Origin: an uncultured Pseudokineococcus sp.
Lineage (GTDB): Bacteria; Actinomycetota; Actinomycetes; Actinomycetales; Quadrisphaeraceae
Assembly (NCBI RefSeq): GCF_947499845.1
Contig: NZ_CANMPM010000009.1
Location: forward strand, 62,001 to 126,000
Direction of reading: 5' to 3'
DNA length: 64,000 nucleotides
The notes under the pieces are model-generated. The model saw only the letters and a program-made list of their open reading frames with translations, was not told the origin of the DNA and did not search any database. A program made the translations under genes and the position numbers. Within the stretch, counting starts at the first letter, position 1, and each line of letters opens with the position of its first letter. Of the stretch, positions 1 through 64,000 are shown piece by piece.

Positions 1-99
1 GGCCCCGGGGTCGAGCTGCTCCCAGACCCGTGCGGGCTCCCACCGCACCAGCACGTTCCCGAGGTCGAAGACCACCGTCGTCGGCGCAGGTGCGGTCAC
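1..99 (-). CDS. HAD-superfamily hydrolase, N-terminal fragment (cut by window edge)
   Basis: Only the first 33 codons lie in the window. Translation from the GTG at 99 gives VVFDLGNVLVRWEP near the N terminus. This is HAD motif I in the DxGN form found in YihX-like phosphatases and related subfamily IA enzymes, with the first Asp as the expected nucleophile. The substrate cannot be told from this fragment. No separated Shine-Dalgarno is obvious, and TAGCCT sits 7 nt before the start, a pattern shared with several other genes here. The downstream neighbour on the same strand lies outside the window. Confidence 0.75.
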   Translation of the reverse strand, partial: MTAPAPTTVVFDLGNVLVRWEPARVWEQLDPGA

Positions 100-106
100 G
101 CTCCCG

Positions 107-112
107 AGGCTA
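107..112 (-). promoter_or_regulatory. -10-like box TAGCCT, 7 nt before HAD start
   Basis: On the minus strand TAGCCT is followed by a 7-nt spacer and the GTG at 99. It matches the actinobacterial -10 pattern TANNNT, and the spacing would place transcription start at or next to the start codon. No convincing -35 box is visible. The leaderless reading is inference, supported by the same layout at other genes in the window. Confidence 0.4.
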
Positions 113-207
113 GGGGCCGTCGCGGCGCGGGCGTGCGCGTCGAGCGGTGCGCCGTGGACGCGGTGCACCGCGACGTCGGCGCACCGCTCGGGCGGGCGAG
201 GGGGGCA

Positions 208-1800
208 CTACCCGAGGCGCACCCCGGCCCCGGGACCCATGGGTGTCCCGGTGACGTAGAAGAGGGTCAGCACGGCCACCCACGCCGGCCAGAAGGCCAG
301 CGTGAAGGGCAGCATCCGCGAGATGACGCTGCCGAGGCCGGCCCCGGGCTCGTAGCGGCGCAGCATCGTCAGCAGCACGACCATGTAGGGGTTGAGCGGG
401 GTGAGGATCTGCGTCGCGGAGTCGCCGACGCGGAAGGCGCCCTGCGTGAAGGCGGGCTCGAAGCCGAGCAGCGCGAAGAGCGGCACGAAGACGGCCGCCA
501 TGAGCGTCCACAAGGACGACCCCGAGATGATGACGAGGTTGAGCAGCGAGGCCAGCAGCACGAAGGCCAGCACGGCCGGGAAGCCGGTGAGGCCGATGGC
601 CTCGAGCCCGGCCGCCCCCTTGACCGCGAGCCAGGTGCTCACGCCCGACCAGGTGAAGAGCGCGACGAAGTTGCCCAGCACGAAGGCCAGCGCGATGAAC
701 GGCGCGAGGTCGCGGACCGCCCCCTGCATGAAGCGGGGGACGTCGGCGCTGCTCGTCAGCGAGCCTGACACCCGCCCGTAGACGAGCCCGGGCACGAGGA
801 AGAGCACGAAGACGATGAAGACGATGCTGTCGAGCAGCGGGGAATCCGGCAGGTAGCCGCCGCCCTCGCCGCGCCACGGCGACCCGGGCAGGAGCACCGC
901 GACGAGCATGACGACGGCCACGAGGACGCCGGCGAGCGCGGCGGCTCCGACGGCCCGTCGCTCGCGGGGCGACACGTCGGCCGTCCCGTCGGCCTCGCCG
1001 CCGCCCGTCCCGCCGTCCTCGGCGGGTGCGGCGTCGTCCTCGTCCACGACCTGCTCGCGCGGCACGCCCGTGCGCTCCAGGCGCGGCTCGAGGACGCGGG
1101 TGATGACGAGCCCGGTGATGACGGTGAGCACGGCCGCGGAGACGAGGTTGAAGAAGTAGTTGGAGACGGGCGTCACGGGCGTGCCCGGGTCGGGGAGCAC
1201 CTGCGCGACGGCGGTCGTGATGCCGGCGAAGAGGGCGTCGAGGCTCGTCACGACGAAGGAGGTCGAGTAGCCCGCGCCGACCGCTGCGAAGCCGCCCAGG
1301 AGGCCGGCGACCGGGTGGCGCCCCGCCGCGCGGAAGACCATGGCGGCCAGCGGGGGCACGACGACGAAGGCCGTGTCGGACATCACCGAGGCCGTCACGC
1401 CGACCACCCCGACGACGTAGGGGAGCGCCCACCGGGGGGCGGAGTGGAAGAGCAGGCGGATGACGGCGGAGAGCAGGCCGGAGCGCTCGGCGACCCCGAT
1501 CGCCAGCAGGATGGTGAGGACGGTGAGCAGCGGCGGGAAGCCGATGAAGTTGGCGCCCAGGTTCGTCGTCAGCCACGTCAGCCCCTCGGCCGTGAAGAGC
1601 CCGCGGACGGGCACGGCGTCGTCCGAGCCCGGGACGGTGACGCTGACGCCGAGGACGGCGCCGAGGGTCGAGACCAGCGCGACGAGGACGAAGAGCCCCA
1701 GGAAGAGGACGAAGGGCTCGGGCAGCCGGTTGCCGGTGCGCTCGACCCACCCGAGGACCCGGTCGGCGCGCGTCGCCGAGGCCGCGCCCGCGGCGCTCAC
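208..1800 (-). CDS. abgT: AbgT-family p-aminobenzoyl-glutamate/antimetabolite transporter
   Basis: This 530-aa, highly hydrophobic protein has about a dozen membrane segments and resembles the AbgT family (E. coli AbgT and MtrF-like proteins, about 510 aa). Family-typical stretches include TERSG-like VAERSGLLSAVIRLL, SDTAFVVVPPLAAMVF, SGSSLWTLMAAVFVPLF and DSATQILTPLNPYMVV. Known members take up p-aminobenzoyl-glutamate or export sulfonamides using an ion gradient. A charged cytoplasmic loop lies near residues 260-290. The GTG start overlaps the stop of the upstream M20 amidohydrolase by 4 bp (GTGA), so the two are probably translated together. That pairing supports import followed by hydrolysis of p-aminobenzoyl-glutamate or another N-acyl amino acid; the true substrate is not proven. 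Confidence 0.88.
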   Translation of the reverse strand: MSAAGAASATRADRVLGWVERTGNRLPEPFVLFLGLFVLVALVSTLGAVLGVSVTVPGSDDAVPVRGLFTAEGLTWLTTNLGANFIGFPPLLTVLTILLAIGVAERSGLLSAVIRLLFHSAPRWALPYVVGVVGVTASVMSDTAFVVVPPLAAMVFRAAGRHPVAGLLGGFAAVGAGYSTSFVVTSLDALFAGITTAVAQVLPDPGTPVTPVSNYFFNLVSAAVLTVITGLVITRVLEPRLERTGVPREQVVDEDDAAPAEDGGTGGGEADGTADVSPRERRAVGAAALAGVLVAVVMLVAVLLPGSPWRGEGGGYLPDSPLLDSIVFIVFVLFLVPGLVYGRVSGSLTSSADVPRFMQGAVRDLAPFIALAFVLGNFVALFTWSGVSTWLAVKGAAGLEAIGLTGFPAVLAFVLLASLLNLVIISGSSLWTLMAAVFVPLFALLGFEPAFTQGAFRVGDSATQILTPLNPYMVVLLTMLRRYEPGAGLGSVISRMLPFTLAFWPAWVAVLTLFYVTGTPMGPGAGVRLG

Positions 1801-3209
1801 GCGGCGCCCCCCGGCGCCGGCGCCGGCGTCGGGGCGTCGAAGTAGCGGGCGACGTCGACGGCTCCGCCGGCGGCCGCGAAGTCGGCGTGGACGGCGGCCC
1901 GCAGGTCGGGGTCCGCGAGGTGGTCGAGGACGACGAGGGCGAGGCCGACGGCGCCGTCGACCACGGCGCGGTCGCCGTCGGGCCCGGCCGCGGCGGCGGC
2001 GAACTCCCGGGTGTGCAGGGACGTGCCCGGGTCGGAGACGGCGATCATCGGGTGGAGCGACGGCACGCGGTAGCTGACGTTGCCGAAGTCCGTCGACGCC
2101 GCGAGCAGCGCCGGGACGACGCCGGACGGCAGGACGGGACGCCCCCGCTCGGCCATGCGGGCGCCCCAGCGGCCGGCCAGCGCGGCGTTGGCCCGGACGG
2201 GCAGGGTGGCGGGGTTCTCGTCCCAGGCGAGGTCGACGCCGCAGCCGGTCATGAGCGCGGCTCCGCGGCAGATCGCGTCGAGCCGCTCGGAGAGGACCCG
2301 GAGGGTCTCCGGGCGCTCGGAGCGCAGGTAGAAGAGCACCTGCGCCCGTCCCGGGACGACGTTGGGGCGGTCCCCGCCCTCGGTGACGACGCAGTGCAGC
2401 CGGTCCGACGGCGGCATCTGCTGCCGGTGGAGCCCGACGCCCTGGTAGGCGAGCGCGACGGCGTCGAGGGCGTTGCGGCCCATGAACGGCTGGGCGGACG
2501 CGTGGGCGGTGACGCCCGTGAAGGTGGCCCGCAGCTGGCGGCGTCCGAGGAAGAGGTGGTCGGCGACGTCGTAGCCGAAGGGGTGGACCATGACGGCCGC
2601 CTCGACGCCGTCGAGGGCGCCGTGCTGGGCCATCGTCTCCTTGCCGCCGCCGCCCTCCTCGGCGGGCGTGCCGAGCCACCGGACGCCGCCCGGCAGCCGG
2701 TCGCCGAGCGCCGCGAGGCCGAGGACGGCGCCGAGGCCCGCGGCGGCGATGACGTTGTGCCCGCAGGCGTGGCCGATGCCGGGCAGGGCGTCGTACTCGC
2801 TCATGACGGCGACGACGGGCGCCCCACCCCGGCCCGTGCCGGTGCCACCGCCGCCCGCGACGTCCGCCCGCAGCGCCGTCGGCAGGCCGTGGGCGCCCCG
2901 CTCGACGTCGAGGCCGTGCTCGGCGGCCAGGTCGGCCAGCACGCCCGCGCTCCGGTGCTCCTCGAAGGCCGTCTCGGGGTGCTCCGCGAGGTCGTGGCTC
3001 AGCGCCACGAGCCGTGGGCCGAGCGCCTCGACGGCGTCGACGACGGCGCGGACGAGGTCCTCCGGCGCGCCCTGCGCCGACGAGGAGAGCGGCTCCGCGG
3101 CGCGCGCGGCTGCGTCCACCTGCGCCTGCACGGCCGCGAGGTAGGAGGGGTCCGGGGGCAGGGGGGCGGAGGGGGGCCCGTCGGGCGCAGGAGTCGGCAC
3201 GGAGGCCAC
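1797..3209 (-). CDS. M20-family amidohydrolase, AbgB-like
   Basis: The 470-aa product belongs to the M20D/ACY1L2-like amidohydrolases that include AbgB. Visible metal-site motifs are GHACGHN (around residue 190), PAEEGGGGK and the HPFG/HASAQPF dimerisation region. Predicted role: cytoplasmic hydrolysis of an N-acyl amino acid such as p-aminobenzoyl-glutamate. The GTG at 3209 was chosen because a strong GGGAGGGAGG ribosome site precedes it; longer frames run antisense through coaD. In E. coli AbgA and AbgB form a heterodimer, but only one subunit gene is present here. It overlaps abgT by 4 bp and is divergent from coaD across an 85-bp gap. Confidence 0.87.
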   Translation of the reverse strand: MASVPTPAPDGPPSAPLPPDPSYLAAVQAQVDAAARAAEPLSSSAQGAPEDLVRAVVDAVEALGPRLVALSHDLAEHPETAFEEHRSAGVLADLAAEHGLDVERGAHGLPTALRADVAGGGGTGTGRGGAPVVAVMSEYDALPGIGHACGHNVIAAAGLGAVLGLAALGDRLPGGVRWLGTPAEEGGGGKETMAQHGALDGVEAAVMVHPFGYDVADHLFLGRRQLRATFTGVTAHASAQPFMGRNALDAVALAYQGVGLHRQQMPPSDRLHCVVTEGGDRPNVVPGRAQVLFYLRSERPETLRVLSERLDAICRGAALMTGCGVDLAWDENPATLPVRANAALAGRWGARMAERGRPVLPSGVVPALLAASTDFGNVSYRVPSLHPMIAVSDPGTSLHTREFAAAAAGPDGDRAVVDGAVGLALVVLDHLADPDLRAAVHADFAAAGGAVDVARYFDAPTPAPAPGGAA

Positions 3210-3281
3210 CGTCCTCCCTCCCCGTGGGCCGGGCAACGCCCCCGGACGACCGGGCGCACCGTGCCGGGCGTCCCCGACGGG

Positions 3282-3287
3282 CAGACT
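3282..3287 (+). promoter_or_regulatory. -10-like box CAGACT, 7 nt before coaD start
   Basis: CAGACT is followed by 7 nt and then the coaD GTG at 3295, with no purine-rich ribosome site between. The layout suits a leaderless transcript. This is a pattern match, not proof of a promoter. Confidence 0.4.
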
Positions 3288-3294
3288 CGCGCCC

Positions 3295-3792
3295 GTGACC
3301 ACCGCGGCCTGCCCCGGCTCCTTCGACCCCGTGACGCACGGGCACCTCGACGTCGTCGCCCGGGCCGCGGCCCTCTTCGACGAGGTGGTCGTGCTCGTCG
3401 TCCCCAACCCGTCCAAGCGCGGGCTGCTGGCGCCCGAGCGGCGGGCCGCCCTGCTCGAGGAGGTGCTGCCGGGGGCGCTGGGCGCGGCCGCGGAGCGGGT
3501 GCGGGTCGAGCTCGTGCCGGGAGGGCTGCTCGTCGACGCCTGCCGCCGGGCGGGAGCGGCGTGCGTCGTCAAGGGCGTGCGCGGCGGCGCCGACGTCGAC
3601 GCCGAGGTGCCGCAGGCGCTGATGAACCGCCACCTCTCCGGCCTCGAGACGCTGCTCCTGCCGGGCGACCCCCGCTGGCAGCACGTGGCGTCCTCGCTCG
3701 TCCGGGAGATCGCCCGCCTGGGCGGCGACGTCGACGACCTCGTGCCGCCCGCCGTCGCCGCGGCGGTGCACGAGGCGCTGGCGGGGACGTGA
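3295..3792 (+). CDS. coaD: Pantetheine-phosphate adenylyltransferase
   Basis: The 165-aa protein matches CoaD in length and motifs. CPGSFDPVTHGHLDVV near the N terminus carries the T/HxGH nucleotide-binding signature of the nucleotidyltransferase fold, VVKGVRGGADVDAE the central RGxR-type motif, ALMNRHL follows it, and VASSLVREIA corresponds to the usual SSSxVRE stretch. It adenylylates 4-phosphopantetheine to dephospho-CoA, the fourth step of CoA synthesis. The first residues are slightly short compared with many homologues, but no better in-frame start exists upstream. Its stop overlaps the next GTG by 4 bp. Confidence 0.95.
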   Translation: MTTAACPGSFDPVTHGHLDVVARAAALFDEVVVLVVPNPSKRGLLAPERRAALLEEVLPGALGAAAERVRVELVPGGLLVDACRRAGAACVVKGVRGGADVDAEVPQALMNRHLSGLETLLLPGDPRWQHVASSLVREIARLGGDVDDLVPPAVAAAVHEALAGT

Positions 3793-4409
3793 CGTCGGCC
3801 GGCGCCCGCACGGCCGCGGTGTCCGTCGCCCTGGCGGCTCCGCTGCTGCTCCCCGGCCCCGCGGCCGCCTCGTGCGCCGGGCCGGCGACGCCCTCCTCGC
3901 TGCTCGCGCAGGACGGCGGTGTCGTCCTGGCGCGCGCCGCGGACGTCGACGGCCACCGCGTGGTCCTCGCCGTCGAGGAGGTCTGGTCGGGCGAGGACCG
4001 GGCACCGCGGGTGCGCATCACGACGGGCGAGACGCGGCGCGGTGCCGAGGGGTCCGGCGACGTCGAGCTGGTGGAGGGCGACACCTACCTCCTGGCGCTG
4101 CGGGGCGACCACGCGTCCGTGTGCTCGGTCCTCGTCGTCGGGGAGGGGCGTCCGGTCGCGGCCGTGGCGACCACGGCGCAGGTCGCCGCGGCCCGCCCCG
4201 AGGGCGCCCGCCCGCCCGTCGAGGGTGCCGACGCCGGTGACGCGCCCGGCCCGCCGCTCGCCGCGCTCGCGGCGGGGCTCGTCGGCTGGGTCGCGCTGAC
4301 CGCGGTGGTGCTCCTCGCGGGGCGGTCCGTGCGCCGCCGCCAGCAGCGCCGGTCCCGCCGTGGCCGCGGCGGACCGAGCGCGGACGGGGCGGGTCGGCCC
4401 CTGCGGTAG
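3789..4409 (+). CDS. Hypothetical secreted/membrane-anchored protein
   Basis: This is a 206-aa protein of unrecognised family. Residues about 8-27 (AAVSVALAAPLLLPGPAAAS) look like a signal peptide ending at Ala-Ala-Ser-Cys. A small extracytoplasmic domain follows (about 30-150) with two further cysteines at most. Near residue 160 there is a hydrophobic segment (LAALAAGLVGWVALTAVVLL), then an Arg-rich tail (RRRQQRRSRRGRG). The layout is that of an exported domain held by a C-terminal membrane anchor, with positive residues facing the cytoplasm. Its GTG overlaps the coaD stop by GTGA. The Cys after the signal could alternatively be a lipobox, but the -3 to -1 residues fit poorly. Confidence 0.7.
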   Translation: MTSAGARTAAVSVALAAPLLLPGPAAASCAGPATPSSLLAQDGGVVLARAADVDGHRVVLAVEEVWSGEDRAPRVRITTGETRRGAEGSGDVELVEGDTYLLALRGDHASVCSVLVVGEGRPVAAVATTAQVAAARPEGARPPVEGADAGDAPGPPLAALAAGLVGWVALTAVVLLAGRSVRRRQQRRSRRGRGGPSADGAGRPLR

Positions 4410-4564
4410 CCTTGCCGGTCGGTCCGCCGCCCACCGCGGCAGGCCGAGGACGACCAGGGCCCCTCACGCCCGACCGCACCGCCGTCGCACCGGTCCGCCG
4501 GGGCGGGGGCACCCCGCACCACCACCCGGCGCCGCCCAGCGCGCGCCGGTGGAGGAGGAACGCC

Positions 4565-5137
4565 GTGACCACGCTGGACCACCGCTCGCCGCTCGTGCTC
4601 GACACGCGGGAGCTCGGTCGTCGTCCCGGCTCCCTGCGGACGGTGCGCCGGACCGTGGAGGCACCGGCCGACCTCGGCACCGCGGTGGTGGGCGTGGCCG
4701 AGGGCAGCCCCGTCGAGCTCGACCTGCGGCTCGAGGCGGTGATGGAGGGCGTGCTCGTGTCGGGGACGGCGCGGGCGACCTCCACCGGAGAGTGCGTGCG
4801 GTGCCTGGACCCGGTCGAGCGCGAGCTCGTCGTGGACCTCCAGGAGCTGTACACCTACCCGGGCCGGGCGCCGGAGGACGACCCCGACGGCACCCAGGAC
4901 GACCTGCACGAGCTGGACGGCGACCTCGTCGACGTCGAGCCCGTGCTCCGGGACGCGGTGGTGCTCGCGCTGCCGTTCCAGCCGGTGTGCTCGCCGGACT
5001 GCCCGGGCCTGTGCGCCGACTGCGGGGTCCGCCTCGCGGACGCGGAGCCGGGCCACCAGCACGACAGCGTCGACCCGCGGTGGGCGGCGCTCCAGAGCAT
5101 GGCCTCCGACCGGGGCCAGCGCACCGAGGAGGACTGA
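4565..5137 (+). CDS. yceD: YceD/DUF177-family protein, 23S rRNA accumulation factor
   Basis: The 190-aa product has the two cysteine clusters of DUF177: [13 protein letters not shown] near residue 78, and [13 protein letters not shown] near residue 145, likely a zinc site. YceD-family proteins sit next to rpmF across bacteria and plants and affect 23S rRNA and 50S maturation. The GTG start follows a strong GGAGGAGG. A charged acidic stretch ([12 protein letters not shown]) separates the halves. It lies 2 bp before rpmF and begins the yceD-rpmF-rnc-mutM-acyP operon. Confidence 0.88.
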
Positions 5138-5139
5138 CC

Positions 5140-5343
5140 ATGGCCGTCCCGAAGCGGAAGATGTCCCGCAGCAACACCCGCCACCGCCGTTCGCAGTGGA
5201 AGGCCGAGGCCACGCCGCTCGTCGCGACCGTCGAGAACGGGCGCACGACGTACGCGCGCAGCCACCACGCGCGCGTCGTCACCGACTCCCAGGGCACGCC
5301 CCTGTACCTCGAGTACAAGGGCCGCAAGGTCAAGGACCTCTGA
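5140..5343 (+). CDS. rpmF: 50S ribosomal protein L32, cysteine-free form
   Basis: The 67-aa product starts [20 protein letters not shown], the hallmark of bL32. The C-terminal half has no cysteine, so the four-Cys zinc ribbon of C+ L32 is absent; instead it ends with an [13 protein letters not shown] tail. Cys-free L32 forms occur in Micrococcales and relatives. It follows yceD by 2 bp with a GAGGA ribosome site inside the yceD end, and is followed by rnc in a 4-bp overlap. Confidence 0.95.
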
Positions 5344-6158
5344 GCACCACCGCCGCCGGGCAGGGCGGCGCCCCCGCCGGGGCGCGCCTGCTCGAGCTGG
5401 TCCCGCGCGCCGCGGAGCTCCAGGCCCGGCTCGGCCTCGAGGTCGAGCCGGGCCTGCTGCTGCGCGCCCTCGTGCACCGGTCGTGGTCCTACGAGCACGA
5501 CGCGGAGCCCACGAACGAGCGCCTGGAGTTCCTCGGCGACGCCGTGCTGGGGCTCGTCGTCACCGACGCCCTCTACCGGCGCCACCCCGACCTGCCCGAG
5601 GGGCAGCTCGCGAAGCTGCGCGCCTCGGTCGTCAGCTCGCGCGCCCTCGCGGGCGTGGGCCGCGGCCTCGACCTCGGGGGGCACGTCCTCCTCGGGCGCG
5701 GGGAGCGCTCGACGGGCGGGCGCGACAAGACGTCGATCCTCGCCGACACCGTCGAGGCGGTCATCGGTGCGGCCTACCTGTCCGCCGGGCTCGACGAGGC
5801 CCGCGCCCTGGTGCACCGCCTCGTCGACCCGCTGCTGGCGTCCTCGGCCGCCCTCGGCGCCGGCCTCGACTGGAAGACGAGCCTGCAGGAGCTGGCGGCG
5901 GCGCGCGAGGACGGCCCGCCTGTCTACGAGGTCACCGGCGAGGGCCCGGACCACGCCCGCACCTTCACCGCCCTCGTCCTCGTGGGCGGGGTGCCGCAGG
6001 GCCAGGGCGAGGGCCGCAGCAAGAAGGAGGCGGAGCAGCGGGCCGCCGAGGCCGCGTGGCGGGCCCTGGGCGGCACCGGCGAGGACGAGCTCGCCCGCGC
6101 CGCCGGCGTCCTGACCGACGGCGCCCCCGCCGAGGGCGCCCCCTCCCGCGGCGCCTGA
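5340..6158 (+). CDS. rnc: Ribonuclease III
   Basis: The RNase III signature [15 protein letters not shown] lies at about residues 60-75, and the second catalytic acid region is [14 protein letters not shown]-terminal double-strand RNA-binding domain spans roughly residues 175-245 ([14 protein letters not shown] to [13 protein letters not shown]). It cleaves rRNA precursors and other structured RNAs. In this frame no ATG, GTG or TTG lies between the rpmF end and the conserved HRSW motif. The only plausible initiator is CTG at 5340, in a CTGA overlap with the rpmF stop, like the GTGA overlaps elsewhere in the window. The coding identity is firm; the CTG start is inference. Confidence 0.9.
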
Positions 6159-6161
6159 CGC

Positions 6162-7064
6162 GTGCCCGAGCTGCCCGAGGTCGAGGTGGTCCGGCGCGGC
6201 CTCGACGCGCACGTCGTCGGCCGCACGGTCACCGACGTGGCGGTGCTGCACCCCCGGCCCGTGCGGCGCCACCTCGCCGGCCCGCTCGACTTCGCCGGCC
6301 GCCTGGCGGGGGCCCGTGTGGACGCCGCCGTCCGCCGCGGCAAGTACCTCTGGCTGCAGCTCGACACCGGCGACGCGCTGTCGGCCCACCTCGGCATGAG
6401 CGGGCAGATGCTCGTGCAGCGGCCCGAGGCCCCGGATGAGCGGCACCTGCGCGTGCGGCTCGACCTCGACGACGGCGCGCAGCTGCGCTTCGTCGACCAG
6501 CGCATGTTCGGAGGGCTGCTCGTCGCCCCGCTCGTGCCGACGCCCGACGGGCTGCCGGCCGGGGCCGCGGCCGGCGGTCCCTCGGCCCCGCTGCTGCCGC
6601 CCGAGGTCGCCCACGTGGCGCGCGACCCCCTCGACCCGCACCTGGACCTCGAGCGGCTCGTCGAGCGGGTCCGCGCCCGCCGCACCGGCGTCAAGCGGGC
6701 CCTGCTCGACCAGACCCTCGTCTCGGGCGTGGGCAACATCTACGCCGACGAGGCGCTGTGGCGCTCGCGCCTGCACTTCGCCCGCCCCACGGACGGCCTG
6801 ACCCGCCCCGTGGTGCGCCGCCTCGTCGCCGACGTGGCCGCCGTCATGGAGGAGGCGCTCGCCCAGGGCGGCACGAGCTTCGACCGGCTGTACGTCAACG
6901 TCAACGGCGCCAGCGGCTACTTCGACCGCTCGCTGGCGGCCTACGGCCAGGAGGGCGAGCCGTGCCCGCGGTGCGGCGCGCCCGTCACGAGGGAGGCCTT
7001 CATGAACCGCAGCTCCTACCGCTGCCCGCGCTGCCAGCCGGTGCCCCGGCGGGCCCGGTGGTGA
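6162..7064 (+). CDS. mutM: Formamidopyrimidine-DNA glycosylase (Fpg/MutM)
   Basis: The 300-aa product starts [14 protein letters not shown], placing the catalytic N-terminal proline and Glu in position. A conserved central [12 protein letters not shown] and the [13 protein letters not shown] helix-two-turn-helix follow. The C-terminal zinc finger is CPRCGAPV and CPRCQ (C-x2-C-x16-C-x2-C). It excises 8-oxoguanine and formamidopyrimidines and nicks the strand. It starts with GTG 3 bp after rnc. A proline/glycine-rich insert ([17 protein letters not shown], around residue 127) makes it somewhat longer than E. coli MutM (269 aa). Confidence 0.96.
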
Positions 7065-7399
7065 GCCCGGGGTCGTCGGAGCCCGGGCGGGCGGGGTCGG
7101 GCGCCGACCCGGCGCGGCTCCTCGCCCACGTGCGCGGCGACGTCCAGGGCGTCGGCTTCCGCTGGTGGACCCGCGCCCGGGCGCTCGAGCTCGGCCTGGA
7201 CGGCGCCGCCCGCAACCTCCCCGACGGGCGCGTCGAGGTGACGGCGCAGGGCCCCCGCGCGGCGTGCGCGGAGCTGCTGGGGCTCCTGCAGGCCCCCGAC
7301 GGCGCGGAGGCCGCGCGCCGGCGGCCCGGCGCGGTGCGGGGCGTGGCCGCGCAGTGGTTGGCCCCGCGCGAGCTGCCGGGCGGCTTCGTCGAGCTCTGA
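7061..7399 (+). CDS. acyP: Acylphosphatase
   Basis: The 112-aa product contains the acylphosphatase core [18 protein letters not shown] with the phosphate-binding Arg, and [13 protein letters not shown] with the catalytic Asn. It hydrolyses carboxyl-phosphate bonds such as acetyl phosphate. The GTG at 7061 overlaps the mutM stop by 4 bp; a second GTG sits one codon earlier at 7058. About 20 extra residues precede the domain. It ends the yceD-to-acyP operon and is followed by a minus-strand gene. Confidence 0.9.
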
Positions 7400-7462
7400 G
7401 GCGCCGTCGACGCCTCGCCGTCGCCCCCGGGCCGTCAGCCCCGCCCCGTCTGCCCCGCACCC

Positions 7463-8302
7463 TCAGCCTCGGGGGCGGGGCCCGGCGAGCGGGACGGCGA
7501 GGAGCTGCTGGACGACCGTGCCCCGGACGACGGCGAGGTGCACGCGCGGGGTGGTCGCGACGGTGAGGTCGTAGCCCTCGTAGCCCTCGTCGACGAGCTC
7601 GACGGCGACCGTGCCGCTGCTGCGGCTCACGTGGACGACCGGGGAGCCCGTGGTGGTGCGCTCGCCGGCGGCCTCGAGGACGTGGCGGGCCAGGTCCCCG
7701 CGGTCCAGGCCCACGCCCGCGCTGCCGGGCGCGTCGTCGCCGAGGCGCGCCCCGACGACGCGGGTGCGCTCGTCGACGACCACGGCGACGGCCACCCGCT
7801 CGTCCTGGCGCAGCGCGGGCACGCCGGCCCAGCTGACGACGACCGTCGACGAGCGGCGGTCGCCGGCGTCGGGGAAGAGCTCGGCGTAGGCGGCGGGCGT
7901 CCCGGCGTCCTCGCCGGCCGGTCGGGCGCCGGCGACCAGCGCGTCCTCCCCGGTCGGGGGCGGCACCGTCGCCAGGGACGCCGTCGCCGCGCCGGGCCCC
8001 GCAACAGGAGCGGGGGCGGTGACCCGCCCGAGGGCGAAGCCGCCCGCCACCAGCGCCACGACGACCGCCGCGGCGCCGGCCCTGCGCCGTCGCACCCCGC
8101 TCGTGCGCCCGTCGGCTCCGCCCGTCCCGGCGCCGCCGGCCGCGGCGGGCGCGTCGAGGTCCTCGGGCGCCCCGGGACCCTGCGGCCGCTGCCCGGCGTC
8201 TCCGCCGACGCCGGGACCGGCGCCGCCGCTCGGGCCGCCGCCGCCTGCACCGGCCCAGGGGTGGGGGCCGGCGCCCGGCCCGCCCAGCGCGTCGCGGCTC
8301 AC
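7463..8302 (-). CDS. Hypothetical single-pass membrane protein
   Basis: I do not recognise the family. The 279-aa protein has a disordered Gly/Pro-rich N-terminal third, a short basic patch (GVRRRRAG, about residue 70), and one membrane segment (AAAVVVALVAGGFALG). About 180 outward-facing residues follow, rich in valine and beta-like. This topology places the last 180 residues outside the membrane. The GTG start is preceded by GGAGGA and by CACGAT on the minus strand as a possible -10 box. It lies divergent from smc across 223 bp; the mutM-acyP-smc neighbourhood is common in actinobacteria, but this protein seems less conserved. Confidence 0.7.
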   Translation of the reverse strand: MSRDALGGPGAGPHPWAGAGGGGPSGGAGPGVGGDAGQRPQGPGAPEDLDAPAAAGGAGTGGADGRTSGVRRRRAGAAAVVVALVAGGFALGRVTAPAPVAGPGAATASLATVPPPTGEDALVAGARPAGEDAGTPAAYAELFPDAGDRRSSTVVVSWAGVPALRQDERVAVAVVVDERTRVVGARLGDDAPGSAGVGLDRGDLARHVLEAAGERTTTGSPVVHVSRSSGTVAVELVDEGYEGYDLTVATTPRVHLAVVRGTVVQQLLAVPLAGPRPRG

Positions 8303-8460
8303 CCGTCCTCCTGCACGGGCCCATCGTGCGCGCTCCGGCGCCGCACGACCCTCCGCAGGTCACCCGTCCGCCGGTCGCCCTCCTCCCGTCGCCCGCGGCG
8401 CCCCGCCCCGCGTCGCGTCTCCTGCGCCCGTCACCCGCCGGATCGGCCGCCCACCACGGC

Positions 8461-8466
8461 TACAGT
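8461..8466 (+). promoter_or_regulatory. Candidate -10 box TACAGT for smc
   Basis: TACAGT fits TANNNT and lies 59 bp before the smc start, in the 223-bp gap between divergent genes. It would give an untranslated leader of about 50 nt that includes the GGGGAGGGG ribosome site. No good -35 box is visible. Confidence 0.35.
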
Positions 8467-8525
8467 CCTGCGCGGCCCGCCAGGGCGGCCGCAGCAGCGC
8501 GACGGATCACCGGGGAGGGGCGCCC

Positions 8526-11500
8526 GTGCACCTCAAGACCCTCGTGATGAAGGGCTTCAAGTCCTTCGCCTCGACGACGACCCTGCGCCTCGAGCCGGGC
8601 ATCACGTGCGTCGTCGGCCCCAACGGGTCGGGCAAGTCCAACGTCGTCGACGCCCTCGCCTGGGTCATGGGCGAGCAGGGCGCGAAGAGCCTGCGCGGAG
8701 GGTCCATGCAGGACGTCATCTTCGCGGGCACCGCGGGCCGGGACGGCGCGCCGGGCCGGCCGCCGCTGGGCCGCGCCGAGGTCTCGCTGACGATCGACAA
8801 CACCGACGGCGCCCTGCCGATCGACTACACCGAGGTCACCATCTCGCGGACCATGTTCCGCAGCGGCGGCAGCGAGTACGCCGTCAACGGGTCGCCGGCG
8901 CGCCTGCTCGACGTGCAGGAGCTGCTCTCGGACAGCGGCATCGGCCGCGAGATGCACGTCATCGTCGGGCAGGGGCAGCTCGACGCGGTGCTGCACGCCA
9001 CGCCGGAGGACCGCCGGGGCTTCGTCGAGGAGGCCGCCGGCGTCCTCAAGCACCGGCGTCGGCGCGAGCGGGCCGTGCGCAAGCTCGACGCCATGCAGGC
9101 CAACCTGGCCCGGCTGCAGGACCTCACCGGCGAGGTGCGCCGCCAGCTCGGGCCGCTCGGGCGCCAGGCGAAGGCGGCCCGGCGGGCGCAGCTCGTGCAG
9201 CTGGAGGCGCGCGACGCCCGCGCCCGGCTCCTCGCCGACGACATCGCGCAGATGCGCGCGCTGCTGGAGCAGGACGCGGCCGACGACTCCGCGGCCCGCG
9301 CGCGCCGGGCCGAGGTGGAGGAGCAGCTCGCGGACGTGCGCCGCGACCTCGCGGACGTCGAGGCCGCCGCGGCCGCCGCGGCGCCCGCCCTCGCCGCGGC
9401 CGAGGAGGCGCCCCACCGGCTGGCCCGCGTGCGCGAGCGCCTGCGCGGCACGGCCGAGCTCGCCGAGGAGCGCCGGCGGCTGCTGGGCGCCGAGGAGGCC
9501 CCGCCGTCCGGGCCCGACCCCGCGGAGCTCGGGGCCCAGGCCGAGCGGCTGCGCGCCCAGGCGGCCGCCCTGGAGGAGGAGGTCGGCGCCTCGCGCGACG
9601 CGCTGGGCCGGGCCGAGCGGGCGCGGGCCGCCGCCGAGGACGAGCTCGCCGACGCCGAGCGGCGGGTGGCGGCGCTGGAGCGCGCCGCCGCCGACCGCCG
9701 CGAGGGGCTGGCCCGCCTGTCGGGGCAGGTCAGCGCGCGCCGCAGCCGGCTCGAGGCGGGACGCGCCGAGGTCGGCCGGCTGCGCGAGGCGCTGGCCGGC
9801 GCCCGCGCCCGCGGCGGGGACGCCGAGCGCGAGCACGCCCTGCTCGAGACGCAGGTGGCCGACGTCGAGGAGGGCGAGGAGGGCCTCGACGAGGAGCACG
9901 AGCGCGCCGCCGACGCCCTGGAGACGGCCGGCGCCGACCTCGAGCGCGCCCGGGAGGAGGAGCGCGCCGCCGAGCGCGACCGCGGCAGCGCCGCCGCCCG
10001 CGCCGAGGCGCTCGAGCTCGGCCTCGCCCGCCGCGACGGCTCCGGCGCGCTGCTGGACGCCGGTGACCGGCTGCCCGGCGTCCTCGGTCCCGTGACGGGC
10101 CTGCTCGCCGTCGAGCCCGGGTGGGAGGACGCCGTCGCCGCGGCGCTGCGGGGAGCGGCCGACGGCGTCGCGGTCGAGAGCCTGGGCGTCGCCGTCGACG
10201 CCCTCCGGCTCCTCCACGAGGACGACGCGGGCACCGCCTCGCTGCTCGTGGCGGCGGGCCCCGAGGCGGCGGGCCCCGCGGGGGCGAACCCGGTGGCGGA
10301 CCCGGACGCGACCGCCGCCCTGCTGGCGGACGTGGCCCGGCCCGAGGACGAGGCCGTGCCCGCCCTGCAGGTGGTGCGGGCGCGCCCGGAGGCGGCCGCG
10401 GCGCTCGCGCGCCTGCTGGAGCGGGCCGTCGTCGTGCCCGGGCTCGCGCAGGCCCGGGCGCTGCTGGAGCGGGCCGGGAGCGCCGGCGTCGACCTCCTCG
10501 TCGTCACCCGTGACGGCGACGTGCTCGACCGCGACCGCGCCCGCGGGGGCAGCTCCGCCGAGGCGAGCCTGCTCGGGGTGCAGGCCGCGGCCGACGAGGC
10601 CCGCGCCGCGGAGGCGGACGCGACGGCCCGCGGCGAGCGCGCGCGCTTCGCCGTGGCGGCGGCGACCGCGGCCCGGGCGGAGGCCTCCGAGGCGGTCGAG
10701 GCCGCGCTGGAGCGCCTGCACGAGTCGGACGCCCGGCTGTCGGCCGTCGCCGAGCGGCTGGGGGCCCTCGGCGCCGCGGCCCGCTCCGCCGCCGCCGAGG
10801 CCGAGCGCCTGGAGCGGACGGTCAGCGTCGCGCAGGAGGGCGTCGAGGAGGACGAGCGCGCCCTGGCCGACCTCGAGGAGCGCCACGCGCGCGCCGCCGA
10901 GCAGCCCGCCCCCGCGGCGGGGGAGGACGCCGACGCGCAGCGGGCCCGGCGCGAGGAGCTCGCCGCGGCGGCCCGGGCGGCCAGGGCCGCCGAGACCGAG
11001 GCCCGCCTGGCGCTGCGCACGGGAGAGGAGCGCGCCCGCGCCGTGGCGAGCCGCGTGGAGGGCGCCGAGCGCGCCCGCCGCCGCGAGGAGGAGGCGCGGG
11101 CCCGCGCGGCCGAGCGCGCCGCCGCCCGGCGCCGCGACGCCGCCACCGCGTCCGCCGTCGCCGCGGCCGCGCGCACCGCCCTCGAGCGGTGCGCGAGCGC
11201 GCTCGCCCGCGCCGGGGACGAGCGCGAGCGGGCCCAGGAGGGGCGTCGGGAGCGGGCCGAGGCGTCCGCCGGCGCCCGGCGCCGTCAGGACGCCCTCGCC
11301 GCCGAGCTGGCCGAGCTCACCGACGCCGTGCACCGCGACGAGGTGGCGCGCGCCCAGCAGCGGCTGCGGCTCGAGCAGCTCGAGGAGCGCAGCCTCTCCG
11401 AGCTCGGGACCGACCCGGACGTCCTCGTCGAGGAGCACGGCCCCCACCGCCCGGTGCCGGTGCTCTCCGAGGCGACGGCCGCCGTCGACCCGCCGGGGGC

Positions 11501-12281
11501 CGACGAGGCGGACGGGGGCGAGGGCGCCGCCCCGCGGCCGGTCGCCCGCGGCGAGGGCGGCGACCCCGACGACGCGACCGATGACGACGACGCGGGTGAG
11601 CCGCCCACGACCCCGTACGTGCGCGCCGAGCAGGAGCAGCGCCTGCGCCGGGCCGAGCGCGCGCTCGCGCAGCTCGGGCGGGTCAACCCGCTGGCGCTGG
11701 AGGAGTTCGCCGCGCTCGAGGAGCGGCACGCCTTCCTCGTCGAGCAGCTCGACGACCTCACGCGCTCGCGCCAGGACCTGCTCGGGATCGTCGCCGACGT
11801 CGACGCCCGCGTGCAGCGGGTCTTCGCCGAGGCCTACGAGGACGTCGCCGCCGCCTTCGAGCGCGTCTTCGCCCGCCTCTTCCCCGGCGGCGAGGGGCGC
11901 CTCGTGCTCACCGACCCCGGCGACATGCTCACCACCGGCATCGAGGTCGAGGCGCGGCCCGCGGGCAAACGGGTCAAGCGCCTGTCGCTGCTGTCCGGCG
12001 GCGAGCGCTCGCTGGCCGCCGTCGCGTTCCTCGTGGCGATCTTCACGGCCCGGCCGAGCCCCTTCTACGTCCTCGACGAGGTCGAGGCGGCGCTCGACGA
12101 CACGAACCTCGGCCGCCTGATCGACGTCATGGAGGAGCTGCGCGCCTCCAGCCAGCTCGTCGTCATCACGCACCAGAAGCGCACCATGGAGGTCGCCGAC
12201 GCCCTCTACGGCGTCACGATGCGCGGAGACGGCGTGACGACGGTCGTCAGCCAGCGGCTGCGCGAGGTCGCCCCCGCCTGA
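8526..12281 (+). CDS. smc: Chromosome segregation protein SMC
   Basis: This is a 1251-aa SMC ATPase. Walker A GPNGSGKS lies at residues 31-38. Long Ala/Glu/Arg-rich coiled coils flank a hinge at about residues 512-670. The C-terminal head has LSGGERSL (about 1156) and Walker B FYVLDEVEAALDD (about 1181). With ScpAB it would load at parS-proximal regions and organise the chromosome. A low-complexity acidic linker (residues about 985-1032, including DPDDATDDDDAGE) interrupts the returning coiled coil near the C-terminal head. The GTG start follows a GGGGAGGGG ribosome site. ftsY lies two genes downstream, as in many actinobacteria. Confidence 0.96.
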   Translation: MHLKTLVMKGFKSFASTTTLRLEPGITCVVGPNGSGKSNVVDALAWVMGEQGAKSLRGGSMQDVIFAGTAGRDGAPGRPPLGRAEVSLTIDNTDGALPIDYTEVTISRTMFRSGGSEYAVNGSPARLLDVQELLSDSGIGREMHVIVGQGQLDAVLHATPEDRRGFVEEAAGVLKHRRRRERAVRKLDAMQANLARLQDLTGEVRRQLGPLGRQAKAARRAQLVQLEARDARARLLADDIAQMRALLEQDAADDSAARARRAEVEEQLADVRRDLADVEAAAAAAAPALAAAEEAPHRLARVRERLRGTAELAEERRRLLGAEEAPPSGPDPAELGAQAERLRAQAAALEEEVGASRDALGRAERARAAAEDELADAERRVAALERAAADRREGLARLSGQVSARRSRLEAGRAEVGRLREALAGARARGGDAEREHALLETQVADVEEGEEGLDEEHERAADALETAGADLERAREEERAAERDRGSAAARAEALELGLARRDGSGALLDAGDRLPGVLGPVTGLLAVEPGWEDAVAAALRGAADGVAVESLGVAVDALRLLHEDDAGTASLLVAAGPEAAGPAGANPVADPDATAALLADVARPEDEAVPALQVVRARPEAAAALARLLERAVVVPGLAQARALLERAGSAGVDLLVVTRDGDVLDRDRARGGSSAEASLLGVQAAADEARAAEADATARGERARFAVAAATAARAEASEAVEAALERLHESDARLSAVAERLGALGAAARSAAAEAERLERTVSVAQEGVEEDERALADLEERHARAAEQPAPAAGEDADAQRARREELAAAARAARAAETEARLALRTGEERARAVASRVEGAERARRREEEARARAAERAAARRRDAATASAVAAAARTALERCASALARAGDERERAQEGRRERAEASAGARRRQDALAAELAELTDAVHRDEVARAQQRLRLEQLEERSLSELGTDPDVLVEEHGPHRPVPVLSEATAAVDPPGADEADGGEGAAPRPVARGEGGDPDDATDDDDAGEPPTTPYVRAEQEQRLRRAERALAQLGRVNPLALEEFAALEERHAFLVEQLDDLTRSRQDLLGIVADVDARVQRVFAEAYEDVAAAFERVFARLFPGGEGRLVLTDPGDMLTTGIEVEARPAGKRVKRLSLLSGGERSLAAVAFLVAIFTARPSPFYVLDEVEAALDDTNLGRLIDVMEELRASSQLVVITHQKRTMEVADALYGVTMRGDGVTTVVSQRLREVAPA

Positions 12282-12396
12282 GGGCGGCCGCCGTCCCCTC
12301 CGCCACCCCCGTCCCAGGCCGGCGCGGACGTTGCGATCCGGGCTCGGTCGCGCGTGGCGCCGTGACCCTGCGTCGTTCGTGGGTGACGCTGTGCTC

Positions 12397-13179
12397 ATGA
12401 CTCTGGGGGGCGCGACCGTGGTGGCCGCCTACACGCTCTTCGCCGTCCTGCTCGCCCTCGTGGTGGTCGCGGTCGCCTGCTGGGCGCAGCTCGAGGGCCG
12501 CCGCGCGCGGGGCGACCGGCTCGGCCGCGCCCTCGCGCCCCTCATGCGCGGCCTCGAGGCCGGCGGCGCCCGCGCGGCGGCAGCGGGACGCTCCCTGCTC
12601 GAGCCCCGAACCCCCGCGGACGCCGGGAGCGGGGCGACGCCGACCGACGACGCCCCGACCGACGACGCCCCGACCGACGACGCCTCGACCGGCGGCGACG
12701 CCCCGGCCGGGGGCGGCGCGCGCCCCGAGCGCGGTCCCCGGGTCGCGGCGCGCGCCCGGTCCGCGGCCGCCGGTGCCCTCGACGCCGTGGCGCGGGGGGC
12801 CGGCGCCCTCTCGGGCCGCCTGGCGGCGCAGGGCGAGGCCCGCTCGCCCGAGAGCCCCGCACACGCCCGTCCTTCCGTCGAGGGGAGCCCGGCCGAGGAG
12901 GTGCCGGCCGAGGAGGCCCCGGTCCCAGAGGTGCCGGTCGAGGAGGTGCCGGTCGAGGAGGGCGTGCGCGGGGACGCCGCCCGCGGGGGCGGCGCCCGGG
13001 TCGAGCGCCGCCGGCCGGGGAGGCCGTGGTCCCGGCCCGCTCCCGCCCCGACCGAGGGCGGCGCGGAGCCCGCCGCGCCGCCGGCCGAGGACCACGACCG
13101 GACGACGGCGGGCGCCGAGGCCGCCGACCCGCGGCGCGACCGCCTGCCCGACGAGCTGCGCGACCGCCTGGCCGGGTAG
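12397..13179 (+). CDS. Hypothetical membrane protein with tandem repeats
   Basis: The family is not recognised. The 260-aa frame begins with a strongly hydrophobic segment (ATVVAAYTLFAVLLALVVVAVACW, residues about 6-29, quoted in part) then a basic, Pro/Ala/Glu-rich cytoplasmic tail. The tail carries three perfect PTDDA repeats and later EVPVEE-type repeats, so it is probably disordered. It ends with a charged helix (DPRRDRLPDELRDRLAG). The ATG at 12397 places the membrane segment at the N terminus; a TTG at 12331 would add 22 residues and cannot be excluded. No clear ribosome site is seen. It sits between smc and ftsY. Confidence 0.6.
   Translation: MTLGGATVVAAYTLFAVLLALVVVAVACWAQLEGRRARGDRLGRALAPLMRGLEAGGARAAAAGRSLLEPRTPADAGSGATPTDDAPTDDAPTDDASTGGDAPAGGGARPERGPRVAARARSAAAGALDAVARGAGALSGRLAAQGEARSPESPAHARPSVEGSPAEEVPAEEAPVPEVPVEEVPVEEGVRGDAARGGGARVERRRPGRPWSRPAPAPTEGGAEPAAPPAEDHDRTTAGAEAADPRRDRLPDELRDRLAG
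12640..12684 (+). repeat. 15-bp tandem repeat, 3 perfect copies
   Basis: The unit CCGACCGACGACGCC occurs three times without mismatch, followed by decayed copies. It encodes the PTDDA repeats of the membrane protein. Because the unit is a multiple of 3, copy-number change would keep the frame. Confidence 0.85.
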
Positions 13180-13283
13180 GGCCGTCCCCGGCGCCCGCCG
13201 GCGTCGGCGGCGGGCCGGACGGGGCCCGTCGGCGCGGGCTGAGGGAGGGGTCGGCTCCTCCGGCGTCTGCGAGGATCGGAGCC

Positions 13284-14501
13284 GTGGAGTACCTCGAGCT
13301 CATCATCGGCATCGCCGTCGCGGCGGTGCTCGTCCTCGGCGGCGCGGCCGCCGCGCTGGTGCGCCGCGCGCGCGGCCGCGACGTCGAGGAGCTGCCGCCC
13401 TCGCGACCGCGCCCCGGCCTGGACTACGCCCCCGGCGTCGGCGACGACGACCAGGAGCCCCGGGACACGCCGACGCGCACGGTCGAGGAGCTGCCCGCGC
13501 TCGACGAGGTCGACGCCTCCGAGGCGCCGGTCGAGGCGGAGGCGGGCCCCCAGCTGGAGCGCCCCGAGCCGGCGGCCGGGCGGCTCGTCCGCCTCCGCGA
13601 GCGGCTCTCCCGCTCGAACACCGCCCTCGGCCAGGGCCTGCTCGCCCTCCTGTCGCGCGAGCGCGTCGACGAGGCCACCTGGGAGGAGGTCGAGGAGACC
13701 CTCCTGCTGGCGGACCTGGGGGCCGGCCCGACCGAGGAGCTCGTCGAGCGGCTCCGCGAGCGGGTCCGCGTCCTCGGCACCCGCGACGCCGACGCGCTGC
13801 GGTCCCTCCTCGCGGAAGAGCTCCTCGAGCTCGTCGGCCCGGACGTCGACCGGTCCCTCGCCACGACGCCGCACGACGGCCGCCCCGCCGTCGTCCTCGT
13901 CGTCGGCGTCAACGGCACGGGCAAGACGACGACCGTCGGCAAGCTGGCGCGCGTCCTCGTGGCGGAGGACAAGGACGTCGTCCTCGGCGCCGCCGACACC
14001 TTCCGCGCCGCCGCCGCCGACCAGCTCCAGACGTGGGGCGAGCGCGTCGGCGTGCCGACGGTCCGCTCCTTCACCGACGGCGCCGACCCCGCCTCGGTCG
14101 CCTTCGACGCCGTGCGGGCCGGCCGGGAGGGCGAGGTCGACGTCGTGCTGCTCGACACCGCGGGCCGGCTGCAGAACAAGGTCGGTCTCATGGACGAGCT
14201 GGGCAAGGTCAAGCGGGTGGCCGAGAAGGCCCTCGACGGCGCCGGGACCATCGACGAGGTGCTCCTCGTCCTCGACGCGACGACCGGCCAGAACGGGCTG
14301 CAGCAGGCCAAGGTCTTCTCCGAGGCCGTCGACGTCACCGGCATCGTCCTCACCAAGCTCGACGGCACCGCCAAGGGCGGGATCGTCGTCTCCGTCCAGC
14401 GCCAGCTGGGCGTCCCGGTCAAGCTCGTCGGGCTCGGCGAGGGCGCGGACGACCTCGCGCCCTTCGAGCCGCGGGCCTTCGTCGACGCCCTCCTCGCCTG
14501 A
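13284..14501 (+). CDS. ftsY: SRP receptor FtsY
   Basis: The 405-aa protein starts with a membrane segment (LELIIGIAVAAVLVLGGAAAAL), then an acidic linker (to about residue 100). The NG domain carries GVNGTGKTT (about 208-216), DTFRAAAADQL, DTAGRLQNK and TKLDGTAKGG. It is the membrane GTPase that docks the Ffh-ribosome complex. The N-terminal anchor is typical of actinobacterial FtsY and absent from E. coli FtsY. GAGGAT lies 7 nt before the GTG start; CGGAG also overlaps this spot, so leaderless or SD-led initiation cannot be separated. Confidence 0.95.
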   Translation: MEYLELIIGIAVAAVLVLGGAAAALVRRARGRDVEELPPSRPRPGLDYAPGVGDDDQEPRDTPTRTVEELPALDEVDASEAPVEAEAGPQLERPEPAAGRLVRLRERLSRSNTALGQGLLALLSRERVDEATWEEVEETLLLADLGAGPTEELVERLRERVRVLGTRDADALRSLLAEELLELVGPDVDRSLATTPHDGRPAVVLVVGVNGTGKTTTVGKLARVLVAEDKDVVLGAADTFRAAAADQLQTWGERVGVPTVRSFTDGADPASVAFDAVRAGREGEVDVVLLDTAGRLQNKVGLMDELGKVKRVAEKALDGAGTIDEVLLVLDATTGQNGLQQAKVFSEAVDVTGIVLTKLDGTAKGGIVVSVQRQLGVPVKLVGLGEGADDLAPFEPRAFVDALLA

Positions 14502-14524
14502 CGGCCCGCGGGGGCGTCCGAGTC

Positions 14525-16006
14525 GTGGCCGACGGGGGAGACGGGGCCGACGGGGCGACCTCGCCGTCCACCGGGGACGACGAGCGGCAGGCCGGGGACG
14601 AGAGGGCGGACGGCACCGGCTGGGTGCGCCCCCGCCCCGGGCGGCGCGCGCTCCTGGCCGACGTCGGCTGGGGGGCGGTCGCGACGACGACGTGCGTCCT
14701 CGGCCTGGAGCTGACGCGGGCCGTCTCCGACGCGCTGCCGCAGGCGGCGCCCGCCCGGGTCGAGGACGTCGCGTGGACCGTCCTCGTCGCCGCGCCGCTG
14801 GCCGTCCGGCGCCTGCTGCCGCTGACGGCGATGGTCGTCTCGACAGGGGCCTTCGTCGCCCTCGGCGAGCGGCACCTCGCCTCGGCGTCGACCTTCACGC
14901 TCAACCTCGTCCTCTTCCTCGTGCTCCTGTCCGGGACGGCGTGGGCGCGCGACCGCCGGAGGCTCGCGGTCGTCTGGGTCGTCGTCCTCACGGCGATGGC
15001 CGGCTGGTACCTGCTGCGCGTCGTGCTCCTGCCGGTCGGGACCGGGCCCACGTCGGCCGCCCTCGTGGGCCTGACCGCGCTCATCAACGTCGTGTACTTC
15101 GCGGGGGCCCTCCTCGGCGGGCGGGCGCTGTGGCGGGGCGCGCGCGACAGCGCCGCCCTGCACCGCACGGCCGCGCAGCTGCGCCGCGAGCAGGAGCGCG
15201 CCGCCCGGGCCGCCGTCGTCGCCGAGCGCCTGCGCATCGCCCGCGAGCTCCACGACGTCGTCGCCCACCACGTGAGCACCACCGGCGTGCGCGCCGCGGC
15301 GGCCCGCCGGGTGCTCGAGCGGGGCGCCGACGACGGGACGGGCGTCGCCCGCGCCGCCGCGGCGCTGCGGGAGGTCGAGGAGGGCAGCCGCTCCGCCGTC
15401 ACCGAGATGCGCGACCTCCTGGGCGTCCTGCGCGACCCCGGTGCGGACCCCGACGGCGACGCCGGCGCCGGGCCCGCGGACGTGCCGCCGGGCGAGGCCC
15501 CGCGCGAGCTGCCGCAGCCGTCGCCGGCGGACCTGCCGCGGCTCGTCGAGGAGGTCCGCGCCTGCGGGCTCGACGTGGGGCTCGTCGTCGTCGGGGAGCC
15601 CGCCCCGCTGCCGGGCACGACGGGCACCAGCCTCCACCGGCTCGTGCAGGAGGCCCTCGCCAACGTCGCCCGACACTCCGCGGCCGGGGCGGCGCGCGTC
15701 GTCGTCCGGTGGGTGCCGGACGGCGGCCACGCCCGCCCGCCCGGTCACGTCGAGGAGGGTCACGTCGAGCAGGGTCACGTCGAGGAGGGCCACCTCGAGA
15801 AGGGCCACGTCGAGGTGGAGGTCGTCGACGACGGCCCCGCCCGCTCGGCGGCGCAGCGCTCGACGGGCACGGGCCTCGGGCACGTCGGCATGCGCGAGCG
15901 CGCCGCGCTCGCCGGCGGCTGGGTCGAGGTGGGCCCCCGTCCCGGCGGCGGCTACCGGGTGCGCGCCCGCTACCCGCTGGCCGAGCCCGCCCGGCCGCCG
16001 CGGTGA
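14525..16006 (+). CDS. Two-component sensor histidine kinase (HisKA_3 type)
   Basis: This 493-aa kinase has an N-terminal membrane domain of about five segments (residues 45-205) with little outside the membrane, so it probably senses the envelope or a partner transporter. The dimerisation/phosphoacceptor helix contains ELHDVVAHHVS, with the phosphorylated His near 242. The HATPase domain has the N-box region ALANVARHS (about 376) and GTGLGHVGMRERA (about 448). Five 5-residue repeats (GHVEE-like) lie between these two boxes, at residues about 407-431, an unusual insertion. It overlaps its response regulator by 4 bp and precedes an ABC exporter, suggesting it controls that exporter. Confidence 0.9.
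   Translation: MADGGDGADGATSPSTGDDERQAGDERADGTGWVRPRPGRRALLADVGWGAVATTTCVLGLELTRAVSDALPQAAPARVEDVAWTVLVAAPLAVRRLLPLTAMVVSTGAFVALGERHLASASTFTLNLVLFLVLLSGTAWARDRRRLAVVWVVVLTAMAGWYLLRVVLLPVGTGPTSAALVGLTALINVVYFAGALLGGRALWRGARDSAALHRTAAQLRREQERAARAAVVAERLRIARELHDVVAHHVSTTGVRAAAARRVLERGADDGTGVARAAAALREVEEGSRSAVTEMRDLLGVLRDPGADPDGDAGAGPADVPPGEAPRELPQPSPADLPRLVEEVRACGLDVGLVVVGEPAPLPGTTGTSLHRLVQEALANVARHSAAGAARVVVRWVPDGGHARPPGHVEEGHVEQGHVEEGHLEKGHVEVEVVDDGPARSAAQRSTGTGLGHVGMRERAALAGGWVEVGPRPGGGYRVRARYPLAEPARPPR
15743..15817 (+). repeat. 15-bp tandem repeat, 5 copies, inside sensor kinase
   Basis: The unit is GGTCACGTCGAGGAG with small changes in copies 2, 4 and 5. It is read in frame as GHVEE, GHVEQ, GHVEE, GHLEK and GHVEV. 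It lies within the ATPase domain, where HisKA_3 kinases normally have a short beta hairpin. Confidence 0.9.
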
Positions 16007-16668
16007 GCCCGCCGGTGCGCGTCCTGCTCGTGGACGACCAGGCGCTCGTCCGCAGCGGCTTCCGCATGATCCTCGAGGTCGAGCCGGACCTCGAGGTGGT
16101 GGGCGAGGCCGCCGACGGCGCCGCGGGCGTCGCCGCGGCCGCCGAGCTGCGCCCCGACGTCGTCCTCATGGACGTGCGCATGCCCGGGCTCGACGGCGTC
16201 GCCGCGACGGAGCGGGTCGTCGCGGCCGGCACGGGGCGCGTCGTCGTCCTCACGACCTTCGACACCGACGACCACCTCTTCGCGGCCCTGCGGGCGGGCG
16301 CCTCCGGCTTCCTGCTGAAGAACGCCGACCCGGACGAGCTCGTCGCCGCCGTCCGCGCGGTCGCGCGGGGCGACGCGCTCCTGGCGCCCGCGGTGACCCG
16401 GCGCGTCGTCGAGCGCTTCGCGGCGCCCTCGGGGGCGTCCTTCCGGCCCGAGCTCGTGGCCGGCCTCACCGAGCGCGAGCGCGGCGTGCTCGTCCTCCTC
16501 GCGCGCGGCCTGTCCAACGGCGAGATCGCCGCCGAGCTCGTCCTCGGGGAGGCGACGGTGAAGACCCACGTCTCGCGGGTGCTCCTCAAGCTGGGGGTGC
16601 GCGACCGGGTCCGCGCCGTCGTGCTGGCCTACGAGAGCGGCCTCGTGCGCCCCGGCGACGGCGGCTGA
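16003..16668 (+). CDS. NarL/LuxR-family response regulator
   Basis: The 221-aa protein has a receiver domain with DD near the N terminus (LLVDDQALVRSGF), the phospho-Asp in VVLMDVRMPGLDG (about residue 56), the Thr in VVVLTTFDTDD, and the Lys in SGFLLKN. A C-terminal LuxR-type helix-turn-helix follows (LTERERGVLVLLARGLSNGE to ATVKTHVSRVLLKL). It is encoded in a 4-bp overlap with the kinase. The likely target is the downstream ABC exporter, whose 5' region carries an inverted repeat; this is inference. Confidence 0.93.
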   Translation: MSPPVRVLLVDDQALVRSGFRMILEVEPDLEVVGEAADGAAGVAAAAELRPDVVLMDVRMPGLDGVAATERVVAAGTGRVVVLTTFDTDDHLFAALRAGASGFLLKNADPDELVAAVRAVARGDALLAPAVTRRVVERFAAPSGASFRPELVAGLTERERGVLVLLARGLSNGEIAAELVLGEATVKTHVSRVLLKLGVRDRVRAVVLAYESGLVRPGDGG

Positions 16669-16713
16669 GCAGGAGGGGTCGCCGGCGCGAGGGCGCGGGT
16701 CCCGGCACGCGCA

Positions 16714-16761
16714 GCAGGGGCAGGACGCCGCAGGAGCAGGACGCGGCAGGAGCAGGACGCC
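16714..16761 (+). repeat. 16-bp tandem repeat, 3 copies, intergenic
   Basis: The unit GCAGGAGCAGGACGCC is present three times with two mismatches overall. It lies in the 238-bp gap between the response regulator and the ABC ATPase gene. Because it is non-coding and precedes a regulated-looking promoter it could be a binding array, or simply replication slippage. Confidence 0.75.
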
Positions 16762-16847
16762 CGGCGGAGGGCCGGGGCGCGCCGTCCGCCGCGCGGGGGA
16801 GCGGCGCGTCGTCCCCGCGGCGGACGCGCCGCCGCGCCCGAGCGGCC

Positions 16848-16880
16848 TAGCGTCGCGGCACGGGCCGGGAGCGGCCCGTG
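16848..16880 (+). promoter_or_regulatory. -10-like TAGCGT and inverted repeat before ABC exporter
   Basis: TAGCGT (16848-16853) fits TANNNT. Seven nt... downstream, an exact inverted repeat CACGGGCC-6 nt-GGCCCGTG runs from 16859 to 16880, next to the expected transcription start and 26 nt before the ATPase gene. It could be an operator for the adjacent response regulator or an RNA hairpin in the leader. No binding consensus is known to me for this regulator. Confidence 0.4.
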
Positions 16881-16906
16881 GACGACGACGAGGAGGGGGC
16901 GCGGCG

Positions 16907-17805
<899 letters not shown>

Positions 17806-17809
<4 letters not shown>

Positions 17810-19047
17810 GCGCGCCCACCACCACGTCCGTCCCCGCCCCCGGCCCCCGGGAGGGGGCCACCGGCCGCCGCCCCGGCGGTCGCGCCGCGTGGCGCGTCGT
17901 CGCCGAGCGCGAGGTCGCCGTCAAGCTGCGGGACAAGGTCTTCGTCGGCTCTTTCCTCGTGCTGCTCGTCCTGGCCGTGGCGGGCGTCGTCCTCGGGGCC
18001 GTGCTCGGCGGCCGCACGTCCACGACGCAGCTCGCCGTCGTCGCTGGGGACGAGCGGGTCGCCGCCGTCGCCGCCGCCACGGGGGCGCTCCTCGGCCCGG
18101 ACGACGAGCTCGAGGTCGTCGAGGCGCCCGACGCGGGCGCGGCGGAGGCGCTGGTGGCGGCGGGAGACGCGGACGCGGCGCTCCTGGCGGCGCCGGGCGG
18201 CGACGGCCTCGAGCTCGTCGGCGACCAGGAGGTGGCCGGGTCGTTGTCCACGCTCGTGCCGGTCGCCGCCGAGGGCGACGCCCTCGAGCGCAGCGCCGCC
18301 GCGGCGGGGACGACGCCGGAGGAGCTCCTGTCCGGCGCGGCGGTCGAGGAGCGGCTCCTCGACCCCTCCGAGGCGGACCCCGTCGCGACCACGCTCGCGC
18401 CGCTCGTCTTCGGCTTCCTCTTCTACCTCGTGGCCATCCAGTTCGGCATGGCGATCGCCCAGAGCGTCGTGGAGGAGAAGCAGAGCCGCGTCGTCGAGAT
18501 CCTCGCGGCCGTGGTGCCTCTGCGCTCGCTCCTGCTGGGCAAGGTCGTCGCCAACGGCGCCCTGGCGCTGGCGCAGGTCGCCGCCCTCGCCGGCGTCGTC
18601 CTGGTCGGCCTCGCGGCCACCGGGGAGGGCGAGCTGCTGGGCGCCGTGGGCGCGCCCGTCCTGTGGTTCGTCGTCTTCTTCGTGCTCGGCTTCGTCGCCC
18701 TGGCCTGCGTGTGGGCCGTGGCCGGGTCGGTCGCCACCCGCACCGAGGACCTGCAGGGGACGACGACGCCGCTGCTCGTGGCGCTCCTCGCCGCCTTCTA
18801 CGCCGGCATCTTCGGCAGCGGCTGGGTCCTCGTCGTCGCGTCCTACGTGCCCGTGGCCTCGACGGTGGCCATGCCGACGCGCCTCGTCGCGGGCGAGGCG
18901 GCCTGGTGGGAGCCCCTCGTCTCGGCGGGGCTCGTGCTCCTCGCCGCGGTCGTCCTCGTGCGCGTCGGCGCCCGGCTCTACGAGCGGTCGCTGCTGCGGA
19001 CCGACCGGCGCTCCTCGGTGCGCGAGCTGCTGCGCGAGCGGGGCTGA
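17806..19047 (+). CDS. ABC transporter permease (NatB/ABC-2 type)
   Basis: The 413-aa protein has a first membrane segment at about residues 45-67, a large extracytoplasmic domain (about 70-195) and five or so C-terminal membrane segments. This is the ABC-2/NatB layout. The stretch VVEEKQSRVVEILAAVVPLRSLLLGK is the conserved coupling region of this family (quoted: VVEEKQSRVVEILAA). It forms an exporter with the preceding ATPase. A 477-bp gap separates it from amtB. Confidence 0.9.
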
Positions 19048-19136
19048 CGCCGGCGCTCGACGTCGGACGGAGGCCACCCGTCGGCCGTCCACCGCGATGA
19101 GGCGGCGCGGCGCTCCCGGCGGGGACGCGGCCCTGA

Positions 19137-21173
<2,037 letters not shown>

Positions 21174-21200
21174 GCGCGGGAGCCCCCGGCGGCACCCCAC

Positions 21201-21243
21201 CCGACGGCGCGGGCCTGCGGACGACGCGGGCCCGCGCCGTCGG
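21201..21243 (+). terminator. Terminator after amtB-glnK
   Basis: A perfect 15-bp stem (CCGACGGCGCGGGCC at 21201-21215 with its complement at 21229-21243) and a 13-nt loop begin 27 bp after the glnK stop. There is no U tract. It probably limits readthrough into glnD, which has its own ribosome site. Confidence 0.7.
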
Positions 21244-21401
21244 CGCGTCGGGCGTCGAGCACTCCGGGTGACGGTGACCACGCACGGTGCCGCACCGTGC
21301 TCCTCGCCCGCGGGGCCTGCGGGGGCGGCGGCACCACGGCGGCACCACGGGCCAGTCACGACGAGCGACGGGCGGGATCGCCCGGCAGGGACGGAGGGGC
21401 C

Positions 21402-23909
21402 ATGGGAGCCACCGGGAGCGCGACGACCGCACCGGACGGGCCGCGGCGCAGGGACCTGCGGACCGAGCGGCTCGCGCTCGCGGTCCGCGCGGGCCTGGAC
21501 GACCGCACGGCGGGGCCCGCGCGCCGCGAGCGGCTCGCCGGCCTCGTCGACGGCTGGCTCGAGGAGGTGTGGGAGGGCGCCGCGGCCTCCGTCGGCGCGC
21601 GCGCCGGCGCGGGCACGACCGGGGTGGCCCTCGTCGCCGTCGGGAGCCACGCCCGCCGGGAGGCCGGGCCGGCGAGCGACCTCGACCTCGTGCTCCTCCA
21701 CGACGGGCGCACCTGGGCGCCCGAGCAGCTGGCGGAGGTCGCCGACCGGGTCTGGTACCCCGTGTGGGACGCGAGCCTGCGCCTGGACCACTCCGTCCGC
21801 TCCGTGGCGGACTGCCGCCAGGTCGCGGCCGACGACGTCACCGCCGCCGTCGGCCTGCTCGACCTGCGGCCCGTGGCCGGGGACGCGGCCATGGCGCTGC
21901 ACGCCCGCGAGGCGCTGCGTGAGGACTGGCGGCGGGGCGCGCGCCAGCGCCTCCCCGGGCTCCTCGCCTCCACCGCCGAGCGGGCGGCCTCCCACGGCGA
22001 GCTCGCCTACCTCCTCGAGGGGGACCTCAAGGAGGCCCGCGGCGGGCTGCGCGACGCCGTCGTCCTGCAGTCCATCGTCGCGAGCTGGCTGGCCGACGCC
22101 CCCCACGGCAGCTCGGGCGAGGCCCGGCTGCGGCTGCTCGACGTCCGCGACGCGCTGCACGCCGTCACGGGGCGGCCGGGGGAGCGGCTGCTCCTGCACG
22201 AGCAGGACGCGGTCGCCGTGGCCATGGGGCTCGAGGACGCCGACGCGCTGCTCGCCGAGGTGGCCCTCGCCGCGCGCGCCCTCGCGTGGTCCCTCGACGT
22301 CACCGCGCGCCGCGCCACCGGCGCCGCCACCACGCGCCGCGGCTGGCGCCGGCGCCGGCCCGTGCAGCGCGCCGTCGAGGTCGACCTCGTCGAGCACGAG
22401 GGCGAGCTCTGCCTCGGCGCGGCGGCCCGCCCCTCGAGCGACCCGACCCTGGCGCTGCGGGCCGCGGCGGCCGCCGCCAAGGAGGGGCTGCCCCTGTCGC
22501 CCGTCACGGCCGGGCACCTCGCCACGGGGTCCCCGGTGCCGGGGACGCCGTGGCCGGCGCCCGCCCGCACGGCGCTGCTCGAGCTGCTCGGCACGGGGGA
22601 GCGGCAGGTGCCCGTGTGGGAGACCCTCGACCAGGCGGGGCTCGTGACCGCCTGGTTCCCCGAGTGGCGGGCCGTCCGCAACCGGCCCCAGCGCACCGTC
22701 GTCCACCGGCACACCGTCGACCGCCACCTCGTCGAGACGTGCGTGCAGGCCGAGGAGCGGCTGGGGGACGTCGCCCGCCCCGACCTGCTGCTCCTCACCT
22801 GCCTGGTGCACGACCTCGGCAAGACGGCGGGCGCCCGCGACCACAGCGAGGTCGGCGCGCCCCTCGCCGAGGCCGTCGCCCGGCGCACCGGGCTGCCCGA
22901 GGAGGACGTCGCCGTCGTCCGCCGGCTCGTGCGGCACCACCTCGCGCTCGTCGACCTGGCCACGCGGCGCGACCCCGACGACCCGCGCACGGTCGCCGAG
23001 CTCGTGGAGGTCGTCGACGGCCGCGAGGACGTCCTCGACCTGCTGCGCGCGCTCACCGAGGCCGACGCCCGCGCGGCCGGGCCCGCGGCGTGGACGGCGT
23101 GGCGGCGGCGCCTCGTCGACGACCTCGTCGCCCGGGCGCGCTCCGCCCTCCAGGGCCGCGAGCCCCCGGGGCCGGCCCCGCTCACCGCGGCCGAGCGAGG
23201 ACTCGTCGCCGCCGTCCTCCTCGACGGCACGCCGCGGGTCGAGACGAGCCCGCTCCTCGGGCTGCACGGCGTCACCGTCGTCGCCCCCGACCGGCCCGGC
23301 CTCTTCGGCGACGTGGCGGGGCTGCTCGCCGCGCACGGGCTGGCGGTGCGCTCGGCGCTCGTGCGCACCGTCGACGGCGTGGCCGTCGACACGTGGTGGG
23401 TCCACGGCAGCCGCGGCGTGCCCGACCCCGCCGTCCTGCGGACCGAGCTCCTGCGGCTGGGCGCCGGCGACGCCTCCGTGCTGGAGCGCCTCGCGCGGCG
23501 GGACGCCGGCTGGCGCCCCCCGCGCCTGGGCGGCGACGCGGCGCCCCGCGTCCTCGTCGTGCCCGGCGCCTCGGAGGACGCGACGGTCGTCGAGGTGCGG
23601 GCGCCGGACCGCCCGCGGCTGCTGCACCGCCTCGGCAGCGCGCTGCGCGAGGAGGGGGTCGACGTCCGCAGCGCCCACGTCGCGACGCACTCCTCGCGGG
23701 CCGTCGACGTGCTCTACCTGTGCGAGCCCGGCGGCGGCCCGCTGAGCCCCGGCCGCACCGCTCGCGTCGTCGGGGTGCTCACCGACGCCGCCTCCGGCGA
23801 GCCCGCTCCCGCCGGCGCGTCCGCCGGGTCCACCGGCGGGTCCGTCCCCGCGCGCGCGGCCGGGGCCGCCGCCCCGCGGGCGGGCGGGGCGGGCGGGGGC
23901 GGCGGGTAG
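21402..23909 (+). CDS. glnD: [Protein-PII] nucleotidyltransferase/hydrolase GlnD
   Basis: The 835-aa protein shows the full GlnD order. A nucleotidyltransferase domain has [19 protein letters not shown] (about residue 78-96). The HD hydrolase domain has [19 protein letters not shown] (about 470) and HH near 510. Two C-terminal ACT domains follow ([20 protein letters not shown] and [17 protein letters not shown]). It adds and removes a nucleotide on PII in response to glutamine. The ATG at 21402 has GGAGGGG upstream. The last 45 residues are a Gly/Ala/Ser tail of low complexity. Confidence 0.94.
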
Positions 23910-23912
23910 CCT
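23907..23912 (+). promoter_or_regulatory. -10-like box TAGCCT, 6 nt before ffh start
   Basis: TAGCCT overlaps the glnD stop codon (TAG) and is followed by 6 nt and the ffh GTG. No ribosome site is visible. It is a candidate promoter for a leaderless ffh transcript. Confidence 0.45.
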
Positions 23913-23918
23913 CGGCGC

Positions 23919-25517
23919 GTGTTCTCCTCCCTCTCCGACCGGCTGTCGGCGACCTTCAAGGGCCTGCGCGGCAAGGGCCGCCTGTCCGAGGCCGACGTCG
24001 ACGCCACCGTCCGCGAGATCCGCCGGGCGCTGCTCGACGCCGACGTCGCCCTGCCCGTGGTGCGCCAGTTCGCCGCCTCGGTGCGCGAGCGGGCGCTGTC
24101 GGCGGAGGTCTCGGGCGCGCTGAACCCGGCGCAGCAGGTCGTCAAGATCGTCCACGAGGAGCTCGTGGGCGTCCTCGGCGGGCAGACGCGGCGCCTGCGC
24201 TTCGCCAAGAACCCCCCGACGGTCATCATGCTCGCGGGCCTGCAGGGCGCCGGGAAGACGACGCTGGCCGGCAAGCTCGGCCGGTGGCTGCGCGAGCAGG
24301 GCCACGCGCCGCTGCTCGTGGCCGCGGACCTCCAGCGGCCCAACGCCGTCACCCAGCTGCAGGTCGTGGGCGAGCGGGCGGGCGTCGCCGTCTTCGCGCC
24401 CGAGCCGGGCAACGGCGTGGGCGACCCGGTGGACGTGGCCCGCCGCGGCGTCGCCGCCGCGCGCGAGCGCCAGCACGACGTCGTCGTCGTCGACACGGCC
24501 GGCCGTCTCGGCGTCGACGCCGAGATGATGCAGCAGGCCGCCGACATCCGCGCCGCCACGGAGCCCGACGAGGTGCTCTTCGTCGTCGACGCGATGATCG
24601 GCCAGGACGCCGTCGTGACGGCGCAGGCCTTCCTCGACGGCGTCGACCTCACGGGCGTCGTGCTGTCGAAGCTCGACGGCGACGCCCGAGGCGGCGCGGC
24701 CCTGTCGGTCGCCTCGGTGACGGGCCGGCCCGTCATGTTCGCCTCGACGGGCGAGGGGCTGGGGGACTTCGAGGTCTTCCACCCCGACCGGATGGCCTCG
24801 CGCATCCTCGACATGGGCGACGTCCTCACGCTCATCGAGCAGGCGGAGAAGGCCTTCGACGCCGAGCAGGCGCAGGACCTCGCCACCCGCTTCGCGAGCG
24901 GCGAGGACTTCACGCTCGACGACTTCCTCACCCAGATGCAGGGCCTGCGCAACATGGGCTCGATCAAGAAGATGCTCGGGATGCTCCCCGGCATGGGCGA
25001 GCTGCGCGAGCAGCTCGAGAGCTTCGACGAGCGCGAGATCGACCGCATCGAGGCGATCGTCCGCTCGATGACGCCGCTCGAGCGGCGCTCGCCCAAGGTG
25101 CTCAACGGCTCGCGCCGCGCGCGCATCGCCAAGGGGTCGGGCCGCACCGTCACCGACGTCAACCAGCTCCTCGACCGCTTCGCCGACGCGCAGAAGATGA
25201 TGCGCTCGATGCGCAAGGGCGGCGGGATGCCCGGCATGGGCGGCCTCCCCGGCATGGGCGGCGGTCGCGGCGGCCCCGGTGGGGGGATGCCAGGCCTGCC
25301 CGGCGGGGGCAAGAAGTCCCGGGGCCGGACAGCGCCGCCGCCGAAGAAGGGCAAGGCGAAGTCCGGCAACCCCGCCAAGCGCGCGCAGCAGCAGCAGGCG
25401 GCCCCGGCCCGCAGCGCGCAGGCGCCCGGGTCCTCCTTCGGCCTCGGCCAGCAGGGCCAGCAGATGCCCGAGGACCTCGAGCTGCCGCCCGGCTTCGAGA
25501 AGTTCCTCGGCCGGTAG
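23919..25517 (+). CDS. ffh: Signal recognition particle protein Ffh
   Basis: The 532-aa protein has an N domain starting FSSLSDRLSATFKGLRGKG, and a G domain with GLQGAGKTT (about 107-115), DLQRPNAVTQL, DTAGRLGVD and SKLDGDARGG. The methionine-rich M domain (about 320-430) includes the RNA-binding GSGRTVTDVNQLL. The long Gly/Met/Lys/Gln-rich tail is usual for actinobacterial Ffh. It binds signal sequences and 4.5S RNA and docks at FtsY. The 4.5S RNA gene was not found in this window. Confidence 0.96.
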   Translation: MFSSLSDRLSATFKGLRGKGRLSEADVDATVREIRRALLDADVALPVVRQFAASVRERALSAEVSGALNPAQQVVKIVHEELVGVLGGQTRRLRFAKNPPTVIMLAGLQGAGKTTLAGKLGRWLREQGHAPLLVAADLQRPNAVTQLQVVGERAGVAVFAPEPGNGVGDPVDVARRGVAAARERQHDVVVVDTAGRLGVDAEMMQQAADIRAATEPDEVLFVVDAMIGQDAVVTAQAFLDGVDLTGVVLSKLDGDARGGAALSVASVTGRPVMFASTGEGLGDFEVFHPDRMASRILDMGDVLTLIEQAEKAFDAEQAQDLATRFASGEDFTLDDFLTQMQGLRNMGSIKKMLGMLPGMGELREQLESFDEREIDRIEAIVRSMTPLERRSPKVLNGSRRARIAKGSGRTVTDVNQLLDRFADAQKMMRSMRKGGGMPGMGGLPGMGGGRGGPGGGMPGLPGGGKKSRGRTAPPPKKGKAKSGNPAKRAQQQQAAPARSAQAPGSSFGLGQQGQQMPEDLELPPGFEKFLGR

Positions 25518-25524
25518 CGCCGCC

Positions 25525-26649
25525 GTGGGGCAGGTGCTGCACCTGACCGGCCGGGTCCTGCACGGTCCCGGCACGGGGTCCGACGAGGACGCCGTGCAGG
25601 GCCTGTGGGTGCTCGACGGGCGGGTCAGCACGTCGCCGCCCGCGGGGGACCACGACGTCACCGCGCTCGAGGGGTGGGTCGTCCCCGGGCTCGTCGACGC
25701 GCACTGCCACATCGGCCTCGGCGCGGGCGGCGAGGTCGACCGGGCCACGGCCGAGGAGCAGGCGCGCACCGACCGCGACGCCGGGACGCTGCTCGTGCGC
25801 GACGCCGGGTCCCCGGCCGACACGCGGTGGGTGCAGCAGCGGGAGGACCTGCCCCGGCTCGTGCGGGCGGGCCGCCACGTCGCCCGCACGCGCCGCTACC
25901 TGCGCGGCTTCGCCGAGGAGGTCGAGCCGCCGCAGCTCGTCGACGAGGTGCGCCGCCAGGCGCGCCGCGGCGACGGCTGGGTCAAGGTCGTCGGCGACTG
26001 GATCGACCGCGAGGCCGGCGACCTCGCCCCCTGCTGGTCGCGGGAGGACCTCGCGGCGGCGGCCGCGGCCGCCCACGCCGAGGGGGCGCGCATCACGGCG
26101 CACGTCTTCGGCGCGGAGGCGCTGGCCGACGTCCTGGCCGCGGGCTTCGACGGGGTGGAGCACGCGACGGCGATGGGGCCGGACGACGTGACGCTCATGG
26201 CCGAGCGGGGGACCGCCGTCGTGCCGACGCTCGTCAACATCGGCACCTTCCCCGACATCGCGGCACGGGGCGAGGGCAAGTTCCCCCGGTACGCGGCCCA
26301 CATGCGGCGGCTGCACGCGCGCCGCCGCGAGGCGGTCGCGCTGGCCCACGAGGCGGGCGTCCCGCTCTTCGCAGGCACCGACGCCGGCGGCACGCTGCCG
26401 CACGGGATCCTCGCCGACGAGGTGGCCGAGATGGCGGCCGCCGGGCTCGGCCCCGCGGCCGCGCTCGACGCGGCGTGCTGGTCGGCGCGGCGGTGGCTCG
26501 GCCACCCGGCCCTGGAGGAGGGCGCGAGCGCCGACCTCCTCGTGCTGCCCGAGGACCCGCGGCGCGACGTCGCCGTGCTCGCCGCGCCGTCCGCCGTCGT
26601 CCTGCGCGGGCGGCAGGTCGCCCGGGCCGGACGGCGTCTGGCACACTAG
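25525..26649 (+). CDS. Amidohydrolase family protein
   Basis: The 374-aa protein belongs to the metal-dependent amidohydrolase superfamily (imidazolonepropionase/prolidase-like branch). [10 protein letters not shown] carries the HxH metal motif (about 53-62). [11 protein letters not shown] and GVEHAT supply further His ligands, and AGTDAGG the catalytic Asp. The C-terminal [10 protein letters not shown] is the usual beta-sandwich return. The substrate is unknown. It starts with GTG 7 bp after ffh, with no clear ribosome site. It separates ffh from the rpsP operon, a placement I believe is shared by some relatives. Confidence 0.85.
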
Positions 26650-26776
26650 CCCGCTGTACCGGGCGCCGAGGGACCCTCTCACCCGCGGCGCGCGAGTCCT
26701 GCAGCACCGACGCCCCGGCGGGCCCCACGCCGGGCGGGCGCGCTCACCCCAGACGAACCAGGAGAACCCCTCCACC

Positions 26777-27220
26777 GTGGCAGTCAAGATCCGTCTCAAG
26801 CGCCTGGGCAAGATCCGGGCCCCGTACTACCGCGTCGTCGTCGCCGACTCGCGCACCAAGCGCGACGGCCGCGCGATCGAGAAGATCGGGAAGTACCACC
26901 CGACCCAGGAGCCCTCGTTCATCGAGATCGACTCCGAGCGCGCCCAGTACTGGCTCGGCGTCGGCGCGCAGCCGACCGAGCAGGTCGCCGCGCTGCTCAA
27001 GATCACGGGCGACTGGCAGAAGTTCAAGGGCCTCCCGGGCGCCGAGGGCACGCTGCGCACGGCCGAGCCCAAGGCGGACCGCCGCGCGGCCTTCGAGGCC
27101 GCGGCCCGCGAGAGCGGCCCGGCCGAGCTCGCCCCGAAGAAGGACGCGACGGCCAAGGGCTCGGGCGAGAAGGCCTCCGAGTCGGCGCCGTCCGAGGACG
27201 CCCCGGTCGCGAAGGCCTGA
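26777..27220 (+). CDS. rpsP: 30S ribosomal protein S16
   Basis: [20 protein letters not shown] and [12 protein letters not shown] identify bS16. The 147-aa length exceeds E. coli S16 (82 aa) because of a C-terminal Ala/Lys/Glu-rich extension typical of actinobacteria. GGAGAA before the GTG start acts as ribosome site. It opens the rpsP-khpA-rimM-trmD cluster. Confidence 0.96.
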
Positions 27221-27221
27221 C

Positions 27222-27467
27222 GTGCTCGCCGACGCCCTCGAGCACCTCGTCCGCGGCATCGTGGACAACCCCGACGACGTGCGGGTCACCGACCGCCCGG
27301 TGCGGCGCGGGACGGTGCTCGAGGTGCGGGTGCACCCCGACGACCTGGGCCGCGTGATCGGCCGGTCGGGGCGCACGGCCACCTCGCTGCGGACCGTCCT
27401 CTCCGCGCTCTCGCGCGGGGAGGGCCCGGTGCGCGTCGACGTCGTCGACGTCGACCGCGCTCGCTGA
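27222..27467 (+). CDS. khpA: KH-domain RNA-binding protein KhpA
   Basis: The 81-aa protein contains a KH motif: VHPDDLGRVIGRSGRTATSL, with the GxxG loop GRSG. KhpA proteins between rpsP and rimM bind RNA, often with KhpB, and affect cell division and sRNA biology. It begins with GTG one base after the rpsP stop. The start LADALEHLVRGIVDNPDDV is the family N terminus. Confidence 0.93.
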   Translation: MLADALEHLVRGIVDNPDDVRVTDRPVRRGTVLEVRVHPDDLGRVIGRSGRTATSLRTVLSALSRGEGPVRVDVVDVDRAR

Positions 27468-27510
27468 CCCGCCGGACCACCGGCGCGGTCGTCGCAGCAC
27501 CGCAGCACCT

Positions 27511-27549
27511 GGCGCGAGCCCCTCCCGCACGGCGGGCGGGGCTCGCGCC
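27511..27549 (+). terminator. Terminator between khpA and rimM
   Basis: A perfect 12-bp outer stem (GGCGCGAGCCCC and its complement) encloses a second 5-bp stem (CCCGC/GCGGG) with a 3-nt loop, separated by one mismatch. It starts 43 bp after the khpA stop. It would split this otherwise conserved operon, so rimM probably has its own promoter. Confidence 0.75.
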
Positions 27550-27640
27550 GTCTGCGGCCCCGGGTCCCCGGTCGCAGCCGAACGACACCACCCGCACGTC
27601 CCACCCGGGCCGCCCGCCGGCCCCGACCCCGAGGAGCGCC

Positions 27641-28255
27641 GTGGAGCTCGTCGTCGCCCGCGCCGGCCGCCCGCACGGGCTGCGCGGCGAGGTCGCCCTG
27701 GAGGTCCGCACCGACGACCCGGGCCGCCGGCTCGCCGTCGGCGCCCGCCTGCGCACGGACCCCGACGTCGGGGTGCTGACGATCGCGAGCTCCCGCGAGC
27801 ACCAGGGGCGGCCGCTCGTGGTCTTCGCCGAGGTCGCCGACCGCACCGCCGCGGAGGAGCTGCGCGGCGTCCTGCTGCTCGTCGACGTCGACCCCGACGA
27901 CCCGGCCGAGGTCGAGGAGGACGCCTGGCACCGCGACCAGCTCGTCGGCCTGCGGGCGACCACGGTCGACGGGCGCGACGTCGGCGAGGTCGTCGGCCTC
28001 GAGCACCTGCCCGCCCAGGACGCGCTCGTCCTGCGGCAGCCCTCCGGCGCCACCGCCCTCGTCCCCTTCGTCCGGTCGATCGTCCCGGAGGTCGACGTCC
28101 CCGGGGGCCGGGTCGTGCTGGACCCGCCCGGCGGCCTCCTGGAGGCCGTGCCCGCGGAGGACGACGAGGCGGCGGACGACGGGGCTGAGGGCGACGGGCA
28201 GGGAGAGGACGCCGGGGGAGCGGGCGCCGAGGGACCCGCTGCGGCGGACCGCTGA
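27641..28255 (+). CDS. rimM: Ribosome maturation factor RimM
   Basis: The 204-aa protein starts [17 protein letters not shown], the RimM N-terminal motif, and has the PRC-barrel region with WHRDQLVGL and [14 protein letters not shown]. It assists 30S head assembly with S19. The last 35 residues are an acidic Ala/Glu/Asp/Gly tail. GTG start with GAGGAG just upstream. trmD follows after 1 bp. Confidence 0.94.
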
Positions 28256-28256
28256 C

Positions 28257-29069
28257 GTGCGCGTCGACGTCGTCACGATCTTCCCCGACTACCTCGCCCC
28301 GCTGCAGCTGTCCCTCATCGGCCGCGCGCAGCGGCTCGGGCTGCTCGACCTGCACGTGCACGACCTGCGCGGGTGGACCGAGGACCGCCACCGCACCGTC
28401 GACGACACCCCGGCGGGCGGCGGCGCGGGCATGGTCATGCTCCCGGAGCCGTGGGGCCGCGCCCTCGACGCGGTGCACCGGGGCGAGGGCCCGGACGGCC
28501 CCGTCGGCGCCCTCCCGCCCGAGGGTGACGGCGCGGAGCCGCCCCTGCTGCTCGTGCCCAGCCCGTCCGGCAGCCCGCTCGACCAGGCGACGGCGCACGC
28601 GCTGGCCGCCGAGCCGCGGCTGGTCGTCGCCTGCGGGCGGTACGAGGGGATCGACGAGCGCGTCCTCGTCGACGCCGCGCAGCGGTACCGCGTGCAGCCC
28701 TTCAGCCTCGGCGACTACGTCCTCAACGGCGGCGAGGTCGCGGCCCTCGCGCTCGTCGAGGCCGTCGGCCGGCTCCTGCCGGGCGTCGTCGGCAACCCGG
28801 ACTCGCTCCTCGAGGAGTCCCACGAGCAGGGGCTGCTCGAGCACCCCGTCTACACGCGCCCGCCGCGGTGGCGCGACCTCGACGTGCCGGACGTGCTCCT
28901 GTCCGGCCACCACGGCCAGGTCGCCCGGTGGCGCCGCGAGCAGGGGCTGCGCCGCACGGCGCGCCGCCGCCCCGACCTCCTGGCGGCGCTCGTGGCGCGG
29001 GACCCGGCGGCGCTCGACGCCGCCGACCTCGCCGTCCTCGCCGAGGAGGGCTGGACGCCCGGGAGCTGA
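28257..29069 (+). CDS. trmD: tRNA (guanine-N1-)-methyltransferase TrmD
   Basis: The 270-aa SPOUT methyltransferase has VTIFPDY at the N terminus, the [13 protein letters not shown] loop, and the trefoil-knot motifs [11 protein letters not shown] and [16 protein letters not shown]. It methylates G37 of tRNAs at the N1 position, preventing frameshifts. An insert near residues 80-98 ([16 protein letters not shown]) is absent from E. coli TrmD. Confidence 0.96.
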
Positions 29070-29081
29070 GCCGCCGCCCTC

Positions 29082-29123
29082 CGACATCGGGGCGCCGAGG
29101 TCGGGGCGCCGACGTCGGGGCGC
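29082..29123 (+). repeat. 14-bp tandem repeat, 3 copies, between trmD and rplS
   Basis: Units CGACATCGGGGCGC, CGAGGTCGGGGCGC and CGACGTCGGGGCGC follow directly after the trmD stop. They lie about 210 bp before rplS. No function is evident. The 264-bp gap also has TGGCAGACTGG at about 29156, a possible -10 element for rplS. Confidence 0.7.
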
Positions 29124-29333
29124 CCGCCCAGCCGGTCGGCGGGGCGGCCGGGCTGTGGCAGACTGGCCCGCCGAGCCGGACGACGGGCCCGCCCCTGCCG
29201 CAGGGGGCGAGCGGAGCCCGGAGGAGACCGGCGCGAGCCGCCCGGCGGCTCGGACCACCACGAGGACGACGGGGCGCGGCCCCGCCACGAGTGCGCGACC
29301 GGCCTGCGGCGGTGCGCGGGAGAGCAGCAGACG

Positions 29334-29690
29334 ATGCAGACACTGGACGGGCTCGACGCAGCCTCGATGCGCGACGACATCCCCGAGTTCCGGCCCGGCG
29401 ACACCGTCAAGGTGCACGTCAAGGTCATCGAGGGCACCCGCTCGCGCGTGCAGCTGTTCCAGGGCGTCGTGCTGCGCCGCCAGGGCGACGGCGTCCGCGA
29501 GACCTTCACGGCCCGCAAGGTGAGCTTCGGCGTCGGCGTGGAGCGCACCTTCCCGGTGCACACCCCCGCCATCGAGCGGATCGAGGTCGTCACCCGCGGC
29601 GACGTCCGCCGGGCGAAGCTGTACTACCTGCGCGAGCTGCGCGGCAAGGCCGCCAAGATCAAGGAGAAGCGCGAGCCCGTCTCGCGCTGA
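29334..29690 (+). CDS. rplS: 50S ribosomal protein L19
   Basis: The 118-aa protein matches bL19: [52 protein letters not shown] and [14 protein letters not shown]. It sits at the subunit interface. ATG start. A 264-bp gap separates it from trmD, so it may be transcribed separately. Confidence 0.96.
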
Positions 29691-29969
29691 CCCGGCCGGC
29701 CGCACGGCCGCGCCCGCGCCACGCCCCCGTCCGCACGGTCCTCCCGACCGTCGCGGGCGGGGGCGTCGTCGTCCGCGCCCGTCCCGCGGCCGCCCGTCGT
29801 CGTCCCCCGCCCGGGGGCGCCCGGGCGCGCCACCGGCGCGGGCCGGGCCCGGGGGGTGCGAGGCTGGGCCGTCGGGGCGGCCGGAGCCGGCCCGGTCGAG
29901 GGCGGTCCGCCGGTGCGGGCGGCGGGGGACGTGACGGGGCCGCGAGGGCCACGAGGGTGGAGGACGTGC

Positions 29970-30794
29970 GTGAGCAGCGCAGAGGGCGGGCCCGTGGACG
30001 GTCGGGGCGACGAGAGGCCCGTGGCGGGCGGAGCGCCGCCCGCCGAGGAGGAGCCGCGCCGCGGCGGCGGCCTGACGGGCGCGCTGCGCGAGGTCGTCGT
30101 CGTGGTCGTCACCGCGCTCGTGCTCTCGCTGCTCATCAAGACCTTCCTCGTGCAGGCGTTCTACATCCCCTCGGAGTCGATGCAGCCGACCCTCGAGGTG
30201 GGCGACCGCGTCCTCGTCAGCCGGCTGACGCCGGGCCCGTTCGAGCTCGAGCGCGGCGACGTCGTCGTCTTCACCGACCCCGGCGGGTGGCTCGACCAGG
30301 CGCCCGCCCCCGACCGGACGCCGGTCGGCGCGGCCGTCGCGGACGTCCTGTCCTTCGTCGGCGTCCTGCCGGAGGACTCGGGCGACCACCTCATCAAGCG
30401 GGTGATCGGCCTGCCGGGCGACACCGTCTCCGCCGACGGCACGGGGGAGCTCGTCGTCAACGGCGAGCCCGTCGAGGAGCGCTACGTCTACCCCGGCGAC
30501 CTGCCCAGCGCGGAGGCCTTCTCCGTCGTCGTCCCCGAGGGACGCATCTGGGTCATGGGGGACCACCGCTCCGACTCCCTCGACAGCCGCGCCCACACCC
30601 AGCTCGAGGGCGGGGGCACCGTGCCGCTGGACGACGTCGTGGGCCGCGCCGTGCTCCTCGTGTGGCCGCTCGACCGGTGGGACTGGCTCGGCCAGGGCGA
30701 GGACGCCTTCCGGCGCGTGCCCCCGCCCGCCGCGAGCGGGACCGGCGTCGAGCAGGGCGGGGCGACGCCGACGGCTCCGGTCGCCGGCTCGTGA
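29970..30794 (+). CDS. lepB: Signal peptidase I
   Basis: The 274-aa protein has a cytoplasmic N terminus of about 35 residues, one membrane segment ([20 protein letters not shown]), then the catalytic domain. SESMQPTL carries the nucleophilic Ser; KRVIGLPGD the general-base Lys; [11 protein letters not shown] is box E. It removes signal peptides from exported proteins. The GTG at 29970 follows GGTGGAGG; a longer frame from 29856 lacks such support. The last 30 residues are Pro/Ala/Gly-rich. It overlaps rnhB by 4 bp. Confidence 0.94.
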
Positions 30795-31666
30795 GCGAGG
30801 CCGGCGCGGCCCCGGGCCGCCCTGCGGCGCAGCGCCCTGCGCCCTCGCGGGGCGGTGCCCCCTCGCGGGGCGGGGGGACCCGGGGGGCGACCCCCACGCT
30901 GCGGGCCGAGCGCGCGCTCCTGCGCGAGGGCCACCTCCTCGTGGCCGGGGTCGACGAGGTGGGCCGCGGCGCCCTTGCCGGCCCCGTGAGCGTCGGCGTC
31001 GCCGTCGTGGACGCGGCCACGCGGACGGCCCCGGCCGGGCTGCGGGACTCCAAGCTCCTCGCCCCCGAGGCGCGCGAGGCCCTCGCCCCGCGCCTGCGCC
31101 GCTGGGCGCCCGCGCACGCCGTCGGGCACGCCAGCGCGGGGGAGGTCGACGCCCTGGGCATCGTGCGCGCGCTGCGGCTGGCCGGGCGGCGGGCGCTCGA
31201 GCAGCTGGGCGTCGTCCCGGACGTCGTGCTGCTCGACGGCTCGCACGACTGGCTGTCGACCCCCGTGCCCCGCGGCGGCGCCCGGACCGACCCGTGGCTC
31301 GTGCGCACGCAGGTCAAGGCCGACCTGCGCTGCGCGGCCGTGGCCGCCGCCAGCGTCCTCGCCAAGACCGAGCGCGACGCGCTGCTGCGCGACCTCGGCG
31401 CCCGCGACGAGCGCTACGGCTGGTCGGGCAACAAGGGCTACTCGGCCCCCGACCACCTGGCCGCGCTGCGGCGCCACGGGCCCTGCGTCCACCACCGGCG
31501 CAGCTGGCGGCTGCCGGGGTGCCAGCCCGCGCCCGCCGTCGCGGCCGCCCTCGCGGAGCTGCCGCTGCAGGCGCCCGCCGGTCGGGACCGGCCCCCGGCG
31601 TCGGGCAGGATGGACGGCGACCTGCCGGTGGCGGTGCCGGCCCCGAGCGCGCGGAAGGGCCCATGA
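30791..31666 (+). CDS. rnhB: Ribonuclease HII
   Basis: The 291-aa protein holds the RNase HII acids: [15 protein letters not shown] (Asp, Glu), [11 protein letters not shown] (Asp) and [18 protein letters not shown] (Asp). [18 protein letters not shown] is also conserved. It nicks RNA-DNA hybrids and single ribonucleotides in DNA. About 38 Arg/Gly/Pro-rich residues precede the domain and about 45 follow, so it is longer than E. coli RnhB (198 aa). The start overlaps lepB (GTGA), the stop overlaps the next gene (ATGA). Confidence 0.94.
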
Positions 31667-31971
31667 GCGCTGAGGACCTCGAGGACTACGAGACCGAGAT
31701 GGAGCTCGCGCTCTACCGGGAGTACCGCGACGTCGTGGGCCTGTTCGCCTACGTCGTCGAGACGGAGCGCCGCTTCTACCTCGCCAACTCCGTGGACCTC
31801 GTGCCGCGCAGCACCGACGGCGAGGTCTGGTTCGAGCTGACGCTCACCGACGCGTGGGTGTGGGACGTCTACCGGTCGGCGCGCTTCGTCAAGCAGGTGC
31901 GCGTCGTCACCTTCAAGGACGTCAACGTCGAGGAGCTGGCGAAGTCCGACCTCACCGTCCCGGAGACGTGA
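31663..31971 (+). CDS. DUF2469 family protein
   Basis: This 102-aa acidic protein ([20 protein letters not shown]) is the small conserved actinobacterial DUF2469 protein that always sits beside rnhB. It contains [20 protein letters not shown] and [16 protein letters not shown]. Its function is unknown to me. Overlap of 4 bp with rnhB and lack of signal or membrane segments suggest a cytoplasmic partner in the same unit. Confidence 0.92.
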
Positions 31972-32164
31972 CGACCGGCTGAGCCGCCGGCTGCGCCCCG
32001 CCGGCCCCGCCCCGCCGCCCGCGCCGGGTCGACCCCCGCGCGCGGCCCGCCGCGCGTCCGCCCGGTGCGCACAGCCCCCGGCCGGGCCCCGCCCTCCACA
32101 GCCGAGGCCGCCCCCGACCGCCGCCGGCCCGCGCCGCGCACGCTGCGGCGCGGAGGTGGTTCTC

Positions 32165-32545
32165 GTGCGGACGAGCGACGCGGTGGGCCGGTACGGCGAG
32201 CAGGTGGCGGTGGCGCACCTGGAGGCCGCCGGGATGCGGGTGGTGGCGCGCAACTGGCGCTGCGCGAGCCCGGTGCGCGGGGAGATCGACGTCGTCGCCC
32301 GTGACGGCGACGCCCTCGTGGCGGTGGAGGTGAAGACCCGCCGCTGCGGACCCGCGGGGACGCCGGGCGCCGGGCACCCCTTCGAGGCCGTCACGCCCGT
32401 GAAGGCCGCGCGCGTGCGACGACTGCTCGTGGCCTTCGCCGACTCCTCGGGGGAGCGGGCGGGCAGCCTGCGCGTCGACGCGGTCGCCGTGCTGCGCCCG
32501 CCCGCGGGCCCCGCCCGTGTCGAGCACCTGCGCGGGGTGGCGTGA
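32165..32545 (+). CDS. yraN: YraN family protein (UPF0102), endonuclease-like fold
   Basis: The 126-aa protein shows the YraN pattern: [58 protein letters not shown] and LRVDAVAVL. The EIDxV...VEVKTR motif is that of Holliday-junction-resolvase-like nucleases. Its exact role is unsettled. The GTG at 32165 was chosen because GGAGG lies 8 nt upstream; a GTG at 32156 would overlap that site. It is coupled to comM and dprA, consistent with DNA processing. Confidence 0.9.
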
Positions 32546-34086
32546 TGGGGCTCGGCGCCACGCGCGGCATCGCCCTCGTCGGGCTCGCCGGCGCCGTCGT
32601 GGAGGTCGAGGCCTTCGTGACCCCGGGGCTGCCGGCCTTCGTCGTCACCGGCCTGCCGGACACGTCCCTCGGCCAGTCGCGCGACCGCGTCCGGGCGGCG
32701 CTCGCGGGCATCGGGTGCTCGCTGCCGTCGCGGCGCGTCACCGTGAACCTCTCGCCCGCCTCGCTGCCCAAGCAGGGCGCCGGCTTCGACCTCGCGGTGG
32801 CCGTCGCCGTCCTCGCGGCGGAGGGCGGGGTGGCGCGCGAGGCGGTCCGCGGCTGGACGCACCTCGGGGAGCTCGGCCTCGACGGGAGCCTGCGCCCCGT
32901 GCGGGGCGTCCTGCCCGCGGTGGTCGCCGCCGTCCGCGCCGGCTCGCCGCGCGTGGTGGTGCCGCAGGAGAACGCGGCGGAGGCGGAGCTCGTGCCGGGG
33001 GCCCAGGTGCGCGCGGCCTCGTCGCTCGCGGCGGTGGTCCGCGGGCACGGCGGCGAGGTCGACGCGGCCTGCGACCCCGACGAGCCGCCCGCGCGCCGGC
33101 CCGGTCCCGCCCCGGTGACGGCGACGACGCCGGACCTCGCGGACGTCGTCGGCCAGGACGAGGCGCGGCGAGCCGTCGAGGTGGCCGCCGCGGGCGGGCA
33201 CCACCTGCTGCTCGTGGGACCGCCGGGCGCCGGCAAGACGATGCTCGCCGCCCGCCTGCCGGGGCTGCTGCCCGACCTCGACGACGAGGAGGCGGTCGAG
33301 GTCACCGCGGTGCACTCGGTCGCGGGCACCTTCGACGCGGCCGGCGGCCTGCTGCGCCGCCCGCCCTTCGAGGACCCGCACCACACGGCGACGACGCCCT
33401 CGGTCGTCGGCGGCGGCAGCGGCGTCGTCCGCCCCGGCGCCGCCTCGCGGGCGCACCGGGGCGTCCTCTTCCTCGACGAGGCCCCCGAGTTCCGCAAGGA
33501 CGTCCTCGAGGCGCTCCGGCAGCCGCTCGAGCACGGCAGCCTCGTCATCGCGCGGGCCGGCGGGGCGGCCCGCTACCCGGCGCGCTTCCAGCTCGTGCTC
33601 GCGGCCAACCCCTGCCCGTGCGGGCGCGCGAGCGGGCGCGGCGACGCGTGCACGTGCGCCTCGGTGGAGCGCCGGCGCTACCTCGCCCGGCTGTCCGGGC
33701 CGCTGCTGGACCGGGTCGACCTCCAGGTCGAGGTGGCGGCCCCCTCGCGGGCCGCGCTCGTGCTCGGGGCGGAGGGGGAGACGACGGCGGTCGTGGCCGC
33801 CCGCGTGCGCGCCGCGCGCGCGGCGCAGGCCGCGCGCCTGGCCGGCTCGGGCGCCCGCTGCAACGGCGAGGCGCCGGGGACCCTGCTGCGCGGGCGGCTG
33901 CGCCCGGCGCCCGGGGTCGTCGGCGACCTCGACACGGCCCTCGACCGCGGGCGGCTGACGCTGCGCGGCTACGACCGGTGCCTGCGGACGGCGTGGACCC
34001 TCGCCGACCTCGACGGCGCCGACGCGCCCGACCGCGACCACGTGGGGCAGGCGCTGCTGCTCCGCCTGCGCGGGACCGCGGCGTGA
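32545..34086 (+). CDS. comM: ComM/YifB-family Mg-chelatase-like ATPase
   Basis: The 513-aa protein has the N-terminal ChlI-like domain (LVGLAGAVVEVEAFVTPGLP, GLPDTSLGQSRDRVRAAL), the AAA+ core with Walker A GPPGAGKTMLA (about 223-233) and Walker B RGVLFLDEAPEF, and the C-terminal lid (LSGPLLDRVDLQVEV). CPCGRASGRGDACTC is the conserved cysteine patch. ComM helicases promote branch migration during natural transformation in Gram-negative bacteria. Start is ATG at 32545 or GTG one codon earlier, both touching the yraN stop. It overlaps dprA by 4 bp. Confidence 0.92.
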   Translation: MGLGATRGIALVGLAGAVVEVEAFVTPGLPAFVVTGLPDTSLGQSRDRVRAALAGIGCSLPSRRVTVNLSPASLPKQGAGFDLAVAVAVLAAEGGVAREAVRGWTHLGELGLDGSLRPVRGVLPAVVAAVRAGSPRVVVPQENAAEAELVPGAQVRAASSLAAVVRGHGGEVDAACDPDEPPARRPGPAPVTATTPDLADVVGQDEARRAVEVAAAGGHHLLLVGPPGAGKTMLAARLPGLLPDLDDEEAVEVTAVHSVAGTFDAAGGLLRRPPFEDPHHTATTPSVVGGGSGVVRPGAASRAHRGVLFLDEAPEFRKDVLEALRQPLEHGSLVIARAGGAARYPARFQLVLAANPCPCGRASGRGDACTCASVERRRYLARLSGPLLDRVDLQVEVAAPSRAALVLGAEGETTAVVAARVRAARAAQAARLAGSGARCNGEAPGTLLRGRLRPAPGVVGDLDTALDRGRLTLRGYDRCLRTAWTLADLDGADAPDRDHVGQALLLRLRGTAA

Positions 34087-35312
34087 GCGGCGGGGAGCAG
34101 TTCCCGCTGCCGGGTGCGACGCCGGCCTGGGCCGCCGAGGACCGGTGGGCGCGGGCGGCGTGGAGCCGCCTCGCCGAGCCCGGCGACGCGGTGGCGGCCG
34201 CGCTGCGGTCGGCCCTCGGGCCCGTGGCCGCGCTCGACGTCGTCCTCGCCGGGACCGACGTCCCGGTGCTCCCGGGCGACGCCGGGACCCCGCGGGCCCG
34301 CGCCGCCCTGCGGGCCGGCCTCGACCGGTGGCGGCCGCGGCTCGACGGGCTCGACCCGCGCCGCGACGCCGAGGTGCTCGGCCGCCTCGGCGGGCGCCTC
34401 GTCGTCCCGGCGGACGAGGAGTGGCCCCGGCGGCTGGCCGACCTCGGCGACGCCGCACCTCCCTGCCTGTGGGTGCGCGGCGCGGGGGCGCTGGGCCCCC
34501 TCGTCGAGAGGTCGGTCGCCCTCGTCGGCTCGCGCGCCGCCTCGGCCTACGGCGAGCACGTCGCGGCCGACCTGGCCGCGGGCCTCGCCGAGCGCGGGGT
34601 CGCGGTCGTCTCCGGCGGCGCCTTCGGCATCGACGCCGCCGCCCACCGCGCGGCGCTGGCCGTCGGCGGGGCGACGGCGGCCGTGCTCGCCTGCGGGGTC
34701 GACCGCGCCTACCCCGCGGCGCACGAGGCGCTGCTGGCGCGCATCGCGGCCGAGCACGTCGTCGTCGCGGAGCAGCCGCCGGGGGCCTCCCCGACGCGGT
34801 GGCGGTTCCTCGAGCGCAACCGGCTCATCGCGGCCGCGTCCTCGGCGGTCGTCGTCGTCGAGGCGGCCTGGCGCTCGGGAGCGCTCAGCACGGCCACCCG
34901 GGCGGCCGCGCTGCTCCGACCGCTCGGCGCGGTGCCGGGACCGGTGACCTCGAGCACGTCGGCCGGCTGCCACCGGGTGATGCGGGAGCTCGCGGCCACC
35001 TGCGTGACCGACGCGGCGGAGGTGCTCGAGCTCGTCGACGCCGCCTCCGGGGAGGCCGTGCCCGTCCCGCCCGAGCGCGAGCGGTCGGGGCGCCGGCGCC
35101 CGCTGGCGGGCCTCGAGGGGGAGGACCTGCGGGTCGCGGACGCCCTGCCCGTGCGCCGGGGCGCGCCCGTCGTCTCGGTCGCCCGGGCCGCGGGGCTCTC
35201 CGAGCGGACCGTCCTGGCGTGCCTCGGGCGCCTGGCGCTCAGCGGGCACGCCGAGGAGGTCGGCGCCGACGACCGGGGGCCGCTGTGGCGCCGCGCGGCT
35301 CCGCGCGGCTAG
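34083..35312 (+). CDS. dprA: DNA-processing protein DprA
   Basis: The 409-aa protein has the Rossmann core of DprA: RSVALVGSRAASAYGEHVA, VVSGGAFGIDAAAHRAAL, ACGVDRAYP, FLERNRLIAAASSAVVVVEA and SGALSTATRAA. A winged-helix C terminus follows (VSVARAAGLSERTVLACLGR). It loads RecA on incoming single-stranded DNA. GTG overlaps comM by 4 bp. Actinobacterial dprA is widespread and does not by itself show competence. Confidence 0.94.
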   Translation: MSGGEQFPLPGATPAWAAEDRWARAAWSRLAEPGDAVAAALRSALGPVAALDVVLAGTDVPVLPGDAGTPRARAALRAGLDRWRPRLDGLDPRRDAEVLGRLGGRLVVPADEEWPRRLADLGDAAPPCLWVRGAGALGPLVERSVALVGSRAASAYGEHVAADLAAGLAERGVAVVSGGAFGIDAAAHRAALAVGGATAAVLACGVDRAYPAAHEALLARIAAEHVVVAEQPPGASPTRWRFLERNRLIAAASSAVVVVEAAWRSGALSTATRAAALLRPLGAVPGPVTSSTSAGCHRVMRELAATCVTDAAEVLELVDAASGEAVPVPPERERSGRRRPLAGLEGEDLRVADALPVRRGAPVVSVARAAGLSERTVLACLGRLALSGHAEEVGADDRGPLWRRAAPRG

Positions 35313-35421
35313 CCCCTCCACCCTCGTCGCGGCCGCCCGTCGCCCGGCGACGCCGTCGCCCGTCGACGCCACCGACCGCCGTCGCCGGTCACGGCCCCTG
35401 CTGCCGCCGTCGACCGTCCCG

Positions 35422-35442
35422 GGCCGCCGAGGAGCGGCGGCC
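35422..35442 (+). terminator. Candidate hairpin terminator after dprA
   Basis: GGCCGCCG, a 5-nt loop AGGAG and CGGCGGCC form a perfect 8-bp stem 110 bp after the dprA stop. No U tract follows. Confidence 0.4.
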
Positions 35443-35486
35443 GCGCAGCAGCTCGTCCGGGCGACGGGTCCGCGACGGCCGTGCGG

Positions 35487-35542
35487 GACCACCGACCACG
35501 GACCACGGACCACGGACCACGGGCTACCGACCACAGGCCACC
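35487..35542 (+). repeat. 7-bp tandem repeat, 8 units
   Basis: Units follow G(A/G)C(C/T)AC(C/G/A): GACCACC, four GACCACG-type copies, GGCTACC, GACCACA and GGCCACC. The array is non-coding and ends about 80 bp before xerC. It may be slippage-prone simple sequence or a protein-binding array. Confidence 0.85.
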
Positions 35543-35620
35543 GACGTCCCGACCTCACAGCACCGGGCGACGGCGGGCCGGGTGGTTGCCCCGAGCGCGC
35601 GGGTGCGGGAGCGTGCGTCC

Positions 35621-36685
35621 GTGGTCGCGGGGACGGGGGAGCGCGCGCCGCGCCCGGCTGCTCCCTCCGCGGGGTCCGGGCCGCCGGCGGGACCTGCGCC
35701 CGCGTCGGGGTCCGGTGCCGACCCCGGGGCGGACGAGCGCGCCGCGCGCCTCCTGGAGGCCTTCGCGGAGCACCTCGCGGTCGAGCGCGGTCGCTCGCCG
35801 CACACCGTGCGGGCCTACGTGGGCGACGTGCGCGACCTCCTGGCCGCAGCGCGGAGCCGCGGCGGCGGCGACCCGGCCGACGTCGACCTCGCGCTCCTGC
35901 GGGCGTGGCTCTCGGGCGAGGCCCGCGCGGTCCCCGACGCCGTGGCCGGCGCCCGGGGTCCCCGTGCGGCGCCGGGGCCGGCGGCGCGCGCGACGACGGC
36001 GCGCCGGGCGGCGTCGGCGCGCGCCTTCACCGCCTGGCTGGCGCGCACCGGCGCCGCGGGGGCGGACGCCGGCGTGCGGCTGCGCGCGCCCCGCTTGTCG
36101 GGCGCGCTGCCGGGCGTGCTCGCGGCCGGGGCCGTCGCCCAGGTCCTCGCGGCCGCCGAGGAGGCGGCGGAGGAGGGCGGCCCCGTGGCCCTGCGCGACG
36201 CCGCGGCGCTCGAGCTCCTCTACGCCACGGGCGTCCGCGTGGGCGAGCTCGTCGGCCTCGACGTCGACGACGTCGACCGCTCGCGCTGGACCGTCCGGGT
36301 GATGGGCAAGGGCGCCAAGGAGCGCGTCGTGCCCTTCGGCGCGCCCGCCGACGCGGCGCTCGGACGCTGGCTCGGACGCGGGCGTCCCGCCCTGGCCGGG
36401 CCCCGCAGCGGCTCCGCGCTGCTGCTCGGCGCCCGCGGGGGGCGCCTCGACCAGCGCGCCGTCCGAGGCGTCGTGGAACGGATCAGCGGGAAAGTTGTGT
36501 CACGACACGTGACTCCACATACGCTGCGTCACAGCGCGGCGACACACCTGCTCGACGGGGGGGCTGATCTGAGGAGCGTCCAGGAGCTGCTGGGGCACGC
36601 CAGCCTGGCCACCACCCAGCTCTACACGCACGTCTCCGTCGAGCGGCTCCGCTCGAGCTACCACCAGGCGCACCCCCGTGCCTGA
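35621..36685 (+). CDS. xerC: Tyrosine recombinase XerC-type
   Basis: The 354-aa protein has a SAM-like N-terminal core-binding domain (LLEAFAEHLAVERGRSPHTV) and a full catalytic set: Arg in LLYATGVRVGELVGL, Lys in MGKGAKERVVP, H-x-x-R in THTLRHSAATHLLDGGA-like TPHTLRHSAATHLL, His in LLGHASLATTQLY and the nucleophile Tyr in LYTHV. It resolves chromosome dimers at dif with FtsK. The start is uncertain: GTG at 35621 has GGGAG upstream, while GTGs at 35582 and 35603 are possible. Codons from about 36476 to 36575 are strikingly A/T-ending, unlike the rest of the gene. Confidence 0.9.
   Translation: MVAGTGERAPRPAAPSAGSGPPAGPAPASGSGADPGADERAARLLEAFAEHLAVERGRSPHTVRAYVGDVRDLLAAARSRGGGDPADVDLALLRAWLSGEARAVPDAVAGARGPRAAPGPAARATTARRAASARAFTAWLARTGAAGADAGVRLRAPRLSGALPGVLAAGAVAQVLAAAEEAAEEGGPVALRDAAALELLYATGVRVGELVGLDVDDVDRSRWTVRVMGKGAKERVVPFGAPADAALGRWLGRGRPALAGPRSGSALLLGARGGRLDQRAVRGVVERISGKVVSRHVTPHTLRHSAATHLLDGGADLRSVQELLGHASLATTQLYTHVSVERLRSSYHQAHPRA
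36495..36532 (+). promoter_or_regulatory. Candidate internal promoter/operator within xerC
   Basis: The low-GC island in xerC contains TTGTGT (36495-36500), TACGCT (36520-36525, 19-nt spacer) and an inverted repeat GTCAC-GACAC-GTGAC (36499-36513), with another GTCAC at 36528. These could drive the downstream sigma-factor gene. The reading is inference; the spacer is longer than ideal. Confidence 0.35.
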
Positions 36686-36757
36686 CGCCGCCGCCCCGCG
36701 CCGCCCGCTACGCCAGGCCCCCGCACGCGCCGGGGAGCCCCGACCGGAGGAGAGCTC

Positions 36758-37669
36758 GTGACCCAGCGCACGCCCTCGCCGGGCCGCCCCGCCCCCGCAC
36801 GGGAGCGAGCGGCCGCGGGCGCCGCCGCCGGCGGGAGCGACGAGCAGCCCCGGACCGACGACGGCGTCGAGGTGGAGGAGCCGGCCCGCGCCCTCACACC
36901 CGCGGAGGAGGCCGAGGCCGCCGTCCGCGAGCTCTGGGTCGCGTTCAAGACGACGGGGGACGCCGCCGTCCGCGAGCGGCTGATCCTCCACTACTCGCCG
37001 CTGGTCAAGTTCGTCGCCGGTCGCGTCGGCGTGGGCCTGCCCTCCAACGTCGAGCAGGCGGACCTCGTGTCCTACGGGGTCTTCGGCCTCATCGACGCCA
37101 TCGAGAAGTACGACCTCGAGCGCGCCATCAAGTTCGAGACGTACGCCATCCAGCGCATCCGCGGCGCCATCATCGACGAGCTGCGCGCCCTCGACTGGAT
37201 CCCGCGGTCGGTCCGCAGCAAGGCCCGCGAGGTGGAGAAGACCTACGCCGAGCTCGAGGCGCGCCTGCACCGCACGCCCACTGAGCCCGAGGTCGCGGCG
37301 CAGATGGGCATCCCGCTGAAGGACCTGCACCACATCTTCAGCCAGGTCTCCTACGTCAACCTCGTCGCGCTGGACGAGCTGCTCTCCGGCGGCGAGAAGG
37401 GCGACAGCCTCTCGCTGGGGGACACGCTCGAGGACACGCGGGCCGAGGACCCGGTGATGGCCTTCGAGGGCGAGGAGACGAAGTTCCTCCTCGCCCGGGC
37501 CATCGACCAGCTCTCCGAGCGGGAGAAGATCGTCGTCACGCTCTACTACTACGAGAACATGACCCTCGCCGAGATCGGGCGGATCCTCGGCGTCACGGAG
37601 TCGCGCATCTGCCAGATGCACTCCAAGGCCGTCCTGCAGCTGCGCACCAAGCTCGCCGACGTCAGCTGA
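36758..37669 (+). CDS. whiG: RNA polymerase sigma factor, WhiG/FliA family
   Basis: The 303-aa protein is an RpoD-class group 3 sigma factor. Region 2 is [20 protein letters not shown] to [14 protein letters not shown] and [23 protein letters not shown]. Region 3 is [20 protein letters not shown]. Region 4 is [20 protein letters not shown] with the helix-turn-helix [14 protein letters not shown]. In Streptomyces WhiG triggers sporulation; in motile actinobacteria the orthologue drives flagellar genes. No flagellar gene lies in the window, so which role applies is open. An unconserved 45-residue N terminus precedes it. GTG start with GGAGGAGAG. Confidence 0.92.
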
Positions 37670-37677
37670 CGCCGCCC

Positions 37678-37692
37678 GGCCCGCGGCGGGCC
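37678..37692 (+). terminator. Short hairpin between convergent sigma gene and M23 gene
   Basis: GGCCCG-CGG-CGGGCC forms a 6-bp stem 9 bp after the sigma stop, in a 117-bp convergent gap. Weak on its own. Confidence 0.35.
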
Positions 37693-37786
37693 ACCACCCC
37701 GCGCGCCGGCGCGACCCCCGCGGACCCGTCGCCGCGGCCCTCGGCGCGTCCGGACAGGGCGCCTGCTGCCGCTCCCGCTCCAGCTC

Positions 37787-38455
37787 CTACCCGGGGGGCC
37801 GCGCCGGGGCGAGGGGCAGGAGGACGGGCGGCTCGGGAGGCGCGAGCAGGAGCAGCGGGTCGAGGTAGGCGGCCGCCGGCCCCCGGCCGCGGCGCACGCC
37901 CCAGTGGAGGCAGCCCGCCGTCGCGCACCCCGCGTGCGCCGTCGGGGCGCGCAGCGCCACCACCTCGCCCCGGCGGACCGTCGTCCCGACCGCGAGCAGC
38001 GGCACGACCGGCTCGAAGGACGACCTCAGGTCCCCGGCGTGGTCGAGCACGAGGACGCCGCGGTCCACCACCGGGCCGGCGAAGCCGACGACGCCGTCGG
38101 CGGGCGCGAGCACCTCCTGCCCGGCCCCGGCACCCACGTCGACGCCGCGGTGCCCCGGCGACCACCGCTGCGCCGGGGCGGCGAAGCCGCGCAGGACCTC
38201 GAGCGGCCCGGCGACGGGCGGTCGCCACGGCGTCGTGCCGGCCGCGCCCCGCGCCGTGCGCGCCACCGCGACGGGCGGTGCCGGCGTCGCGCCCGTCCCC
38301 GCGGCCGGGCGGGGCGGCGCCGACCCCGGGTCGGGCGCCGCGACGGCCGCCCGCCCGGAGCCGGGTGCGGCGCAGGGGGCGGCAGCCGGGGCCGCGACCA
38401 GGGCGGCGGCGAGGAGCGGGGCGAGCAGGAGGGCGCGGACGCGGGCGACGGGCAC
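37787..38455 (-). CDS. M23 (LytM-type) peptidase, secreted
   Basis: The 222-aa protein has a signal peptide ([20 protein letters not shown]), a Pro/Ala-rich linker to about residue 80, and an M23 domain. Metal ligands are expected in [11 protein letters not shown] (His, Asp) and CLHWGVRRG (the second His of HxH; the first position is Cys, frequent in actinobacterial members). It would cut peptidoglycan cross-links or, if inactive, activate a hydrolase. GTG start with no ribosome site but CAGCCT 6 nt upstream. Divergent from rpsB. Confidence 0.85.
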
Positions 38456-38461
38456 ACGGCG

Positions 38462-38467
38462 AGGCTG
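38462..38467 (-). promoter_or_regulatory. -10-like box CAGCCT, 6 nt before M23 gene start
   Basis: Minus-strand CAGCCT, 6 nt, then GTG at 38455. Same layout as at ffh and coaD. Confidence 0.4.
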
Positions 38468-38581
38468 GTCCGGGCGGGGAGGCGCGTCGGCGGCGCCCGG
38501 GCGTCCTGGGGACGACGCCGCGAGGGAGGGCACCGGTGCGCACCGGGCGGACAGCCGCCCCGGGCGGCCTTCCCTCCGTCC

Positions 38582-38643
38582 GCGGTCGGGGCCAGCGGTC
38601 GGGTCCAGTGGTCGGGTCCAGTGGTCGGGGCGAGCGGTCGGGG
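38582..38643 (+). repeat. 13-bp tandem repeat, nearly 5 copies, upstream of rpsB
   Basis: Units of G(C/T)GGTCGGG(G/T)C(C/G)A repeat at 38582, 38595, 38608, 38621 and 38634 (last copy partial). The array ends 17 nt before the TACTCT box. It may be a binding array or slippage product. Confidence 0.85.
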
Positions 38644-38660
38644 TGCGGGCGCGGAGGGCG

Positions 38661-38666
38661 TACTCT
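38661..38666 (+). promoter_or_regulatory. Candidate -10 box TACTCT for rpsB
   Basis: TACTCT fits TANNNT well and would give an rpsB leader of about 180 nt. The -35 region falls within the last 13-bp repeat and has no clear TTGACA-like match. Confidence 0.45.
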
Positions 38667-38711
38667 GGGCGCGGGGTCGGCTCGCGCCGGCCTACTTCGC
38701 GCGCCCGCGGA

Positions 38712-38811
38712 CCGCTGCTCGCAGCGGGGGCGCACCTCCCGGTCCGAGCCGCGCCGCGGCGAGGAGCAGGTGCGCCGCGGACGCCAGGGCGGGACCCGCA
38801 GGGGGTCCCGC
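38712..38811 (+). promoter_or_regulatory. Structured leader of rpsB with two hairpins
   Basis: CCGCTG-CTCG-CAGCGG (38712-38727) and GCGGGACCC-GCAGG-GGGTCCCGC (38789-38811, 9-bp stem) lie in the predicted rpsB leader, the second ending 45 nt before the ATG. In E. coli S2 represses its own rpsB-tsf mRNA through the leader. Whether these hairpins serve that here is inference. Confidence 0.4.
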
Positions 38812-38855
38812 GACCAACCGGAGCCGCGCACCCGCGCGGCGTGAGAGGACCACCC

Positions 38856-39815
38856 ATGGCCGTCGTCACGATGCGCCAGCTGCTGGAGAGCGGTGTCCAC
38901 TTCGGGCACCAGACCCGCCGCTGGAACCCGAAGATGAAGCGCTTCATCTTCACCGAGCGCAACGGCATCTACATCATCGACCTGCAGCAGTCGCTGACGT
39001 ACATCGACCGCGCGTACGAGTTCGTCAAGGAGACGGTCTCCCACGGCGGCACGGTGCTCTTCGTCGGCACGAAGAAGCAGGCGCAGGAGCCGCTCGCCGA
39101 GCAGGCCACCCGCGTGGGCATGCCCTACGTGAACCAGCGCTGGCTGGGCGGGATGCTCACCAACTTCCAGACGGTGAGCAAGCGCCTCGCGCGCATGAAG
39201 GAGCTCGACCTCGTCGACTTCGACGACGTCGCCGCCAGCGGGCGGACGAAGAAGGAGCTCCTCATGATGCGGCGCGAGAAGGAGAAGCTCGACCGCACGC
39301 TCGGCGGCATCCGCGACATGCAGCGCACGCCCAGCGCCGTGTGGATCGTCGACACGAACAAGGAGCACCTCGCGGTCGACGAGGCGCGCAAGCTCAACAT
39401 CCCGATCGTCGCGATCCTCGACACGAACTGCGACCCGGACAGCGTCGACTACCGGATCCCCGGCAACGACGACGCCATCCGCTCGGTGACGCTGCTCACC
39501 CGCGTCGTGGCCGACGCCGTCGCCGACGGCCTCATGGCCCGCGCCGGCGGTGGCCAGCGCGGCGGGGCCGAGCAGTCCGAGCCCCTCGCCGAGTGGGAGC
39601 GCGAGCTCCTCGGCCAGGGCCCGGACCAGTCGGGCGCCTCCGAGGGCCACGCGGCCCGCGGCGGCGACGCCGAGGCCGACGCCGTCGAGGGGTCCGTCGC
39701 GGACGCCGACGCGCAGTCCGTGGCCGAGGCCGTGGCCGGCGAGCCCTCCGCCGAGGAGGCCGTCGCCACCGTCCAGCAGCCCGAGCAGGCCGAGGGCGAG
39801 ACCGCGCAGGCCTGA
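38856..39815 (+). CDS. rpsB: 30S ribosomal protein S2
   Basis: [20 protein letters not shown] and [16 protein letters not shown] identify uS2. The 319-aa length includes a C-terminal extension of about 80 residues, acidic and Ala/Glu-rich, seen in actinobacterial S2. ATG start with GAGAGGA. Followed by a strong hairpin and tsf. Confidence 0.96.
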
Positions 39816-39866
39816 CCCGCCGCGGGGCGAGCACCACGCGCCCCGCGCACCAGCACGACCGCCGGC

Positions 39867-39902
39867 CCGCACCGGGCCCCGCAGCCGCGGGGCCCGGTGC
39901 GG
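39867..39902 (+). terminator. Strong hairpin between rpsB and tsf
   Basis: A perfect 16-bp stem (39867-39882 with 39887-39902) around the tetraloop AGCC lies 51 bp after the rpsB stop and 57 bp before tsf. No U tract. It may attenuate readthrough or protect the rpsB 3' end, adjusting S2 versus EF-Ts output. Confidence 0.7.
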
Positions 39903-39959
39903 CGCGTCGGCCCCGCAGCGCCCGTCGCTGCCCCTCCCACACCCCGAGGAGATCCGCAC

Positions 39960-40793
39960 ATGGCGACCACCGCCGCTGACATCAAGAAGCTCCGCGAGAC
40001 CACCGGCGCGGGCATGCTCGACTGCAAGAAGGCCCTCGACGAGTCCGGCGGCGACCTCGCCGCCGCGCAGGAGTTCCTGCGCGTCAAGGGCCTCAAGGGC
40101 GTCACCAAGCGCGAGGGGCGCACCGCCTCCAACGGGCTCGTCACGGCCCACGTCGACGGCGGCACCGGCACGCTCGTCGAGGTCAACTGCGAGACGGACT
40201 TCGTCGCCAAGGGCGAGCGCTTCGGCGAGCTGGCCCAGCGCGTGCTCGACCAGGCCGTCGCCGTGGGCGCGGCCGACGCCGAGCAGCTGCTCGCCTCGGA
40301 CCTCGACGGCAAGACCGTCCAGCAGCTCCTCGACGAGGCGAACGCCTCGCTCGGCGAGAAGATCGAGGTCCGCCGGGTGGCGCGCCTGGAGGGCGACCAG
40401 GTCGTCTCCTACCTGCACCGCACGAGCCCCGACCTGCCCCCGCAGATCGGCGCCATCGTCGCCGTGAGCGGCGAGCGCGCCGCGGAGGTCGGCCGCGACG
40501 TCGCCATGCACGCGGCGGCCATGAGCCCGACCTTCCTGTCCCGCGACGAGGTCTCCGAGGAGGTCGTCGCGAACGAGCGCCGCCTGGCCGAGGAGACCGC
40601 CCGCGAGGAGGGCCGCCCGGAGCAGGCCATGCCCAAGATCGTCGAGGGCCGGGTCAACGGGTACTTCAAGGACAACGTCCTGCTCGAGCAGGCGTTCGCC
40701 AAGGAGGCCAAGAAGACGGTCGGCGCGTACGCGAAGGAGGCCGGCGTCGAAGTCACCGGTTTCGCGCGCTTCCGCGTCGGCGCCACCGCCTGA
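39960..40793 (+). CDS. tsf: Elongation factor Ts
   Basis: The 277-aa protein starts MATTAADIKKLRETTGAGML, then DCKKALDESGGD, and has VEVNCETDFVAKGERF. It exchanges GDP for GTP on EF-Tu. ATG start with GAGGAGA upstream. The end of the gene is partly duplicated just downstream (CGCCACCGCCTGA occurs twice). Confidence 0.96.
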   Translation: MATTAADIKKLRETTGAGMLDCKKALDESGGDLAAAQEFLRVKGLKGVTKREGRTASNGLVTAHVDGGTGTLVEVNCETDFVAKGERFGELAQRVLDQAVAVGAADAEQLLASDLDGKTVQQLLDEANASLGEKIEVRRVARLEGDQVVSYLHRTSPDLPPQIGAIVAVSGERAAEVGRDVAMHAAAMSPTFLSRDEVSEEVVANERRLAEETAREEGRPEQAMPKIVEGRVNGYFKDNVLLEQAFAKEAKKTVGAYAKEAGVEVTGFARFRVGATA

Positions 40794-40877
40794 TCGCCGC
40801 CACCGCCTGAGGTCGGGCACCGCCTGGTCGCCTTCACCTCCTGGTCCCTGTCACCGCCGGACCGGCGCCACCGCGGC

Positions 40878-40932
40878 CGGCACGCACGAGGGCCCGCCAC
40901 CCGTGAGGGGTGGCGGGCCCTCGTGCGTGCCG
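40878..40932 (+). terminator. Bidirectional terminator, 24-bp perfect stem
   Basis: Arms 40878-40901 and 40909-40932 are exact complements over 24 bp with a 7-nt loop. It lies 84 bp after tsf and 40 bp from the stop of the convergent alpha/beta hydrolase, so it can end both transcripts. It is the longest perfect hairpin in the window. Confidence 0.88.
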
Positions 40933-40972
40933 TCCTCCGTGCTCAGGGGCGTCGATCCCCCCGGCCGGGTCG

Positions 40973-41938
40973 TCAGGCCCCGGAGCCGCCCGCCCCGGCG
41001 GCGTCGACGAGGTCGAGCAGCGCGTCGGCCGTCTCCCGCGGCGCCTCCAGCGCCGTGAGGTGCCCGGAGCCGGGCACGACGACGAGGCGGGCGTCGGGGC
41101 GCACGTCGTGCATCTGGCGCCCCCGCTCCTGCGGCGGCGTGGCGCCGTCCCGCTCGCCGAAGAGCAGCAGGACCGGGCCGGGGAAGCCGGCGAGCGCGTC
41201 GGTCGTGTCCGGCCGGGCCGCCAGCGCCCGGCACACCCACGCCACGCCCGCCGGGCGCTGGCGCGCGATCGTGGCGGCGACGCGCTCGGCGAGCTCGGGG
41301 CGCTCGGCGCGGGCCTGCTCCGAGAGGCCCTCGTCCACCGACCCCATCACCGCGTCGAGGCCCTCGCGGCCGAGGACCCGCTCCGCGGTGCGCCGGCGCT
41401 CGTCGGGGTCGTCCGGGGGGCCGACCCGCGTCGTCGTGCTGGCCAGCGCGAGCCCGGCGACGCGCTCCGGCGCCCGGCCGGCCAGCTGCGCCGCGACGTA
41501 GCCGCCCGTCGACAGGCCGGCGACGACGGCGGACGACACGCCCTCGGCGTCCAGCAGCGCCAGGACGCCGTCGACGGCGACGCCGAGGTCGGGGTCGCCG
41601 CCGGGCACGGGCGCGGTGCCGAGCCCGGGCAGGTCGACGGCGAGGACGCGGCAGCGGTGCGCGAGGAGGGGGACGACGTCGTCCCACATCGAGCGGTCCA
41701 GCGGGAAGGCGTGCAGGAGGACCACGACCGGGGCGCCCGGCCCGGGCCCCGGCGCGTCGTCGCAGGGGAGCGCGGCCGTCGCCGGTCCCGCGCCGCCGCC
41801 CGCGTCGTCGAGGTCCACCTCGACGAGCTCGCCCTGCCCGCCGGCCCCCGGCTCCCGGGCCTCCGGCCCCGTGCGCTCGTGGGCCTCCGGCCCCGTGGGG
41901 CCCTGCTCCGCCGCCCCGGGCTCACGGGCCTCGTCCAC
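40973..41938 (-). CDS. Alpha/beta hydrolase
   Basis: The 321-aa protein has the alpha/beta hydrolase fold: [18 protein letters not shown] (oxyanion HxF region), nucleophile elbow GLSTGG (Ser), Asp in [13 protein letters not shown], and His in [13 protein letters not shown]. The cap is like 3-oxoadipate enol-lactonase, but the substrate is unknown. A Pro/Glu/Gly repeat-like tract ([16 protein letters not shown]) precedes the domain. The GTG at 41938 has GGGAGGAGG upstream. It lies antisense between tsf and pyrH, genes usually adjacent. Confidence 0.85.
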
Positions 41939-42244
41939 GTCGCCTCCTCCCGGGCGCGCGCCACCGGCTGCCCGTGCTCGTCCCGGCGCCCCCCGCTGAT
42001 CGGGCAGACTGCCCCGGGAGCGCCAGCCCAGCACCGCGGCCCCGGCCGCGCCAGCGGGCGCTCCGCCGGCACGAGCAGCCGCCAGCCCCGCCGAGCCCAC
42101 AGCCCCGCCGAGCCGACCCGTACCCCCAAGCCGACCAGCACGGCCCTGCCGACCGGCGAGGCCGACCCGACCCGGACAGGCGCGCTCCGCCGTCGCGCCG
42201 TCCGACCGCCGCGCCCGCCCGGCGCACGCCCCGAGGAGACCCCT
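41939..42244 (+). other. 306-bp divergent region between hydrolase and pyrH
   Basis: No gene seen. GGGCA-GAC-TGCCC (42002-42014) is a small hairpin containing CAGACT, like the coaD box, and could be a pyrH promoter element. The rest is C-rich with loose GCCGACC repeats. GAGGAG before 42245 is the pyrH ribosome site. Confidence 0.55.
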
Positions 42245-42967
42245 GTGCCCACGACGCCCGCCCGCGCCCGCCGGGTCCTGCTCAAGCTGTCCGGCGAGAC
42301 CTTCGGCGGCGGCGCCACCGGGGTCGACCCGGACGTCGTCAACCGGGTGGCGGCCGAGGTGGCCGAGGGCGTCGCGGAGGGCGTGCAGGTCGCCGTCGTC
42401 GTCGGCGGCGGCAACTTCTTCCGCGGGGCGGAGCTGTCCGAGCGGGGCATGGACCGCTCCCGCGCGGACTACATGGGCATGCTCGGGACGGTGATGAACG
42501 CGCTGGCGCTGCAGGACTTCCTGGAGCAGAAGGGCGTGGACACGCGGGTTCAGAGCGCCATCACCATGGGCCAGGTGGCCGAGCCGTACATCCCGCGGCG
42601 GGCCATCCGCCACCTCGAGAAGGGCCGTGTCGTCATCTTCGGGGCCGGCGCGGGCCTGCCCTTCTTCTCCACGGACACCGTCGCGGCGCAGCGGGCGCTC
42701 GAGACCCACTCCGACGTCGTCCTCATGGCGAAGAACGGCGTCGACGCCGTCTACACGGCCGACCCGCGCACGGACGCCTCCGCCGAGAAGCTCGACCACC
42801 TCACCTACGCCGACGCCCTCGCGCGCGGGCTCAAGGTCCTCGACGCGACCGCCTTCAGCCTCTGCATGGACAACGGGCTGCCCATGGTGGTCTTCGGCAT
42901 GGGCCGCGGTGACGTGGCGGCGGCCGTCCGGGGTGAGAGGATCGGCACGCTCGTCGAGGCCGGCTGA
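42245..42967 (+). CDS. pyrH: UMP kinase
   Basis: The 240-aa amino-acid-kinase-fold protein has [73 protein letters not shown] and [18 protein letters not shown]. It converts UMP to UDP. GTG start with GAGGAG 9 nt upstream. Confidence 0.96.
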
Positions 42968-43081
42968 GCGCTCCCGGGCGCCGGTGACGGCCCCCGGCAC
43001 GGGCGGCGGCGCCGCAGCAGCGGCGGTGCAGCAGTGACCTCGCGCGCCGGCGCGGGGGCGGACGCGACGAAGGAGCCACCA

Positions 43082-43639
43082 GTGATCGACGACACCCTCC
43101 TCGAGGCCGAGGAGAAGATGGACAAGGCCGTCGAGGTCGCCAAGGAGGACCTCGCCGCCATCCGCACCGGGCGGGCCAACCCGGCGATGTTCTCGAAGAT
43201 CATGGTGGAGTACTACGGCGCTCCCACCCCGCTGCAGCAGCTCGCCTCCGTGCAGGCCCCCGAGGCCCGCACCGTGCTCGTGAGCCCCTTCGACCGCAGC
43301 TCCCTCGGGTCCGTCGAGCGCGCGCTGCGCGACTCCGACCTGGGCGTCAACCCGAGCAACGACGGGAACGTCATCCGCCTCCAGCTCCCCGAGCTCACGC
43401 AGGAGCGCCGGCGCGACTACGTGAAGCTCGCCCGGACGAAGGGCGAGGACGGCAAGATCACCGTGCGCGGCCTGCGGCGCCGGGCCAAGGAGGAGCTCGA
43501 CCGCATCGCCCGCGACGGCGAGGCCGGCGAGGACGAGGTGGCGCGGGCGGAGAAGGAGCTCGAGCGCCTCACCAAGGTCCACGTGGACGCCATCGACGAC
43601 ATGCTGAAGCGCAAGGAGACCGACCTCCTCGACGTCTGA
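43082..43639 (+). CDS. frr: Ribosome recycling factor
   Basis: The 185-aa length and sequence fit [56 protein letters not shown] and [20 protein letters not shown]. It splits post-termination ribosomes with EF-G. The GTG at 43082 follows AAGGAG and gives the usual length; a GTG at 43034 lacks support. Confidence 0.96.
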
Positions 43640-43692
43640 CTCCTCGAGACCCGCGCAGCCAGCGCCGCCGCCCGTCGGCGGCGGCACCCGGA

Positions 43693-43716
43693 CCCGCCGT
43701 CCGCCGCGACGGCGGG
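43693..43716 (+). terminator. Hairpin between frr and cdsA
   Basis: CCCGCCGTC-6 nt-GACGGCGGG is a perfect 9-bp stem, 53 bp after frr. A second hairpin (GCCGCCG-CCCGT-CGGCGGC) stands just before it at about 43666-43684. Confidence 0.55.
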
Positions 43717-43740
43717 CCCGGGGAGACGGAGGAGACCACC

Positions 43741-44640
43741 GTGGCGAAGGACGCCAGTCCCCCCCAGCAGGCCCCGACCGCGCCGCCCGACGGCCACGTG
43801 CCGTCCCACCCGGTCGACGCGCCGCGGCGCCGCAGCGCCGGTCGCGACCTGCGCGCGGCCATCCCGGTCGGCCTCGGCCTCGGCGCGGTCGCCCTCGCCT
43901 CGCTCCTGCTGCTCAAGGACTCCTTCCTCGTCCTCGTCGTCGTCGCCGTCGCCGTCGCGAGCGCGGAGGTCAGCACGGCCCTCGCCGCCCGGCACCTCGC
44001 GGTGCCGCGCGCGCCCGTGCTCCTCGGCGGCGCCCTCGTCCTCGTCGCCACCTACGTCGTCGGGCCGGGAGCCGGCCTCGTGGTCCACGGGCTGGCCTGC
44101 CTGGCCGTCCTCGTGTGGCGGGTCGCGGAGGGCCGCGACGGCGCGGTGCGCGACGTCACGGCGGGCGTTCTCGTGCTCTCGTGGCTGCCGCTGCTCGCCG
44201 CCTTCGCGCTCCTGCTGCTCGCCGAGCCGGACGGCGCCGCCCGCGTCCTCGTCTTCGTCGCCGCCGTCATCTCCAGCGACGTCGGCGGCTACGCGGCGGG
44301 GGTCCTGCTCGGGCGGCACCCGCTCGCGCCGTCGGTCAGCCCCAAGAAGTCGTGGGAGGGCCTCGCCGGCTCGATGGCGCTCTCCCTCGCCGTCGGCGCG
44401 GTCCTCGTCGTCGTCCTGCTCGACGGGCCGTGGTGGGCCGGGGTCGTGCTCGGCGCGCTCGTGGGGGTGACGGCGACCTTCGGCGACCTCGCCGAGTCGA
44501 TGCTCAAGCGCGACCTCGGGATCAAGGACATGGGCTCCACGCTGCCGGGCCACGGCGGCGTCACGGACCGCCTCGACTCCCTGCTCGTCACGGCACCGGT
44601 CGCCTGGCTGGTGCTCTCGCTCCTGGTGCCCGCGACGTGA
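43741..44640 (+). CDS. cdsA: Phosphatidate cytidylyltransferase
   Basis: The 299-aa membrane protein has about eight segments and the CDP-diglyceride synthase signature SMLKRDLGIKDMGSTLPGHG followed by GVTDRLDSLL. SPKKSWEGLAGS and DVGGYAAG are also typical. It makes CDP-diacylglycerol for phospholipids. GTG start with GGAGGAG. It overlaps the next gene by 4 bp. Confidence 0.94.
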   Translation: MAKDASPPQQAPTAPPDGHVPSHPVDAPRRRSAGRDLRAAIPVGLGLGAVALASLLLLKDSFLVLVVVAVAVASAEVSTALAARHLAVPRAPVLLGGALVLVATYVVGPGAGLVVHGLACLAVLVWRVAEGRDGAVRDVTAGVLVLSWLPLLAAFALLLLAEPDGAARVLVFVAAVISSDVGGYAAGVLLGRHPLAPSVSPKKSWEGLAGSMALSLAVGAVLVVVLLDGPWWAGVVLGALVGVTATFGDLAESMLKRDLGIKDMGSTLPGHGGVTDRLDSLLVTAPVAWLVLSLLVPAT

Positions 44641-45257
44641 GCGCGCACCCCGACGGGCCCGCGGCCGGCGGTGAGGACGCCCTCGTGCTGCCGCCCGGCC
44701 TCGTGCTGCACCTCGTGCGCCACGGCCGCCCGCTGGTCGACCCCTCGCGCGAGCCCGCCACGTGGGGTCTGGACCCCGAGCACACCGACGGCGTCCGCGC
44801 CCTGCGGGCCAGCGGCGCGCTGCCGCTGGGGGCGCGGTGGGTGAGCTCGCAGGAGCCCAAGGCCCGCGAGACCGCCGCCCTCCTCACGGGCTCGCCGGTG
44901 GTCGCCGACGCCGACCTCGGGGAGCAGGCCCGCCCCGCGGGGTGGCTCGACGACTACGCCGTGCGCATCCACCGCTCGCTCGTCGTCCAGCACGCGCCCG
45001 CGGCGCCCGGGTGGGAGACGGCGGAGAGCACCCGGGAGCGCGTCGTCGCCGCCGTCCGCCGCCACGTGGAGGAGGCGCGGCGCGAGGGCGACGTCGACCT
45101 CGTCCTCGTGGGCCACGGGACGGCCTGGACGCTGCTCGTCGCGGCGCTGACCGGCAAGCCGGTGGACCTCTACGCCTGGGAGCGGCTGCAGCTGCCCGAC
45201 ACGTGCGCGCTCACTCGCGAGGGCCTCGTCCGGCGCTGGGGCACCTGGCGCGGCTGA
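44637..45257 (+). CDS. Histidine phosphatase family protein
   Basis: The 206-aa protein has [12 protein letters not shown] (the RHG phospho-His motif), [14 protein letters not shown], an acidic middle region and [13 protein letters not shown] (second catalytic His). It belongs to the phosphoglycerate-mutase-like branch, substrate unknown. GTGA overlap with cdsA suggests co-translation. Confidence 0.87.
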
Positions 45258-45324
45258 CGCCGAGGAGCGCGGTCGCCGTCGGCGAGCGTGGGCACCCCGC
45301 CCGTCGTGCGACCCTGGAGGGGCC

Positions 45325-46524
45325 ATGCCTCCCGCACCCGGTCAGCTGACCTTCACCGCCCCGCGCCGCGGCAAGCCGCCGCGCCACCTCGCCGACCTCA
45401 CGGGCGAGGAGCGCGCCGCCGCCGTCGCCGAGCTCGGGCTGCCCGCCTTCCGCGCGAAGCAGCTGTCGACGCACTACTTCGAGCGCCTCGTCACGGACCC
45501 GGCGCTCATGACGGACCTGCCGAAGGGGCGGCGCGAGGAGCTCGTCGCCGCGCTGCTGCCGACGCTCCTGCACCCTGTGCGGGAGCTGGAGGCCGACGGC
45601 GGCGCCACCCGCAAGTCGCTGTGGCGCCTGCACGACGGCGCGCTCGTCGAGAGCGTCCTCATGGAGTACACCGGCCGGACGACCCTCTGCCTGTCGAGCC
45701 AGGCCGGCTGCGGCATGAACTGCCCCTTCTGCGCCACCGGGCAGGCGGGGCTGACGCGCAACCTGTCGACGGCCGAGATCGTCGAGCAGGTGGCCGCGGC
45801 GGCGCGGTCGCTGGCCGCCCGCGCCGGCGACGCGGGGCCCGAGGGCGTGCAGCGGGCGCTGCGCGTGAGCAACGTCGTCTTCATGGGCATGGGCGAGGCG
45901 CTCGCCAACTACAAGGCGGCCATCGCGGCGGTCCGACGGATGGTCGCCCCGGCGCCCGAGGGGCTGGGCATGTCGGCGCGCGGCATCACGATGTCGACCG
46001 TCGGGCTCGTGCCGGCCATCGACAAGCTGGCCGGCGAGGGCATCCCCATGACGCTCGCCCTCAGCCTCCACGCCCCCGACGACGAGCTGCGCGACGAGCT
46101 CGTGCCCATCAACACCCGCTGGAAGGTGGGGGAGGCGCTCGACGCCGCCCGCCGCTACTTCGAGGCCACGGGCCGTCGCGTCTCCATCGAGTACGCGCTC
46201 ATCCGCGACGTCAACGACCAGGCGTGGCGGGCCGACCTCCTCGGCACGGAGCTCAACCGCCGCGGGCGCGGCTGGGTGCACGTCAACCCCATCCCGCTCA
46301 ACCCGACGCCGGGGTCGCGCTGGACGGCGTCGGACCCGCGCGTCGAGCGGACCTTCGTCGAGCGCCTGCGGGCCCACGGCGTCCCCACGACCGTGCGCGA
46401 CACCCGCGGCCGCGACATCGACGGCGCCTGCGGGCAGCTGGCCGCTGCCGACCTCGAGCAGCCCCGCCAGGGCGCCGGCGCGCCCGTCGAGCTGGGTCTG
46501 CCCGCGACGACGCCCGCGGGCTGA
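45325..46524 (+). CDS. rlmN: 23S rRNA/tRNA (adenine-C2)-methyltransferase RlmN
   Basis: The 399-aa radical-SAM protein has the cluster motif [11 protein letters not shown] (C-x3-C-x2-C), [42 protein letters not shown] and [11 protein letters not shown]. The methyl-carrying Cys lies in [13 protein letters not shown]. It methylates A2503 of 23S rRNA and A37 of some tRNAs. ATG with GGAGGGG upstream. A 30-residue tail follows the domain. Confidence 0.95.
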
Positions 46525-46595
46525 GGCCGCACCGCGGCGGCCCTCCGGCCGGGGCGCCGGCGGGGCGCCTCACCGGCCGCGCCGCCGGGCTCTGG

Positions 46596-46601
46596 CAGAG
46601 T
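46596..46601 (+). promoter_or_regulatory. -10-like box CAGAGT, 8 nt before DivIVA-like gene
   Basis: CAGAGT, 8 nt, then GTG at 46610; no ribosome site. Candidate for a near-leaderless transcript. Confidence 0.35.
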
Positions 46602-46609
46602 CGCGGCGC

Positions 46610-47263
46610 GTGAGCAGCTTCCCCCGCGCCAGCCGGGTCGCGCGCGGCTACGACGTCGACGAGGTCGACGCCTTCTTCGCGCAGGCCCGGCTCGCCTACG
46701 AGCGCCTCGGCGGGAGCGTCCCCGGCCCCGAGGCCAGCACCGGGTCGGGCAACGGCTCGGGCACCGGGTCGGGCGCCGCGGCGTCGGGCGTGCCGGCGGC
46801 GCGCGCGGGGACCCCGCTGGACCTCAGCGCCCTCGACGTCCGTGAGGCCTCCTTCCCCCTGGCCCGGCACGGCTACGACGTCGCCGCCGTGGACGCCGCG
46901 CTGGCCCGCCTCGAGGACGCGGTGGCGCGCCACGAGCGCGAGGTCCTCGTCGCCCGGTCGGGGCGCGAGGGCTTCCTCGAGGAGCTGGCGGGGCGCGCGC
47001 GGGTCGTCACCGCCCGCCTGCGGCGCGAGGACGGCGACCGCTTCGCGCGCGCGGGCGGGCTCCACCGGGGCTACCACGTGGGGGACGTGGACGCGCTGTG
47101 CCGCCGGCTGCGCGGCTACTTCGACGACGGCGAGGCGCTGGCGGTCGACGACGTGCGCACCGCCGTCTTCCGCAGCCGCCGCGGGCGGCGCGGCTACGCC
47201 GAGGCGCCCGTCGACGCGCTGCTGGCGCGCGCCGTCGAGGTCATGGTCACGGCGCCGGACTGA
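46610..47263 (+). CDS. DivIVA-domain repeat protein
   Basis: The 217-aa protein carries four copies of a DivIVA-type membrane-targeting motif, F-x(n)-GY-x(4)-VD-x-L/F. They are ASRVARGYDVDEVDAFF (about 8-24), SFPLARHGYDVAAVDAAL (about 82), RAGGLHRGYHVGDVDALC (about 147) and RSRRGRRGYAEAPVDALL (about 190). A Gly/Ser/Ala linker separates copies 1 and 2. Known DivIVA proteins have one such motif and a coiled coil; a long coiled coil is absent here. It may bind curved or polar membrane, or act as an adaptor; its partner is unknown. Confidence 0.8.
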   Translation: MSSFPRASRVARGYDVDEVDAFFAQARLAYERLGGSVPGPEASTGSGNGSGTGSGAAASGVPAARAGTPLDLSALDVREASFPLARHGYDVAAVDAALARLEDAVARHEREVLVARSGREGFLEELAGRARVVTARLRREDGDRFARAGGLHRGYHVGDVDALCRRLRGYFDDGEALAVDDVRTAVFRSRRGRRGYAEAPVDALLARAVEVMVTAPD

Positions 47264-47266
47264 TCC

Positions 47267-47296
47267 GCGCCGTCGCGCCGTCGCGCCGTCGCGCCG
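47267..47296 (+). repeat. 8-bp tandem repeat GCGCCGTC, nearly 4 copies
   Basis: Three full GCGCCGTC units and a partial fourth follow directly after the DivIVA-like gene in a convergent gap. Likely slippage-derived. Confidence 0.7.
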
Positions 47297-47357
47297 CGGC
47301 CCGGCCCGGCGGCCGGCCCCAGGCGCCCGGTCCAGGCGTCCGGTCCAGGGGATCGGG

Positions 47358-47774
47358 TCAGGCGCCCGGCTCGGGGACCCGGCCGAGGACGAGGTCGACG
47401 GCGATCGCCAGCACGACCCGTCGCGGGTTCTCGCGGGGCACCCGGTAGCGCTCGGCGTAGCGCCGCTCGCCCTCCTCGACGGCGTCGGGAGCGTCGAGCA
47501 CGCGCACGGGCCCCTCGAGCGTCAGCCAGCGACCGCCGTCGACCTGGCACACGGCCGCGCGCCCGCCGCGGCGGGCGGCGCGGGCCTTGACCGAGTCGCC
47601 GGAGGTGATGACGCGCGCGAGGTGCGCCTCGTCGTCCCAGGTGAAGCCGACGGGGACGACGTGGGGGCTGCCGTCGCGGCGCAGCGTCGTCAGCGTGGCG
47701 AGGTGCCGCTCGGCGAGGAAGGCCAGCACGTGCGGCGGCAGCGCGGTCGGCTCGACGCCGGAGAGGGAGCTCAC
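47358..47774 (-). CDS. Pyridoxamine 5'-phosphate oxidase-like split-barrel protein (probable F420/flavin enzyme)
   Basis: The 138-aa protein has the split beta-barrel pattern LAERHLATLTTLRRDGSPHV, VVPVGFTWDD, SVKARAARRGGRAAVCQVDG and WLTLEGPVRVL. It fits the PPOX-class F420-dependent reductases of actinobacteria that act on biliverdin or similar compounds. The choice between FMN and F420 cannot be settled by eye. GTG with CAGGCT 6 nt upstream and no ribosome site. Confidence 0.82.
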   Translation of the reverse strand: MSSLSGVEPTALPPHVLAFLAERHLATLTTLRRDGSPHVVPVGFTWDDEAHLARVITSGDSVKARAARRGGRAAVCQVDGGRWLTLEGPVRVLDAPDAVEEGERRYAERYRVPRENPRRVVLAIAVDLVLGRVPEPGA

Positions 47775-47780
47775 GGGCCG

Positions 47781-47786
47781 AGCCTG
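47781..47786 (-). promoter_or_regulatory. -10-like box CAGGCT, 6 nt before PPOX-like gene
   Basis: Minus-strand CAGGCT, 6 nt, GTG at 47774. Same leaderless layout as at ffh. Confidence 0.35.
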
Positions 47787-47918
47787 CCAGGCGGCCCCGC
47801 CCCGTCGGCTCCCGGTCGAGCGGTGCGCCGAGGTCGCGGTGGGCGGCGTCCTCGGCGCACCGCTCGCGCCGACCCCCGGGCCCGGGGGCGATGCGCGGCG
47901 CCAGCAGCGGCGGCGGGC

Positions 47919-47924
47919 CAGGAT
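47919..47924 (+). promoter_or_regulatory. -10-like box CAGGAT, 6 nt before prpE start
   Basis: CAGGAT, 6 nt (GGCGCC), ATG at 47931. No separate ribosome site is visible. Confidence 0.4.
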
Positions 47925-47930
47925 GGCGCC

Positions 47931-49865
47931 ATGACGACGCGAGAGCCGGTGGGGAGCCCGACGGCGGGCGGAGCCTGGGAGGCGGCGCACCGCGGGTCGC
48001 TGGAGGACCCGGAGGGCTTCTGGCTCGACGCCGCGCGCGCCGTCCGGTGGATCCGGCGGCCGGAGACGGCCCTGGACCCGGCCGCCGACGAGGCCGAGGG
48101 CGCCGCCCTCCCGCGGTGGTTCCGCGGGGCGACGCTGAGCACGGCCTACAACTGCCTCGACCGCCACGTCGTCGCCGGGCGCGGGGACGACGTGGCGCTC
48201 GTCCACCACAGCGCGTACACCGGCGAGCGGCGGACCCTGACCTACGCCGAGCTCCTCGACCAGTCGGCCCGCCTCGCGGGCGCGCTGCGCGCGCTCGGCG
48301 TCGGGAAGGGCGACCGCGTCGTCGTCTACATGCCCATGGTCCCCGAGGCCGTCGTCGGGATGCTCGCCTGCGCCCGCATCGGCGCCGTGCACTCGGTCGT
48401 CTTCGGCGGCTTCGCGGCCGCCGAGCTGGCGGCGCGCATCGACGACGCCCGGCCGGTCGTCGTCCTCACCGCCTCGTGCGGGCTCGAGCCGACGCGCGTC
48501 GTCGAGTACATGCCCCTGCTCGAGGCGGCGCTGGAGCGCGCCGAGCACGCGCCCGCCCACTGCGTCGTCCTCCAGCGGCCGCAGGCCACGGCGACGCTCG
48601 TGCCGGGGCGCGACCTCGCGTGGCGCGACGTCCTGCGCCCGGGCGCCGCGCCGCCCGCCGAGTGCGTCGAGGTGGCCGCCACCGACCCCCTGTACGTGCT
48701 GTACACCTCCGGGACGACGGGACGGCCGAAGGGCGTCGTGCGCGACCACGGCGGGCACGCGGTCGCGCTGTCGTGGTCTGTGCCGAACCTCTTCGGCCTC
48801 GCGCCGGGCGACGTGGTGCTCACGGCCAGCGACGTCGGGTGGGTCGTCGGCCACTCCTACATCGTGTACGGGCCGCTGCTGGCGGGCTGCACCACGGTGC
48901 TCTACGAGGGCAAGCCGGTCGGCACGCCGGACGCGGGGGCCCTGTGGCGTGCCGCCGCGGAGCACCGCGCGGCCGTCGTCTTCACGGCGCCGACGGCGGT
49001 GCGGGCGATCCGTGCGCAGGACCCTGACCTCGCCCTGGCGGCGGAGCACGACCTCTCGGACCTGCGGGCGCTCTACCTCGCCGGGGAGCGGCTGGACCCG
49101 GACACGTGGGCGTGGGCGGGGGAGCGGCTCGGCGTGCCCGTCGTCGACAACTGGTGGCAGACCGAGACGGGCTGGCCCATCGCCTGCTCGCCGCGCGGGC
49201 TGCAGGACCTGCCGCTCAAGCCCGGCTCGCCGTCCGTGCCCTCCCCCGGGTACGACCTGCGCGTCCTCGACGCCGAGGGCCGCGAGGTGCCGGCGGGGGA
49301 GGAGGGCGCCCTCTGCCTGCGCCTGCCCCTCCCGCCGGGGACGCTCGCCGGCGTCTGGGGAGGCGACGAGCGGCTCCGGGCGTCGTCGCTCGCCGCCCAC
49401 CCCGGGTACTACACGACCGGTGACGGCGGCTACGTCGACGAGGACGGGTACGTCCACGTCCTCGGGCGCACGGACGACGTCATCAACGTCGCGGGGCACC
49501 GGCTGTCCGCCGGCCAGCTCGAGGCCGCCGTCATCGGGCACCCCGACGTCGCCGAGTGCGCCGTCGTGGGAGCGGCGGACCCGCTCGTGGGCCAGGAGCC
49601 CCGGGCGCTGGTCGTGCTCGCCAAGGACGTGACCACACCGCCGGAAGAGGTCGCGGCTCAGGTCGTCCAGCGCGTGCGCGACGAGGTCGGCGCGGTGGCG
49701 CGGCTGCGGCGCGTCGACGTCGTCGCGGCGCTGCCGAAGACCCGCTCCGGCAAGGTGCTGCGCAAGACGCTGCGGGAGATGGCCGACGGCGTCGAGCCCG
49801 TGGTGCCGGGCACCATCGAGGACCGGTCGGTGCTCGACGGGCTGCGGGACGTGCTGCGCCCGTAG
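47931..49865 (+). CDS. prpE: Propionyl-CoA synthetase (acyl-CoA ligase)
   Basis: The 644-aa AMP-forming ligase has TYAELLDQSARLAGAL, the P-loop YTSGTTGRPKGVVRDHGGHA, SDVGWVVGHSYIVYGPLLAG, NWWQTETGWPI, the GDGGYVDEDGYV hinge region and PKTRSGKVLRKTLR with the acetylatable Lys. The RDHGGHAVAL and EGKPVGTPDAG stretches match propionyl-CoA synthetase (PrpE/ACSS3) better than acetyl-CoA synthetase. It would activate propionate or other short acids; no prp genes adjoin it. ATG with no strong ribosome site. Confidence 0.87.
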   Translation: MTTREPVGSPTAGGAWEAAHRGSLEDPEGFWLDAARAVRWIRRPETALDPAADEAEGAALPRWFRGATLSTAYNCLDRHVVAGRGDDVALVHHSAYTGERRTLTYAELLDQSARLAGALRALGVGKGDRVVVYMPMVPEAVVGMLACARIGAVHSVVFGGFAAAELAARIDDARPVVVLTASCGLEPTRVVEYMPLLEAALERAEHAPAHCVVLQRPQATATLVPGRDLAWRDVLRPGAAPPAECVEVAATDPLYVLYTSGTTGRPKGVVRDHGGHAVALSWSVPNLFGLAPGDVVLTASDVGWVVGHSYIVYGPLLAGCTTVLYEGKPVGTPDAGALWRAAAEHRAAVVFTAPTAVRAIRAQDPDLALAAEHDLSDLRALYLAGERLDPDTWAWAGERLGVPVVDNWWQTETGWPIACSPRGLQDLPLKPGSPSVPSPGYDLRVLDAEGREVPAGEEGALCLRLPLPPGTLAGVWGGDERLRASSLAAHPGYYTTGDGGYVDEDGYVHVLGRTDDVINVAGHRLSAGQLEAAVIGHPDVAECAVVGAADPLVGQEPRALVVLAKDVTTPPEEVAAQVVQRVRDEVGAVARLRRVDVVAALPKTRSGKVLRKTLREMADGVEPVVPGTIEDRSVLDGLRDVLRP

Positions 49866-49942
49866 GCCGGGTCGCCGCTGCCGCTGGCGGTCGGGTCGAG
49901 CGGGGAGGAGGACGGCCTCCCGCGTCGGGGGCGACAGCCGTG

Positions 49943-49958
49943 TCGAACACGTGTTCGA
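49943..49958. promoter_or_regulatory. SOS (LexA) box overlapping the start codon of the DUF222-HNH gene
   Basis: TCGAACACGTGTTCGA is a perfect 16-bp palindrome and matches the mycobacterial/actinobacterial LexA consensus TCGAAC-N4-GTTCGA exactly. Its right half is the start of the gene (GTG TTC GA). LexA bound here would block transcription until DNA damage. No other such box was seen in the window. Confidence 0.85.
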
Positions 49959-51675
49959 GCCGTTGTCAGTGGTCGCCCCTACGGTCGTGGGTGTGGAGGA
50001 CGAGGCGGTGCCGGGGCCGGAGGCGGGGGTGCCCGACGCCGTGCCGGGCGCCGCGCACGAACCGGTCTCCGGTGCTGGCGCGGTGCCCGCGCTCGCGGCG
50101 TTGCGGTCGGCCCTCGAGGCGGGGCGTTCGGCGGTGGCGGGGCTTGGGCTGTGGGCGGTGGCCACCGCGGACCTGCGGGCGGTGCTGGCCGAGCTGGAGT
50201 CGCTGGTGCGCGTCTCCCAGGCCGCGGAGGTGGTGGTGCTGGGGGAGGTCGCGGCCCGGGGTGAGGCGCTGGTGCCGGGCGGTCTGACGCCGGGCGAGCG
50301 GGCCGTCCTCGCGCGGTCGCGGGCGGGTGACGGTCGCGGTGAGCTCGCGGGGGTGCTGGGGGTGCATCCCGCGACCGCAGCCCGCCGGCAGGCCACCGTC
50401 GCCTACGTCACCGGTTCCGGGCTGCCCGCCCAGCGGGTCGCCCGCACGGGCGGGCGCGGCGCCGGGCTGGGGGAGGGCACCGCGACGGGCGCCGCGCTGG
50501 CCGCGGGGCTCCTCAGCGCTGAGGCCGCGGACGTCGTCGCGGGGACGGTGCTGGACCTGCCCGAGCACTACGGGCCGGCAGGACGCGCGGCGGTGGAGCG
50601 GGTGCTCCTCGCCCACGCTCCCGAGGTGCCGTTGACGGTGCTGCGCCACCACGCGGCGGGGCTGCTGGCCCGCGCCGAGCTGTCCGAGGCCGGCGACGAC
50701 GCCCCGGTCGAGGGCGGTGACCTGCTGGGGCGGCGGGAGGAGCGCGCGCACCGGCGCCGGGAGCTGTACTGCTCGCCCGACCTGCACGGCACCTGGCACG
50801 TGCGGGGGCGCCTGGCCCCCGAGGCCGGCGCGACCCTGATGACCGCGCTGGAGGCCCTCGCCGCCCCGGAGCCGTCGGGGGAGGGTGGCCCGGACCTGCG
50901 GTCGGCGGCGCAGCGCCGCGCCGACGCCCTCGTGGCCCTGGCGGACAAGGCCCTGTCGGCACCACCCGCCAGCGAGCAGGGCCTGCCGAGCGAGGGTGGG
51001 GCGCGGGCGCGGGTGGTGGTGACGATGGACCTGTCCGCTCTCAGCGGGGCCGTGCAGGGCACTGGTCTGATGGTCGACGACGCGCCCCTGTCGGCGGGGG
51101 CGGTGCGGCGGTTGGCGTGCGACGCCGAGGTGGTGCCTGCGGTCCTGGGGTCGCGGTCGGAGCCGTTGGACGTGGGCCGGGCGGCGTACACCGTGACCCC
51201 GGCGCAGCGGCGGGCGCTGGCGATCCGTGACCGCGGGTGCATCGCCCCGGACTGCGGCGCCCCCGTGAGCAGGACCCAGGCCCACCACGTCGTGCACTGG
51301 GCCGACGGCGGCCCCACGGACCTGTCCAACCTGGCCCTGGTGTGCGGGCACGACCACCGACGGGTCCACGCCGGCGCCCTGGTCGCCCACCTCGTCGACG
51401 GCCGCCCCGTCATCACCCGCGCCGGCGACCCACCCCCGACCACCGCCCCTCCACCCTGGCGGGCGCGCCTGGAAGACCTCGCCCACGAGCTCCGCCCGGT
51501 CGTCGAGCCCGGCCGTCCGGACGAGCCGGGGGACCCCGCGTCGCCCGGCGACCCTGACGACCCTCGCGACCCCGACGACCCTCGCGACCCCGACGACCCT
51601 CGCGACCCCGACGACCCTCGCGACCCCGACGACCCTCGCGACCCCGACGGCCCCCGCGACCCCGACGACCCGTGA
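49951..51675 (+). CDS. DUF222 / HNH endonuclease domain protein (13E12-like)
   Basis: The 574-aa protein has the DUF222 helical domain (about residues 50-330; LRSALEAGRSAVAGLGLWAV, AALAAGLLSAEAADVVAG) and a C-terminal HNH domain (AIRDRGCIAPDCGAPVSRTQ, AHHVVHWADGGPTDLSNLAL, CGHDHRRVH), with the catalytic HH and metal Cys/His set present. The protein ends in about seven DPDDPR repeats. The family is abundant in actinobacteria (13E12 repeat proteins of mycobacteria), of unclear role, and some are DNA-damage induced. The start VFE is coded from within the SOS box; MFE/MFD starts are frequent in the family. A GTG at 49993 is an alternative. Confidence 0.85.
   Translation: MFEPLSVVAPTVVGVEDEAVPGPEAGVPDAVPGAAHEPVSGAGAVPALAALRSALEAGRSAVAGLGLWAVATADLRAVLAELESLVRVSQAAEVVVLGEVAARGEALVPGGLTPGERAVLARSRAGDGRGELAGVLGVHPATAARRQATVAYVTGSGLPAQRVARTGGRGAGLGEGTATGAALAAGLLSAEAADVVAGTVLDLPEHYGPAGRAAVERVLLAHAPEVPLTVLRHHAAGLLARAELSEAGDDAPVEGGDLLGRREERAHRRRELYCSPDLHGTWHVRGRLAPEAGATLMTALEALAAPEPSGEGGPDLRSAAQRRADALVALADKALSAPPASEQGLPSEGGARARVVVTMDLSALSGAVQGTGLMVDDAPLSAGAVRRLACDAEVVPAVLGSRSEPLDVGRAAYTVTPAQRRALAIRDRGCIAPDCGAPVSRTQAHHVVHWADGGPTDLSNLALVCGHDHRRVHAGALVAHLVDGRPVITRAGDPPPTTAPPPWRARLEDLAHELRPVVEPGRPDEPGDPASPGDPDDPRDPDDPRDPDDPRDPDDPRDPDDPRDPDGPRDPDDP
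51550..51672 (+). repeat. 18-bp tandem repeat, about 7 copies, at 3' end of HNH gene
   Basis: The unit GACCCCGACGACCCTCGC encodes DPDDPR. Middle copies are identical, first and last copies carry one or two changes. In-frame, so copy-number change alters only tail length. Confidence 0.9.
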
Positions 51676-51811
51676 GCCCGGCGCCGGGTCGGGGCGGCCC
51701 CGCCGGGGCGGCGTCGGCGGCACCAGCGCGCCCTGGCGGGCTGGCGGCCCCGGGTGCAGGGTCGAGGAGGCGGCCACCCCCGTCGCCGCGAGCCGTCCCC
51801 GAGGGAGAGCG

Positions 51812-53305
51812 ATGAGCACGACCACCACCGGTGCGAGCAGCGACGCGGCGCAGCGCGAGCGGGACGTCGTCGGCGCTGTCGCCACGGGCCTGCTCGTGGG
51901 CGGCGAGCGCGTCGAGGGCGGCGACGGCCGGACGATCGACGTCGTCGACCCCTCGACCGAGGAGGTGCTGGCCTCCGTGGCCGACGCGACGCCGGAGGAC
52001 GGGCAGCGGGCGCTCGCCGCGGCGGCGGCGGCGCAGGGCGAGTGGGGCCGCACCCCGCCGCGCGAGCGCGGGGAGGTGCTGCGCCGGGCGTGGGAGCTCG
52101 TCACCGCGCGCGTCGACGACCTCGCCCTCCTCATGACGCTCGAGATGGGCAAGTCCCTCGCCGAGTCGCGCGCCGAGATCGCCTACGCCGCCGAGTTCTT
52201 CCGGTGGTTCTCCGAGGAGGCCGTCCGCGTCGACGGCCGGTGGTCGACCTCGCCCGACGGCGCCACCCGGCTGCTGACGATGCGCCAGCCCGTCGGGCCG
52301 TGCCTGTTCGTCACGCCCTGGAACTTCCCCATGGCCATGGGCACCCGCAAGATCGCCCCCGCGGTGGCGGCGGGCTGCACGATGGTCGTCAAGCCCGCCT
52401 CGCAGACGCCGCTGACGATGAGCGCGCTCGCCGACGTCCTCGCCGAGGCGGGCCTGCCGGCCGGGGTGCTCAACGTCGTGACGACGTCGCGCACCGGCGA
52501 GGTCGTCGAGCCGATCGTGCGGGACGGGCGCCTGCGCAAGCTGTCCTTCACCGGGTCCACGCCGGTGGGGCGCACGCTCGTCGAGCAGTCGGCGCAGCAG
52601 CTGCTGCGCACGTCGATGGAGCTCGGCGGCAACGCGCCGTTCCTCGTCTTCGACGACGCCGACATCGACGCGGCCGTCGACGGCGCGATGCTCGCCAAGA
52701 TGCGCAACGTCGGGGAGGCCTGCACCTCGGCCAACCGGTTCCACGTCCAGCGCGGCGTCCTGGAGGAGTTCACCCGCCGGCTCACCGAGCGGATGGCGGC
52801 CCTCGTCGTCGGGCGGGGCACCGAGGACGGCGTCGACGTCGGGCCGCTGATCGACGAGCGGCAGCGGGGCAAGGTCGAGGAGCTCGTCGGCGACGCCGTC
52901 GACGGCGGCGCGCGCGTCCTCACCGGCGGCGAGCGGACCGGCGGGCGCGGCTACTTCTACGCGCCCACGGTGCTCGCGGACGTCCCGGCGTCGGCCCGCC
53001 TGCTCCGCGAGGAGGTCTTCGGGCCGGTCGCGCCCGTCGTCGCCTTCGACAACGAGGAGGAGGGCGTGGCGCAGGCGAACGACACCGAGTACGGGCTCGT
53101 CTCCTACGTCTACACGCGCGACGTCGGCCGGGCCCTGCGCGTCTGCGAGCAGGTCGAGACCGGCATGGTCGGGCTCAACCAGGGCGTCGTCTCCAACCCC
53201 GCCGCGCCCTTCGGCGGCGTCAAGCAGAGCGGCTTCGGCCGCGAGGGCGGCCGCGAGGGCATCGACGAGTACCTCGAGACGAAGTACGTCGGCATGACGA
53301 TCTGA
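51812..53305 (+). CDS. NAD(P)-dependent aldehyde dehydrogenase (succinate-semialdehyde dehydrogenase-like)
   Basis: The 497-aa protein has the ALDH pattern: TPWNFPMAMGTRKIAPAVAA, FTGSTPVGRTL (NAD fold), MELGGNAPFLVFDDADID with the general-base Glu, GEACTSANRFHVQ with the catalytic Cys, and EEVFGPVAPV. AAPFGGVKQSGFGREGGREG closes it. Overall it looks like GabD-type succinate-semialdehyde dehydrogenases, so succinate from GABA breakdown is the likely product, though no gabT is nearby. ATG with GAGGGAGAG upstream. Confidence 0.88.
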   Translation: MSTTTTGASSDAAQRERDVVGAVATGLLVGGERVEGGDGRTIDVVDPSTEEVLASVADATPEDGQRALAAAAAAQGEWGRTPPRERGEVLRRAWELVTARVDDLALLMTLEMGKSLAESRAEIAYAAEFFRWFSEEAVRVDGRWSTSPDGATRLLTMRQPVGPCLFVTPWNFPMAMGTRKIAPAVAAGCTMVVKPASQTPLTMSALADVLAEAGLPAGVLNVVTTSRTGEVVEPIVRDGRLRKLSFTGSTPVGRTLVEQSAQQLLRTSMELGGNAPFLVFDDADIDAAVDGAMLAKMRNVGEACTSANRFHVQRGVLEEFTRRLTERMAALVVGRGTEDGVDVGPLIDERQRGKVEELVGDAVDGGARVLTGGERTGGRGYFYAPTVLADVPASARLLREEVFGPVAPVVAFDNEEEGVAQANDTEYGLVSYVYTRDVGRALRVCEQVETGMVGLNQGVVSNPAAPFGGVKQSGFGREGGREGIDEYLETKYVGMTI

Positions 53306-53317
53306 GCCGCCGACCGG

Positions 53318-53345
53318 CCGGGGAGCGGGTGGGCCCGCTCGCCGG
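53318..53345. terminator. Terminator between convergent ALDH and methyltransferase genes
   Basis: Arms 53318-53329 and 53334-53345 pair over 12 bp with one mismatch and a 4-nt loop. It begins 13 bp after the ALDH stop and can serve both strands. Confidence 0.65.
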
Positions 53346-53374
53346 CCCCGAGCCGCCCCGCTGCCGCGAGCTCC

Positions 53375-54004
53375 TCAGCGGCGCGCGAGGACGTGCCAGG
53401 TCGGCCGGGTGCGGTGCAGCCAGCGCGGCACGAGGTCGTCGCGGGCGGGCTCGACGTGCTCGAGCGACCATCCCGGCAGCGACGCCCGGAGGTCCCCGGC
53501 GTCGAGCCCGCGCGGCAGCGGGGGGAGGCGCCGGGCGGGCGCCCAGGCGAGGACCGCCAGCAGGGCGCCCGGCTCCGTGACGGCGTCGAGCCCCCGCGCC
53601 ACCGCGGCGCGGTGGGCGGCGCCGAGCCCGTGGAGGCAGCCGACGTCGAGGACGGCCCGGAAGTCCTCCTGGCCGGCCGGCGCCGGCCCGACGAGGTCGA
53701 GCCCCGTGAGGTCGCCGACGTCGCCCCGGACGAGGCGCACCTCGACGCCGGCGTCGCGCGCCCGCCGCCGGGCGGCGGCCAGCGCGCGGGGGACGTCGTC
53801 GACCCCCGTGACGGCCCAGCCGCGCCGGGCCAGCTCGGTCGCGTCCGCACCGGTGCCGCAGCCGAGGTCGAGCGCGCGCGGCGCGCTTCCGCTCGCGCCG
53901 GCGTCGGGGCCGAGACGCTCGTCGAGCAGGTCGACGCCCTGGCGGCCGGACCGGGCCCAGGGCACCGCCCCGACCGCGAACATCGCCGTGAAGACCGCGC
54001 TCAC
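53375..54004 (-). CDS. Class I SAM-dependent methyltransferase
   Basis: The 209-aa protein has ALDLGCGTGADATELARRGW (motif I), VTGVDDVPRAL (motif II acid) and VRGDVGDLTG. It resembles TehB/UbiE-like small-molecule methyltransferases. Substrate unknown. The GTG at 54004 is preceded on its strand by GGGAGG. Neighbours give no hint. Confidence 0.83.
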   Translation of the reverse strand: MSAVFTAMFAVGAVPWARSGRQGVDLLDERLGPDAGASGSAPRALDLGCGTGADATELARRGWAVTGVDDVPRALAAARRRARDAGVEVRLVRGDVGDLTGLDLVGPAPAGQEDFRAVLDVGCLHGLGAAHRAAVARGLDAVTEPGALLAVLAWAPARRLPPLPRGLDAGDLRASLPGWSLEHVEPARDDLVPRWLHRTRPTWHVLARR

Positions 54005-54162
54005 CAGCGCCTCCCGCCCTCGGGCCGGACCGTCCGACCGCTCCGGGCCGAGACTGCCACGCGGGCACCTCCGCGGGCTCGCGCCCCGGCGGCGAGGGGC
54101 CTGGTCGGGTGCTCCGCCCGCCGACCCCTGCAGCGGCCGCGCGTGCGGTCGATGGCGAGGGG

Positions 54163-55257
54163 GTGACCGTCTTCTCCCCCCGCGACGAGCGGGCGTCGCT
54201 GCGCGCCCTGCGGGCCGTCCTGGTCCTCGCCGCCGTGGTGCTCGGCGCCTACACGGCCCTGCGCCCTCCGCCGGGGTGGACCCTGTGGGCCGTCGCCGGG
54301 GTGGTCCTGGTGCTGCTCGCCGGGTCGGCGGCGCTGGCCGTCGCCCCGCACCGGGTGCCCCGGTGGGTCCACGGCGCGGTGCCGCTGGCCTCCGTCGGCC
54401 TCGTGGCGGGCCTCGACCTGCTCACCCGCGACGCCACGACGGCCGGGCAGGTGTTCTTCCTGCTCCCCGTGCTCGTCGCGGCGACCCACCTGCGCCCGGC
54501 CGGGGCGTGGGTCGTCACGGCGGCCGCCGTGGTGGGGGAGGTCGTCACGACCGCGTCCCTCCTGCCGCTCGAGGAGGCGCTCACCGACAGCGCCTACCTG
54601 GCGGCCGTCGCGGTCGCGCTCACCGGGGTCCTCGCCCGTGCGCACCACCGGACCGACGCCCTCGTCGAGGAGCTCCGCCGCCAGGCGGCCGTCGACCCCC
54701 TCACGGGCCTCGTCACCCGCCGCGTGCTCGACGACGCGGCGGCCTGCGCGCTGACGTCGGCGGACGCCGACGCGGGCACGGCCCTCGTGCTCGTCGACGT
54801 CGACCGCTTCAAGGCGGTCAACGACACGCACGGCCACCCGGTGGGCGACGCCCTGCTCGTGCACCTCGGGCGGCTGGTCCACGAGGTGGTGCCCGCGTCG
54901 GCCGTCGTCAGCCGGCTCGGCGGCGACGAGCTGGCCGTCCTGCTCCCCGGGACGAGTGCGCGAGACGCCCTGCGGTGCGCCCGGGAGGTCGTCGGGCGGG
55001 TGCGGGACAACCCCCTCGTCACGGGACCGTCGACGGGCGCGCGCGTCGCGGCGACCGTCAGCGTGGGCGTCGCCCACGCGCCCGAGCACGCGCAAGACCT
55101 GCCGGACCTGTACCGCGCGGCGGACGCGGCCCTCTACCGCGCCAAGGCGGCGGGCCGGGACGGCTTGGCGCCGGCCGAGCCGCCCGGTGCGCCGGCACCG
55201 CCCCCGGCCCTGCGCCGTCCGCGGGACGGTGCCGTCGCACCCGTGCCCCGGGCCTGA
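54163..55257 (+). CDS. Membrane diguanylate cyclase (GGDEF domain)
   Basis: The 364-aa protein has six or so membrane segments in its first 165 residues, a short helix (VEELRRQAAVDPLTGL) and a GGDEF domain. The catalytic loop reads RLGGDELAVLL, so Phe is replaced by Leu, a change often tolerated. VDVDRFKAVNDTHGHPVGD and ADAALYRAKAAGRDG are intact. No RxxD inhibitory site is seen just before the loop. It should make cyclic di-GMP. GTG at 54163 follows GAGGGG closely; longer frames lack support. Confidence 0.87.
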   Translation: MTVFSPRDERASLRALRAVLVLAAVVLGAYTALRPPPGWTLWAVAGVVLVLLAGSAALAVAPHRVPRWVHGAVPLASVGLVAGLDLLTRDATTAGQVFFLLPVLVAATHLRPAGAWVVTAAAVVGEVVTTASLLPLEEALTDSAYLAAVAVALTGVLARAHHRTDALVEELRRQAAVDPLTGLVTRRVLDDAAACALTSADADAGTALVLVDVDRFKAVNDTHGHPVGDALLVHLGRLVHEVVPASAVVSRLGGDELAVLLPGTSARDALRCAREVVGRVRDNPLVTGPSTGARVAATVSVGVAHAPEHAQDLPDLYRAADAALYRAKAAGRDGLAPAEPPGAPAPPPALRRPRDGAVAPVPRA

Positions 55258-55298
55258 GGCGCGTCCCGGCCGATCCCGTGGCCGACCCCGCGCCTCAG
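55254..55298. terminator. Bidirectional hairpin containing both stop codons
   Basis: CTGAGGCGCG (55254-55263) pairs exactly with CGCGCCTCAG (55289-55298). The left arm includes the GGDEF gene stop and the right arm the stop of the convergent acetyltransferase gene. An inner CGGCC/GGCCG stem adds stability. It probably ends both transcripts. Confidence 0.7.
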
Positions 55299-55975
55299 GA
55301 GGGCTCGACCGGGTGGACCCCCACGCGCGGGCCCTCCCCGAGCGGGCGCTGGTACCAGGCGACGTCGCGCCAGGCCCCGAGCTTCCAGCCCGCGCGGGCG
55401 AAGGTGCCGACGGGGGCGAAGCCGAGGGTCGCGTGCAGCGCCTGGCTGGCCGGGTTGGGCAGGGCGACGACGGCCGTCGCCGTGAGCAGCCCCCGCCCGG
55501 CGAGTCGCTCGAGCAGCGCGCCGTAGAGGAGCCGGCCGAGGCCCCGGCCGGTGGCCCCCGGCGCGAGGTAGACGGTCGTCTCGCACGTCCACCGGTAGGC
55601 CGGGCGGGGCCGGAAGGGCGTGGCGTGGGCCTCGCCGACGACCTCGTCGCCGTCCACGAGCACCAGCCAGGCGTGCTCGTGCTGCGACGCCACGATGCGC
55701 CGCGCCGTCTCGGCGGCGTCCGGCGGCTCGGTCTCGAAGGTCGCCGCCGTGGTGAGCACGTACGGGGCGTACAGGGCGGCGCAGGCCGCGGCGTCCTCGA
55801 CGGTGGCGTCGCGGACGAGGGCGTCGCCGCCCTCGGGGCCGGGCACCTCTCGCGCCACCGACCTCGGGCGGGCGGCCGCCCGGCGCTCGGGCGTCCACGG
55901 CGCGCCCCCCTCAGCCACCCGGGCGCGCGAGGGACGCACCGGTCCTGCGGGCGGCTCGTCGGCAGGGTCGCTCAC
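55295..55975 (-). CDS. GNAT acetyltransferase, phosphinothricin acetyltransferase-like
   Basis: The C-terminal 165 residues are a PAT/bar-type GNAT domain: LVRDATVEDAAACAALYAPY, ATFETEPPDAAETARRI, YRWTCETTVYLAPGATGRG with the acetyl-CoA loop, and LHATLGFAPVGTFARAGWK. Such proteins acetylate amino-acid analogues. The start is uncertain: GTG at 55975 gives 226 aa with a 48-residue disordered lead; GTGs at 56029 or further downstream are possible. Confidence 0.83.
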   Translation of the reverse strand: MSDPADEPPAGPVRPSRARVAEGGAPWTPERRAAARPRSVAREVPGPEGGDALVRDATVEDAAACAALYAPYVLTTAATFETEPPDAAETARRIVASQHEHAWLVLVDGDEVVGEAHATPFRPRPAYRWTCETTVYLAPGATGRGLGRLLYGALLERLAGRGLLTATAVVALPNPASQALHATLGFAPVGTFARAGWKLGAWRDVAWYQRPLGEGPRVGVHPVEPS

Positions 55976-56078
55976 GACGCGGTGCTCGTGCAGGAGGTCC
56001 GTGCCACGGGGCAGAGCCTGCCGCGGCACGGACCTCCGGCGCGAGGTGCCTAGGACGCCCGTGCGCAGGGCCCCGGTG

Positions 56079-57131
56079 TCAGGACGCCGAGGCCACCTCG
56101 TACGTCTCCCGCGCCTGCGCGCCGAAGTAGGGGCCGTACATCGTCGTCGGGTCGACGACGTAGCCGAAGCTGTTGAGCGAGGTCGCGGTCCCCGTCCCCG
56201 TGGCCTCGTCGAAGCCCGAGTACCAGGGCCCGCCGCTCGAGCCGCCCGTCATCGCGCACGTGAGGCCCTGGTCGGCGCTGCCGCCCAGGGTGTCGGGGCG
56301 CGCCGTGCCGCTGCAGAACTGCAGGCTCTCGCCGTCGTAGGGCGCCGCGGCCGGGTAGCCGAAGGCGTGCGTGCGCTCGCCGCGCGGCTGGCCGAAGGCG
56401 ATGCCCTGGGCGCCGACGACGTCGGCCAGCGGCCGCCCCGCGACGGGGGACAGCACCGCGAAGGCCACGTCGAAGTCCAGGTCCTCCGACGCCTCGTACT
56501 GCGGCGTCGTCACGAGCGCCCGGGCCGTCCAGACGCCGTGCGGGGCGGCCCCCTCGTCGTAGCCGGGGACGAAGACGAAGTTCGTCGCGTACTCGCCCTC
56601 GCCGTGGACGCAGTGGCCGGCCGTGAGGACGGCGGACAGGTTGTCCGCGGCGACGGAGCTCGCGGAGCACACGTAGTCCGCCCCGCCGAGGGTGAAGAAG
56701 ACCTTGCCGGTCGTGTCGACGACCTGGCCCCCACCCGCCCAGGGGACGCCGGTCGCGTCGGCCGTCGGGGCGGCGAGCAGCCCGCCGGCGGCGCGGCCCG
56801 CCGCGCCGGTCAGCCCGTCGACCACCTCCGGCGTCCCGGCGAGCACGTCGCCCGCCGCGCCGGCCGCGCTCTCGAGGTGGCGCCGGGCGTCGGCCCGCTC
56901 GACCAGCGAGGAGCCCGGCGTCGCCCCCTCCATGCGCTCCGGCGTCCAGTAGTCGGCCACGGCCCGGCGCTGGTCGGCCGTGTCGACGCCCGTCGCGGCG
57001 GCCCCCGCCACCGGGGCCGCGGGCGCGCCGGTCACGGCCGCGGCGGAGACCGGGGCGCCGAGGAGCAGGGCCGCGAGGCCCGCGCCGACCGCTGCCCGGG
57101 ACCGGCGGGGGGAGGAGGTGCGCTGCGTCAT
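56079..57131 (-). CDS. Secreted trypsin-like serine protease
   Basis: The 350-aa protein has a signal peptide ([20 protein letters not shown]), a pro-region to about residue 130 and an S1 chymotrypsin-fold domain. The triad is visible as LTAGHC (His), [11 protein letters not shown] (Asp) and TGGSSGGPW (Ser). It resembles the glutamyl-endopeptidase/V8-like branch. [11 protein letters not shown] and FCSGTARPD may provide a disulphide. ATG start. TAGCGT on the minus strand (57231-57226) is a possible -10 box about 95 bp upstream. Confidence 0.88.
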
Positions 57132-57369
57132 GGGAGAGGCCCTTCCGACGTGCTCGCTGAGGGGCGGCCCCGACCGCCGGGTCGTCCGGACCCGGCCGCC
57201 GCGCGGGAGCGCCGCTGGGCCGTCGACGCTAGGTCGAGGACGTCCCGGCCGGAACCCCAGGTCACGGAACGATCACGCCGTCACCCGATCGAGTGACCCG
57301 TCCGCGGCCGTCGCCCGGCGTCGCGACGTCCGCCCAGCGTGCTCGCGGGGAGCCGTCAGACGGCGGTGG

Positions 57370-57375
57370 CACCAT
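57370..57375 (+). promoter_or_regulatory. -10-like box CACCAT, 6 nt before dxr start
   Basis: CACCAT, 6 nt (CGCGGC), GTG at 57382, no ribosome site. Candidate leaderless promoter in a 250-bp divergent gap. Confidence 0.35.
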
Positions 57376-57381
57376 CGCGGC

Positions 57382-58674
57382 GTGAGCTCCCCGACGTCAC
57401 CGCCGACCAGCGGGCCGCGACGCGTCGTCGTCCTCGGCTCCACCGGCTCGATCGGCGTCCAGGCGCTCGAGGTCGTGGCCTCCGCGCCCGAGCGCTTCCG
57501 GGTCGTCGCCCTGGCGGCCGGCGGCTCGGACCCGGCACTGCTGGCCCGCCAGGCCGTGGCCGCCCGGGTCGAGCACGTGGCCGTCGCGGACGAGCGCGCC
57601 CTGCCCGCGCTGCGCGAGCACCTCGCCGACGCCGCCCGGGCCGCGGGCCTCGGCGGCTGGGCCCCCTCCCTCGACGCGGGCGAGGGTGCGGTCGAGCGGG
57701 CCGCGGCGCTGCCCGCCGACGTCGTCCTCAACGGCATCACGGGCAGCGTCGGCCTGGCGCCCTCCCTCGCCGCGCTCGAGGCCGCGGCCCCCGGTGGCCC
57801 CGCCGAGGGCGCCGTCCTCGCCCTCGCCAACAAGGAGTCCCTCGTCGTCGGGGGGCCGCTCGTGCTCGCGGCCGCCGCCCGGGCCGGCGGGATGGCGCGG
57901 GCCGTCGTGCCCGTCGACTCCGAGCACTCGGCGATCGCCCAGTGCCTGCGCGGAGGGCGCGCCGACGAGGTGCGCCGACTCGTCCTCACCGCCAGCGGCG
58001 GGCCCTTCCGCGGCTGGAGCCGCGAGCGCCTCGAGGGGGTGACGCCCGAGCAGGCCCTGGCGCACCCGAACTTCGCCATGGGCCGCGTCATCACGACGAA
58101 CTCCGCCACGCTCGTCAACAAGGGCCTCGAGGTCGTCGAGGCGCACCTGCTCTTCGGCGTCCCCATGGAGCGGGTCGACGTCGTCGTCCACCCCCAGCAG
58201 CTCGTGCACTCGATGGTGGAGTTCGTCGACGGCGCCACGCTGGCCCAGGCCTCCCCGCCGAGCATGCTCATCCCCATCGCCCTCGGCCTCGGGTGGCCCG
58301 ACCGCGTCGTCGACGCCGGGCCCGGCTGCGACTGGACCCGGGCGCAGTCCTGGGACTTCGAGCCCCTCGACGACGACGCCTTCCCCGCCGTCCGCCTCGC
58401 CCGCGCCGTCGGGTCCGCGGGCGGCACCGCGCCCGCGGTCTACAACGCCGCCAACGAGGAGTGCGTCGAGGCCTTCCTCGCCGGCCGCACCCGCTTCACG
58501 AGCATCGTCGACACCGTCGCCCGGGTCGTCGAGGAGTCCGCCGCGGCGCCCGACGTGGCGGGCGGCACGACCGCCGACGAGCTCGCCCTCGACGACGTCC
58601 TGGCCGCCGAGCGCTGGGCCCGCGCCCGCGCTCGCGAGGTGCTCGCGCCGGACGCGGCGGGGGCGCGCCGGTGA
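57382..58674 (+). CDS. dxr: 1-deoxy-D-xylulose 5-phosphate reductoisomerase
   Basis: The 430-aa protein has [19 protein letters not shown] (NADPH loop), [25 protein letters not shown] (metal Asp, Glu), [12 protein letters not shown] (flexible loop) and [21 protein letters not shown]. It makes 2-C-methyl-D-erythritol 4-phosphate in the MEP isoprenoid pathway; ispG of the same pathway lies downstream. It overlaps the next gene by 4 bp. Confidence 0.96.
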
Positions 58675-60074
58675 GCGCCCTGCCGGTCCTGGCGTCCGCC
58701 GCCGAGGGCTCCGGGCTCACCATCACCTGGGGCCCGGGCGCCGTCGCCCTCGTGGTCCTCGGCGTCCTCGTCTTCGCCCTCGGGCTCGCCGCGTCCATCG
58801 CCCTGCACGAGGTCGGCCACCTGCTGCCCGCCAAGCGGTTCGGCGTCAAGGTGACCCAGTACATGGTCGGCTTCGGCCCCACCGTCTGGTCGCGCCGGCG
58901 CGGGGAGACCGAGTACGGCGTCAAGGCGCTCCCGCTCGGTGGCTACATCCGCATGGTCGGCATGTTCCCCCCGCGCCGCGGCGAGGACCCCTCGGTCGTC
59001 CGCGAGTCCTCCACGGGCATCTTCCAGACCCTCGCCGACGACGCCCGCCGCCTCTCCGCCGAGGAGGTCGGCCCCGAGGACGCCCACCGCGCGTTCTGGC
59101 GCCTGCCCGTGGCGAAGCGCGTCGTCATCATGCTCGGCGGCCCGGCGATGAACCTCCTCATCGCCGTCGTGCTCCTCGGCGTGCTGACCACGACCATCGG
59201 CACGGCCTTCGCCCCCACGACGCGCGTCGGCGCCGTCAGCGAGTGCGTGCTGCCCGCGACGTCGACCGCGACCGCCTGCCCCGCCGACGCGCCGCCGACC
59301 CCCGCCGCCGCGGCGGGCGTGCTGCCCGGCGACGAGGTCGTCGCCTTCGACGGCCGCCCCGTCGACGGCTGGGACGCGCTGCGCGCCGACATCCGCGACG
59401 CTGCCGGCCGCGCCGTCCCGCTCGTCGTCGAGCGCGACGGCCGGCAGGTCGACCTCACCATCACGCCGATCGCCACGCAGGTGCCGCAGCTGGACGCGGG
59501 CGGCGCCCCCGTCGTCGGCGACGGCGGCGCGGTGCTCACCGAGGAGGCCGGCTTCGTCGGCATCACGCCCGTGCAGGAGCGCGCCGCCCAGCCCGTGACC
59601 GCGGTCCCCGGCGTCGTCGCCGACCAGGTCGTCGCCGTCGGCCGCGTCGTCCTCACGCTGCCGCTGCGCATGGTCGAGGTCGCGCAGGCGGCCTTCGGCA
59701 GCGCGCCGCGCGACCCCGAGGGCCCCATCGGCATCGTCGGCGTCGGCCGCCTGTCGGGGGAGTTCGCCGCCATCGACCAGTTCGACGTCACCGACCGCGT
59801 CGCCGGGCTCCTCGGCGTCCTCGGCGGGCTCAACGTCGCCCTCTTCGTCTTCAACCTCGTCCCGCTGCTGCCCCTCGACGGCGGCCACGTCGCCGGCGCC
59901 CTCTGGGAGGGCTTGCGCCGCCAGGTGGCGCGCCTGCGCCACCGCGCCGACCCCGGCCCCGTCGACGTCGCCCGCGCCATGCCGGTCGTCTACGTCGTCT
60001 CCGGCGCGCTCGTCGTCATGTCGCTGCTCCTGCTCTACGCCGACGTCGTCCGGCCCATCTCGCTGCTGGGCTGA
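58671..60074 (+). CDS. rseP: M50 site-2 protease RseP/Rip1-type
   Basis: The 467-aa membrane protease has [16 protein letters not shown] (HExxH zinc motif, about residue 44), GGYIRMVGM, a PDZ domain ([20 protein letters not shown]) and the C-terminal [12 protein letters not shown] with the third ligand Asp. It cleaves membrane-bound anti-sigma factors or divisome proteins. The PDZ is preceded by a Cys pair ([12 protein letters not shown]). GTGA overlap with dxr is conserved in actinobacteria. Confidence 0.94.
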
Positions 60075-60223
60075 GCCCGACCTCCGGACCGTCCGCGCGG
60101 CTCCTCGCCGGGGGCGGTGGTCGCGCGCGCGGGCTGCTGGGTGAGGTGCCGGGGTGGTCCGTGGTCGTCGCGTGGTCGGGAGGGCGCGACCCGGGTGCCT
60201 CCACGGGCACTGGCTGCGCGCGC

Positions 60224-60245
60224 GGCCGGGGCTCACGCCCCGGCC
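60224..60245 (+). terminator. Candidate terminator after rseP
   Basis: GGCCGGGGC-TCAC-GCCCCGGCC is a perfect 9-bp stem with a 4-nt loop, 150 bp after the rseP stop; no U tract. Confidence 0.5.
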
Positions 60246-60524
60246 ACGCTGCTCGCCTGACGTGCCCGCGGAGCCACCCGGCCCGCACCCCGTGTGCGTC
60301 ACCGCATCCCCGTGACCGGCGCCCTGGCCGGGTGGACGAGCGTGCGAGCGTCGAGCGGTGGGGGCTCGGCGGGCACGTCAGGCAGCGCCCGGACCACCGC
60401 GGCGGGCGACCACCGGGCGCGTCGCCAGTGCCCGTCGAGACCCCGGCGGTCGGCGCGGACCCAACCGCCCGACATCGACCCCGAGGAGGCGGGCACGCCC
60501 TCGCGAGCGGTCCGCGGCCGGGGG

Positions 60525-60530
60525 GATACT
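60525..60530 (+). promoter_or_regulatory. -10-like box GATACT, 6 nt before ispG start
   Basis: GATACT matches four of six TATAAT positions and lies 6 nt before the ATG. GGGGGA overlaps it and could alternatively act as a ribosome site. Confidence 0.4.
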
Positions 60531-60536
60531 CGGGAC

Positions 60537-61721
60537 ATGAGCCCCTCGGTGCCCGTGTCCCTCGGCATGCCCGCCCCTCCGCCGCCGGTGCTGGCGCCGC
60601 GGCGCAAGAGCCGCAAGATCAAGGTGGGGACGGTCGACGTCGGCGGGGACGCGCCCGTGAGCGTGCAGTCGATGACGACGACGCCGACGACCGACATCAA
60701 CGCGACGCTGCAGCAGATCGCCGAGCTGACCGCGACGGGCTGCGACATCGTGCGGGTCGCGTGCCCGAGCCAGGACGACGCGGACGCGCTGCCGGCGATC
60801 GCCCAGAAGTCGCAGATCCCGGTGATCGCGGACATCCACTTCCAGCCGAAGTACGTCTACGCCGCGATCGACGCGGGCTGCGCGGCGGTCCGGGTGAACC
60901 CCGGCAACATCCGCAAGTTCGACGACCAGGTGGGCTCCATCGCCAAGGCGGCGAAGGACGCCGGCGTGAGCATCCGCATCGGCGTCAACGCCGGGTCGCT
61001 CGACAAGCGGATCATGGAGAAGCACGGCAAGGCGACGCCCGAGGCGCTCGTCGAGTCGGCCGTGTGGGAGGCGTCGCTGTTCGAGGAGCACGACTTCCAC
61101 GACTTCAAGATCTCCGTCAAGCACAACGACCCCGTCGTCATGGTGCGCGCCTACCAGCTGCTCGCCGAGCGGGGCGACTGGCCGCTGCACCTCGGGGTCA
61201 CCGAGGCCGGCCCGGCGTTCCAGGGCACCATCAAGTCGGCGACGGCGTTCGGGGCGCTGCTGTCGCAGGGCATCGGCGACACGATCCGGGTGTCGCTGTC
61301 CGCGCCCCCGGTCGAGGAGGTCAAGGTCGGCGCCCAGATCCTCGAGTCGCTGAACCTGCGGCCCCGCAAGCTCGAGATCGTGTCGTGCCCGTCGTGCGGG
61401 CGCGCCCAGGTGGACGTCTACACGCTGGCCGACCAGGTGACGGCCGGGCTCGAGGGCATGACCGTGCCGCTGCGCGTCGCCGTCATGGGCTGCGTCGTCA
61501 ACGGGCCGGGCGAGGCCCGCGAGGCCGACCTCGGCGTGGCGTCCGGCAACGGCAAGGGGCAGATCTTCGTCAAGGGCGAGGTCATCAAGACCGTGCCGGA
61601 GGACCAGATCGTCGAGACGCTCATCGCCGAGGCCGAGCGCCTGGCGGAGCAGATGGGCGAGCCCGCGGGCGAGGCCGCCGGGCCGGCCGCCGCCGGGGCG
61701 CCGACCGTCAGCGTGGGCTGA
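60537..61721 (+). CDS. ispG: 4-hydroxy-3-methylbut-2-en-1-yl diphosphate synthase (flavodoxin)
   Basis: The 394-aa iron-sulfur protein has [52 protein letters not shown] and the cluster Cys residues in [11 protein letters not shown] and [18 protein letters not shown]. It performs the penultimate MEP-pathway step. ATG at 60537. A 25-residue Pro-rich N terminus and an Ala/Gly tail flank the core. Confidence 0.96.
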
Positions 61722-61723
61722 GC

Positions 61724-63121
61724 GTGCCGCTGCGCTCGTCCACCCGCACGCTCCTGCGGGGCCTCGCCGTCACCGACCACGTCGTCGACGTCCCGCTGCG
61801 GTGGGACCTGGGGGAGCGGGGCGGCCCCGGCCGCCCCGTCCCGCCGTCGGGCCCCGTGCCCGCCGACGACCCGGGGCCGACGCTGCAGGTGCTGGCCCGC
61901 GAGGTGGTCGACGTCCGCCGCGAGGGCGAGGACCTGCCGCTGCTGCTCTTCCTGCAGGGCGGCCCCGGGGGCAAGAGCCCGCGGCCCGTGCCCGGCCAGG
62001 GGTGGCTGGCGCGCGCGACGCGGACGCACCGCGTCGTCCTGCTCGACCAGCGGGGGACGGGGCGGAGCACGCGCGTCGACGCCTCGCGGGCGGCCGAGCT
62101 CGGCGCGGGCACGCCCGAGGGCGACGCCGCGCTCGCCGAGCACCTGCGCCACCACCGGGCCGACGCCGTCGTCGCCGACGCCGAGCACGTGCGCCACGCC
62201 GTCTACGGCGGCCGGCGCTGGGAGAGCCTGGGCCAGAGCTACGGCGGCTTCGTCACGCTGACCTACCTGTCGCGGGCGCCGCACGGCCTGGCCGCCTGCT
62301 ACGTCACCGGGGGCCTGGCGGGCCTGACGGCGACGGCGGACGACGTCTACGCGGCCACCTACCCGCGCGTGCTCGACCGGAACGCGCGCCACCTGGCCCG
62401 CTTCCCCGGGGACGCGGACCTGCTCGACGCGCTCGCCGACCGGCTGGACGCCGAGGACGTGCGCCTGCCGTCGGGCGACCGGCTGACGACGCGCCGCCTG
62501 CAGTCGCTCGGCATCGCGCTCGGGCGCGGGGACGGGTCGGACGACCTGCACTGGCTGCTCGACGAGGCGTTCCGCGACGGGCCCGGCGCCGCGCCGGACG
62601 GGCCGCTGGCGCCGTCCTTCCTCGCGGCCGTCGAGGAGCGCACGAGCCACGCCGACGGGCCCCTGTACGTCGTGCTGCACGAGTCGATCTACGCGCAGGG
62701 GCCGCTGCTCGGGCAGGGGCCGACCGCGTGGGCGGCGCAGCGGCTGCTGCCGCCCGAGCTGGAGCCGTCCGCGCGCCACCTCGGCCTGCTGGGGGAGATG
62801 ACCTACCCGTGGCAGGTGGAGGAGACCGCGGCCCTGCGGCCCTTCCGCGGCGCGACCGAGCTGCTCCACGCGGCCGACGACTGGGGCCCGCTCTACGAGC
62901 CCGAGGTGCTGGCCGCGAACGAGGTGCCGGTGGCGGCGCTGGCCTACCACGACGACCTCTACGTCGACGTCGACATCTCCCTGGCCACCGCCCGGGCGCT
63001 CGGGCGGTGCGACGTCTGGGTCACCAACGAGTGGCAGCACGACGGCCTGCGGGCCAGCGGCGGCGCCGTGCTCGACCGTCTGCTGGCGTCCGTGGCCGAG
63101 CGCGGGGGCCCGCTGGCCTGA
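61724..63121 (+). CDS. S33-family prolyl aminopeptidase-like alpha/beta hydrolase
   Basis: The 465-aa protein has FLQGGPGGKSPRP (oxyanion HGGPG-type motif, with QGGPGG), LDQRGTGRST, the nucleophile elbow GQSYGG, an Asp in ALAYHDDLYVDVD and the His in EWQHDGLRASG. These fit proline iminopeptidases of family S33. It likely trims N-terminal residues from peptides. GTG 2 bp after the ispG stop. It stands between ispG and the GNAT gene. Confidence 0.88.
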   Translation: MPLRSSTRTLLRGLAVTDHVVDVPLRWDLGERGGPGRPVPPSGPVPADDPGPTLQVLAREVVDVRREGEDLPLLLFLQGGPGGKSPRPVPGQGWLARATRTHRVVLLDQRGTGRSTRVDASRAAELGAGTPEGDAALAEHLRHHRADAVVADAEHVRHAVYGGRRWESLGQSYGGFVTLTYLSRAPHGLAACYVTGGLAGLTATADDVYAATYPRVLDRNARHLARFPGDADLLDALADRLDAEDVRLPSGDRLTTRRLQSLGIALGRGDGSDDLHWLLDEAFRDGPGAAPDGPLAPSFLAAVEERTSHADGPLYVVLHESIYAQGPLLGQGPTAWAAQRLLPPELEPSARHLGLLGEMTYPWQVEETAALRPFRGATELLHAADDWGPLYEPEVLAANEVPVAALAYHDDLYVDVDISLATARALGRCDVWVTNEWQHDGLRASGGAVLDRLLASVAERGGPLA

Positions 63122-63242
63122 GGTCCGCGCCGACCGCGACCGGCGCTGCGCGTCCGGCGCCCCGCCCCGTGCGCGGCCCGACGTCCTGCGCGTCCCGGCC
63201 GGGTGTCCTGCGCTGGCCCCGGCGAGGTGGTGGGATGAGGCC

Positions 63243-64000
63243 GTGCTGCGGACCGGGGCGAGGGTGCTCGACGACGCCGACCGGGACGAGCTGCTCGAGC
63301 TGTGCGACCGCGACCCGGTGGCCAACGTCTTCGTCGCCGGGCGCGTCGAGGCGGCGGGGCTCTCCCCGCGGCGCCTCGGCGGGGAGGTCTGGGGCCTCGG
63401 GTCCCCCGGACGGCTCGAGGCGGCCTGCTGGTCGGGCGCCAACCTCGTCCCGGTCGAGGCCGACGAGCGCGCGGTCGACGCCTTCGCCGCTCGGGCCCGC
63501 CAGCAGGGACGGCGGTGCTCGTCGATCGTCGGGCCCGCGGACGCGGCGCTCGGGCTGTGGGAGCGGCTGACGCCGTCCTGGGGGCGCGCGCGGGAGGTCC
63601 GGCGCTGCCAGCCGCTGCTCGTCCTCGACGGGCCGCCCGCCGTCGCGCCCGACCCGCTGGTGCGGCGCTCGCGGTCCGAGGACCTCGACGTCCTCGTCCC
63701 GGCCTGCGTGGCGATGTTCACCGAGGAGGTCGGCTACTCGCCGGTCGCGTGGGACGGCGGTCGTGCGTACCGCGCGCGGGTCGCCGAGCTCGTGACCGCC
63801 GGGCGCTCCTTCCTGCGCCTGGACGCCGGCGAGGGGAGCGCTCTGCACCCGGTCGTCGACGGTGAGCCGCTGCCGACGCCTCGGCGGGTGCGGACGGCCT
63901 TCAAGGCGGAGCTCGGCGCCGTGTCCTCGCGCGCCGTGCAGGTGCAGGGCGTGTACGTCGACCCGGCGCTGCGCGGGAAGGGCCTGGCGGCGCCGGGGAC
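63243..64000 (+). CDS. GNAT acetyltransferase with DUF4081 N-terminal domain (cut by window edge)
   Basis: The frame from GTG 63243 stays open to the window end (252 codons). It begins VLDDADRDELLELCDRDPVA, the DUF4081 pattern, and reaches the GNAT acetyl-CoA loop VQGVYVDPALRGKGLA. Compared with my recollection of relatives, about 20 extra residues (SALHPVVDGEPLPTPRR) precede the FKAELGAVS strand. DUF4081-GNAT genes commonly follow ispG in actinobacteria. The 3' end is missing. Confidence 0.82.
   Translation, partial: MLRTGARVLDDADRDELLELCDRDPVANVFVAGRVEAAGLSPRRLGGEVWGLGSPGRLEAACWSGANLVPVEADERAVDAFAARARQQGRRCSSIVGPADAALGLWERLTPSWGRAREVRRCQPLLVLDGPPAVAPDPLVRRSRSEDLDVLVPACVAMFTEEVGYSPVAWDGGRAYRARVAELVTAGRSFLRLDAGEGSALHPVVDGEPLPTPRRVRTAFKAELGAVSSRAVQVQGVYVDPALRGKGLAAPG

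Follow-up and report, generated by a model that had tools for sequence, protein, structure and literature searches.

Genes at the locus and the A/T-ending codon island

The window, a stretch of 64,000 nucleotides from a Pseudokineococcus genome, contains a tyrosine recombinase gene whose next 3′ neighbour on the same strand is a sigma-factor gene. An island of codons ending in A or T lies near the 3′ end of the recombinase gene.

35621–36685, plus strand: xerC-type tyrosine recombinase gene, host of the island; best NCBIfam match TIGR02224 (recomb_XerC), start codon uncertain
36758–37669, plus strand: WhiG/FliA-type sigma-factor gene, the proposed target; matches NF004935 (WhiG) and TIGR02479 (FliA_WhiG)
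36464–36571, plus strand: island of 36 codons, 13 of them with A or T in third position, as read directly from the sequence

The host gene is named xerC from its best match and from synteny. Its product scores 277 bits against TIGR02224, under the curated cut-off of 335, but this is still the top-scoring NCBIfam model. The sigma-factor product scores 421 bits against NF004935 (cut-off 343) and 283 bits against TIGR02479 (cut-off 190).

The A/T-ending codons of the island are CGA, GAA, AAA, GTT, TCA, CGA, ACT, CCA, CAT, CGT, ACA, GCT, and GAT. Even here, 23 of the 36 codons end in G or C. Genome-wide, A/T-ending codons make up 1.8% of the total, as counted over 374 genes called by a simple purpose-made gene caller on 430 kb of the same genome. 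Among these genes xerC ranks first for A/T-ending codons in windows of 36 codons, and second in windows of 12, 20, 30, and 44 codons. An island of rare codons in xerC had been proposed from the sequence-only reading of this DNA, and both the codon frequency and the ranking bear it out. A similar island, with 12 of 30 codons ending in A or T, occupies the 3′ end of a gene outside the window (locus L151, contig C9, approximately 171251–172235, minus strand) and ranks alongside the xerC island in the same comparison.

The island contains two promoter-like hexamers, both within the xerC coding frame.

36497–36502, plus strand: proposed −35 element, GTGTCA; GTGTCA in the related genome G002 and GCGTCA in G003
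36520–36525, plus strand: proposed −10 element, TACGCT; TACGCT in G002 and TACCCT in G003

The proposed layout is GTGTCA-N17-TACGCT (36497–36525), with the 17-nt spacer found in the window, in G002, and, behind GCGTCA, in G003. With spacers of 16–19 nt allowed, the −35 element matches TTGACA at four of six positions in the window, three in G003, and four in G002. The sequence-only reading had paired TACGCT with TTGTGT. Both hexamers are present, at 36520–36525 and 36495–36500 with a 19-nt spacer, but GTGTCA is the better −35-like hexamer. The distance it gave to the sigma gene, about 230 bp, agrees with the position of TACGCT, 238 bp ahead of the GTG start at 36758. A generic scan for sigma-70 promoters and terminators returned no site at its threshold on either strand.

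Conservation in the genus and rarity of TANNNT within genes

Four Pseudokineococcus genomes were compared, and the locus is present in three of them: the window genome, G002, and G003. In the fragmented assembly of the fourth, G001, the search for the xerC locus returned only a xerD-like gene and weak matches. The three species share a core within the island.

36499–36534, plus strand: core conserved at the nucleotide level in the three species, GTCACGAnAnGTnACTCCnCATACnCTGCGTCACAG; the last bases of AGC vary

At conserved residues, G003 keeps 12 of the 12 A/T-ending codons of the island, compared with 0/6 in the rest of xerC and 17/146 in the other genes of the window. The corresponding values for G002 are 5/10, 1/7, and 16/129. 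The synonymous-site comparison suggested earlier as a check on the island thus finds its A/T-ending codons held in the genus. The G/C-ending codons of the island are identical to those of G003 in 15 of 23 cases, near the background of 71%. Codon identity over the whole island is likewise unexceptional, the best windows ranking about 2,920 of 13,430 for G003 and 3,807 of 12,859 for G002. Only the A/T-ending codons are exceptional, in that they keep an A or T where the genome otherwise loses these letters. A core promoter would be shorter than the island: the two hexamers leave its A/T-ending codons at 36464–36496 and 36542–36568 unaccounted for, and G002 has lost part of these.

This pattern bears on several explanations of the island. 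Recombination with a lower-GC xer gene could have brought in a segment whose foreign codons have not yet been adjusted, and the concentration of A/T-ending codons in the catalytic region would suit such an origin. However, a young import should match G003 at both codon classes, and in an old one both classes should have eroded, whereas the match is complete for one class (12/12) and at background for the other (15/23). An obvious donor, the genome's own xerD, is also without the island. Recent recombination, as raised in the sequence-only reading, therefore fits poorly, and we regard an imported segment as very unlikely.

Codons as rare as these in the genome might instead make the ribosome pause around the catalytic H-x-x-R motif and so aid folding. 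The xerD paralogue of the genus encodes the same motif with G/C-ending codons and has no island, and rare codons at this place are not common to relatives. Moreover, the letter itself is retained in G003, not rarity alone. Translational pausing is for these reasons an extremely unlikely cause.

An overlapping coding sequence or other minus-strand element would also hold silent letters in place. The conserved CAT and TCA codons form the start and stop of a six-codon frame on the minus strand, running from 36520 down to 36500, which reads M-W-S-H-V-S-stop, M-W-S-D-V-S-stop, and M-G-S-D-L-S-stop in the three species. Against a coding function stand its length of only six codons, the state of the other five frames over 36464–36580, none of which is open throughout in the window except where short, and the outcome of the generic scan, which found no promoter-like site on the minus strand. 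The frame is probably a chance consequence of the held CAT and TCA codons, and we give an overlapping element almost no credence.

The hexamer TACGCT belongs to the TANNNT type, which is strongly depleted within genes of this genome. In the 430 kb analyzed, 124 copies of TANNNT lie outside the called genes and 14 lie within them, in 372 kb of called coding sequence on both strands. The densities are 1.066 and 0.019 per kb and strand, respectively, a difference of about 56-fold. Upstream of a called gene, within 150 nt and on the same strand, 92 copies are found. Control patterns with shuffled letters show a far weaker bias (85 outside versus 66 inside, and 68 versus 46). In the window TANNNT occurs ten times over both strands and seven times on the plus strand, and TACGCT at 36520 is the only one of these seven with a −35 match of at least four of six positions at 16–19 nt. 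It is also the single TANNNT between 35621 and 36757, that is, from xerC to the sigma gene, and G003 and G002 each have a TANNNT at the corresponding position. A second TANNNT inside a called gene of the window, TAGTGT at 26643 on the minus strand, may mark another embedded promoter.

The motif GTCAC is repeated within the core at spacings of 10 and 18 bp. All three species have it at 36499 and 36527; at 36509 it is present in G002 and G003, and the window reads GTGAC. The arrangement is a possible direct-repeat operator. A hairpin, GTGTC-AC-GACAC, was noticed by eye and rejected, as it is not retained in G002. The GTCAC repeats raise the alternative that the island is the operator of a regulator that controls the sigma gene, rather than a core promoter. 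In addition to the shared repeats, conservation runs through the spacer (the CGA and ACT codons), beyond what −35 and −10 elements need, and in Streptomyces whiG is directly repressed by BldD, according to the passages available from PMC13189361. A palindromic form of this operator, the inverted repeat GTCAC-GACAC-GTGAC, had been put forward in the sequence-only reading. The repeat is indeed present at 36499–36513, but its arms are not kept complementary: the right arm is GTGAC in the window and GTCAC in both G003 and G002. The palindrome is thus not conserved in the genus. Nor is there a regulon of strict copies, since a 17-letter core pattern with at most two mismatches occurs at three places in the window's own genome, compared with two for the reversed control. 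An operator would also leave unexplained both the unique TANNNT and the parallel site in relatives described below. An operator in place of a promoter is therefore unlikely, but the two could coexist at the island.

A TANNNT site in xerC of relatives linked to the sigma gene

Outside the genus, many xerC genes carry a TANNNT at another position, 81 bp downstream of the Pseudokineococcus −10 element. It is formed by the T of a GCT codon in the motif G-H-A-[ST]-L together with the following A.. CT. Further downstream, relatives often have a start codon of the sigma gene nested in xerC.

36601–36606, plus strand: −10 site of relatives (GCT A.. CT); here GCC AGC CTG, the site being lost
36659–36664, plus strand: nested sigma start site of relatives (T-ATG-A); here TAC CAC, the start being absent

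The discovery set comprises 110 xerC loci, 30 from relatives and 80 named. Outside the genus, 35 of them have an adjoining sigma gene and 71 have none detected; three loci scored as lacking the gene hold fewer than 800 bases downstream. Locus L050 repeats L002 and was omitted from every count outside the genus. Sigma-linked loci show a peak of A/T-ending codons at 36551–36610, about 2.3 times the expectation at GC3 of at least 0.85. The peak is due mostly to the one GCT codon, and is absent from loci without the sigma gene. TANNNT is found at 36601–36606 in 27 of the 35 loci with a sigma gene, compared with 0/57 loci without one at GC3 above 0.7 and 1/71 of all such loci. The 14 loci without a sigma gene and with GC3 of 0.7 or less, which were excluded from the codon-peak, 0/57, and silent-letter counts, add one TANNNT (L118) and one GCT without TANNNT (L063).

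For validation, 296 genomes of the class were searched with the sigma protein. The search gave 104 matching genomes including the window's own, and 89 of the other 103 were examined. Three of the 89 genomes were already in the discovery set, leaving 86 new loci. A xerC gene accompanies the sigma gene in 58 of them. For the remaining 28, the 1.5 kb examined contains no xerC, and 27 of these belong to family f37. The site is present in 55/58 loci, or 54/57 without L224, which is identical to discovery locus L057. Discovery and validation together give 81/92 sigma-linked loci with the site (82/93 with L224, which was still counted in the silent-letter enrichment, GCT background, nested-start, family-span, and exception counts below). 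The xerC-sigma loci cover 23 families, and at least one genome has the site in 22 of them. In f37, by comparison, the gene pair has been broken up: all 27 genomes have a WhiG-type sigma gene with no xerC within 1.5 kb upstream (examples are among L225 to L254).

At the other alanines of these xerC genes the share of GCT is 7.1%, and at the equivalent alanine of xerD paralogues it occurs in 0 of 20, where GCC or GCG is used; 17 of these 20 paralogues come from genomes with the sigma gene. Parsimony on a tree of XerC proteins gives 13 changes in sigma-gene presence, of which 11 fall on branches with a GCT change, as counted from one parsimony resolution with midpoint rooting, in which the taxa are not independent draws. 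For the relatives' site, a −35 element matches the consensus at three of six positions or fewer at any of five spacings. Other silent letters at 36593–36610 also differ between loci with and without the sigma gene. GGT (41/82 versus 9/57), CTC (70/82 versus 17/46), and GCA (30/69 versus 0/33) are enriched with it, and GTG is avoided (1/81 versus 24/56), which suggests further promoter or operator contacts. A BldD-type palindrome was also looked for by eye at this site and was rejected since only a half-site fits.

An ATG at 36660, inside xerC and in frame with the sigma gene, is present in 66/93 sigma-linked loci and in 63/82 of those with the −10 site. TAT at 36659 occurs in 62/93 loci with the sigma gene and in 9/57 without it. 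In most loci among the matches listed, a stop in CTGA lies just upstream and closes the sigma frame, which rules out an earlier start for the sigma gene. An intergenic promoter is impossible at loci with the nested start, which makes a site inside xerC the natural place for the promoter.

Eleven sigma-linked relatives are without the canonical site. Three of them (L256, L257, and L077) have TAGCGT 108 nt ahead of the xerC end. L008 has two TANNNT between xerC and the sigma gene, and L255 has several, but its GC content is low. The other six (L005, L058, L066, L081, L093, and L105) have no TANNNT in the final 300 nt of xerC or from there to the sigma match.

The three Pseudokineococcus species have themselves lost the relatives' site, which reads GCC AGC CT, and have the island at −162 instead. 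Relatives with ordinary codons at the island and the sigma gene kept, which the sequence-only reading had named as counting against a function, do exist outside the genus, but most of them carry the site 81 bp downstream. Pseudokineococcus thus appears to have moved its promoter upstream after the older one was lost, a turnover inside the reading frame. The residue at 36521 is threonine (PHTLRH), whose codon contributes an A and a C to the −10 hexamer. Outside the genus, 9 of 164 loci have threonine here, and none of the nine has the sigma gene. This absence from sigma-linked relatives, set against its presence in the xerD paralogue of the genus, is a further point in favor of an imported segment.

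These comparisons lead to a broader model, which we consider somewhat better than an even proposition. The end of xerC would be an old overlap module of the class, in which silent bases of the last 30 recombinase codons maintain a promoter and a ribosome-binding site for the developmental/flagellar-type sigma gene as well as its start codon. After loss of the canonical −10, a lineage would re-create a TANNNT nearby in frame, 81 bp upstream in Pseudokineococcus, where a change from Ala/Gly to Thr would have supplied the A and C, and about 27 bp upstream in two f31 genomes and one Actinotalea. The promoter would thus hop within the coding frame.

The proposed promoter and known systems

We take the island to be, most probably, a promoter embedded in xerC from which the housekeeping RNA polymerase holoenzyme transcribes the next gene, that of the WhiG-type sigma factor. 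Among the options offered by the sequence-only reading, this one is favored by three findings: the genus conserves particular bases, TANNNT is rare within genes, and xerC of relatives has a parallel sigma-linked site. The polymerase would bind through a weak −35 element, GTGTCA, and a TANNNT-type −10 element, TACGCT, separated by the 17-nt spacer, and transcription would be expected to start near 36532. The rest of xerC would be copied into the sigma mRNA as a long leader up to 36758, and the sigma gene would in this way be expressed apart from xerC. Since most of its bases would fall on third codon positions, the promoter would show itself through codons that this genome seldom uses. We infer both the start at the island and the sigma factor that reads it from sequence comparison. 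The conserved spacer may leave room for a bound regulator.

If the promoter is real, a silent third base in a housekeeping recombinase gene has been fixed over many actinobacterial families as part of the promoter of a neighboring sigma gene, one that controls development or motility. The locus would be a clean example of regulatory DNA shaping codon choice and a warning against recoding such genes. It would also suggest an inexpensive search for promoters where GC content is very high: because TANNNT is so rare in genes here, each in-gene copy is a candidate.

A search of the literature, with most subscription journals outside its reach, returned no pertinent report on whiG together with xerC, none on whiG in an overlap with a tyrosine recombinase gene, and none on intragenic promoters and synonymous codons in actinobacteria. 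A sigma gene driven from inside its upstream gene is known. The whiG-xerC case was not found in the literature searched, and its comparative support is unusually clean.

WhiG is controlled by BldD (PMC13189361) and by the anti-sigma factor RsiG, which holds the WhiG protein (PMC8325347). The downstream gene of the window belongs to the same WhiG family, but the available passages of these two sources make no mention of a whiG promoter inside xerC. The module is absent from Streptomyces if, as is probable, this is family f37: in none of the 27 f37 genomes examined does xerC lie within 1.5 kb of the sigma gene. Mapped start sites in S. lividans have −10 TANNNT and −35 TGAC elements, as given in part of PMC6742748.

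The closest parallel lies in gammaproteobacteria, where the main promoter of rpoS is located in the coding sequence of the upstream gene nlpD, and where a mutation at −12 of the rpoS promoter of Pseudomonas fluorescens creates TAGCCT (passages of PMC11838912). Here too a sigma gene would have its promoter within the upstream gene, and the hexamer TAGCCT is also found in xerC of several Kineosporiaceae relatives. The two cases differ in their genes, phylum, and regulator, and the rpoS promoter was proven by expression assays, whereas the one proposed here is deduced from conservation.

In mycobacteria, silent codon changes that create a TANNNT within a gene start transcription, and TANNNT is depleted in coding sequence (passages of PMC10653884). 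The same depletion is found in the genes of the present genome. The mycobacterial sites described in those passages are by-products of artificial recoding, whereas the site in xerC appears to be one kept by selection over many families.
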